From: an uncultured Bacteroidota bacterium
Lineage (GTDB): Bacteria; Bacteroidota; Bacteroidia; AKYH767-A; JABDAW01
Reading direction: 5' to 3'
DNA length: 39,353 nt
NCBI GenBank assembly: GCA_903844645.1
Contig: CAIMUP010000113.1
Span: 1-39,353 of the forward strand
This document shows, one piece after another, positions 1-39,353 of the stretch. The position numbers were made by a program, and so were the translations under genes. Position 1 is the first letter of the stretch. Every line of letters begins with the position of its first letter. The notes under the pieces are model-generated. The model was not told the DNA's origin. It worked only from the letters and a program-made list of their open reading frames with translations, and ran no database searches.

Positions 1-63
1 GCTAACAGTGGAAGACCTTGAGCTAACAGTGGAAGACCTTGAGCTAACGGTGGAAGACCGTAA
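1..63. repeat. 21-bp tandem array A
   Basis: Three consecutive 21-bp units begin at bases 1, 22 and 43. The first two are identical (core GCTAACAGTGGAAGACC) and the third has several changes. The array touches the left edge and may continue beyond it. It lies upstream of the first surface-protein gene. The rest of the gap (64-335) holds a small stem (GTCCG/CGGAC near 148-163) and a GCTTTC/GAAAGC stem near 260-276. I recognise no RNA gene or protein there. Confidence 0.85.
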
Positions 64-335
64 CTAATGAGTGAAACAGTTTTTAGTTCACCCTTACAAA
101 CTCTATTTAATAGGCAAGCTCCCCCAAAGTTTTTTTGTCCGAGCATCCGGACGAGGATCGAAGCGGGCTTGTTTTTCAACATTCCCTTGTTATTAAATTC
201 CTAAAAAAAACTTGGAACGAATTGAAATATTCCTTTCCTTTGAAGCGGAAAAAGAGGGTGCTTTCTCGGGGAAAGCCTGTTGGCTTAATTGGAATTCTAA
301 TAAATCATAAATAATGAATAATAAAACAAATTAAA

Positions 336-3300
336 ATGAAAAAAATCGTAACGAATTTTGTAATCATCATCCTGGCATTAAGTTGCCTGATGACTGCTAC
401 TGCGCAATCTACACTGTGGACTACTTCCTCCGCTGGCGGGTCCTGCAGCTTAGGGAACATTTTAGAATTTAATCAGCAGACGAATGCTGTAACCGACCAA
501 TTTAATTTCTCCTTTGTTGACGGCTTGCAGTATTTTGGAGGTCTTTTGCAGGCATCCAACGGGAAGTTTTACGGCGTATCTTTCGTAGGAGGGTACAACA
601 ATGTCGGTGCGCTTTATGAATATGATAATAGCGCGAACACCTACACCAAGAAATTCGATATGGTAACGGCTACCGGCAGCAAATGCACAGGCTCGCTGAT
701 TCAGGCAAGCGATGGCAAGCTGTATGGCGTAACGACCTTGGGCGGCGCGAATAACAAAGGGGTTTTATTTCAATACGATATTACCACCAATACCTATACC
801 GACAAGGTAGATCTCGATGCCAGCAGCGGATGGGGCGTGGGGAATCAATTGATTCAGGCAAGCGATGGGTATCTTTACGGAACAGGCTATTTTGGCGGAA
901 CTAATAATGCAGGGACGCTCTTTCGGTATGATATTTCATCGAATACGTTCACCAAGTTGTTTGATATGACGACCGCTACGGGGAATGGTCCTTATGGCTC
1001 GCTTATCCAAGCATCGAACGGGAAGATTTATGGCACTACGAGATTTGGTGGAGCTAATAGTGTAGGAGTTATCTTTGAATATAATATCACTACGAATACT
1101 TATACCGATAAAATTGATTTGGCATCCTCGACGGGCAACGATCCGCAATGGAACATGATACAGGCTGGCGATGGAAACCTGTATGGAACCACGCGGGCAG
1201 GAGGAACGAATAGCAATGGAGTCATCTTTCAATATAACCCTACCACGAATACTTATACCGACAAGTATAACTTCGACAATACACATGGCTCAACACCAAA
1301 TTCATTAGTACAAACCAGTAATGGCGTACTTTATGGAACTACCAATGCAGGAGGAACATCCAGTTTAGGAGTGCTCTTTCAGTATAATTACACCACCAAT
1401 ACCTACACCGTAGAAATTAATCTGAATACCCCCGGAGCAGTGAATATTTCCTCCTCTACTATCCTTGCAACAGACGGCAAGCTGTACGGAAACTCTTCTT
1501 TTGGCGGAAGTGCTTCCAGCGGATTAATCTATCAATACGACATTGGAACAAATACATTAGTCACCAAGTATTCTACCAGAAGAAACCCTGATGGTGCTTC
1601 ACCTAATTGTTCATTAACACAAGTTTCGAGCGGCAATTTATACGGTATTACCATGACTGGCGGAGCAAATAATAAAGGTGTAATCTTTCAATACGATGTC
1701 CCGACACATACTTTCACTAATAAATTAGACTTGACATCTGCCAATGGTTCATCTGCTCAAAACAAGATGGTTCTTGCTGGCGATGGCAACTTATACGGTA
1801 TGACCTACGGAGGCGGTGCCAATGCTTTCGGTATCATCTATCAATATAACATTACTAATAACACCTACACCGATGTTCATGATTTCGTTAACAACACCGG
1901 AATGCTCGGTATAGGAGGGATGGTTCTGGCTAACAACAACAAGCTCTACGGAATGACTTCTTTTGGGGGTGCAAACGGCAATGGGGTTCTTTTTGAATAT
2001 GACTATACCACCAGCTCATACACCAAGAAATACGATTTGAGTTCTTCTTCGGGTAATAACTCTCAAGGAACGATGCTTTTGGCAAGCGATGGAAAGTTAT
2101 ACGGCGTTAATAAAAGCGGTGGAGCACACACGGTAGGAACCTTATTTTCTTACGATGTAACCTCCAACACTTATACCAAATTATACGATTTTGATTTTAA
2201 CAATAGCGGAGGCTACCAGCCATACAGTTCTCTTATTCAGGCAAGCAACGGATTGCTCTACGGAACTACATTAAGTGGCGGTGCAAATGGCGCAGGAATT
2301 ATCTTTCAATACAACATCACGACAAATACTTTTACCTCTGATTTCGACATGGACGATGCCACCGGAAGATTCCAGACAGGTGACATCATCCAAGCCGCAG
2401 ATGGATACATTTATGGAATAACTCAAGTCGGCGGTGCGCATAATAGCGGCGTGATTTGGAAGTTCGATCCAACGAATAACGCTTACACCGATGTGCACGA
2501 TGTAGTCTTTTCCGAAGCCCACTCTCCCATTAATTCGGGTTTTGTGGAAGTATTAAACCAAAACACCATTACTACTGGTTCTTTAGCAACTTCGTATTGT
2601 GCCGGAGCTTCTGTTTCCGTGTCTTACACTGCCTTAGGAACATTCACAGGTGGCAATACATTCACTGCGGAATTAAGCGACGCAAACGGCAGTTTTTCAT
2701 CTCCAACTACGATAGGTACATTGGCTGCTACGGCATCCGGAACCATCTCTTGTGTTCTTCCCGGAACGGCTTCAGGAACGGGTTATCGGATCAGGGTAAA
2801 AGCCTCCAGCCCTGCCGTAAACGGTACTGATAATGGTGTAAACTTTACCATCAACAGCAACCCTAATCCAACGATTTCGGTAACAGAAACAACCGGCTCT
2901 GTAGCCAATGACGGCATTATATGTCTTGGAGGTTCGGCTTCATTAAATGCCGGTGCATTCAGCACTTATTTATGGAGCAATAGTGCTTCGATTCAAACGA
3001 TTTCGGTATCGCCAACAACGACCACAGCATACTCCGTAACCGTTACGAATGCGAGTGGATGTTCTGCCGTAACCAATCAAACTATCACCGTAAATACCAA
3101 TCCTTCCGCATCATCCTCAGCAGGAACCATTGCATGTTATAACGGCAACACTTCCATCACGGTTTCCGCTACCGGAGGCACTTCTCCGTACACAGGCACC
3201 GGTGTTTATTCTTCATTAAATGCTGCAACATATTCCTACACCGTTACCGATAATAACGGTTGCAAATCCGCCACTACGCAAGTTTTGACACAGCCTTCTG

Positions 3301-4067
3301 CAAACACATTCACTACCGTAGCAACCAATAACACGGCTTGCGGAGCCGGTACCCAAGGCAGCATAGCCATTACCGCAACAGGCGGAACAGGCACAAAAGT
3401 TTATTCAAAAGATAACGGAAGTACCTACCAGGGAGCTTCGTTAATGAGTGCTTTGGCAGACGGCAGCTATCCCATTAGAACAAGAGATGCGAACGGATGC
3501 ACCAGCTCCGCATCGAATATCACCATCGCCACTTCGCCATCCATTACTTACAATCCGACGGTTGTGAATCCGACACCTTGTTTAACGGGTACGAATGGCA
3601 AGATAACCGTTATTGCATCGGGTGGTTCAGGCTTCTTCAATTACTCTAAAAATGGCGGCACAACGTACCAATCCTCCAACGTATTTACGCTGTTAACGCA
3701 TGGCACTTATTCGATTCGGGTAAAAGACGTTTTGGGCTGCTTATCCTCCGTCGCATCGGTGGTAGTTGGTCCTGCTTGTCGCGATGAAGTGACCACTCGC
3801 TATGATGCTTATTCAACAGCTTTATTCTCCATTTATCCCAATCCGGCATCCTCCGAAGCGACCCTTGTTTTTGCATCCAATTCAGAAGAAAACAGAACGC
3901 TGAAAATAGTAGATGTATTAGGCAATACGGTACTGAATTCAACGGTTTCATGCACCATCGGCGATAACCAAGTTCAACTGAATATCGCTTCGCTATCTCG
4001 CGGAATATATTTGGTACTTCTGCAAAATAATGAAGGTATGATGCAGCAAAAAATCGTCCTCGAATAA
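336..4067 (+). CDS. GloVer-repeat surface protein with SprB repeats and T9SS sorting domain
   Basis: This 1243-residue protein is predicted to be exported. Residues 1-23 form a signal peptide ending in TATAQ. Residues about 24-730 hold some 13 clear repeats of 50-55 residues around the motif G-x-LYG-xx-x-GG-x-x-x-x-G-x-x-F-x-Y, matching the tandem repeat family called GloVer. Further on are Ig-like and SprB-type repeats, recognisable by ATGGTSPYT and YTVTDNNGC. The last 80 residues (SIYPNPASSEATL onward, ending QQKIVLE) are a type A T9SS sorting domain, so the protein is probably secreted through the outer membrane and anchored or released. The partner or substrate is unknown; a surface or adhesin role is inferred. 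It is related to the 6915-8315 protein. A strong terminator follows it. Confidence 0.9.
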   Translation: MKKIVTNFVIIILALSCLMTATAQSTLWTTSSAGGSCSLGNILEFNQQTNAVTDQFNFSFVDGLQYFGGLLQASNGKFYGVSFVGGYNNVGALYEYDNSANTYTKKFDMVTATGSKCTGSLIQASDGKLYGVTTLGGANNKGVLFQYDITTNTYTDKVDLDASSGWGVGNQLIQASDGYLYGTGYFGGTNNAGTLFRYDISSNTFTKLFDMTTATGNGPYGSLIQASNGKIYGTTRFGGANSVGVIFEYNITTNTYTDKIDLASSTGNDPQWNMIQAGDGNLYGTTRAGGTNSNGVIFQYNPTTNTYTDKYNFDNTHGSTPNSLVQTSNGVLYGTTNAGGTSSLGVLFQYNYTTNTYTVEINLNTPGAVNISSSTILATDGKLYGNSSFGGSASSGLIYQYDIGTNTLVTKYSTRRNPDGASPNCSLTQVSSGNLYGITMTGGANNKGVIFQYDVPTHTFTNKLDLTSANGSSAQNKMVLAGDGNLYGMTYGGGANAFGIIYQYNITNNTYTDVHDFVNNTGMLGIGGMVLANNNKLYGMTSFGGANGNGVLFEYDYTTSSYTKKYDLSSSSGNNSQGTMLLASDGKLYGVNKSGGAHTVGTLFSYDVTSNTYTKLYDFDFNNSGGYQPYSSLIQASNGLLYGTTLSGGANGAGIIFQYNITTNTFTSDFDMDDATGRFQTGDIIQAADGYIYGITQVGGAHNSGVIWKFDPTNNAYTDVHDVVFSEAHSPINSGFVEVLNQNTITTGSLATSYCAGASVSVSYTALGTFTGGNTFTAELSDANGSFSSPTTIGTLAATASGTISCVLPGTASGTGYRIRVKASSPAVNGTDNGVNFTINSNPNPTISVTETTGSVANDGIICLGGSASLNAGAFSTYLWSNSASIQTISVSPTTTTAYSVTVTNASGCSAVTNQTITVNTNPSASSSAGTIACYNGNTSITVSATGGTSPYTGTGVYSSLNAATYSYTVTDNNGCKSATTQVLTQPSANTFTTVATNNTACGAGTQGSIAITATGGTGTKVYSKDNGSTYQGASLMSALADGSYPIRTRDANGCTSSASNITIATSPSITYNPTVVNPTPCLTGTNGKITVIASGGSGFFNYSKNGGTTYQSSNVFTLLTHGTYSIRVKDVLGCLSSVASVVVGPACRDEVTTRYDAYSTALFSIYPNPASSEATLVFASNSEENRTLKIVDVLGNTVLNSTVSCTIGDNQVQLNIASLSRGIYLVLLQNNEGMMQQKIVLE

Positions 4068-4086
4068 ACCCGTTGTGATGCCCAAG

Positions 4087-4126
4087 AAACGGGACTGTTA
4101 TCGCCAGATGACAGTCCCGTTTTCGT
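4087..4126 (+). terminator. Rho-independent terminator after the first GloVer gene
   Basis: A perfect 12-bp stem (AAACGGGACTGT at 4087-4098 with its complement at 4111-4122) encloses a 12-nt loop and runs into a short T-rich tail 20 nt after the stop codon. Confidence 0.85.
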
Positions 4127-4148
4127 TAGCACCAGTTGTGAGTTTCGG

Positions 4149-4403
4149 GGAATGAATCAAGGTTTTTCAGAAATCAATCAGGTATCTCAAGGAATGAATC
4201 AAGGTTTTTCAGGAATAAATCAAGGTTTCTTGGGAATAAATCAAGGTCATTTAGGCATAATCCACGTGTTTCATGCCTTAATGTTCCCAATTTATTCCTG
4301 AAAAACCTTGATTTATTCCTGAAAAACCTTGATTGATTCCTTGGGATACTTGATTCGTTTCTTGCGATACGTAACTCGTTCTTTGGGATTCACAACTCGT
4401 TCT
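4149..4403. repeat. 21-bp tandem array B with two inverted arms
   Basis: Six 21-bp units (core GGAATAAATCAAGGTTT) run rightward from 4149 to 4274. After about 24 nt, five units run in the opposite orientation from 4299 to 4403 (core AAACCTTGATTTATTCC). The units nearest the centre are best conserved and the outer right units have diverged while keeping phase. A GGCAT/ATGCC stem spans the centre (4254-4277), so the block could fold as a long cruciform or hairpin. It lies between convergent genes. Confidence 0.9.
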
Positions 4404-4496
4404 ATAAAATACCGATTTTAATGCCTTAAAATAGCAGCATCATCCCTTCAAAACAGAGGATGAAAACGAGGCTACAGAGCGGGTAGTAACTTTTAC

Positions 4497-4958
4497 TTAT
4501 TTTTTAGCAAGAAAGCGGCTCGTGAAGGCTTCAATCCACTGCTTTACGGTGATTTTGCCCAACAATTCTCCGATTAATTCATAAGGAATGTCTGCCACTT
4601 TCTTATACCGAATGCACGATTTGCCCATGTCTAATTTCGCTGCCGAGAGCTTCGCATGTTCCCCCACAAACCAATCGAAAAGTTCTTTATCGGCATACAA
4701 ACCCATGTGATAAATGGAGATAAAGTTCTTTTGCGAAGCCACATTTACAAAAGGCAACGGCTTGGAAGGATCACAATGATACCCCGCTGGATACAAGGAA
4801 AACGGCACTACATAGCCGATCATTCCGTAACTCATTTCCTCGACAAACCCTTCGGGGATATTTTGCAGGATTACCTTCCTCAATCGTTCTATTGCCTCCC
4901 TCCTATCTTCGGGTAACGAGGCGGTATATTCATCTACTGTGCTGGCTTTTGATTGCAT
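4497..4958 (-). CDS. DUF1801 family protein
   Basis: This 153-residue protein is of the DUF1801 (YdhG-like) type. Recognisable stretches are VDEYTASLPEDRREAIERLR near the N-terminus, EEMSYGMIGYVVP, and a C-terminal DMGKSCIRYKK segment. Some relatives have been called iron chaperones, but a biochemical role cannot be given here. The start at 4958 is chosen because an in-frame extension upstream would run through the promoter and adds unrelated sequence. It is divergent from the Hdr-like gene, and the two -7 elements lie about 25 bp apart. Confidence 0.85.
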   Translation of the reverse strand: MQSKASTVDEYTASLPEDRREAIERLRKVILQNIPEGFVEEMSYGMIGYVVPFSLYPAGYHCDPSKPLPFVNVASQKNFISIYHMGLYADKELFDWFVGEHAKLSAAKLDMGKSCIRYKKVADIPYELIGELLGKITVKQWIEAFTSRFLAKK

Positions 4959-4981
4959 CGTAATACGTTTTGATAATGCCG

Positions 4982-4989
4982 CAAAAATA
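4982..4989 (-). promoter_or_regulatory. -7 element TATTTTTG for the DUF1801 gene
   Basis: This matches the Bacteroidota TAnnTTTG element, 23 nt upstream of the chosen start at 4958. Confidence 0.7.
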
Positions 4990-5012
4990 TAAATAAGTTC
5001 CCACACCGTTGC

Positions 5013-5020
5013 TATCTTTG
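5013..5020 (+). promoter_or_regulatory. -7 element TATCTTTG for the Hdr-like gene
   Basis: This TAnnTTTG match lies 16 nt upstream of the ATG at 5037 and is divergent to the element at 4982-4989. The implied 5' leader is only about 10 nt. Confidence 0.7.
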
Positions 5021-5036
5021 CGCCATTGATTTAAGT

Positions 5037-6353
5037 ATGACCATCGCTACCATTTTATTCACCCTGATACTGCTCTGCGGAAGCACCTTATTCACCATTA
5101 ATGTCAGGAAAATAATCCGCAATATCCGCCTCGGCAGAGACATCGTCATAACGGATCGTAAAAAAGAACGCTGGATGACCATGATCCGCGTGGCATTAGG
5201 GCAATCGAAGATGATAAACCGCCCCGTTGCCGGGGTAATGCACATCCTCGTCTATGTCGGTTTCGTCATCATCAACATCGAAGTAATAGAGATCATGATA
5301 GACGGCATCTTCGGCACACACCGCTTCTTGGCAAGCATAATGGGTGGTTTGTATAACGTGTTAATCGCCTCCTTTGAATGGCTTGCTTTAGGCGTCATCG
5401 TAGGCTGTGTCGTGTTCTTACTAAGAAGAAACCTTGTGAAACTTAAACGGTTTATCAGTAAGGACCTAAACGGCTTTCCTCGCACCGATGCGAACATTAT
5501 TCTACTTTCAGAGATCTTTCTGATGTCCGCTTTCTTGAAGATGAATGCTGCCGATTTCCTTCTGCAATCCAGGATTGGCGAGCATTATATCCATGTCGGC
5601 TCCTTTCCTATCAGCTCGTTCCTTCTCGTCCCTTTAATGCAGGGATATAGTACCGGTTTCCTCATCTTTGCAGAGCGGTTTTGCTGGTGGTTTCATATTA
5701 TCGGCATCATGATTTTCTTAAATTACATACCTTACTCCAAGCACTTCCATATCTTACTTGCATTCCCGAATGTATGGTATTCAAACCTCGATGCCAAGGG
5801 ACGATTCAACAATATGAATACCGTTACCAATGAGGTAAAAGCAATGCTCGATCCTTCCTTTATCCCACCTGCCATAGACCCTGCTAACACCACTAAATTC
5901 GGGGCTAAGGATGTTACCGACTTAACTTGGAAAAACTTGATGGATGCCTATTCCTGCACCGAATGCGGCAGATGCACCTCGGTATGTCCTGCCAACCAAA
6001 CCGGCAAGTTGCTATCTCCCAGAAAAATCATGATGGATACCCGCGACAGATTAGAAGAAGTGGGAAGAAATATTGATAAAAACGGCACCGAATATACAGA
6101 CATGAAATCGTTGCTGAACGATTACATCACGCCTGAAGAACTCTGGGCATGTACCACCTGCAATGCCTGTGTGGATGCCTGCCCCGTGAATATTGACCCC
6201 CTGAATATCATCGTTGAGATGCGCCGCTATCTCGTGATGGAGCAATCTGCCGCCCCTTCGGAATTAAACATGATGTTCACCAATACCGAGAACAACCAGG
6301 CTCCCTGGCAGTTCTCCCCTGCCGACCGATTGAACTGGGCGAAGGAGGAATAA
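5037..6353 (+). CDS. Membrane haem/[4Fe-4S] oxidoreductase, HdrE-HdrC-like fusion
   Basis: This 438-residue protein joins two modules. Residues 1-about 250 carry several membrane helices with histidines (VMHILVYVGF, CWWFHIIGIM) of the kind that bind b-type haem in NarI/HdrE-like subunits. Residues about 300-390 carry two 4Fe-4S motifs: CTECGRCTSVCP (Cys 307, 310, 313, 317) and CTTCNACVDACP (Cys 372, 375, 378, 382). The role is probably electron transfer between a membrane quinone pool and a soluble partner; donor and acceptor are unknown. In related genomes, from memory, a separate CCG-domain HdrB-like subunit usually follows. Here a small unrelated membrane protein follows instead. Confidence 0.85.
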   Translation: MTIATILFTLILLCGSTLFTINVRKIIRNIRLGRDIVITDRKKERWMTMIRVALGQSKMINRPVAGVMHILVYVGFVIINIEVIEIMIDGIFGTHRFLASIMGGLYNVLIASFEWLALGVIVGCVVFLLRRNLVKLKRFISKDLNGFPRTDANIILLSEIFLMSAFLKMNAADFLLQSRIGEHYIHVGSFPISSFLLVPLMQGYSTGFLIFAERFCWWFHIIGIMIFLNYIPYSKHFHILLAFPNVWYSNLDAKGRFNNMNTVTNEVKAMLDPSFIPPAIDPANTTKFGAKDVTDLTWKNLMDAYSCTECGRCTSVCPANQTGKLLSPRKIMMDTRDRLEEVGRNIDKNGTEYTDMKSLLNDYITPEELWACTTCNACVDACPVNIDPLNIIVEMRRYLVMEQSAAPSELNMMFTNTENNQAPWQFSPADRLNWAKEE

Positions 6354-6380
6354 GATTTTGCTTGTTTTATAAATAATATG

Positions 6381-6388
6381 TATTTTTG
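6381..6388 (+). promoter_or_regulatory. -7 element TATTTTTG with a TTTTG -33 box
   Basis: TTTTG at 6356-6360 is followed after 20 nt by TATTTTTG, which fits the Bacteroidota -33/-7 arrangement. The downstream leader is duplicated ahead of the 6915 gene. Confidence 0.75.
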
Positions 6389-6390
6389 CT

Positions 6391-6439
6391 CCCTCAAACA
6401 AGAAAATAATCTTAATAAAATAACAACGAATATGAAAAA
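6391..6439 (+). repeat. Duplicated 5' leader, copy 1
   Basis: The 49 nt from CCCTCAAACAAG through the first codons (ATGAAAAA) are identical to 6874-6922. Both copies sit 41 nt ahead of a start codon and directly after a TAnnTTTG element. Confidence 0.9.
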
Positions 6440-6848
6440 AAACCTTTTGCTACTCGCCTTTGTAACAATTTTCTTCTCTCACTTTGCCATCGCCGAAACG
6501 GCGGATGTAAATCAAACTGTTGTTCCTTATACTTTAGCCGATCGCGACAGAGGTATTCGTATGGAAGCTAAAATGGAGCAAATGGATAAACGGTTTGATC
6601 AGATGTTGACTTTTATGGGTTGGATGGTTATGGCTTTTGTTGCTATGACTGGTGGTGTTTTCGCCTTTGCATGGTGGGACCGCCGTTCGATGATTCGCCC
6701 GTTTGAGGAAAAAACCAAGCTCATGGATATTGCTATCGAGGCTCTCAATAATGATAAAGCGGATATTAGAGTTATCAAGGTATTGAAAGATCTTTCAAAA
6801 ACTGATGCCAAGCTGGCGGAACTTTTAAAGTTGCATAATATTCTATAA
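6432..6848 (+). CDS. Small exported membrane protein of unknown function
   Basis: This 138-residue product starts at the ATG at 6432, which gives a clear signal peptide (MKKNLLLLAFVTIFFSHFAI). A charged segment (DRGIRMEAKMEQMDKRFDQM) follows, then one hydrophobic helix (MGWMVMAFVAMTGGVFAFAWW), then a helical C-terminal region rich in Lys, Asp and Leu. I do not recognise a named family. An upstream ATG at 6378 is rejected because it overlaps the promoter. The gene has its own promoter and shares its 5' leader exactly with the next gene, suggesting common post-transcriptional control or a recent duplication of the start region. Confidence 0.75.
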   Translation: MKKNLLLLAFVTIFFSHFAIAETADVNQTVVPYTLADRDRGIRMEAKMEQMDKRFDQMLTFMGWMVMAFVAMTGGVFAFAWWDRRSMIRPFEEKTKLMDIAIEALNNDKADIRVIKVLKDLSKTDAKLAELLKLHNIL

Positions 6849-6863
6849 TACCATAACTTTTCC

Positions 6864-6871
6864 TACTTTTG
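6864..6871 (+). promoter_or_regulatory. -7 element TACTTTTG for the second GloVer gene
   Basis: This TAnnTTTG match lies 16 nt after the previous stop codon and immediately before the second copy of the duplicated leader. Confidence 0.7.
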
Positions 6872-6873
6872 TC

Positions 6874-6922
6874 CCCTCAAACAAGAAAATAATCTTAATA
6901 AAATAACAACGAATATGAAAAA
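6874..6922 (+). repeat. Duplicated 5' leader, copy 2
   Basis: Identical over 49 nt to 6391-6439, including the first codons of the following gene. Confidence 0.9.
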
Positions 6923-8315
6923 TCTAAACTTAATCTTAGCTGTGATGATGGCACTTGTGATGCAGGTCGCTACTGCACAAACACAACTTTGGGGAACTTG
7001 CATGAATGGCGGTTCAAGAGATTCAGGGACTATCTTTATGACTGACGGTAACGGAAACAATTTCCATTCTATTTATTCTTTTAATAAAACTACTGGCTCA
7101 ATTCCGTTGGGAACTCTCTGTTTAGCACCTAATGGGAAATTATACGGAGTTACACGAAATGGTGGTTGCGATGATAGTTGTGTTGTCTATTCATACAACC
7201 CAGTAACGGGTATTTTTAATAATTTTCACGATTTGTTTTGTGACGATATCCATGGCTGGAAGGCGAATAGTGGAATGATGCTCGCAGCTGATGGAAATTT
7301 ATATGGATTGTGTAGTGGAGGAGGTGTTAATGACAAAGGTGTGATTTATAAAGTTGACCCGAGTACAGATACTTATACAGATATTTATGATTTTGATACT
7401 GCTAATGTTGGACCTCAGGGTACTTTGATACAATTGAGCGATGGGAAATTGTATGGTTATACTAATGGTAATGGCACACAAAACTTTGGAACGTTATTTA
7501 GTTTTGACATAAGTACATCTGTTTTTACTCGCTTGCATTCCTTGTATTATTTGACAGGTGACTGGCCTAATTATGGTGGTTTGTTAATGGCTACAGATAA
7601 TAAACTTTATGGTGTAACATCCGGTGGTGGTGCTAATCTTCGAGGAGTTATTTTCAGCTATGATCTTTCAACTGATACATATAATGACATTCATGATTTT
7701 GATAGTATTGGAGGATATAATCCCAACTGTATAATGATTCAGGCAACTGATGGTAAACTTTATGGTGTGACTTCTTCTGGAGGGGCAAGTATTTACTTTG
7801 GAGTTATTTTTAGTTATGATATTAGTACGCATAACTATACCGTTTTACACAACTTTGATGGAACATTTGGTTCTTATCCTGCACGAAGTTTGATGCAAGC
7901 AAGTAATGGCAAATTGTATGGAATGACAAACCGCGGCGGCACAAATAATATAGGAGTATTTTATAGTTTTGATATTTCATCGAATACTTATAGTGTTGTA
8001 ATGAATTTAGATAGTGCTATAGGAGCAAATCCAGATTGTGATATTATAGAAACCCCATGGATAACTGGCATCCCTTCCATCCCCACCCCCTCCCCCCTCA
8101 CCATCTCCCCAAACCCCGCCTCCCAGACCTTAAACATCACCTATAATTCCATAGCTCAATTAATCATCACCGATATGATGGGGAATAAAATTTATTCCCA
8201 ACCGATAACCACTATAAATAATTCCATAGATGTTTCGAAGTGGAGCAAGGGAGTTTATTTTGTTCAATTAAGGAGCGAAAGGGAGAATTTGGTGAAGAAA
8301 TTAGTGATTGATTAA
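6915..8315 (+). CDS. GloVer-repeat surface protein with T9SS sorting domain
   Basis: This 466-residue protein has a signal peptide ending in VATAQ. About six clear and one degenerate GloVer repeats follow (for example GKLYGVTSGGGANLRGVIF). A proline/serine linker (IPTPSPL) leads to a C-terminal type A T9SS sorting domain (LTISPNPASQ, ending VKKLVID). It is a shorter paralogue-like relative of the 336-4067 protein and lacks the SprB region. The start is supported by the signal peptide and the duplicated leader. It is likely secreted to the cell surface; the ligand is unknown. The linker region (8071-8110) is very C-rich compared with the rest of the gene. Confidence 0.9.
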   Translation: MKNLNLILAVMMALVMQVATAQTQLWGTCMNGGSRDSGTIFMTDGNGNNFHSIYSFNKTTGSIPLGTLCLAPNGKLYGVTRNGGCDDSCVVYSYNPVTGIFNNFHDLFCDDIHGWKANSGMMLAADGNLYGLCSGGGVNDKGVIYKVDPSTDTYTDIYDFDTANVGPQGTLIQLSDGKLYGYTNGNGTQNFGTLFSFDISTSVFTRLHSLYYLTGDWPNYGGLLMATDNKLYGVTSGGGANLRGVIFSYDLSTDTYNDIHDFDSIGGYNPNCIMIQATDGKLYGVTSSGGASIYFGVIFSYDISTHNYTVLHNFDGTFGSYPARSLMQASNGKLYGMTNRGGTNNIGVFYSFDISSNTYSVVMNLDSAIGANPDCDIIETPWITGIPSIPTPSPLTISPNPASQTLNITYNSIAQLIITDMMGNKIYSQPITTINNSIDVSKWSKGVYFVQLRSERENLVKKLVID

Positions 8316-8323
8316 ACTATTGC

Positions 8324-8331
8324 TATCTTCG
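8324..8331 (+). promoter_or_regulatory. Possible weak -7 element TATCTTCG before array C
   Basis: One mismatch to TAnnTTTG, in a context (GCTATCTTCGCCCC) very like the element at 5011-5023. It lies 5 nt before an ATGATG at 8337 that opens a frame running through array C. Confidence 0.35.
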
Positions 8332-8336
8332 CCCCG

Positions 8337-8639
8337 ATGATGAACGCCAATATTCCATATCAAATTTCTCCTGCATACGGCTCGAAGGCATTTACGGATT
8401 TCTTCCGAGTATTCTCGGATTTTTCCAAACAGTTCTCGGATTTCTTCCGAGTATTCTCGGATTTTTTCCAACAGTTCTCGGATTTCTTCCGAATATTCTC
8501 GGATTTTTTCCAACAGTTCTCGGATTCTTCCCGAGTATTCTCGGATTTTTTCCAACAGTTCTCGGAGTCTTCCCAAACAAGCATTTTGAGATGGGCAATA
8601 CTGCCATCATCGAATTTTCAAGTTAAGTTAAATAAGTAG
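8337..8639 (+). CDS. Doubtful ORF through array C (heptad-repeat peptide)
   Basis: This 100-codon frame starts with non-repeat sequence (MMNANIPYQISPAYGSKAF). It then reads array C as alternating seven-residue repeats (FFRVFSD, FFQQFSD) and ends in 20-odd non-repeat residues. A promoter-like TATCTTCG sits just upstream. Against it, the 21-bp period keeps other frames on both strands open as well, no signal peptide or family is visible, and no ribosome site is evident. It is listed so that expression can be tested. Confidence 0.2.
   Translation: MMNANIPYQISPAYGSKAFTDFFRVFSDFSKQFSDFFRVFSDFFQQFSDFFRIFSDFFQQFSDSSRVFSDFFQQFSESSQTSILRWAILPSSNFQVKLNK
8396..8584. repeat. 21-bp tandem array C with alternating A/B units
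   Basis: Nine 21-bp units alternate between two versions, GGATTTCTTCCGAGTATT and GGATTTTTTCCAACAGTT, giving a 42-bp higher-order period. The A version contains a CCGAG-TATT-CTCGG hairpin that is absent from the B version. The array lies between two rightward genes. The remaining 75 nt before the next gene hold nothing recognisable. Confidence 0.9.
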
Positions 8640-8660
8640 CATAAATTAAATTATTAAGTA

Positions 8661-9305
8661 ATGACAAAAGACTTTATCCCCCAAAAAATTGCTCTTTTAA
8701 GAGCCTGGTTATTGAATTTTTTTAACGCCCTTCCCGGGCAAGCCGCTGCCGTCCACCAAACTACCACGCAGGTGAACGCTACCAAAGCAATTGCGCAAAC
8801 TGGCATGGATAAAATTGATGCCTTGGTGAATGCCAAAGCGGCGCAAAAAGCTGCCGTTACTGACCTGCATACCTGGCAGAAACCAGGCGGAACGGGCTTG
8901 GCTGTGCTTCGCAAAAATATTGATGATATCAAGGGCGATCCGGGATACAATTCTACTATCGGAGGAATTCTCAGGACGGTCGGTATCCACGAAGAATTTG
9001 ATGCTATTGATTTCAAACCTACGGGTGAAGCTATCGGGCAGCCTGGTTATATTTTGCTTAACTTTGTAAAGCATGGTGTTGAATTAATGTGCCTTGAATT
9101 TCGCTTGAAAGGAACCACGGAATTTATTCATTTAGGCAACGTGAAAGATTCAGGATTTCACCATGTATATACGTTGCCGGTTGTTGTTCCTCCGGTAACT
9201 CCTGCTGTTCATTCTGTCGTTTTGGAATATAGATTTACTGGCGTTATGCACGATGTTTTGATTGGTCATCCATCCGATTTAATCGTGGTAACTTTCGAGT
9301 TGTAA
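8661..9305 (+). CDS. Unknown protein, helical N-terminus and beta-rich C-terminus
   Basis: This 214-residue product has no signal peptide. Residues 1-75 are predicted helical and alanine-rich (ALPGQAAAVHQTTTQVNATK). The middle is mixed, and the C-terminal third looks like a beta-sandwich (VVLEYRFTGVMHDVLIG). I do not recognise a family. Composition and a good terminator directly downstream support a real, separately terminated gene. No -7 element with a good match is seen upstream, so the promoter may lie in or before array C. Confidence 0.7.
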   Translation: MTKDFIPQKIALLRAWLLNFFNALPGQAAAVHQTTTQVNATKAIAQTGMDKIDALVNAKAAQKAAVTDLHTWQKPGGTGLAVLRKNIDDIKGDPGYNSTIGGILRTVGIHEEFDAIDFKPTGEAIGQPGYILLNFVKHGVELMCLEFRLKGTTEFIHLGNVKDSGFHHVYTLPVVVPPVTPAVHSVVLEYRFTGVMHDVLIGHPSDLIVVTFEL

Positions 9306-9326
9306 GAGCTTAAGGAATAGTAAATC

Positions 9327-9363
9327 AAAAGCCCTCCGGTGATGAATCGGAGGGCTTTTTTTA
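9327..9363. terminator. Rho-independent terminator between convergent genes
   Basis: An 8-bp stem (GCCCTCCG at 9331-9338 with CGGAGGGC at 9348-9355), flanked by AAAA and a T7 run, could terminate in both directions between the unknown gene and divIC. Confidence 0.9.
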
Positions 9364-9383
9364 TGGAAAATAATGCCAGGATT

Positions 9384-9695
9384 TTACCGCAATATGCGCT
9401 TGCCTTGTTCATCCACAAAGATAAAAATATCTTCATTAGGCTTCTTCATCAGATACTTCTCTCGGGCATACGTTTCGAGGTTCTTTTTGCTCGATGTCAG
9501 GTAATGGAGTTCGCGGTTATTCTTCTCGATTTCGTCTTTATAAAATTGCTCATCATGCCTGATTTCAGCAAGCTTTTGTCGGTAATGATACTGTACGATG
9601 AAGTTGTTATCATCGAAGAATGCAATCCAAATTACGAAGCAAATAATGGACAACACATACTTGTTTTTTAGGCGGGGTAATATCTTTTTCATCAT
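9384..9695 (-). CDS. Septum formation initiator DivIC/FtsB family protein
   Basis: This 103-residue bitopic membrane protein has a short basic cytoplasmic N-terminus, one transmembrane helix (YVLSIICFVIWIAFFDDNNF), a coiled-coil (residues about 40-75, YRQKLAEIRHDEQFYKDEIE) and a family-typical end (ETYAREKYLMKKPNEDIFIF). By analogy with FtsB/DivIC it would act in the divisome together with an FtsL-like partner. Length and layout are normal for the family. Either of two adjacent ATG codons could be the start. Confidence 0.88.
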   Translation of the reverse strand: MMKKILPRLKNKYVLSIICFVIWIAFFDDNNFIVQYHYRQKLAEIRHDEQFYKDEIEKNNRELHYLTSSKKNLETYAREKYLMKKPNEDIFIFVDEQGKRILR

Positions 9696-9785
9696 TTAAT
9701 TATTTATGGCAAAATTAATGAAATCATCCTCTAATAAAACCTAAGCGACCGAGAATTTATAAACAGATTTATTAACAAACAAACC

Positions 9786-11417
9786 TTATTCTTCCGTCAT
9801 AAAAGGATAGCGGTAATCCTTGGCAGGGTCGAAGGTTTCTTTGATAGTTCGGGGCGAAACCCAACGAAGGAGATTAATCATAGAACCGGCTTTGTCGTTC
9901 GTGCCGCTACCTCTCGCACCGCCAAAAGGCTGCTGCCCGACAACGGCTCCGGTGCATTTATCATTGATATAGAAATTGCCGGCTGCATTCACTAATTTTT
10001 TCGCAGCCAAATCAATGGCATAACGGTCTTGGGAAATAACTGCCCCAGTGAGGGCATAAGTGCCGGTGCTATTTATTAGTTCAAGGGTTTCTTCAAACTT
10101 CTTTTCATCATAAATATAGATGGTCAGCACGGGTCCGAAGATTTCCTCGCACATGGTAACATACATCGGGTTCGTGGTAACAAGAACCGTGGGGCGAACA
10201 AAATATCCTTTCGATTTATCATACGTCCCACCGGCAATGATTTCTACTTCACTGCTTTTCTTGGCATCCTCGATGTATGCGGCAATCTTATCAAAGGATT
10301 TCTCGTCAATCACGGCATTAAAGAAGTTGCTGAAATCTTCAGTAGGACCCATCTTTATTCCATTCACTTCGGCTACCAATTGCGCCTTAACATCAGCCCA
10401 GATAGAGGCAGGGATATATGCCCTCGAACATGCCGAACACTTCTGTCCCTGATATTCAAAACTGGCACGAACCAAGTTCGCGACCAACACCTTTGCATCA
10501 GCACTTTCGTGAGCCAGCATAAAGTCTTTGCCACCCGTTTCGCCAACGATTCGTGGGTAGGATTTGTATTTATAGATATTACTGCCGATGGTTTTCCATA
10601 CATCCTGAAAAACCGCGGTACTACCCGTAAAATGTATCCCCGCAAAGTCCTTATGATTAAAAATAACATCTCCGGCAACCGGACCGGACACATAGATAAG
10701 ATTAATAACACCATCGGGTAAGCCTGCTTCGCGGAAGATTTCCATAATAACATTGGCAGAATAGATGGCGGTATTGGAGGGTTTCCATACGACTACATTG
10801 CCCATCATGGCAGCACTGGACGGAAGGTTTCCGGCAATGGCGGTGAAGTTAAATGGGGTCAAGGCAAATACAAAACCCTCCAATGGGCGTTGCTCGATAC
10901 GATTCCAAACACCTTTGGATGAACTGACTTGTTGCGCAAATATCTCGCGCATATATTCTACATTAAACCGGAGGAAATCGGATAGCTCGCAAGCGGCATC
11001 TATCTCTGCCTGATACACGCTTTTCGATTGTCCGAGCATGGTGGCGGCATTGATTTTTCCGCGATACGGTCCACTGATTAATTCTGCGGCTTTCAGGAAG
11101 ATGGCGGCACGGTGTTCCCAAGGAAGATTGACCCACATTTCCCTTGCATTTAATGCAGCTTCTATGGCGGCTTCTACGTGGCTTTCATCTCCTGCATGGT
11201 AGTAGCCAAGGATAAGTTGATGATCATGCGGAGGACGCATGGCTACCTTTTTATTGGTACGGAATTCTTTGCCTCCGATATACATGGGTACATCTATTTC
11301 TTTGCTGCGCGCTTCTGCCAGTGCAGCTTTTAAGAGTTTCTTTTCGGTACTGCCCGGAACGTAGTTTAACACCGGTTCATTGGTTGCCTTGGGCACATTA
11401 AATATTCCTGATGACAT
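9786..11417 (-). CDS. pruA: L-glutamate gamma-semialdehyde dehydrogenase (1-pyrroline-5-carboxylate dehydrogenase)
   Basis: This 543-residue enzyme of the aldehyde dehydrogenase superfamily would oxidise glutamate semialdehyde to glutamate in proline degradation, using NAD(P)+. The general base lies in GETGGKDF (Glu293) and the catalytic cysteine in YQGQKCSAC (Cys327). The cofactor-binding WKPSNTAIYSA segment is intact, and the length fits the stand-alone bacterial enzyme. No proline dehydrogenase is adjacent, so the pathway partner must lie elsewhere. A TACTTTTG promoter element sits 24 nt upstream. Confidence 0.95.
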   Translation of the reverse strand: MSSGIFNVPKATNEPVLNYVPGSTEKKLLKAALAEARSKEIDVPMYIGGKEFRTNKKVAMRPPHDHQLILGYYHAGDESHVEAAIEAALNAREMWVNLPWEHRAAIFLKAAELISGPYRGKINAATMLGQSKSVYQAEIDAACELSDFLRFNVEYMREIFAQQVSSSKGVWNRIEQRPLEGFVFALTPFNFTAIAGNLPSSAAMMGNVVVWKPSNTAIYSANVIMEIFREAGLPDGVINLIYVSGPVAGDVIFNHKDFAGIHFTGSTAVFQDVWKTIGSNIYKYKSYPRIVGETGGKDFMLAHESADAKVLVANLVRASFEYQGQKCSACSRAYIPASIWADVKAQLVAEVNGIKMGPTEDFSNFFNAVIDEKSFDKIAAYIEDAKKSSEVEIIAGGTYDKSKGYFVRPTVLVTTNPMYVTMCEEIFGPVLTIYIYDEKKFEETLELINSTGTYALTGAVISQDRYAIDLAAKKLVNAAGNFYINDKCTGAVVGQQPFGGARGSGTNDKAGSMINLLRWVSPRTIKETFDPAKDYRYPFMTEE

Positions 11418-11441
11418 AGTTTCTTTTATTAATTAACGCTG

Positions 11442-11449
11442 CAAAAGTA
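11442..11449 (-). promoter_or_regulatory. -7 element TACTTTTG for pruA
   Basis: TAnnTTTG match, in TACTTTTGCAGC context, 24 nt upstream of the pruA start. Confidence 0.75.
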
Positions 11450-11476
11450 GTAAAAGCAGCGGACTTAATTTCTGTT

Positions 11477-11905
11477 TTATTTACCTTTTTCTGCTTTCAT
11501 TTCATTGAGCATCTTGATGATGACATCGAGCTTTTCGACCTCGATGGTGTTGAGTTGTTTGGCTAATGCTTCTATCTCGAGTTTGGCATCTACATTCGTT
11601 TGAAAATCTTCTTCGGCATGGGCGCGGTCTCTTTCGTTTTGGCGGTTTTGTGCCATCATGATGATGGGTGCGGCGTACGCTGCTTGGGTAGAGAATACGA
11701 GGTTCAGGAGGATGAAGGGATAGACATCCCAGTGGTAGCAGAAGGCGACGACATTGAGGATCATCCAGATGGCGACGATGATGGTTTGGATGATGATGAA
11801 TCGCCAGGAGCCCATGTTGTTGGCTACTTTGTCTGCGAGGCGTTGTCCGAAGCCGAGGGTTTCGGCGTGCTTGGCGTGCCATGTTTTTTTTGGTCCTTTG
11901 CTCAT
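11477..11905 (-). CDS. DUF1003 membrane protein
   Basis: This 142-residue protein matches the DUF1003 family: a cytoplasmic N-terminus, the FGQRLADKVANNMGSWRFI signature, two transmembrane helices (IIIQTIIVAIWMILNVVAF and YPFILLNLVFSTQAAYAAP), then an MMAQNRQNERDRA segment and a coiled-coil C-terminus. The function of the family is not established. It lies 59 nt upstream of pruA on the same strand, but pruA has its own promoter. Confidence 0.9.
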   Translation of the reverse strand: MSKGPKKTWHAKHAETLGFGQRLADKVANNMGSWRFIIIQTIIVAIWMILNVVAFCYHWDVYPFILLNLVFSTQAAYAAPIIMMAQNRQNERDRAHAEEDFQTNVDAKLEIEALAKQLNTIEVEKLDVIIKMLNEMKAEKGK

Positions 11906-12049
11906 TGTTTGTGGTATTTTACTATGGTGAATTAGTGGTTATTGGTTTAGTATATTGGTTTCTTTTTATGGGATGCAAAGAAACGAATCGGTGGGGAAAG
12001 GGTTTGGGGGATTTTCGGGTACCACTGCGCGAGGGATGGTAGGGGCTTG

Positions 12050-12155
12050 GTTGCCGCCTTTTGGTGGGGTCTTTTCGTGGGGAGGGCGGCAACGGAACCC
12101 CCGAACAGCCCGACCGCTGCTGCCTGTTGGTGGGGACTTTGGTGGGAGGCAGCAG
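12050..12155. other. Two related G-rich-loop stem-loops in tandem
   Basis: Stem-loop 1 pairs GTTGCCGCC (12050-12058) with GGCGGCAAC (12085-12093). Stem-loop 2 pairs CTGCTGCC (12117-12124) with GGCAGCAG (12148-12155). The loops are clearly related: both contain TTGGTGGGG, then a CTTT-containing segment, then GTGGG. Stem differences are compensated on both sides at two positions, so pairing is kept while sequence changes. This GC-rich patch stands out from the surrounding DNA and is not explained by either neighbouring gene. It may be a REP-like element or part of a structured RNA. Confidence 0.55.
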
Positions 12156-12207
12156 GGGACGCGCCAAAAGGGTTTAAAGTTTGAGGTTTATGGTTTAAAG
12201 TAGGGTT

Positions 12208-12221
12208 GGAATTGCAAATCC
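12208..12221. repeat. Dispersed 14-mer GGAATTGCAAATCC, copy 1
   Basis: The exact reverse complement of this 14-mer occurs at 29819-29832, and a partial copy (GGATTGCAAAT) lies near 32179. All three are intergenic. Confidence 0.5.
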
Positions 12222-12236
12222 TGACCGACAGGGATG

Positions 12237-12426
12237 CCAAAATCGGGGGAGGTTTTACTAAAACTGCCGTCGGTTTTCCTAAAACCTCCCCCGATTTTTC
12301 TAAAACCTCCCCCGATTTTTCCAAAACTTCCCCCGATTTTTCCAAAACCTCCCCCGATTTTTCCAAAACTTCCCCCAGTTTTCCCAAAACTCCCCCCAGT
12401 TTTCCCAAAACCTCCCCCGATTTTCG
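12237..12426. repeat. 21-bp tandem array D with an inverted edge unit
   Basis: Eight 21-bp units with core AAAACCTCCCCCGATTTT run from 12259 to 12426, very homogeneous in the middle. Just to their left (12237-12257) is one unit in reverse orientation (AAAATCGGGGGAGGTTTT), which can pair with any of the forward units. The array lies between two leftward genes, downstream of the pyrophosphatase gene and beyond its terminator. The C-rich strand is on +. Long frames through it are artefacts of the period. Confidence 0.92.
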
Positions 12427-12484
12427 GGGTGCTGCCGTGGCATTCTGCTCTGTTTACATTGAAAAGGATGTTTCGAGGAACGAA

Positions 12485-12517
12485 AAAGCCCTCCTGACAG
12501 TGTGTCGGGAGGGCTTT
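12485..12517 (-). terminator. Terminator of the pyrophosphatase-YceI gene
   Basis: A long stem (AAAGCCCTCC...GGAGGGCTTT with a further GAC/GTC extension) lies about 20 nt beyond the stop codon and is followed on the minus strand by a T run. Confidence 0.88.
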
Positions 12518-12538
12518 GGATTAGATATTTCGGGTTCG

Positions 12539-15247
12539 TTACTTCGCTGCGGAGGTTTCGATGGAGAAGGTGATTTTGACGTCGTCGCCTAAGCCGGGAC
12601 CGGATTTGCCGATGTGAAACTCGCTTCGTTTGATGGAGTATTCGCCCTCGAAAGTATAGATGCTAGGCTTGTTATTTCGCTTGGTTTCTCCTGCATAATT
12701 AAAGGGTAGCTCGACATCTTTAGCCACGTCTTTGATGGTGAGTTTTCCTTTGGCGACGTATTTGAATTGCTTGTCTTTCGTGGAATCTATCGAGGTGGCA
12801 TGGAAGGTAATCTTAGGGAATTTGTCGGCATCGAAGAAGTCTGGACTGCCGACGTGTTCGTCGCGGAAGGTATTGTTGGTTTTAATGGACTTTACATCGA
12901 GGGTTAAGTCCATCGTCGTGGTCTTCATGTCGCCAGTGAGGTTCACAAAACCGGTATCGGCATCTACTGTTCCGCGAGCGGTGGAGAGGGCATGTTTCAA
13001 TGAAAAACCAATCCACGAATGCGCTTTATCGAATACATAAGTGCCTTTCAAGGGAGTAATATCTTGAGAGATACTCATGGAAATTTCGGTAGCTTTCTTA
13101 TCCATCGCAGCTTCCTTCGCGCCACTGTCCACGGCAATGTGCGGAGCAATAACGAGGGAAACGATTGACATCAGTTTAATCAAAATATTCATTGAAGGAC
13201 CAGAAGTATCCTTGAAAGGATCACCAACAGTATCCCCAGTAACAGAGGCTTTGTGGGCATCTGAACCTTTGTATTCCATCTTACCATTAATGTCCACACC
13301 TTTCTCGAAACTCTTCTTGGCATTGTCCCATGCGCCGCCTGCATTCGATTGGAAAATAGCCATCAACACACCAGAAACCGTAACACCTGCAAGTACTCCG
13401 CCTAAGATTTCTGCACTGGATGTATCCTTAAATACACCCTTCAATCCGAAACCGATAATAATTGGAACTAATAACGCCAATGCACCAGGCATAATCATCT
13501 CTCTCAAAGCTGCTTGGGTAGAGATAGCGACACACTTTTCATATTCCGGTTTGCCAGTGCCTTCCATGATTCCAGGAATTTCACGGAACTGACGACGAAC
13601 TTCTTCAACCATCGCCATAGCAGCACGTCCAACCGCAGAAATTGCCAAGGCAGAAAAGACAAATGGTATCATACCTCCGATAAATAATCCTGCAAGTACG
13701 GGAGCTTTGTATAAGTCAATAGAAGTAAGTTTAGTAAGCCCGACAAAGGCAGCAAACAAAGCCAATGAAGTCAATGCGGCAGATGCAATCGCGAAGCCTT
13801 TTCCGGTAGCAGCCGTAGTGTTACCTACTGCATCGAGTATGTCGGTTTTCTCACGAACTTCTTTTGGAAGATGGCTCATTTCGGCGATACCACCAGCGTT
13901 ATCCGCGATAGGACCGAAGGCATCAATCGCTAATTGCATGGCTGTTGTTGCCATCATTCCTGCCGCTGCGATGGATACTCCATAAAGCCCTGCAACCATG
14001 TATGAACCAACAATTCCTAATGCAAGAACGATAATTGGCATTGCGGTACTCATCATCCCGACACTCAATCCAGCAATGATATTCGTAGCTGCACCTGTCG
14101 AAGATTGGCGAATGATAGAATTAACTGGCTTCCTTCCCATGGCGGTATAATATTCGGTAATCATGGAGATTAAAGCTCCTACCATCAAACCAATAACCAC
14201 AGAATAAAACACGCCCATGTTACTGAAATCTTGTCCGCGGAAGTTCAGATTCTCTGGCAATACCCAACGAATTATAAAGAAAGAAGCAACCGCCGTCATA
14301 ACGATAGAAGACCAATTCCCCATGTTTAATGCACCTTGAACATTCGTGCCGCCTTCTTTAATCTTCACAAAGAACGTACTGATGATAGAAAAGATAGTTC
14401 CCATTCCGGCAATAAGCATTGGCAATAACATAGGACCGATTCCTCCGAAGTTATCATGCGAAACAATCTCTCTTCCGAGAACCATCGTTGCTAACATCGT
14501 TGCTACATAAGACCCAAATAAATCGGCTCCCATACCAGCAACGTCACCAACATTGTCTCCAACATTATCTGCTATGGTAGCAGGATTACGTGGATCATCT
14601 TCAGGAATTCCGGCTTCTACTTTCCCTACTAAATCAGCTCCGACATCGGCAGCTTTTGTGTAGATTCCTCCACCGACTCTTGCAAAAAGGGCAATACTTT
14701 CTGATCCCAAAGAGAACCCTGTCAATACCTCCAAAGCGCGTTCCATTTCTTTGCCATTTACATCGGCTCCGTGGACGAACATATATTTGAATAAAATAAA
14801 CAATGAACCCAATCCCAATACCGCCAAACCAGCTACTCCCATGCCCATTACGGAACCTCCCCCGAAGGAAACGCTCAATGCTTTTGATAAACTCGTACGA
14901 GCGGCTTGTGCAGTTCTGACATTCGCCTTGGTCGCGATTTTCATCCCAATAAATCCTGCCGAAATCGAGAATAATGCCCCAACCACAAATGCTCCTGCTA
15001 TTAAAGGAGAAGAATTCTCTCCTGAATACCCGATATACATCAAAAATAAAACCGCGAGGATGACATAATATGCCAAGATTTTATACTCCGCCTTCAAAAA
15101 CGCCATTGCGCCATCGGCGATATGCTTCGCTATCTCGGTCATTTTTTCATCTCCGGCATCTTGCCGAACCACCCACTTTGCCTTTATATAACAATAAAAC
15201 AAAGCCACTAACCCGAAAACGGGCACTAAATAAATCACATTTTCCAT
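12539..15247 (-). CDS. hppA: K+-dependent membrane pyrophosphatase fused to a C-terminal YceI-like domain
   Basis: Residues 1-about 712 are an ion-pumping membrane pyrophosphatase that couples PPi hydrolysis to H+ and/or Na+ export. The acidic PPi/Mg site ([20 protein letters not shown], then DNVGDNVGD, residues 201-235) and the second acidic site ([18 protein letters not shown]) are intact. [10 protein letters not shown], with Ala rather than Lys, is the K+-dependent signature. The helix-6 position that is Glu in Na+ pumps (DLFESY) is Gly here (DLFGSY), and a Glu appears in the preceding helix (GSESIALF), so ion choice is unresolved. Residues about 730-902 form a YceI-like lipid-binding beta-barrel domain ([15 protein letters not shown] to the end). 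Such pumps place the C-terminus outside the cytoplasm, so the domain would be periplasmic, where free YceI proteins work. The frame is continuous through a short linker. Confidence 0.92.
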
Positions 15248-15306
15248 ACTTTTATATTCTATTAAATTTTATTTCAAATCACAAGCCCCGCCATTGTCAG
15301 GGGCGG

Positions 15307-15314
15307 CAAATTTA
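15307..15314 (-). promoter_or_regulatory. -7 element TAAATTTG for hppA
   Basis: TAnnTTTG match 60 nt upstream of the start. The leader contains a GCCCC/GGGGC stem (around 15283-15302) that may affect expression. Confidence 0.65.
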
Positions 15315-15435
15315 GAAATATAATAGCAATTGCCAAACTAATACGTCTTCTTTGCCTTTTATTGCATTCCCCGAAGAGGGGAAATGTCATAAAAGGATAA
15401 CATTAAATACTCCAGAAAAAATTCTTCAACCCTCT

Positions 15436-15452
15436 TTTTGGAGCCTCCAAAA
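15436..15452. other. Short perfect palindrome upstream of hppA
   Basis: TTTTGGAG and CTCCAAAA pair around a single base. It is nested between an outer inverted pair, ATAAAAGGATAA (near 15391) and TTATCCTTTTAT (near 15463). It could be a terminator or operator; its function is unknown. Confidence 0.35.
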
Positions 15453-15492
15453 GCCCCAATTTTATCCTTTTATAAGCTAAAACCTTCCCTAA

Positions 15493-15702
15493 GCATCAAG
15501 AATATTTCTACAGCCTTAATGGAATTTTCCTTGACCTTAATGGAATTTTCCTGACCCTTATTGGAATAATTCCTACCCTTAATGGAATAATCATTAAGCA
15601 TAAAGTGCCACGGTTTATGCTTAAGGAAGATTCTATTAAGGTGAAGTCATTGCACTTTAACCTTAAAGAAGTTTCCATTAAGCCTAAAGAATTTTTAGGG
15701 AG
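15493..15702. repeat. Diverged 21-bp tandem array E around a central hairpin
   Basis: About ten 21-bp units can be followed in strict phase from 15493. Left units read CCTTAATGGAATTTTCC. Right units carry the inverted form (TTTCCATTAAGCC). Between them is a perfect 7-bp hairpin GCATAAA/TTTATGC (15598-15620). Sequence identity between units is low but no unit gains or loses a base. The rest of the 15248-15855 gap holds the hppA promoter, the palindrome at 15436, and nothing else I recognise. Confidence 0.75.
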
Positions 15703-15855
15703 ATTTAGCAGAATTAAGGCGAAGAAGGGAAACTTTTGGGCATAAATCCACTCCTTATATATAGGGGCTTTTTTTAAATTCCTGAAAGGTCAATTTTCTT
15801 CCCGCTATGTTTGGAATGGAATAATCATCCCCAAAAAATCGTGCCGGCAGGGATA

Positions 15856-16308
15856 TTATTCCCCGTTTTCGTACCCCTGGTCTATCAAAAGATTTTTGGA
15901 TAATGCCGCAGAAACCGCCAATTCATCGCAGCGTTCGTTTTCGGGATGCTCGTTATGCCCCCTCACCCACTGGAATTTTACTTTATGTTTTGGATAAACC
16001 TTCAGAAACCGTCGCCACAAATCGGGATTCTTTTTATCCTTAAAACCCTTCTTCTCCCACCCGAAAACCCAACGCTTTTCGATGGCATCAATCACATACT
16101 TGGAATCGGAAGTAACCACCACCTCCTGCCCCTCATTTTTAATGCACTCCAAAGCAACGATGACGCTCAACAATTCCATGCGGTTGTTGGTTGTATGGCG
16201 GTATCCCTGCGAAATTTCTTTGTAATGAATTCCTGATTTCATGATGATTCCATAGCCCCCCGGACCAGGATTTCCTCGCGATGAACCGTCGGTATAAATA
16301 TGTATCAT
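15856..16308 (-). CDS. rnhA: Ribonuclease HI
   Basis: This 150-residue RNase HI would cleave the RNA strand of RNA-DNA hybrids, for example Okazaki primers and R-loops. The catalytic residues are in place: Asp7 (YTDGSSRGNPGPGG), Glu45 (NRMELLS), Asp67 (TSDSKYV) and Asp128 (ENERCDELA), with His118 in VRGHNEHPEN. The length is normal. Its ATG overlaps the purN stop by 4 nt (ATGA), so the two are translationally coupled at the end of a leftward run. Confidence 0.96.
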   Translation of the reverse strand: MIHIYTDGSSRGNPGPGGYGIIMKSGIHYKEISQGYRHTTNNRMELLSVIVALECIKNEGQEVVVTSDSKYVIDAIEKRWVFGWEKKGFKDKKNPDLWRRFLKVYPKHKVKFQWVRGHNEHPENERCDELAVSAALSKNLLIDQGYENGE

Positions 16309-16895
16309 AACAATTCTTTTATTTGGTCAAACTCCCCGAGAATCCTTTCGATGACCACCGGGTAATAATGATGTTCCAAGCGGTGTGTCTTCTCGGCAAG
16401 CATCTCCACAGTATCGCCCTTATCAATGCGGCATTTGGCTTGGTAAATAATCTCTCCCTCATCAAAGTTTTTATTCACATAATGGATGGTAATGCCGCTC
16501 ATCGCCTCTTTTTTCTTTAATATCTCTTCAAATACCTTGTTGCCATACATCCCCTTGCCGCCATACTTGGGCAACAAGGCAGGATGAATGTTGATGATCT
16601 TGCCATCGAATTCATCAATAATATTCTCTGGCAACAGCCACATAAAGCCCGCCAGCACGATTAAATCTATCTTATCTTCGATTAATTTATTAAGCACCTT
16701 TTCATTAGAATATAAATCTTCTTTATTAAATAACTTGACCGGAATACCCCATTTGAAAGCCTTCTCAAGAACAGGTGCACCCTCTTTATTGCAATACAGG
16801 CGTGTTACTTTAATACTTTTATGGTCTTTGAAATACCGGAAAATCCAATCGGCATTGGTTCCCTCACCAGAGGCAAAAATGGCAATATTATTCAT
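16305..16895 (-). CDS. purN: Phosphoribosylglycinamide formyltransferase
   Basis: This 196-residue enzyme would transfer a formyl group from 10-formyltetrahydrofolate to GAR in purine synthesis. The catalytic trio is visible: Asn102 and His104 in INIHPALLPKYGG, and Asp145 in NFDEGEII. The N-terminal FASGEGTNA loop binds the substrate phosphate. It lies 38 nt downstream of the histidine kinase gene and is coupled to rnhA by an ATGA overlap. No other purine gene is present. Confidence 0.95.
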   Translation of the reverse strand: MNNIAIFASGEGTNADWIFRYFKDHKSIKVTRLYCNKEGAPVLEKAFKWGIPVKLFNKEDLYSNEKVLNKLIEDKIDLIVLAGFMWLLPENIIDEFDGKIINIHPALLPKYGGKGMYGNKVFEEILKKKEAMSGITIHYVNKNFDEGEIIYQAKCRIDKGDTVEMLAEKTHRLEHHYYPVVIERILGEFDQIKELL

Positions 16896-16933
16896 ATACT
16901 AAATTACAGACAAAAGATAAAAATTTCGAGGGG

Positions 16934-17980
16934 TCAAAATTCGTCTTTTTCCAGCATAAAAGCAAATACCGATCCTGAACCTTCGGTACTCATCACATTT
17001 ATTTTCTCATCATGAGCTTCGATGATATGCTTCACAATCGCCAGCCCCAAGCCTGTTCCGCCTTGTTCGCGAGAGCGGCTTTTATCTACTCTATAGAATC
17101 GTTCAAACAATCTTGGGAGGTGTTCCTTGGCAATGCCGATGCCGTTATCAGAGACCTCTATCAGGATATTTTTTCCGGTGTCGGAGAGTTTTATCCGTGT
17201 TTCGCCGTCTTCTTTTCCGTAGGTTACAGAATTCACGACGAGGTTGGTTAGCACTTGCCGAATCCTGAATTTATCGGCATATACATACACCGCTTTTTCG
17301 GGATCGTTAAGGATGGTGAATGTAATTTTCTTGACCTTTGCCTTTAGTTCCTGCGCATCGAAAACTTCTTTGATAAGATTGATTAAATCGAAGCGTTCCT
17401 TCTCGAGCACCAATTGCCCGGTTTCGAATTGGGTGATGGCTTGCAAATCATCCACGATAGAAATCATTCGTTCAACATTCTTTTCGGCACGAATAAGGTA
17501 TTCCCGATTGATGGTTTCATCTTCCAAACCTCCATCCAAAAGGGTAGAAATATAGCCCTGGATATTAAACACCGGTGTCTTCAATTCATGCGATACATTG
17601 CCTAAAAATTCGCGGCGATAGACCTCTAATTTATTCAGCTTTTCTATCTCGTCCTTGCGTTGTTGTGCCCATGTTTCTACTTCTTTGATAATATCCTTCA
17701 AAAGCTCTCCATTACCTGACGGGAGGGGTGCATCTTTCTGCGTTCGGAAGCGGTTTAAGGTCTCGTGAATGGTTTTTATCTTACGATAAATAAATACCTC
17801 AATGATGATCCATGTTATTAAAAAGGAAACAACGAAAACGGATAGTGCAACTATGATGATATTATCTATCAAAGGCATGGCACAGGAGGTTGAATTAATC
17901 AGCAGCAAAACCCCTGCCGTGATAACCGAAAGGGCTGCCGAACCGATGAACGAAATTAGCTTTGGATTACTGGAAGTCAT
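16934..17980 (-). CDS. Sensor histidine kinase, PhoR-like
   Basis: This 348-residue kinase has two N-terminal membrane helices (residues about 8-30 and 40-64) separated by only about 10 residues, so it has no extracytoplasmic sensor domain. A linker leads to the dimerisation/phosphoacceptor domain with His131 in FLGNVSHELKTPVFNIQGYI. The ATPase domain follows with N box (QVLTNLVVNSVTYG), G1 box (DNGIGI), F box (LFERFYRVDKSRSR) and G2 box (GGTGLGLAIVKHI). It lies 21 nt downstream of its response regulator on the same strand. The signal is probably sensed in the membrane or through a partner protein. Confidence 0.93.
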   Translation of the reverse strand: MTSSNPKLISFIGSAALSVITAGVLLLINSTSCAMPLIDNIIIVALSVFVVSFLITWIIIEVFIYRKIKTIHETLNRFRTQKDAPLPSGNGELLKDIIKEVETWAQQRKDEIEKLNKLEVYRREFLGNVSHELKTPVFNIQGYISTLLDGGLEDETINREYLIRAEKNVERMISIVDDLQAITQFETGQLVLEKERFDLINLIKEVFDAQELKAKVKKITFTILNDPEKAVYVYADKFRIRQVLTNLVVNSVTYGKEDGETRIKLSDTGKNILIEVSDNGIGIAKEHLPRLFERFYRVDKSRSREQGGTGLGLAIVKHIIEAHDEKINVMSTEGSGSVFAFMLEKDEF

Positions 17981-18001
17981 CCGGCAAAAATAGAATTACG
18001 T

Positions 18002-18685
18002 TTAGAACTCAAATTTATAACCGATACCTTTCACGGTTTTGATGCTGTCTTCGCCTATCTTTTCGCGGATTTTGCGGATGTGAACATCTATGGTTCTGTC
18101 GCCTACGAAAACATCGGGTCCCCAAACCATTCTCAAAATTTCGTCTCGCGTGAAAACCCGCCCGGGCTTGGTGGCGAGGAGCGATAATAATTCAAATTCT
18201 TTGCGAGGTAAATCCATCGGAACGCCCTTCACCGAAACATGGTATTGGTCGCGATCTATTTCGATGTCGCCAACCGTAAATTTCCTATCCAGCGGCTCTC
18301 CTTTTCTGCGACGTAGCAAGGCTTTGATGCGAGAGATGAGCAGCTTTGGTTTGATAGGCTTAGACACATAATCATCGGCTCCGGCATCGAAGCCGGCAAG
18401 CTGGGAATAGTCCTCGCTGCGAGCCGTGAGAAACACGATGTAGGTATCCTTCAGGGTCGGAATATCCTTGATTAATTTACACGTTTCGATGCCGTCCATT
18501 TCGGGCATCATGATGTCCAGAAGAATCAAATCGGGAAGATGTTTCTTCGCTTTGTGGATCGCATCTTTGCCATTCGTCGCGGTATGGACGCGGTAATTTT
18601 CTTTCACCAGATTATACTTCAGGAATTCCAAAATATCCGGTTCATCGTCCACCAACAGGATGGATGCTGTGTTTATTTCGCTCAT
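18002..18685 (-). CDS. OmpR/PhoB-type response regulator
   Basis: This 227-residue regulator has a receiver domain with phosphoacceptor Asp57 (LILLDIMMPEMDG), acidic pocket DDE near residue 13 and conserved Lys in YVSKPIKPK. A winged-helix DNA-binding domain follows (residues about 130-227, DRTIDVHIRKIREKIG, ending in GIGYKFEF). It is the first gene of the run regulator-kinase-purN-rnhA. Its targets are unknown. A TAATTTTG promoter element lies just upstream. Confidence 0.95.
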   Translation of the reverse strand: MSEINTASILLVDDEPDILEFLKYNLVKENYRVHTATNGKDAIHKAKKHLPDLILLDIMMPEMDGIETCKLIKDIPTLKDTYIVFLTARSEDYSQLAGFDAGADDYVSKPIKPKLLISRIKALLRRRKGEPLDRKFTVGDIEIDRDQYHVSVKGVPMDLPRKEFELLSLLATKPGRVFTRDEILRMVWGPDVFVGDRTIDVHIRKIREKIGEDSIKTVKGIGYKFEF

Positions 18686-18705
18686 CTTATAATTATTTAA
18701 CGCCG

Positions 18706-18713
18706 CAAAATTA
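18706..18713 (-). promoter_or_regulatory. -7 element TAATTTTG for the response regulator operon
   Basis: TAnnTTTG match 20 nt upstream of the regulator start. Confidence 0.7.
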
Positions 18714-18787
18714 CCTTAAATTTTCTTCCTGCATATTACCAAATCATTAAATGATGCCTGAAATCAAAAAAAACAATCTTATTCCAA

Positions 18788-19002
18788 GGCAAAATTCCCC
18801 ATGCTAACTTTTTAGCATGCCTAAACCAAACCATTTTGCACCGTGCTAACTTTTTAGCATGCCTAAACCAAACCAAAATTCCCCGTGCTAACTTTTTAGC
18901 ATGCCTAAACCAAATCATTTTCCACCGTGCTAACTTTTTAGCATGCCTAAACCAAACCAAAATTCCCCGTGCTAACTTTTTAGCATGCCTAAACTAAGCT
19001 TA
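18788..19002. repeat. 42-bp tandem array F with a hairpin in every unit
   Basis: The core TGCTAACTTTTTAGCATGCC recurs at 18801, 18843, 18885, 18927 and 18969, exactly 42 bp (2 x 21) apart. Each core folds as TGCTAA-CTTT-TTAGCA. The spacers alternate between two versions (CCATTTTGCACC-like and CCAAAATTCCCC), giving an 84-bp higher order. It lies between divergent genes: the response regulator and an outer-membrane protein. The rest of the 18686-19094 gap holds the two promoters. Confidence 0.92.
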
Positions 19003-19045
19003 ACTCCTTTATTTGGGATGTCTGAAAATGTTCGAGGACTATTTT

Positions 19046-19053
19046 TAAATTTG
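19046..19053 (+). promoter_or_regulatory. -7 element TAAATTTG for the barrel protein gene
   Basis: TAnnTTTG match 41 nt upstream of the start at 19095. A minimal ORF of eight codons (ATG at 19058, stop TAA at 19082-19084) fills most of the leader and could be a leader peptide or chance. Confidence 0.65.
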
Positions 19054-19094
19054 CGCCATGAATAATAAAATTAAACACCACTAAAATTTACACG

Positions 19095-19727
19095 ATGAAA
19101 AGTATCTATAAAATTTCCGCCCTCGTCCTTTGCCTCATGGCAACGACCATCAGCCATGCGCAATGCTTCCAAAAGAAATCTATGTTTCTCGATTTAGGCA
19201 TCGGCATCGCCATTTATAATACCGAGGTTTATAATTATGAAAACGATTCGACCAAAACGGGGAAAGCAGGCAGTGTCATCATTCCGCTTACCTTTGAATA
19301 TGGTGTCGGAAATCGGATTGGAGTCGGCTTGCAACTGGTTCGGCAGAATTTTATTGCCGGCAAAGATTCAACAAACAATACGAAGCCCGATGCCCACAGC
19401 GGCGAGATAAATTTGTTAGGGAATTACCACTTTTATCGGTCCGACCATACCGATCTTTATGGAGGCATCACCTTGGGAATATCAGGTTTTAAATACAATT
19501 CAAACAATGCCAACAAAGCCATTCTGGATGCCGGAGGCTCGTTCACCGACTTGCATTTCGGAGCTCGATTCCTATTCGGAAACCATACCGGTATGTTGCT
19601 GAATTTAAGTTTCCCTACGATGAATTATATCCAAGGCTTAGCCTCCGACAATCAAGGCAATGAAGTCAACTTCGACCTCAAGTTCAGCGGCTTTACCATC
19701 GGCACAGGCTTGACTTATAAGTTTTAA
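19095..19727 (+). CDS. Outer-membrane beta-barrel protein
   Basis: This 210-residue protein has a signal peptide (ALVLCLMATTISHAQ) followed by alternating amphipathic strands (VGNRIGVGLQLVRQNF, HTDLYGGITLGISGFKYN, DLHFGARFLFGNHTGMLLNL). It ends in Phe (GTGLTYKF), the classic barrel C-terminus. This fits a small porin-like or OmpA-like barrel of about eight strands. The specific function is unknown. It has its own promoter and is followed 65 nt later by pyrG, which also has its own. Confidence 0.8.
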   Translation: MKSIYKISALVLCLMATTISHAQCFQKKSMFLDLGIGIAIYNTEVYNYENDSTKTGKAGSVIIPLTFEYGVGNRIGVGLQLVRQNFIAGKDSTNNTKPDAHSGEINLLGNYHFYRSDHTDLYGGITLGISGFKYNSNNANKAILDAGGSFTDLHFGARFLFGNHTGMLLNLSFPTMNYIQGLASDNQGNEVNFDLKFSGFTIGTGLTYKF

Positions 19728-19757
19728 TTTCAGAGAAATTATCTTCCCCGACTTTTA

Positions 19758-19765
19758 TAAATTTG
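19758..19765 (+). promoter_or_regulatory. -7 element TAAATTTG for pyrG
   Basis: TAnnTTTG match in TAAATTTGCAGC context, 27 nt upstream of the start. Confidence 0.75.
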
Positions 19766-19792
19766 CAGCGTTAATAACTAATACTGCATCTC

Positions 19793-21403
19793 ATGTCATC
19801 CAATACTAAATATATCTTTGTAACTGGCGGCGTAACCTCGTCCTTAGGCAAGGGAATTATTTCCGCTTCTCTTGCAAAGTTGTTGCAAGCCCGCGGCTAC
19901 ACAGTTACCATCCAGAAATTGGATCCATACATCAACGTAGATCCCGGGACTTTGAACCCTTACGAACATGGGGAATGTTATGTAACGAATGACGGTGCCG
20001 AAACCGATTTGGATCTTGGGCATTACGAGCGATTCCTGAATGTGCCGACCTCCCAAGCGAATAATATTACCACCGGACGTATCTACCAAACCGTGATTAA
20101 TAAAGAAAGAGAAGGAGCATTCCTCGGCAAAACGGTGCAGGTAATTCCGCATATTACCGATGAGATAAAACGATGCGTAAAGCTGCTTGGCGAGAAAGAT
20201 GAATTTGAAATTATCATCACCGAAATAGGCGGCACCGTAGGTGATATTGAATCCTTGCCATACATCGAAGCGGTGCGGCAGATGAAGTGGGAATTGGGGA
20301 ATAATTGCATGGTGATTCATCTTACCTTGATTCCTTATCTGGCGGCTGCCGGAGAATTAAAAACCAAGCCTACCCAGCATTCCGTCAAGACCTTGTTGGA
20401 GTACGGAATACAGCCCGATATTTTAGTGTGCCGCACCGAACATCACCTCTCGAAAGAGATTAAACGGAAGATCGCCTTGTTCTGCAATGTTCAGGTCAAT
20501 GCCGTCATCGAGTCTATGGATGCCTCCACAATTTACGATGTCCCGTTATTGATGATGCAAGAACAATTGGACAAAGTGGTATTGCAGAAATTAAAACTAC
20601 CCCTTCGCCAAGAACCCGATATGGAGCATTGGAAGGACTTCTTGGGGAAATTAAAAAACCCTACCTCCTTCATCACGATCGGCTTGATTGGGAAATATAT
20701 CGAGCTGAAGGATGCTTATAAATCCATTGCCGAAGCCATCATCCATGCAGGTGTTAGTAATGAATGCAAGGTGAATGTGAAATGGATTCATTCCGAAAAA
20801 ATCAATGACGATAATGTTCAGGAATTACTCGGAACTTTGAAAGGAATTATTGTTGCTCCGGGCTTCGGCGACAGAGGCATCGAGGGCAAGATAGCTGCCA
20901 TTAAATTTGCTCGCGAAAACAAGATTCCGTTCCTCGGTATCTGCCTCGGAATGCAATGTGCGGTCATCGAATTTGCGCGTAATGTCCTTGATTTCAAAGA
21001 TGCGCACTCCACCGAAATGAATCCCAAAACCAAGCATCCCGTCATAGATTTTATGGAGGAACAAAAGCAGATTACCACCAAAGGCGGCACTATGCGGCTC
21101 GGTTCATATCCATGCAAAATAGCCAAGGGCAGCAAGGCATTCCAAGTCTATGGTAAATCAAATATTAATGAGCGGCATCGCCATCGTTATGAATTTAATA
21201 ATAAATATTTAAAGGAATTTGAAGCCAAAGGATTGCTCGCGACGGGTATTAATCCTGAATCTAATTTGGTGGAGATGGTTGAATTAAAAGACCATCCTTG
21301 GTTCATCGGCGTTCAATACCATCCCGAATATAAAAGTACCGTTGTGAAGCCGCATCCTTTGTTTGTAAAATTCATCAAGGCGGCGATGGAATCTTCAAAA
21401 TAG
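19793..21403 (+). CDS. pyrG: CTP synthase
   Basis: This 536-residue enzyme would make CTP from UTP, ATP and glutamine. The N-terminal amidoligase domain begins with the nucleotide loop [16 protein letters not shown] and includes [14 protein letters not shown]. The C-terminal class I glutaminase has nucleophile Cys384 (FLGICLGMQ) and the His510/Glu512 pair (VQYHPEYKS). The length is typical and the enzyme looks complete. It is followed by array G and a terminator-like hairpin. Confidence 0.97.
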
Positions 21404-21425
21404 CTAAATTTACTTGCAATTAGGA

Positions 21426-21524
21426 GACCTGAACTGCCAGTTGAGGTCTTCCGATTGCCAGCCCAACTCTCCCGATTGCCAGTTCAGTTCTACCAATTGC
21501 CAGTCCAGGTCTTCCGATTGCCAC
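21426..21524. repeat. 21-bp tandem array G with an inverted edge
   Basis: Four and a half 21-bp units (core CTTCCGATTGCCAG) are in phase from 21427. The left end reads GACCTGAACT-GCC-AGTTGAGGTC, a 10-bp stem with one mismatch, so the first unit contains an inverted part of the next. It lies between convergent genes, downstream of pyrG. Confidence 0.82.
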
Positions 21525-21526
21525 AA

Positions 21527-21556
21527 AAAAGCAAGAAATCAGGCTTGCTTTTGCTT
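21527..21556 (+). terminator. Terminator-like hairpin after array G
   Basis: AAAAGCAAG (21527-21535) pairs with CTTGCTTTT (21544-21552), preceded by more A and ending in T-rich DNA. It could end pyrG transcripts after they cross the array. Confidence 0.6.
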
Positions 21557-21618
21557 AACAGACCTATTCTATTAAATTTATCGAAGAGGGCTATTAATAA
21601 AATCAAAAGAGGAATTAA

Positions 21619-22359
21619 TTATTGATATTTTTTGGTTCGGAAATAATATTGCATGCCAAACCCGATGCAATAAATTCCTCCCTCTACATTCATTTTTTTA
21701 ACCTGCGTCGGAAGGTCAGGATTGGTACTTGGCTGCGGATTATCCACATACACTTTTTGGCTTTGGGCAATGGATAAATTTCCGTTAGCAGACTCCGTTA
21801 TTTCGGAATGCGAGGGCGACCATTTGCAATACATCATATTCCCCTCGAGGAAGGCAGAGAAATGTTTGTAAAGAAGAAAGTTATATCCGAACCCAATGGC
21901 ATATCCGATAGCGACATTTCCCTGTGAATAAGCGGTAACCGTGCCATTTGGCGAACTGGTATTGGAGGAATAAACGACATCCTCTTCGACCATCCCGGGC
22001 AGGTAAACAGGCATCCCGAATTTGGAATAAAAAGTGCTGGAGGTATCATGAAAAACGATTTTGACATCGGGCATAAACAAACTTCTATTCACCCGATAAG
22101 AACCGTCGGCGCCGAAAGTATTGGCGGCAAAATTACTTTTGATGTGGGCATAATTTAGTTCCAAAACGATGTTGTTATTCAAGAAGGTATAACTCGAAGA
22201 CAATTTATAATAATAAGCAACACTCGTCGGATTGTTCGCTTTAAGAATCACCTGGTTGCCAGCATCGCAATACCCCTGACTCACCCCAAGAGTAATCAAC
22301 TGCCCGAAACCATTGAGAAAGGGAATCAATAAAAGAATAGTAAATTGAATCGATTTCAT
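21619..22359 (-). CDS. Putative outer-membrane beta-barrel protein
   Basis: This 246-residue product has an N-terminal signal peptide (FTILLLIPFLNGFGQ). Alternating strands follow (YYYKLSSSYTFLNNNIVLEL, VAIGYAIGFGYNFLLYKHFS) and it ends with a strand CIGFGMQYYFRTKKYQ. I recognise no specific family; the pattern is that of a small Bacteroidota outer-membrane barrel. No good promoter element is seen upstream. It is divergent from leucine dehydrogenase across array H. Confidence 0.72.
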   Translation of the reverse strand: MKSIQFTILLLIPFLNGFGQLITLGVSQGYCDAGNQVILKANNPTSVAYYYKLSSSYTFLNNNIVLELNYAHIKSNFAANTFGADGSYRVNRSLFMPDVKIVFHDTSSTFYSKFGMPVYLPGMVEEDVVYSSNTSSPNGTVTAYSQGNVAIGYAIGFGYNFLLYKHFSAFLEGNMMYCKWSPSHSEITESANGNLSIAQSQKVYVDNPQPSTNPDLPTQVKKMNVEGGIYCIGFGMQYYFRTKKYQ

Positions 22360-22473
22360 GCCGATATTTTTTTGGATAAGGAGGTAAAATTAGGAAAATT
22401 TCTGGTAGTGTATCAGTTTAAAAGAAGCTATTAAACTCAATATCCAGAGGAAGTTTTTGAGCTCCCTTCGGTA

Positions 22474-22767
22474 AAAGGAAGTATCCTTTCGGTAAAAGGA
22501 AGTATCATTTGAACCAAAGGAAGTATCATTTGAACCAAAGGAAGTACCATTTGAGCCAAAGGAAGTATCATTTGAACCAAAGGAAGTATCATTTGAGCCA
22601 AAGGAAGTACCATTTGAACCAAAGGAAGTACCATTTGAACCAAAGGAAGTACCATTTGAACCAAATGAAGTACCATTTGAACCAAAGGAAGTACCATTTG
22701 GGTCAAAGGAAGTATCATTTGGGTAAAAGGAAGTATCATTTGGGTAAAAGGCATTCGTATTTAAGCC
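22474..22767. repeat. 21-bp tandem array H, the longest
   Basis: Fourteen consecutive 21-bp units with core AAAGGAAGTATCATTTG run without any insertion or deletion. Variation is concentrated at a few positions (TATC or TACC; GAACC, GAGCC, GGTCA or GGGTA), and the edges are more diverged than the middle. It lies between divergent genes. Open frames on both strands encode seven-residue repeats (for example GSNGTSF on the minus strand) but have no other coding signs. The rest of the 22360-22989 gap holds only the leucine dehydrogenase promoter. Confidence 0.95.
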
Positions 22768-22915
22768 AAAGGGGGTTAATGGGATGATGTAATGATTATA
22801 TAGCATTGCATTTAACTGAATAAAGATTCAAAATGATACGCTACCAGATTTCTCGAAATGGGAAAGGTAAAAGGACAAACATTTTCGATGGATTATGGAA
22901 CTTCAAAAATTTCCC

Positions 22916-22923
22916 TACATTTG
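22916..22923 (+). promoter_or_regulatory. -7 element TACATTTG for leucine dehydrogenase
   Basis: TAnnTTTG match in TACATTTGCAGC context, 66 nt upstream of the start, giving a leader of about 60 nt. Confidence 0.75.
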
Positions 22924-22989
22924 CAGCCCCATTCAGGAATTGTTCTGTTGGATAAAATTATAAGGTAAATACAAATAAATAATAAAATT

Positions 22990-24096
22990 ATGGAATCAAA
23001 AGTAGTAACAGAAGTAAGCGCAAATCATCAAACAGACGAACATACTGTTTTCTCGAACCCCTCTTTCGTGAATCACGAACAAGTTGTTTTTTGTTATGAC
23101 GAACGAACCGGATTAAAGGCAATTATAGCGGTGCATAATACCACCCTCGGTCCTGCTCTTGGTGGTACTCGTTTTTGGAATTACAAATCAGAGGCAGAAG
23201 CCGTGAAAGATGTATTAAGATTATCTCGCGGCATGACCTTTAAAGCAGCGATCTCCGGGCTGAATCTTGGTGGCGGAAAAGCAGTGATTATTGGCGATTC
23301 AAAGAAGGATAAATCGGAAGGGTTGTTTCGCCGTTATGGACAATTTGTGAATTCTCTTGGAGGAAAATATATCACCGCCGAAGATGTCGGCACCAATGTT
23401 AATGACATGGTTTTCGTAAACAAAGAAACTAAATTTGTTTCAGGATTACCAGAGGCAACTGGAGGCAGTGGCGATCCTTCACCGGTTACAGCTTATGGAG
23501 TTTATATGGGCATGAAAGCTTCCGCAAAACATAAATGGGGCAGCGATTCTTTGAGTGGCAAAACCATTGCTGTGCAAGGTGTTGGGCATGTTGGTGAATA
23601 TCTTGTAGAGTTTTTAGCAAAGGAAAACGCAAAGGTTTATATTTCGGATATACATGAAGAACAATTGAAACATGTAGCGCAGCGGTTTGGATCAGAGATA
23701 GTTTCTTTGGATGGAATTTATGATGTTGATATGGATATTTATGCGCCTTGTGCCTTGGGCGGAACAGTGAATACAGAAACCTTAAACCGCCTGAAATGCA
23801 GCATCATTGCCGGCTCTGCAAACAATCAATTGGCACATGAATTAGATCACGGAAAAATGGTGATGGATAAAGGAATAATATACGCTCCTGACTTTTTGAT
23901 TAATGCTGGAGGCTTGATCAACGTGTATAGCGAATTAAATGGATACAACCGTGAGAATGCCATGAATGCAACCCAGAAAATTTATGATGTAACTCTCGAG
24001 ATTTTAAGGAAATCAGATGAAGAAAATGTACCCACCATCATTGCCGCAAAAGAGATTGCAGAAAAAAGAATTGCAGACAAACTGAATTCTAAATAA
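22990..24096 (+). CDS. Leucine dehydrogenase (Glu/Leu/Phe/Val family)
   Basis: This 368-residue enzyme would reversibly deaminate branched-chain amino acids to 2-oxo acids with NAD+. The substrate domain has the catalytic-lysine segments TFKAAISGLNLGGGKAVI and AEDVGTNVNDM. The GGSGDPSPVTAYGVYMG stretch and the nucleotide-binding GVGHVGEYLVEFL follow. Length and motifs fit leucine dehydrogenase better than glutamate dehydrogenase, but valine or phenylalanine preference cannot be excluded. It has its own promoter and terminator and so forms a single-gene unit. Confidence 0.9.
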   Translation: MESKVVTEVSANHQTDEHTVFSNPSFVNHEQVVFCYDERTGLKAIIAVHNTTLGPALGGTRFWNYKSEAEAVKDVLRLSRGMTFKAAISGLNLGGGKAVIIGDSKKDKSEGLFRRYGQFVNSLGGKYITAEDVGTNVNDMVFVNKETKFVSGLPEATGGSGDPSPVTAYGVYMGMKASAKHKWGSDSLSGKTIAVQGVGHVGEYLVEFLAKENAKVYISDIHEEQLKHVAQRFGSEIVSLDGIYDVDMDIYAPCALGGTVNTETLNRLKCSIIAGSANNQLAHELDHGKMVMDKGIIYAPDFLINAGGLINVYSELNGYNRENAMNATQKIYDVTLEILRKSDEENVPTIIAAKEIAEKRIADKLNSK

Positions 24097-24104
24097 CCCC
24101 TTGC

Positions 24105-24130
24105 CGAAAAAGGAAATTCCTTTTTCGTTT
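24105..24130 (+). terminator. Terminator after leucine dehydrogenase
   Basis: CGAAAAAGGAA pairs with TTCCTTTTTCG across a minimal loop, 8 nt after the stop codon and ending in a T-rich stretch. Confidence 0.8.
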
Positions 24131-24171
24131 TCCCCTAGACAAAAAATCGTTCTCAAAATTAAAACAAAAGT

Positions 24172-25185
24172 ATGATAAGCCGAAGACATTTACGAATCAA
24201 AGTCATGCAGGCTTTATTTGCTTACTTTCTTTGTGAAGACAAAGATTTAAAACACACCGAAAAGGAGTTAATAAAGAGCGTTGAGAAATTATACGACAGC
24301 TATCTTTTAATTTTTATGCTCTTAGTCGAGCTTGCCGATCTATCAAGGATTCGAGCAGAAGACAAGGTCGAAAAGCACATAAAGGTTTTTATGGCTCCGG
24401 AAGTGAATACACGATTCCTAAATAATTTCGTTATTCAAACCATTATTAACGACGAACTTTTTTTGGAATTGGTTAAGAAAAGGAAACTCACCTGGCAACC
24501 TGAACATGAAAATATTCAATCCCTTTTTAGCGAAGTAAAAGAATCAAAATTCTATATTTCATATTGCCGAAGAACTAACGGGACTCCTGAAGAAGATACC
24601 CAATTTATCTTAACTATTCTAAAAGAAATTCTCTATCCTTCTGAATTGTTTCAAAGCCTAATGGAGGAGAAATGTTTTTATTGGGAAGACGACAATAAAT
24701 TGGTTCAAACAATTACAAATCGTACCATTAAAACAATAAAAAAAGATTCAGAAACCATCTCTCTTCAGCCCTTATATAAGGAGGATGACGATAAAGAATT
24801 CATGATGGAGCTTCTTAGAAAAACGATTATTAACGACAAAGAATTTGAAAAGAAAATTTCTAACACTTCAAAAAATTGGGATATAGAAAGAATTGCATTG
24901 ATGGATATCATATTGATGAAGATGTCCTTAGCGGAGATGCTTTATTTCAATGATATTCCAGAAAAAGTTACCATCAATGAGATCCTTGAAATATCAAAAG
25001 AATATAGTACCAAAGGAAGCAATAATTTTATTAATGGAATTATTGACCAAATGAGAATAGATTATACTGAAGCAGGAAAAATTGTCAAGAGCGGGAAAGG
25101 GCTGATTGTATTTGATAAGACCCCAGATTTTATGCCTGCTTACAATAAGAAAAATAAATACAAAAAGCAAAAAGCATACAAGTAA
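24172..25185 (+). CDS. nusB: Transcription antitermination factor NusB, long Bacteroidota form
   Basis: This 337-residue protein begins with ISRRHLRIKVMQALFAYF, the typical start of Bacteroidota NusB. It ends with the NusB core: WDIERIALMDIILMKMSLAE, then KVTINEILEISKEYSTKGSN and FINGIIDQM. The family is about 140 residues in E. coli; the middle extension seen here is usual in this phylum. It binds boxA RNA with NusE and supports rRNA antitermination. A lysine-rich tail ends the protein. No -7 element is obvious in the 75-nt gap, so some read-through from upstream is possible. Confidence 0.9.
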   Translation: MISRRHLRIKVMQALFAYFLCEDKDLKHTEKELIKSVEKLYDSYLLIFMLLVELADLSRIRAEDKVEKHIKVFMAPEVNTRFLNNFVIQTIINDELFLELVKKRKLTWQPEHENIQSLFSEVKESKFYISYCRRTNGTPEEDTQFILTILKEILYPSELFQSLMEEKCFYWEDDNKLVQTITNRTIKTIKKDSETISLQPLYKEDDDKEFMMELLRKTIINDKEFEKKISNTSKNWDIERIALMDIILMKMSLAEMLYFNDIPEKVTINEILEISKEYSTKGSNNFINGIIDQMRIDYTEAGKIVKSGKGLIVFDKTPDFMPAYNKKNKYKKQKAYK

Positions 25186-25206
25186 ATCTAATAATCTTAG
25201 TTCAAA

Positions 25207-25563
25207 ATGAAAACCATTTTAACCTTCGTTTCTATCGTTTATTTCTCAGCCGTTTTTTCTCAAGCGCAAACCATCGCGCCTGAAGATGCAGCGAAACATA
25301 TCAATGACAGCATTACTGTTTGCGGTGTGGTCAAAGAAGTTCATTTCATTAAAAAGAACGATACCTACACTGTTTATCTGGAATTCGGGGACAAGAATCC
25401 TAATGAGGTTTTCAGTGTTTATATTTCCGATGATATCAGGAAGAAATCTCCCTACGATTTGCACACATTGGATGGAAAGAATATCTGTATATTAGGAAAG
25501 ATAAAGATGCGTGGTAAAAAACCACAGATTATTCTTTACAAGTACAGCCAGATTCAGAAATAG
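25207..25563 (+). CDS. Small secreted OB-fold-like protein
   Basis: This 118-residue product has a signal peptide (FVSIVYFSAVFSQAQ) and one compact beta-rich domain (ITVCGVVKEVHFIKKNDTYT, then FSVYISDD and CILGKIKMRGKKPQIIL), which looks like an OB fold. Similar small exported proteins exist in Bacteroidota, and their ligand is unknown. It lies 21 nt after nusB and is probably co-transcribed. Its stop is 4 nt from that of the convergent gene. Confidence 0.75.
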   Translation: MKTILTFVSIVYFSAVFSQAQTIAPEDAAKHINDSITVCGVVKEVHFIKKNDTYTVYLEFGDKNPNEVFSVYISDDIRKKSPYDLHTLDGKNICILGKIKMRGKKPQIILYKYSQIQK

Positions 25564-25567
25564 TAAA

Positions 25568-27040
25568 TTATTTTTTGGTAGGATGGGATGATTTATTACT
25601 CCCATGATTGGCAATTTGATGTGTCATTTCTTCAGTAATCTTAATGTAACGAAGTATCTGATGCGGACCTACATTACTCCTGACAAAGTCTCCAAAAATT
25701 TCCTGACTTATCCGCAACCTCCGATCAAGATCGCCGTGCTTGCTGATTACTTTCAGGAACTTTAGGAACAGGGAAATATTTTCATACTCCGGCTTATCCA
25801 AATCTAATCGTCTGCTTAGGCTTGCCATATTCTTTTTACATTTTTCTTCATCTCCAAGCAGAGAATACAGAAGGCATAACATCGCCTTGCATTCGACATC
25901 GCCATTAATGTATAGACGAAGCGGCAACTTCGATTTCATTCCCTTAATAATTTGTTCTGCACCCTGATAATTGCCTACGATAATTGCCGTATTCGCCCTA
26001 AATAATCCGTAAGCTACTTGATGATAAATCTCTAATTTATCTATTTCAAAGTTCTTATTCAGGATAGGATTAAGGTCTATTAATTCTCGCACATTTTCGT
26101 CTATAAAATACTTCTCTAACTTAGCTTTCAGCAGCATGATGATATAAAAAGTAAACGCATGCTTGCCAACAATGTAGGGCATGGCAGACACTACCGACTT
26201 ATAGTAAACATTCCCGTGGCTTATCTCGCCTATCCGATAATAATAGAGGACATACATGAAATCTATCAAGGGTTTTCGGTTATGATAAAAGGCATCCAAA
26301 TCATACTTATTAAAAATGTCCTCAAACTCTCTCAAGGTCTCATCCACTTCCTTTTCTTTGGTCTTTAATTCCTCCACAGTGTCGAACATACAGTGGTAAT
26401 AAATATTGATAATGTTATTCAAAACAAACAACCGGTGCGAGGGGAACATCTCGGTGATGTTATACATTTCTCTTCGCTGCCGATGGATCATTTCTTTATC
26501 CACCGGATCGCCTGTAAGCCGGTATTCGCCTACATCCCGAATGAATTTCAGCAACAAATCTTCCGCTTTTTCCATCGCCAGCGAGTGGGCTACATGTTTA
26601 TTGTAGAGCTTCTCATATTTATCGTATTCATCAGGATCATAAATGTGATGCCGAGCAAGGGCTTTATATACTACTATCAGCTCATTGGACAGGTCGAAGG
26701 AAATTAATTGTTTCTCCAAATCTTTAAGATATTTAATCGTGATCTTTTTATCTTCATTAAAGATAGAAGACCCTACATTCGCAACTTTTTCTTTAATGGC
26801 ATAAGTATTTTTATTCGCCAAAACAACGGCTACCTTGTTCATCAGCCGCGATTTCATGGTATAATACGCACCATGATCAATCTCCAATTTTTGTATTAAA
26901 ACTTCCTCATCAAATTTCGATACACGGATATATTCCAGCACATAGCGCGGGTGATTATCCTTACCGCCAGACACTTCTTCCAAGAGGTTTGTAAATTCCT
27001 TCTTGCTTAATTTCTTTACTATTTTGATAAGATTTTCCAT
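25568..27040 (-). CDS. Unknown cytoplasmic all-helical protein
   Basis: This 490-residue product has no signal peptide or membrane helix. It is almost entirely predicted helical, with pairs of helices that resemble TPR-like solenoid repeats (YHQVAYGLFRANTAIIVGNY, AMLCLLYSLLGDEEKCKKNM). The C-terminus is Ser/Lys-rich. I do not recognise a named family. A scaffold or protein-binding role is a guess from the fold. The start at 27040 is supported by a TAATTTTG promoter 38 nt upstream. Confidence 0.75.
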   Translation of the reverse strand: MENLIKIVKKLSKKEFTNLLEEVSGGKDNHPRYVLEYIRVSKFDEEVLIQKLEIDHGAYYTMKSRLMNKVAVVLANKNTYAIKEKVANVGSSIFNEDKKITIKYLKDLEKQLISFDLSNELIVVYKALARHHIYDPDEYDKYEKLYNKHVAHSLAMEKAEDLLLKFIRDVGEYRLTGDPVDKEMIHRQRREMYNITEMFPSHRLFVLNNIINIYYHCMFDTVEELKTKEKEVDETLREFEDIFNKYDLDAFYHNRKPLIDFMYVLYYYRIGEISHGNVYYKSVVSAMPYIVGKHAFTFYIIMLLKAKLEKYFIDENVRELIDLNPILNKNFEIDKLEIYHQVAYGLFRANTAIIVGNYQGAEQIIKGMKSKLPLRLYINGDVECKAMLCLLYSLLGDEEKCKKNMASLSRRLDLDKPEYENISLFLKFLKVISKHGDLDRRLRISQEIFGDFVRSNVGPHQILRYIKITEEMTHQIANHGSNKSSHPTKK

Positions 27041-27078
27041 GTCAATCCTCTGTCGAGCGAATTTAATTTATATTGCTG

Positions 27079-27086
27079 CAAAATTA
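27079..27086 (-). promoter_or_regulatory. -7 element TAATTTTG for the helical protein gene
   Basis: TAnnTTTG match in TAATTTTGCAGC context, 38 nt upstream of the start at 27040. Confidence 0.7.
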
Positions 27087-27386
27087 AACAATATTTATGA
27101 ATAATACATGAGATAGCATTATGCATCCTAATAATTTTTTTTCACCTCTTTTTGAATCCCATCAAGCATCAAAAAAATCAGTCCGCGATGCAAGCCCATC
27201 ACCGAAATTGATGATGCCCTCACGAATAAATCCTGAAAAAATACCATGCACCTGTAAGGACTCGCTCTCGATAAATTATGGAATCCTAATCGCCACCCTC
27301 ATCTTCCTTTTATTGCTGCACCGCCAAAGCGGATGCAATCATAAAAAGGAAATTATAAATTATGAATGTTAAATTATAAATTGAAT

Positions 27387-27407
27387 AAACATCCTGACAG
27401 GCAATCG
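27387..27407. repeat. Direct repeat left of array I
   Basis: AAACATCCTGACAGG-x-AATCG occurs here and at 27758-27778, matching at 20 of 21 positions and bracketing array I. This left copy also forms the left arm of a 10-bp stem (CATCCTGACA 27390-27399 with TGTCAGGATG 27424-27433) that holds an inner AATCG/CGATT pair. Confidence 0.6.
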
Positions 27408-27505
27408 GGAAGGGGCGATTACATGTCAGGATGCTTGACCACAAATATTTAATGAATAATTCAAGACATATAAACCGGATAGGGATGCAAGGTGGCAATC
27501 AAAAG

Positions 27506-27702
27506 GAAGTAAGTTTGCCGAACTTACGAGTAACTTTGCCGAACTTACGAGTAACTTTGCCGAACTTACGAGTAACTTTGCCGAACTTACGAGTAAGTTT
27601 ACCGAACTTGCTTGCAACTTTACCAAACTTGCTTGCAAGTTTACCGAACTTGCTTGCAAGTTTACCGAACTTGCTTGCAAGTTTACCGAACTTGCTTACC
27701 AG
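27506..27702. repeat. 21-bp tandem array I with a mid-array unit switch
   Basis: About nine 21-bp units are in one phase. The first half has core CTTACGAGTAACTTTGCC and the second half core CTTGCTTGCAAGTTTACC, which contains the palindrome CTTGCAAG. The change happens near 27607 in a single step without loss of phase. It lies between divergent genes. The 27087-27386 stretch to its left has only AT-rich DNA with small direct repeats and no gene I would support. Confidence 0.93.
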
Positions 27703-27757
27703 TGAATGTAAAACCTTACATTTAAGCCCTTCGCTTGTTCTAATAAAAATTTTGAAC

Positions 27758-27778
27758 AAACATCCTGACAGGGAATCG
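27758..27778. repeat. Direct repeat right of array I
   Basis: Second copy of the 27387-27407 element, in the same orientation 371 bp away. Confidence 0.6.
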
Positions 27779-27853
27779 CGGCTTTGTGAATCTACTTATT
27801 CCATTATTACTACCAAAAGGTTATCCCTATGGGACTGAATCATGAAAGATTCT

Positions 27854-27916
27854 ATTATATAAGGAGTAGCAGTCATTATATAAGCAATAGTAGTCATTAT
27901 ATAAGGAGTATTTTAC
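27854..27916. repeat. 21-bp tandem array J
   Basis: Three 21-bp units share core ATTATATAAG and mostly GAGTAGCAGTC-like ends. The period is the same as in array I but the sequence is unrelated, and the array lies about 150 bp further right in the same gap, upstream of the amidohydrolase promoter. Confidence 0.78.
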
Positions 27917-27990
27917 AGAATAGAAGCAGCTTTTCTCGGTATTTAATAAAATTTTCCTGCGGGATAAAGAAAATTCCCCGATATTCCACC

Positions 27991-27998
27991 TATATTTG
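27991..27998 (+). promoter_or_regulatory. -7 element TATATTTG for the amidohydrolase
   Basis: The element ends 4 nt before the ATG at 28003, so the transcript should start at or next to the start codon and be essentially leaderless. Confidence 0.7.
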
Positions 27999-28002
27999 CC
28001 CC

Positions 28003-29181
28003 ATGAGAAAAATTACTGCCGATTATATCTTTCCAATAGCCTCGAAACCCATGAAAAATGGGGTGGTTATTCTGGATAATGATGGACTTATTTTGGATGT
28101 CCGCCCTTGCCTCGAAATGAATATTAAGGACGAAGTGGAATATCACGAAGGAATTATTTGCCCAGGTTTTATCAATGCACATTGCCATCTGGAACTTTCT
28201 TTTTTCAAAGGATTACTCAAGGAACATACCGGCTTGGACGTTTTTATCCGCGATATTCTTGCGCTCAATCGCCCTGAATTGGCAGTTATTGAGCAATCCA
28301 TCGCCGATGCCGAACAAGAAATGTTGAGCAATGGAATTGTTGCCGTCGGAGATATATCGAATGGCAATACGACCTATAAACAAAAGGAAAAGCAACGCCT
28401 GAACTACCATACTTTCATCGAAGTTTTCGCCTTCGATCCCGCGAAATCGAAAGATGTTTTCGATAATGCCATGCGGCTCTTCGCGGAATATCCCGAGGGC
28501 TTGAAAAAATCCATTACGCCCCACGCGCCGTACTCTGTTTCCGATGAATTATTCAGGATGATTACCGATTTTTCCATGCAGAACAACGCGATTCTTTCCA
28601 TCCATAATCAAGAATGCGAAGGCGAAAATGATTTGTTCAAAACCAAGACCGGAACTATCTTCGAGAGGATTAAAAGTTGGGGAAATAACATGGATAACTT
28701 CCATGCTACTGGCAAGAATTCCATCGAAAATTATCTGGAAAAGATGCCGCATTCCTCGAAGACTTTGCTGGTGCATAATACCGTTACTACCCCCGATGAT
28801 ATTCATTGGGCAATGGCTCATCATCCCCAGCTTTACTGGTGTTTCTGCCCCAATGCGAACTTATATATCGAGAATAAACTGCCAAACTACCAAGCCTTTC
28901 TTGATGCCCATACGACTTGCGTAGTGGGTACCGATAGCTACGCTTCGAATTGGAGTTTATCCATCCTCGATGAATTAAAAACCATTGCCAAACATGCTCC
29001 TGAACTTCCGCTCGAATTGCTCCTTACATGGGCGACAAAGAACGGTGCAGAATTCCTTAACTTCGATACACAATTAGGGACATTAGAAAAAGGAAAGCGA
29101 CCAGGAATAAACCTTATTTATGACCTCGATATGGAACACCTCAAGCTCACTTCGGAAACGAAAGTGAAGCGATTAATTTGA
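28003..29181 (+). CDS. Amidohydrolase-superfamily deaminase
   Basis: This 392-residue metal-dependent hydrolase has the metal ligands His60 and His62 in FINAHCHLELSFFKG, the ITPHAPYSVS and LSIHNQECEGEND segments, and the final Asp in VGTDSYASN. It belongs to the cytosine/adenosine-type deaminase group. HCHLELS is also seen in aminodeoxyfutalosine deaminases of the alternative menaquinone pathway, so that role is possible but unproven. The start at 28003 is chosen from protein alignment logic and the adjacent promoter; a frame open to 27829 runs back into array J. Its stop is 2 nt from the convergent gene's stop. Confidence 0.85.
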   Translation: MRKITADYIFPIASKPMKNGVVILDNDGLILDVRPCLEMNIKDEVEYHEGIICPGFINAHCHLELSFFKGLLKEHTGLDVFIRDILALNRPELAVIEQSIADAEQEMLSNGIVAVGDISNGNTTYKQKEKQRLNYHTFIEVFAFDPAKSKDVFDNAMRLFAEYPEGLKKSITPHAPYSVSDELFRMITDFSMQNNAILSIHNQECEGENDLFKTKTGTIFERIKSWGNNMDNFHATGKNSIENYLEKMPHSSKTLLVHNTVTTPDDIHWAMAHHPQLYWCFCPNANLYIENKLPNYQAFLDAHTTCVVGTDSYASNWSLSILDELKTIAKHAPELPLELLLTWATKNGAEFLNFDTQLGTLEKGKRPGINLIYDLDMEHLKLTSETKVKRLI

Positions 29182-29183
29182 TC

Positions 29184-29696
29184 TTAAATACCGTCGCCGA
29201 GCATCAATACCAACCGAATACCTGAGACCGTATGCCGATACCGAAGGTTGCAATACGGTTCGATGGAAACACCGATTAACTTCAGCGGTTTCAACGTCAG
29301 GTTCGCATTCAGATTGATGCCGATCGTAGGCTTATTTTGTATCTTAGAATTAACATCGGAGTAAGCATAATTCATAATCCCCAATCCGCCGAATGCAGTG
29401 AGCATATAATAATCGGTAATTAAACATTGCCCGACATCGAAATGGATTGCACCCATCGTTTTGTCACTAAAAATAGGCACACCCGAATCATCCAACCCGA
29501 TTTGATAATAATATTTCCCCGAATGGACATTGATATTCCCACTCATATTCAGCCCCCGTTGCCCATCCTTAAATCCCTCAAAAGCATTCCCAATTCCGAA
29601 CGTAACCCACCATTGATCAATATCGAAACCCTGCGCAATGCTTTTACCAGCACCGAGGGAGAGCACAAGAAACGTGATAACTATTATTTTTTTCAT
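29184..29696 (-). CDS. Small outer-membrane beta-barrel-like protein
   Basis: This 170-residue product has a signal peptide (FLVLSLGAGKSIAQ) and alternating strand segments (KYYYQIGLDDSGVPIF, YMLTAFGGLGIMNYAY, IGINLNANLTLKPLKLIGVS). It resembles a small porin-family barrel. The last residues are not the canonical aromatic end, so the barrel assignment is moderate. No specific function is known. Confidence 0.65.
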   Translation of the reverse strand: MKKIIVITFLVLSLGAGKSIAQGFDIDQWWVTFGIGNAFEGFKDGQRGLNMSGNINVHSGKYYYQIGLDDSGVPIFSDKTMGAIHFDVGQCLITDYYMLTAFGGLGIMNYAYSDVNSKIQNKPTIGINLNANLTLKPLKLIGVSIEPYCNLRYRHTVSGIRLVLMLGDGI

Positions 29697-29818
29697 CCGT
29701 CAAAATTACAGAATTCCCCGGTAATGAAATTAAGAATGAATCCATCATCCCTCGAAAAAGCTGTATACACCTTCGCACCACACCCATAAACTCGTAGGGG
29801 TACAAAACCTAATAGTCT

Positions 29819-29832
29819 GGATTTGCAATTCC
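29819..29832. repeat. Dispersed 14-mer, copy 2 (GGATTTGCAATTCC)
   Basis: Exact reverse complement of 12208-12221, in the 150-bp gap between two leftward genes. Confidence 0.5.
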
Positions 29833-29846
29833 GACCCCACTTCTCC

Positions 29847-32108
29847 CTACCGCCTCACCACCACCACTATCTTGCCTTGCAAAGTCTCATTCGCAGTCAT
29901 CACTTGGTAAAAATACATACCATTGCAAAGCGAGGAAATATCAATTCTTTCTTTGCCTGCATTGCCAACCAGTTCATTCTTAAAGACCACTCTCCCTGTC
30001 AAATCAGTAACCACAAAAACAGCATTCGCAGTAGCTAAATGATAATCCAAAACAAAATTACCATCATTAGGATTCGGATAAATAACGATGGAATGACTGC
30101 TACTAACCTCATTGATACCCGTAGTAAAACAGATAGAATCAGACTTGCTTTTGCATCCATTGCTATCCGTTATTTCGACATGATAACAACCGTTTCCAGG
30201 GATGGTAAACTGTTGGTTGGTATCATTCGCGATACTCGTGTTGCCTAAGAACCACTGGTATTGGTAAGCCGTGCTCGAGATCAGCGTGTCCCCCAATTGT
30301 GTTATCGTAGGAATCTGGGGAGGAAGGAAAACAATGTAATAAAAAATCTGCACAGAAGTATCTGTAAAGATGCCGCAAGCCGTGGTATCGTAGTCTACAA
30401 GAGTAATAGAATAGCTGCCAGAATGGCTGTAAGAATGCACCGGATTAATAACCGTGCTAGTGCCTCCTTCGCTGAAATGCCACCAATAAGAAGTAGCATC
30501 GGTACTCGTATTCGTAATGTGAATGATCAAAGGTTTGCAGCCAGAAAGCGTATCCACAAGGAAGGAGCTGTGTGGATGAATAAAAGTAAGGACATTAACT
30601 CCAATGGAATCGCTTACGGTGCATCCTCCATTGGTAACCTGAACATAATAATTACCAGTAGCAGAAACAGTGATGAATTGGGTGGTTGCGCCATTCGACC
30701 ATAAGAATTGATTGCCTGGATTACCTGCATTTAGGGTAATAGAATCGCCATTGCATAGCGTGGTATCAGCCCCGAGATTAACAGTAAAAGGGGCAGAGAT
30801 AGTAACATGAAAAGTATCGGTCAGTGTAACGATGGCAGCGCATCCATTGGGGCTTTGAACTTGCACCCAATAGGCTCCATTATTAGTTATAGAAATGGAA
30901 GCGGAAGTTTCCCCGGTGGACCATAGGTATGTGCTGCCAATAGCCGTGGCAGTAAGCACCAGAGAGCTTGAACATACTGTAGTATCTATCACGATGGTGC
31001 TGGGAAGTGTGACGATTGCATCCACCATATTTGGCAATCCGAAGGAAGATATTCCAGGTGCCAGCGGCAAGGAATTCAATACACAATTACAAGCCAAACC
31101 AAGCGCATTCGGGGCGTTGATAACACTCAAAGTCGGACTATTATATTCCGCAATATAAATTTTATTATCAGGTCCAATCTGCAATGCTCCGTAGGCATTC
31201 GGGCTATTCGCGATAGTAACCCGTGTAGTCAAAATAGTGGCTTGATTGTTCGACGAAATATCAAATTGAAAGACCGAAGAACCCGTATTGGTAAAGACGG
31301 ATGTGTACATCTTTGTGTTGTCGGGAGAAAAGGAAATACCATAAGGTCCGACATTAAAGGAAATGTAAAGCGTCTTCAGGTTGGATAGAACACCAGTCCC
31401 GTTATCGAAGTCATACAACTCAAATGTGCCGCTTGCTTCCCAGGCAACAGCCATCTTTTGTCCGTTGGGAGAGGCTTTAAGATAACCAATATAGTTCGAA
31501 CTCGTACTAACCGACATCCCAATATGTGTAATAACTGGTGGTGCAACTCCGGCATTGGTAACCAGATAAGCATAGAAAGCATTGTCATAGTAATTATGCA
31601 CCACAACCCAGTAATCATGTCCGTTGCAATGCTTCACAGCAGTCAACTTTTCGCAGGCAGGAGTAACCAACGGAACATTCTTTACAGTAATATCACCATG
31701 CCCGCCATTCAACGTCATGTCCACTTCCGAATAACGGATTCCATTAGCACCTATGCTTGCGGCAGCATTGAAGACATAATAAATATTAGCACTGTCGGGC
31801 TTGGGAATAATCAAGGCAGCTTGCGTGGATGACCAATCGCCCATCAAGCCCGCACCATTGGGCATAATCGAGTGCGTATTATCCCAAACGGTATCGCCAT
31901 CGGTATAAAATAACAGATGCCCGGCAGCATCAGAAATAGAGGCACTGCCTTCGGCTTGATGCATCGAATCTCCGGTAACAGCAACGGGAATTCCGGTACT
32001 GAAATTGAGGGCGGAATGATAACCAAAATACCAATTCCAATACTGTTGTTGGCTGAAACCATGAAGGCTCATCAACGAAATGATTAATACCAAGTAAATT
32101 TTTTTCAT
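29847..32108 (-). CDS. Large secreted PKD/Ig-domain protein with T9SS sorting domain
   Basis: This 753-residue protein has a signal peptide (MKKIYLVLIISLMSLHGFSQ). An N-terminal region of about 370 residues resembles a beta-propeller (GHLLFYTDGDTVWDN, LKASPNGQKMAVAWE, ISFSPDNTKMYTSVF). Ig-like repeats follow (TYLWSTGETSASI, FLWSNGATTQFI), then a PKD domain (CKPLIIHITNTSTDATSYWW), another Ig-like segment and a type A T9SS sorting domain (IVIYPNPNDGNFVL to the end). It is probably secreted to the surface. The start at 32108 is fixed by the signal peptide; a longer frame to 32243 reads through the promoter. Confidence 0.9.
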   Translation of the reverse strand: MKKIYLVLIISLMSLHGFSQQQYWNWYFGYHSALNFSTGIPVAVTGDSMHQAEGSASISDAAGHLLFYTDGDTVWDNTHSIMPNGAGLMGDWSSTQAALIIPKPDSANIYYVFNAAASIGANGIRYSEVDMTLNGGHGDITVKNVPLVTPACEKLTAVKHCNGHDYWVVVHNYYDNAFYAYLVTNAGVAPPVITHIGMSVSTSSNYIGYLKASPNGQKMAVAWEASGTFELYDFDNGTGVLSNLKTLYISFNVGPYGISFSPDNTKMYTSVFTNTGSSVFQFDISSNNQATILTTRVTIANSPNAYGALQIGPDNKIYIAEYNSPTLSVINAPNALGLACNCVLNSLPLAPGISSFGLPNMVDAIVTLPSTIVIDTTVCSSSLVLTATAIGSTYLWSTGETSASISITNNGAYWVQVQSPNGCAAIVTLTDTFHVTISAPFTVNLGADTTLCNGDSITLNAGNPGNQFLWSNGATTQFITVSATGNYYVQVTNGGCTVSDSIGVNVLTFIHPHSSFLVDTLSGCKPLIIHITNTSTDATSYWWHFSEGGTSTVINPVHSYSHSGSYSITLVDYDTTACGIFTDTSVQIFYYIVFLPPQIPTITQLGDTLISSTAYQYQWFLGNTSIANDTNQQFTIPGNGCYHVEITDSNGCKSKSDSICFTTGINEVSSSHSIVIYPNPNDGNFVLDYHLATANAVFVVTDLTGRVVFKNELVGNAGKERIDISSLCNGMYFYQVMTANETLQGKIVVVVRR

Positions 32109-32134
32109 TGTTAAGAATATTTGTTTGTGGGCAA

Positions 32135-32142
32135 CAAAATTA
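32135..32142 (-). promoter_or_regulatory. -7 element TAATTTTG for the PKD/T9SS gene
   Basis: TAnnTTTG match 26 nt upstream of the start at 32108. Confidence 0.7.
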
Positions 32143-32315
32143 CAAATTATTATGGATAAAAGAATGATTGTTCGATTAGGATTGCAAATACTGTCCATCG
32201 GAATTGCTTGAAACCGCACACCGAAGCGCGAATTGCCCATCAATTAATCACCAGAAAAGGACCGCAAGGCATCAGTGAATTTACCTTTATTAATGTTACC
32301 TAAAACGATGCAATT

Positions 32316-32353
32316 AACTTTACCAAAGTACAATGCTTTGGTAAAGTTTTTTC
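32316..32353 (+). terminator. Perfect 13-bp terminator-like hairpin before array K
   Basis: AACTTTACCAAAG (32316-32328) pairs perfectly with CTTTGGTAAAGTT (32336-32348) and is followed by a T run on the + strand only. No rightward gene lies upstream of it within the gap, so it may be an attenuator for the array or ORF downstream, or a stop for antisense transcription. Confidence 0.7.
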
Positions 32354-32384
32354 TTCCAAAAATTATTTTTTCAAGAGATAAAAC

Positions 32385-32846
32385 ATGATGGCAACCTCCA
32401 TTAAAATTGATACCATCACCAATTACAATTTAATTGCAAGCAATTCCATGTCGGCTGCGACTATTTCCATGTTTATTAAGACCATTTCCATGTTTATTAA
32501 GACCATTTCCATGTCGGCTGCGACCATTTCCATGTTGAATAAGACTATTTCCATGTTTGCTGCGACTATTTCCATGTTTTTTAAGACCATTTCCATGTTT
32601 TTTAAGACCATTTCCATGTTTATTAAGACCATTTCCATGGGAAATCCTCCTATGCAAGTTTTGCTTATACAGTTCAACACTTTAGCTATATTGGAGAACC
32701 TCAAAACAGGGCAAAACAGGGGTTTTTCACTGAATAAAATGAAACAAACGGGCTTTAAAACAAGCTCCGCCACGCTGGATAAAACAGCCGCTACTATCAT
32801 TAATAATAAAGTCGCTATACATAAAGCTGCGGCTGCCATTTTCTAA
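32385..32846 (+). CDS. Doubtful ORF through array K
   Basis: This 153-codon frame has 19 non-repeat residues at the start (MMATSIKIDTITNYN...), then about nine seven-residue repeats (TISMFIK, TISMSAA), then about 65 non-repeat residues that look protein-like (KTSSATLDKTAATIINNK, ending AAAAIF). Of all array frames it is the one with the most plausible flanks. Against it, no -7 element is found, a terminator hairpin stands just before it, and the minus strand is open too because the period is a multiple of 3. Confidence 0.3.
   Translation: MMATSIKIDTITNYNLIASNSMSAATISMFIKTISMFIKTISMSAATISMLNKTISMFAATISMFFKTISMFFKTISMFIKTISMGNPPMQVLLIQFNTLAILENLKTGQNRGFSLNKMKQTGFKTSSATLDKTAATIINNKVAIHKAAAAIF
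32447..32635. repeat. 21-bp tandem array K, two-variant mosaic
   Basis: Nine 21-bp units share the frame CATG-10 nt-GAC-x-ATTTC. The inner part is either TTTATTAA-like or TCGGCTGC-like and the two versions are shuffled along the array. There are no insertions or deletions. It lies between two leftward genes. The remaining parts of the 32109-32884 gap hold the hairpin at 32316 and the possible ORF flanks. Confidence 0.93.
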
Positions 32847-32884
32847 TAAAAAATACGCCCCACTTTTGTATAAATTCGAGAGGC

Positions 32885-33511
32885 TTATTCGTCTCTCACC
32901 ACGAGCTTCACTTTAGCTATCGGATTCACTATGTAAACCTTCCCCGTTTTGATGTTGGTACACTTAAATTTCTTTCTGATTAATTCATCCTTTCGGAAGA
33001 TGCTGCCATCATCAAACGCGAACAAACCCTTCATCGGAATATCTTCGACATGGATGAATTCATCAGCATCCTTATCATAATTTTTTAAGACCCTCGACAG
33101 CGGTAAATCCGTGCAACTACTGGCAGCAGGGTTCGCAAGGTAATGTTTTAGGGCATGAATAATATCAACCGGAAAGATAGAATGATGCAACAACGGATGT
33201 AACAATAATTTGAATTCTTTCTTCCATTCATCACCATGCGGCGACACTTTATTTTGATGCAATAACCATGTTTTTAAGTGCGCAACCTCGTGAGTAAACG
33301 TGATCAGAAAGGCGTATTTATTAAGGTCATGATTAATCGTTATCTGATGTCCCTTGCCATTCCACGGATGCCGGTAATCACCCAACTTTGTGTTGCGAGT
33401 ACGCGTAATCTTGACCTTTATTTTATGCTTAATAATCCATTCCGCAACGATGTTCACCGATTCATGCGGGATATATTTTGCAAGCGTTTCATGAAGCGAT
33501 GCAGCAGCCAT
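32885..33511 (-). CDS. SprT-like zinc metalloprotease-domain protein
   Basis: This 208-residue protein has a gluzincin-type HExxH motif (TFTHEVAHLKTW; His74, Glu75, His78) and a further His92 in SPHGDEWKKEF, as in SprT/Spartan-like proteins. Eukaryotic relatives cut DNA-protein crosslinks; the bacterial substrate is not established. The C-terminal half (KFKCTNIKTGKVYIVNP) could form a small beta domain, but no four-cysteine zinc ribbon is visible. It starts 9 nt after the gapA stop, so it is co-transcribed with gapA. Confidence 0.87.
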   Translation of the reverse strand: MAAASLHETLAKYIPHESVNIVAEWIIKHKIKVKITRTRNTKLGDYRHPWNGKGHQITINHDLNKYAFLITFTHEVAHLKTWLLHQNKVSPHGDEWKKEFKLLLHPLLHHSIFPVDIIHALKHYLANPAASSCTDLPLSRVLKNYDKDADEFIHVEDIPMKGLFAFDDGSIFRKDELIRKKFKCTNIKTGKVYIVNPIAKVKLVVRDE

Positions 33512-33520
33512 TTTTATGAA

Positions 33521-34513
33521 TTATTTAAGCCTCAAAGTTAAGTCCATCAGGCGGTTAGAATACCCTATTTCGTTGTCATACCAGCCTACTACCTTCACCA
33601 TATCCCCAACCACCGTCGTTAGCAACGAATCAAAAACGCAAGAGTGTGGATTCCCAACAATATCAATGGAAACAATAGGGTCTTCGGTGTATTCCAGAAT
33701 GCCTTTCAACGATGTTTCGGAGGCTGTTTTGAAGGCTGCATTAATCTCCGCAACGGTAGGCGTTTTCTTCAAGATACATGTCAAATCTGTCAACGAACCA
33801 TCAGGCACCGGCACACGAATTCCGGCACCACCAAGCTTGCCTTCGAGGAACGGAAAAATATCAGTCATCGCTTTCGCCGCCCCAGTGGTAGTAGGGATAA
33901 TAGAACATGCCGCAGCCCTCGCTCTTCGCAAGTCTTTGTGCGGAGCATCATGCAAATTTTGGTCGCCTGTATAGGAATGCACCGTAGTAATAAATGCTGT
34001 CTCTACTTCCCATAAATCATTCAATACTTTCAGCATCGGAGCAGCATTATTTGTGGTGCAAGAGGCATTAGAAATAATCTTTTCATCTCCGGTAATAATG
34101 GAATCATTCACGCCAAGCACAATCGTTTTGATAGTACCCTTTGCAGGCGCAGAAATGATGACCTTCATAGCTCCGGCAAGCAGGTGTTTAGTGGCTCCGG
34201 CTTCATCTGTGAACCTACCTGTGGATTCAATGACGAGATCAACATCCAACTCCTTCCAAGGTAATAATGAAGGTTCTTTTTCAGCATAAATACGCACCTC
34301 TTTTCCATTAATAAGAAGGCTGTTTGGCGTGGAAGAAACCATACCATCGAACTTGCCATGAACGGAATCATACTTCAACAAATGAGCAAGTGTATGGGTG
34401 TCGGTAATATCGTTGATAGCCACGATTTCAATGGAGGGATTGTTCATCGTAGTGCGGAAATACATCCTCCCTATCCTGCCAAAACCATTGATTGCTACTT
34501 TAGTTTTATTCAT
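33521..34513 (-). CDS. gapA: Glyceraldehyde-3-phosphate dehydrogenase
   Basis: This 330-residue glycolytic enzyme has the NAD-binding NGFGRIGRMYFR, Asp after the second strand (VAINDITD, favouring NAD+), catalytic Cys152 in SNASCTTNNAAP and His179 in TTVHSYTGDQ. It appears complete. It is followed closely by the SprT-like gene and is divergent from the GT87 gene. Confidence 0.96.
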   Translation of the reverse strand: MNKTKVAINGFGRIGRMYFRTTMNNPSIEIVAINDITDTHTLAHLLKYDSVHGKFDGMVSSTPNSLLINGKEVRIYAEKEPSLLPWKELDVDLVIESTGRFTDEAGATKHLLAGAMKVIISAPAKGTIKTIVLGVNDSIITGDEKIISNASCTTNNAAPMLKVLNDLWEVETAFITTVHSYTGDQNLHDAPHKDLRRARAAACSIIPTTTGAAKAMTDIFPFLEGKLGGAGIRVPVPDGSLTDLTCILKKTPTVAEINAAFKTASETSLKGILEYTEDPIVSIDIVGNPHSCVFDSLLTTVVGDMVKVVGWYDNEIGYSNRLMDLTLRLK

Positions 34514-34539
34514 CGTCCTTATAATTTATTTATCGGCTG

Positions 34540-34547
34540 CAAAAGTA
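34540..34547 (-). promoter_or_regulatory. -7 element TACTTTTG for gapA
   Basis: TAnnTTTG match in TACTTTTGCAGC context, 26 nt upstream of gapA. Confidence 0.75.
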
Positions 34548-34563
34548 ATTGAATTTGGCTTAA

Positions 34564-34571
34564 TAACTTTG
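34564..34571 (+). promoter_or_regulatory. -7 element TAACTTTG for the GT87 gene
   Basis: TAnnTTTG match in TAACTTTGCAGC context, 32 nt upstream of the start. It is divergent from the gapA element, with 16 bp between the two boxes. Confidence 0.75.
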
Positions 34572-34603
34572 CAGCCTCGGTTTTATTATTTAATCTTAAA
34601 GAA

Positions 34604-35788
34604 ATGTCCTCCATATTCAGCAAAGAATTCTTCGCGAAGCACAAGGTTTCGATATTGTTATCCCTTATTTTGTTCGCCTTTTTTGTGATAGAAAATATCA
34701 ATAACCGCTTCTGGCTGAACGATTTCAAGGTTTATTACATGGCAGCTTCGCAGTTGCTTCATGGAGGAAATCTTTACAACGAACTATTTACGCTTGGTTC
34801 GGGATATTATAAGTATTCTCCGTTTGCAGCGATGTTTTTTATTCCCTTATCGCTCCTCCCCTACTCGCTTGCTTCGGGTATTTATTTCTTTATTATCGTG
34901 GCTTTGATTATTTATGTTTTGAATGTTTCATTAACCTTGATAACAACGTATTTCGGTGAAGATAACAGTCCGCAAATGCTTCTCTTCTTTGGGTTTCTGG
35001 CAGGTGTGGTGCATCTTCAAAGGGAGTTGCATTTAGGTAATGTAAACATCTTGTTGCTTGCGATGCTCTTGTTTTCTATCAAAGGAATTATCGAAAATAA
35101 AACGATACTTCCTGCGATAGTTATCGGTATTGTTATCTTATTCAAGCCCCATTTTTTGATCTTGTTTCCGTTATTATTTATTAATAGAAAGTTTAAAATA
35201 ATACTCATTACTGTTGCTACTATTCTTATCGGGTTATTGTTGCCGGCATTGCTTCTTGGCTTTGGAAAGAACATAGAATTACATGCACAATGGCTCGATA
35301 CCATGAGGGCTCATAACGCTGGTATCATCAACTCCGAGCAAACTATTTACTTCTTGCTGAATCATTATTTGATACGGTTTATTACTGATGATATTCACAT
35401 CGTTTTCTTTGTTGCAAGCATTGTTTTGTTCAGGATATTCAGCCTTTTATTGATCAAACAAAAGGAGAATAATCCAGAGCTTATCCAAAGAAACTTCCTT
35501 ACCAATTTCTTCTTGTTACTTGCGCTCATTCCTTCTATAACTCATACCGATACAGAACATTTTATCTTCTCTCTTCCGCTGATTATTTATCTGATTTATT
35601 ACATCAGAAACAAAACTTTGAATCCTTTTTTCCTTATTGTATTCGGCTTAGGAATCTTATGTTATGCAGGAAACATACATGACTTGGTAGGCGGCGATTT
35701 ATCGAATTGGATGTTGATAAATGGGATATTAGGGATCGGAAATCTGTTCCTTATCGGTCTCTTTATTTATTCCCAATTAAAAGAATAG
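34604..35788 (+). CDS. DUF2029 / GT87-type membrane glycosyltransferase
   Basis: This 394-residue integral membrane protein has about ten hydrophobic helices. The first loop has the acidic motif expected for polyprenyl-phosphate-sugar transferases (FWLNDFKVYYMAASQLLHGG). Other family-like stretches are HLGNVNILLLAMLLF and LFKPHFLILFPLLF. Members of this family transfer mannose or related sugars from a lipid donor on the outer face of the membrane. Donor and acceptor are unknown here. Its stop codon overlaps the promoter element of the peroxiredoxin gene. Confidence 0.85.
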   Translation: MSSIFSKEFFAKHKVSILLSLILFAFFVIENINNRFWLNDFKVYYMAASQLLHGGNLYNELFTLGSGYYKYSPFAAMFFIPLSLLPYSLASGIYFFIIVALIIYVLNVSLTLITTYFGEDNSPQMLLFFGFLAGVVHLQRELHLGNVNILLLAMLLFSIKGIIENKTILPAIVIGIVILFKPHFLILFPLLFINRKFKIILITVATILIGLLLPALLLGFGKNIELHAQWLDTMRAHNAGIINSEQTIYFLLNHYLIRFITDDIHIVFFVASIVLFRIFSLLLIKQKENNPELIQRNFLTNFFLLLALIPSITHTDTEHFIFSLPLIIYLIYYIRNKTLNPFFLIVFGLGILCYAGNIHDLVGGDLSNWMLINGILGIGNLFLIGLFIYSQLKE

Positions 35789-35793
35789 TTTTG
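35786..35793 (+). promoter_or_regulatory. -7 element TAGTTTTG for the peroxiredoxin
   Basis: TAnnTTTG match in TAGTTTTGCAGC context. It starts in the stop codon of the GT87 gene, 30 nt ahead of the peroxiredoxin ATG. Confidence 0.7.
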
Positions 35794-35823
35794 CAGCCGA
35801 ATAAAACAATAAACAATAGAAAT

Positions 35824-36291
35824 ATGAGTATAGAAATTGGTCAACAAGCCCCGTCCTTCAAGCTGTATGACACCGATAAGAAGGAACATAATTTAGAAGA
35901 ATACAAGGGTCATAACGTAGTGCTTTTGTTCTTCCCGTTTGCCTTTACAGGGGTGTGTACGAAGGAGATGTGTCAGATGCGAGACGAGCAAACGATGTAC
36001 AATGATTTAGATGCTGTGGTCCTTGGGGTATCAACTGATTCGCTTTACACCTTAGGGAAGTGGAAAGCCGAGCATCATCTGAATTTTAATCTCTTATCAG
36101 ACTATAATAAGGATGCTTCTGCGGCATATAATGCCTTGTATGAAACGTGGAATTGGGGATACATCGGGGTTTCCAAACGAGCTTCGTTTGTGATAGATAG
36201 AGAAGGGGTTATTCGCTTTGCAGAGGTGTTGGAAAACGCGAATGATTATCCTAATATCGAAGGTATCAAAGCTGCCTTGAACAGCCTTTAA
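35824..36291 (+). CDS. Peroxiredoxin, AhpC/TSA superfamily (AhpE-like)
   Basis: This 155-residue thiol peroxidase would reduce peroxides. The peroxidatic Cys45 lies in FPFAFTGVCTKEMC, and Cys50 is a candidate resolving cysteine. ASFVIDREGVIRFAEV near the end is typical. The start at 35824 is chosen because it gives a normal N-terminus (MSIEIGQQAPSFKLYD); the longer frame overlaps the GT87 gene. Its stop touches the convergent DUF721 gene without overlap. Confidence 0.92.
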   Translation: MSIEIGQQAPSFKLYDTDKKEHNLEEYKGHNVVLLFFPFAFTGVCTKEMCQMRDEQTMYNDLDAVVLGVSTDSLYTLGKWKAEHHLNFNLLSDYNKDASAAYNALYETWNWGYIGVSKRASFVIDREGVIRFAEVLENANDYPNIEGIKAALNSL

Positions 36292-36582
36292 TTACAGTAT
36301 CACGAGGTCTGTTATTACTTCTTCGCCTGCTTCGTTATTAAGCATCGTAATCACCTTGGTTCGGTTGTAATGAAGCTCTTGTTTTAAGGGAGCGGAGAGG
36401 ATACGGACATACAATATTCTATCTTTGATAAACACTTCGGAGGTACGGTTGGAGATGGTTTTTCCCATCACCTTTTCCCACGATTTTATGAGCTTTACTT
36501 CCTTCAATTTACCACGCAGGCGGTAGGCATTCAAAAGATCTTGAATGACATCTTTCAAAGATTGTTCGTTACTGTGGCGCAT
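36292..36582 (-). CDS. DUF721 family protein
   Basis: This 96-residue protein has the family pattern LKDVIQDLLNAYRLRGKL at the start, then SWEKVMGKTISNRT and a basic beta segment (LYVRILSAPLKQELHYNR). DUF721 proteins are thought to bind nucleic acids, and some relatives sit near recF/dnaA. No such neighbour is present here. It marks the left border of the AT-rich restriction island. Confidence 0.88.
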   Translation of the reverse strand: MRHSNEQSLKDVIQDLLNAYRLRGKLKEVKLIKSWEKVMGKTISNRTSEVFIKDRILYVRILSAPLKQELHYNRTKVITMLNNEAGEEVITDLVIL

Positions 36583-36612
36583 GGTATATTTTAAGGTGAT
36601 AATTTAAGACGA

Positions 36613-36620
36613 CAAAATTA
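36613..36620 (-). promoter_or_regulatory. -7 element TAATTTTG for the DUF721 gene
   Basis: TAnnTTTG match 30 nt upstream of the start. Confidence 0.7.
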
Positions 36621-36665
36621 GAAAATTATTCGGAAGAAAACTCTAATACAGGGGGAAGATTGTTA

Positions 36666-36887
36666 TCAAAAGTTTTTCCTCACTCGTGCCTCTATTGTTT
36701 GTCGTTCGTATTCAAATAAGAGTTGATAGGCTTCGTGGTTGTTTGCTTTGTATGCTATCTCCATTTGTTCTTGGAATAAATCCAGATGTTTGGAGAGTTT
36801 TTTGTCATCCATAAGTTTCATTTTCTCTATGAATGCTTCGGCATTTTCGAAGGCTTCATCTAACTTCTTTGAGTTTGTCTTTTTCAT
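36666..36887 (-). CDS. Small helical protein at the edge of the restriction island
   Basis: This 73-residue charged, all-helical product has no recognised domain (LDEAFENAEAFIEKM, ending VRKNF). Its ATG overlaps the TGA of the truncated methylase tail (ATGA), so it was probably once translated in an operon with the intact enzyme. Whether it still functions is unclear. Confidence 0.6.
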   Translation of the reverse strand: MKKTNSKKLDEAFENAEAFIEKMKLMDDKKLSKHLDLFQEQMEIAYKANNHEAYQLLFEYERQTIEARVRKNF

Positions 36888-37042
36888 TTCCCTTCTATTA
36901 TCTTTATTTCATCATCAGTTAATTCATACAACTGATAAACTATTTCATTGATGCGGGTTTCGCAATAGGAAATCTTCCCTTCTATTTGGGATAGCTGTGA
37001 GGGTAGTTTTGTTGTTGATTTTTCTTCGTTAAGTTTTAGGGA
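36884..37042 (-). pseudogene. Remnant C-terminus of an Eco57I-type methylase / type IIG enzyme
   Basis: Downstream of the BsuBI/PstI-type stop and in the same frame, 52 codons encode LPSQLSQIEGKISYCETRIN followed by EIVYQLYELTDDEIKIIEGK. This is the helical tail that ends many N6-adenine methylases and fused type IIG enzymes. There is no start codon and the rest of the gene is missing. The TGA overlaps the start of the 73-residue gene. It is a relic of an older restriction system. Confidence 0.7.
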
Positions 37043-37606
37043 TTAATAAGCTCCTAAGAACTTATGCCCATTGAAATGTATCAAATAATCTTTATTATCT
37101 GCAGTCCATACTTCTGTTACCCAGGCAATGTCCATCATCCATTTTCTGCAATCATTTTTTGTTAAGAATGCTGTAACAAATATCAATTCTGCTTTGCAAT
37201 CTTTCAACATCTTTTTTAATCCTAAAACCCTTGTTTCACTCATTGGTCCGGAACTATAAACGGCTTCAATTAAGTATAACCAATTATTCTTTTTACTATA
37301 CGCAATTACATCAGGCAATTCATCATGTGATAACTCAAAGAAGTTTAGTTTCTTTAATTCTTTTGTCTCAATATGCAACAATTTATTTGAAGTATCACCA
37401 ATATAAAGAACAACACAATCACTACCAAATCGTGGAAGAAATTCTTCAATAATTTCCTTTTGTAATATATTATGTTCGCCAAGCGAAAGCTCACAAGTTC
37501 TTAAACACTTTGAAGGTTTTATATTAATATATTTCCATGTGTTACTTATAGTCTTTGATTTATAGTCAACAAATATGGAATTTTGCGGCGTGGATGTAAA
37601 ACTCAA
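37043..37606 (-). CDS. BsuBI/PstI-family restriction endonuclease, C-terminal catalytic domain only
   Basis: The 187-residue frame carries the hallmark stretches of this type II endonuclease family: VVLYIGDTSNKLLHIETKEL, FFELSHDELPDVIAYS, WLYLIEAVYSSGPMSETRV and ELIFVTAFLTKNDCRKWM, ending in HFNGHKFLGAY. Family members are about 315-325 residues, so the N-terminal DNA-recognition half is absent. There is no ATG at the front; the frame opens at TTG (37606) and overlaps the controller gene on the other strand by about 32 nt. It is most likely a truncated or inactive gene, though a minimal enzyme cannot be excluded. Confidence 0.8.
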   Translation of the reverse strand: MSFTSTPQNSIFVDYKSKTISNTWKYINIKPSKCLRTCELSLGEHNILQKEIIEEFLPRFGSDCVVLYIGDTSNKLLHIETKELKKLNFFELSHDELPDVIAYSKKNNWLYLIEAVYSSGPMSETRVLGLKKMLKDCKAELIFVTAFLTKNDCRKWMMDIAWVTEVWTADNKDYLIHFNGHKFLGAY

Positions 37607-37829
37607 AATTGGAAGAAGAATTAAGGAGCTTAGAGAAGCAAAAAGCTTGTCCCAAAAGGACTTGGCTTATGATGCTGATTTAGATAGAAGCTACATCGCA
37701 AGTATTGAAAACGGGCAAAGAAATGTTTCAATTATAAACATTGAAAAAATTGCAAAAGCTTTAGGTGTAACATTAAAACAATTCTTTGACAATGGTGAAT
37801 TTAATAAGCCTTCAGGAGGGAGTAAATAA
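37575..37829 (+). CDS. XRE-family controller-type regulator
   Basis: This 84-residue single-domain helix-turn-helix protein (KIGRRIKELREAKSLSQKDL, then YDADLDRSYIASIENGQRNV and IEKIAKALGVTLKQFF) is very like the C proteins that time expression of type II restriction systems. It overlaps the downstream endonuclease-like gene by 38 nt, as expected for a C-R operon. A start a few codons later (GTG at 37590) is possible. Operator sites are not evident to me. Confidence 0.9.
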   Translation: MEFCGVDVKLKIGRRIKELREAKSLSQKDLAYDADLDRSYIASIENGQRNVSIINIEKIAKALGVTLKQFFDNGEFNKPSGGSK

Positions 37830-38607
37830 TTTTAAAGCTTTAATTGATACATCAATTCTTGAAGGAGGTATTGATGCCAAAGAAGCAATAATAAGGTCTT
37901 CAAGACCAATTAATAATATCCATGAAGCTGTAAAGTCAGCTTTGATAAATGCAGGAATTGAAAGACATAGAGTTTATCCTCCATTAGGAGCATCAAAACC
38001 TGAAATGAAATTAGCTGGGTTTATAAAACAAAAAGCTCAAGATGTTTGTGTTGCTCCAAATGGCTATACTCCAGAGAATGAAATAATGGAGGAAGGATTA
38101 TTACAGGAGACAACTGATTATTATGGTAAAGCATATACAGAAAGGACAATATCAATAAATGTTAGAAGCCAAATAAGTAGTTTGGCAAAAAACTTTGATA
38201 CACTATATGAAAGAACAATTGCAGAAGCTTCAAACCTTCATGTTAGATGTCCAAAAATGGTTTTAGGTGAAGTCTATATGATTGCTGTCAAAGAATATGA
38301 TCCTAATGCAATGAAGAATCATGAAATTGCTTTTATAAATAAAGTTGGTGCTGTTGAAAAATATATTAAATCTTTTCAAGCCATTAATGGAAGATTAGAC
38401 TATACAAAAGAGGATTACAAATACGAAAAGGTTTGTCTGATAATAGTTGATTTTAGTCAAACACCAGCTAAGATTTATCATACAAATGAGGAGTTAATTG
38501 CTGATGGATTAATGCCAAAAAATTCACATGCAAATATTGTTGAATTGAATTGGGATTCCTTCACTCCATCTATACTTTCTACTTATAAAGCAAGATTCGG
38601 AAGTTGA
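37792..38607 (+). CDS. Probable type II restriction endonuclease
   Basis: This product has 271 residues from the ATG at 37792. Recognisable stretches are VYPPLGASKPEMKLAGFIKQ, KAQDVCVAPNGYTPENEI, ISINVRSQISSLAKNFDTLY and RCPKMVLGEVYMIAVKEYD. I recall this pattern from proteins annotated as restriction endonucleases next to C proteins and methylases, but I cannot name the family or recognition site. Asp and Lys/Arg residues around QDVCV and NVRSQ could form a PD-(D/E)xK-like site. It is co-transcribed with the controller and overlaps the methylase tail-to-tail by 25 bp. Confidence 0.65.
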   Translation: MVNLISLQEGVNNFKALIDTSILEGGIDAKEAIIRSSRPINNIHEAVKSALINAGIERHRVYPPLGASKPEMKLAGFIKQKAQDVCVAPNGYTPENEIMEEGLLQETTDYYGKAYTERTISINVRSQISSLAKNFDTLYERTIAEASNLHVRCPKMVLGEVYMIAVKEYDPNAMKNHEIAFINKVGAVEKYIKSFQAINGRLDYTKEDYKYEKVCLIIVDFSQTPAKIYHTNEELIADGLMPKNSHANIVELNWDSFTPSILSTYKARFGS

Positions 38608-39353
38608 ATATTTACTTGATATTTTTGAATTAAAAAATCATCAATCTCTTGTTCGCTTTTTAGTAATCTTATCGTTTCTATTTCGGAGATTGTAAATTCA
38701 GGAAATGTAAATTTCTCAATAAAGTTTTTCTGATAACAAGGATAACCACCCTCAATGGATACACTCGTTTTGCTTACATAGTAATCCATTAAATAAGAGT
38801 TTAAAATTTTCTGAACAACGTCTATGTTCTTAATATTTGTAAGTTGGTTTATTGAATCTTCAAACATTGAATTTCCTTGTTGTTCTCTAAAGAAAATTCC
38901 ATAACCGTTTGTAAAAAAAGACTCTTCTTCTTCAACAATTAAAAACCTTGGGTGCTTGCTAAATGTAGGATTAAGAATTTTCTTTCCAATTCTTGTTAAT
39001 CCTTGTGTTCTTCCCCAAGAAAAGAATGGTTCAAATTTTATCTTCCCCTTATCCCTTGCGAGTAAATTTTCTTTTTCAGATAGTAAATAATTATAGCATT
39101 TTGGAAAATACTTTTTGAATTTACTTTCCGAAATGGCGGTTGCAATTCCATTTTTTATTGTGTATGGAAAAATTATTTTTCTTGTGTTCTTTCTTGATTC
39201 TTCTTGTGTTTTAAAGTCTGATATTTTGTAGACGGATTTTGTCGAAGCCTTTTCTATTTCATAGGTTCCACTTTCATTCGTTTTGATGTAGCAACCATTT
39301 TTCTCAATATTTCCATCAACAAAAAAAACGTCATCTTTTAATGTTGCAATACC
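38583..39353 (-). CDS. Eco57I-class N6-adenine DNA methyltransferase, C-terminal part (runs off right edge)
   Basis: An open frame runs from the window edge to 38583 (256 codons visible). It shows the recognition and C-terminal part of a class of adenine methylases that includes M.Eco57I- and M.PstI-like enzymes: GIATLKDDVFFV, FPYTIKNGIATAIS, FFSWGRTQGLTRIGKKIL, NGYGIFFREQQ, ILNSYLMDYYVSKTSVSIEG and YPCYQKNFIEKF. The catalytic NPPY motif would lie beyond the edge. It is convergent with the putative endonuclease and probably protects the host DNA from it. Confidence 0.85.
   Translation of the reverse strand, partial: GIATLKDDVFFVDGNIEKNGCYIKTNESGTYEIEKASTKSVYKISDFKTQEESRKNTRKIIFPYTIKNGIATAISESKFKKYFPKCYNYLLSEKENLLARDKGKIKFEPFFSWGRTQGLTRIGKKILNPTFSKHPRFLIVEEEESFFTNGYGIFFREQQGNSMFEDSINQLTNIKNIDVVQKILNSYLMDYYVSKTSVSIEGGYPCYQKNFIEKFTFPEFTISEIETIRLLKSEQEIDDFLIQKYQVNIQLPNLAL

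Follow-up and report, generated by a model that had tools for sequence, protein, structure and literature searches.

How can a tandem array hold its period to the base when its units have almost ceased to resemble one another? The question is raised by array E at positions 15493-15702 of the window, the whole 39,353-nt stretch of DNA from an uncultured Bacteroidota bacterium that was analysed here. The preliminary description of this DNA held that a strict 21-bp phase had outlived the loss of unit identity, and the autocorrelation bears this out: values of 0.571, 0.542 and 0.469 at lags 21, 42 and 63 stand against only 0.389 and 0.394 at the neighbouring lags 20 and 22. Dinucleotide shuffles of the array gave a lag-21 mean of 0.272 (sd 0.032), and across lags 10-59 none of 500 shuffles exceeded 0.397, so that lag 21 is clearly raised over both the shuffled sequence and the adjacent lags. 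The periodic signal peaks at 15500-15610 and is fainter, but still detectable, up to about 15715. The CCTTAA and GCTTAA starts by which the units had been aligned fit the same register, in which all nine TTAA tetramers of the window copy lie at phase 9 or 15. TRF reported 10% indels on 15500-15589, which we read as probable compensated slips in AT-rich units, because the end-to-end comparison of copies described below shows the register intact.

A dispersed, MITE-like, non-coding element has array E as its core, with a leader before the 21-bp array and a tail after it (Table 1). The array is tandem, without spacers, and the leader and tail are common to several genomic copies. Searching the genome of origin with 15200-15900 returned four further strong matches with 79-91% identity, which lie on contigs C86, C103, C141 and C25. 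Three of the four reach contig ends, and therefore at least four E copies are present in the genome; repeats break assemblies and truncation at contig ends is expected, and five copies are likely. The sister species G001 carries four E copies at 74-78% identity, and in both species the leader core TTTTATAAGCTAAAAC also borders arrays whose units have other sequences. The ends of the E element yielded no convincing TIR or TSD, whereas the sister element at 22404-22848 has both. Beside the leader lies a separate, near-perfect palindrome, CCTTTTATTGCATTCCC..GGGAATGTCATAAAAGG, which is REP-like and adjoins the leader in three E copies; it has many further matches in this genome and two sister genomes (about 12 other places in G000, G001 and G002) and is missing from the C25 copy.

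Table 1. Features of the array E locus and of the comparison element in the window.
Feature	Position	Strand	Description
Separate short dispersed palindrome	15355..15400	.	CCTTTTATTGCATTCCCC..GGGGAAATGTCATAAAAGG; beside the leader in 3/4 left ends in this genome
E element (leader, 21-bp array, tail)	15417..15773	+	357 bp against 357 bp on C25, 79% identity, no net length change
Leader module	15417..15479	+	contains TTTTGGAGCCTCCAAAAG and core TTTTATAAGCTAAAAC; matches the C25 and C86 leaders
Phased array	15480..15715	.	about 11 units of 21 bp; TTAA only at phases 9 and 15; autocorrelation and eight-copy gap-free alignment
Central pseudo-palindrome	15592..15625	.	ATTAAGCATAAAGTGCCACGGTTTATGCTTAAGG; symmetry centre of the window copy, array position 129.0
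Tail module	15716..15773	+	ends at or near AATCCACTCCTTATATATAGGGGC; 80% identical to the tails on C25 and C141
Comparison element, MITE-like	22404..22848	+	inverted repeats GGTAGTGTATCA[GT]TTT, 21-bp array inside

Starting at the anchor AAACCTTCC and running through the array, the alignment of eight E copies, two of them (C86 and C103) cut by contig ends, has no gap; the array length is identical and the identity 63-98%. Zero shift was the best offset in nearly all pairs, followed by 21 or 42, and the identity fell to 0.2-0.4 at shifts of 10 or 20. The pair L005-L009, and marginally L005-L013, slightly preferred a 21-bp shift over zero because their symmetry centres differ by 21. A likelihood tree of the E block holds about 1.08 substitutions per site, or about 232 in 215 bp, and 0 indels; the probability of no indel on this tree is 0.01, 9e-6 or 8e-11 at assumed indel/substitution ratios of 0.02, 0.05 and 0.1, respectively. 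The leaders of the E copies in G000 vary in length, unlike the arrays, and the leader and tail flanks of the sister family gave 0.07-0.16 gap events per substitution by a looser counting method. Pairwise gap counting on the E arrays returned many gap events, which we discounted because an aligner is free to slip in AT-rich repeats; the end-to-end register is the sounder measure.

Paralogous and sister-species copies were compared because the orthologous gap in relatives lacks E, gene order being broken there. E is absent beside the H+-pyrophosphatase gene in three relatives, a different 21-bp array stands beside this gene in one sister species, and orthologs of the second array-neighbouring gene had no array alongside. 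The H+-pyrophosphatase of the window (12539-15247, minus strand) is fused to a C-terminal YceI domain, and full-length matches to this fusion occur in only a few Bacteroidota MAGs. Farther along the window, a 798-aa protein is encoded at 29847-32243 (minus strand); two sister genomes each contain over 200 partial matches to it, and it is a member of a very large repeat-rich protein family.

The E copies are organised around a symmetry that moves between them by whole 21-bp units. At the centre of the window copy, 18 of 24 dyad pairs match, against a column-permuted null with a mean of 13.9, a 95th percentile of 16 and a maximum of 17. Every E copy has a strong palindrome centre at array position 129.0, 150.0 or 171.0, in steps of exactly 21, and several secondary dyads lie at 34.5 and 181.5, an offset of 10.5. 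The arms vary by copy (AAGCATAAA, AAGGTTAAAG and AAGGATAAAG), each with its matching opposite arm. Since the centres step by 21 and the arms differ, the apparent loss of identity between units partly reflects an altered orientation within a pseudo-palindromic repeat. Pairing between a copy's own arms (0.75-1.0) is not clearly higher than the cross-copy mean of 0.75, and covariation is therefore not claimed. The nearest relative of the window copy is not the same for leader and array: its leader is identical to that of C25 at 61/62 positions and to that of C86 at 48/62, while its array matches C25 at only 167/236 and C86 at 212/222 (Fisher p 3e-7 and 5e-5). Because leader and array have different closest relatives, these modules have been recombined between copies.

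These results uphold one part of the preliminary description and replace another. The accumulation of substitutions without loss of phase stands, and zero indels beside so many substitutions require either constrained spacing or a length-fixed copying process. The single array decaying in place that it implied gives way to a multi-copy element in which corresponding units are conserved across copies, the array is exchanged between leader contexts, and unit divergence partly reflects internal orientation change around the central palindrome.

The element at 22404-22848 belongs to a sister family with five more copies besides the window copy. Its ends are the inverted GGTAGTGTATCA[GT]TTT, and the family shows mobility. 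The duplication is a perfect 8 bp in the C111 copy (ATTCCTTT), is imperfect (7/8) in C122 and in the window copy (AAATTTCT/AGATTTCT), and is lacking in the others. The leader of 76-78 bp and the tail of 58-60 bp are conserved with slight length variation, and the units are not the same in sequence from copy to copy. Dividing the array lengths by 21 leaves a remainder of 4 for 109, 193 and 319, of 5 for one further copy and of 12 for the window copy (array 22474-22742), the last probably from an indel beside the tail. Thus, four of the five complete arrays have equal remainders within one base.

Arrays of this period extend across the genus, where we found about one per 5-6 kb of sampled DNA, or 2-3% of the sequence. 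Three species of the genus had lag-21 coverages of 32.6, 20.9 and 23.8 per mille in a sample of stretches partly chosen for holding matches, and arrays were equally frequent on blindly picked contigs (L125-L131). Outside the genus, coverage at this lag dropped to 0.66 per mille for the next genus of the family, to 0.48 for the order and to 0.11 for other Bacteroidota. No species of the genus exceeded 0.6 per mille at lag 20 or 22. The windowed array finder favours an intact register, a bias that is limited, not removed, by a separate scan of lags 14-28, in which lag 21 gave 110 stretches and lags 20 and 22 a single one each, both adjoining arrays. The 851 units of 91 arrays carry 2583 substitutions relative to their consensus, with five phase shifts in array interiors. 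Clustering of the array units gave 77 groups, 70 of which have one member, and the units are mostly unrelated in sequence, which suggests that the period itself, not the sequence, is what is kept. The sampled arrays are intergenic and occupy all gap types, one of 79 lying inside an open frame under a crude gene model.

Palindromes are enriched in the units (11.9 against 10.5 in shuffled sequence, p 1.4e-7). The folding excess of 78 arrays has a mean z of -1.92 and -1.85 on the two strands; because it is equal on both, array folding is a DNA rather than an RNA feature. Predicted curvature lies just above the null (mean z 0.36, computed from wedge values), and curvature was rejected as a general cause of the period on this small value. 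Carriage by phages or viruses was likewise set aside, as a search of viral contigs with two exact patterns gave no match; a neighbouring gene had no match in a plasmid collection.

Several individual arrays have features of their own. In the array at 4149-4402 of the window, the units flip orientation mid-array; in folding excess it ranks first among the arrays tested, with z of about -11 to -12 on either strand, and it accounts for two of the five interior phase shifts. The array at 27415-27779 is bounded by inverted GCGATTACATGTCAGGATG / CATCCTGACAGGGAATCGC, and the motif CATCCTGACAGG is found elsewhere too (e.g. L169). In G001, the array at 130-745 of L137 is flanked by inverted repeats GTAAGCGAACGTTTC, the starts of which resemble IS66-type ends. 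In the same species, an E copy and another array (L134, 13065-13578, and L132) lie between inverted repeats of at least 50 bp (CCGCTACTATCGGGGCTATGCTCTGACGGCAGGTAGC), a further dispersed repeat.

A multi-copy element with a fixed register and total length across copies and two species, and with recombining modules, calls for a cause of its constancy. We give about an even chance to a spacing constraint on the two-helical-turn period as the explanation of array E. Each 21-bp unit would be pseudo-palindromic about two dyad axes separated by 10.5 bp, and dyads would recur once per helical turn on a single face of the DNA; we infer that this geometry is what is conserved. A hypothetical two-fold symmetric DNA-binding factor, or machinery of mobilisation or recombination, could read the dyads in helical phase. 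Such a reader would tolerate base substitutions but not a shift of one base, and copies out of register would fail to be kept or propagated, whether selection acts on the host or on propagation of the element. In-register recombination between units and copies may meanwhile rewrite and exchange the sequence with the period unchanged. A single sequence-specific protein cannot read all the arrays, because the units differ almost totally between them. The wider proposal is doubtful: a genus-wide architectural system in which hundreds of intergenic arrays, unrelated in sequence, would be held at exactly two helical turns per unit by a chromosomal factor or mobilisation machinery that reads the dyad spacing and not the sequence, while modular mobile elements would distribute the arrays and the arrays would be rewritten in 21-bp quanta.

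The main rival is length-fixed rewriting without selection on phase, in which unequal exchange, gene conversion and template switching at inverted repeats would overwrite one 21-bp unit with another, changing the sequence blockwise while passing on a period inherited from an ancestral array. It covers exchange and quantal change well: modules are exchanged, symmetry centres shift by whole units, and array lengths in the sister family vary mostly by multiples of 21 bp, with their units replaced by others. It does not cover the scarcity of indels, since in-register copying alone does not purge them and neutral concerted evolution should spread both indels and substitutions, whereas five phase shifts stand against the 2583 substitutions. 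The E copies, moreover, look frozen rather than homogenised, with a unit identity at lag 21 of only 0.57. We regard this process as possible, although on balance unlikely, as a sufficient cause.

The remaining alternatives fare worse. If the array were transcribed and a long hairpin were the functional product, the better folding of array E than of its shuffles (z -4.9 as DNA on the plus strand, z -4.3 as RNA on the minus strand) and the retention of a central palindrome with different arms in different copies would be accounted for; the 78 arrays, however, fold without strand bias, there was no Rfam match at the gathering score, the own-arm pairing given above does not exceed the cross-copy level clearly, and a stem tolerates changes in loop length, which leaves the strict 21-bp register unexplained. 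A structured RNA is thus very unlikely. An ordinary recent minisatellite, too young to have gained indels, would agree with their complete lack taken alone, yet the copies differ by up to 37% with the substitutions counted on the tree, and the flanking leader changes length between the same copies; this highly improbable reading is already contradicted by the divergence. Coding constraint deserves the least credence and is close to refuted. Twenty-one base pairs would make seven codons and the units heptapeptide repeats; several arrays do lie within ATG-start open frames, and one frame is open throughout E, but open frames across tandem repeats are expected anyway. No open frame of 80 residues with a start codon occurs in E, and codon positions show no bias, the sorted sums over 79 arrays (1418:1151:912) equalling the estimated random three-way split.

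Parts of this organisation are familiar from other systems. Iteron and operator arrays space their repeats by two helical turns and place dyads on one face of the DNA, as here; they differ in that no replication gene was noticed near E and the arrays lack a common unit sequence for one protein. REP/BIME elements are dispersed palindromes associated with RAYT transposases, and resemble our case in the dispersed palindromes, including the REP-like one beside the leader; to our knowledge, REPs do not form strict 21-bp arrays. A REP/RAYT origin was rejected, since a search of the genome for Y1 transposases found only one partial domain. The element at 22404-22848 is like MITEs in general (PMC10969869) in its inverted repeats, 8-bp target duplication and non-autonomous look, and unlike them in having inside it a phased array whose units change in sequence from one copy to the next. 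The closest likeness is to BrickBuilt of Porphyromonas gingivalis, a MITE/minisatellite with a 23-nt unit of one sequence family, 19 copies, IS5-type ends and target duplications of differing length (PMC4596501). Both occur in Bacteroidota as intergenic, multi-copy elements composed of a leader, a spacer-free tandem array that gains or loses whole units, and a tail, and neither has an internal transposase. In contrast to BrickBuilt, the unit here is 21 bp, unit sequences are mostly unrelated genus-wide, and the E copies are fixed in length, with no convincing inverted ends seen. E is BrickBuilt-like in its working, but the different unit length and the lack of convincing ends keep us from filing it as a member. 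The best reading of the arrays is that they are BrickBuilt-like minisatellite elements with constrained two-helical-turn spacing. Our searches, which covered open-access papers, returned no description of a genome-wide or genus-wide 21-bp system.

Our study also bears on how tandem repeats are understood. They are usually recognised by sequence, with the period regarded as a by-product. In our case, the period is constant and the sequence almost completely variable between arrays, in what by extrapolation would be hundreds of arrays in one genus, and the period also holds across the copies of a single element in two species. The period is thus separable from the sequence, which poses the question of how 21 bp is measured, whether through selection for helical phase or by a ruler-like enzyme. 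The dispersed copies of E are ready-made replicates for a direct test of indel tolerance.
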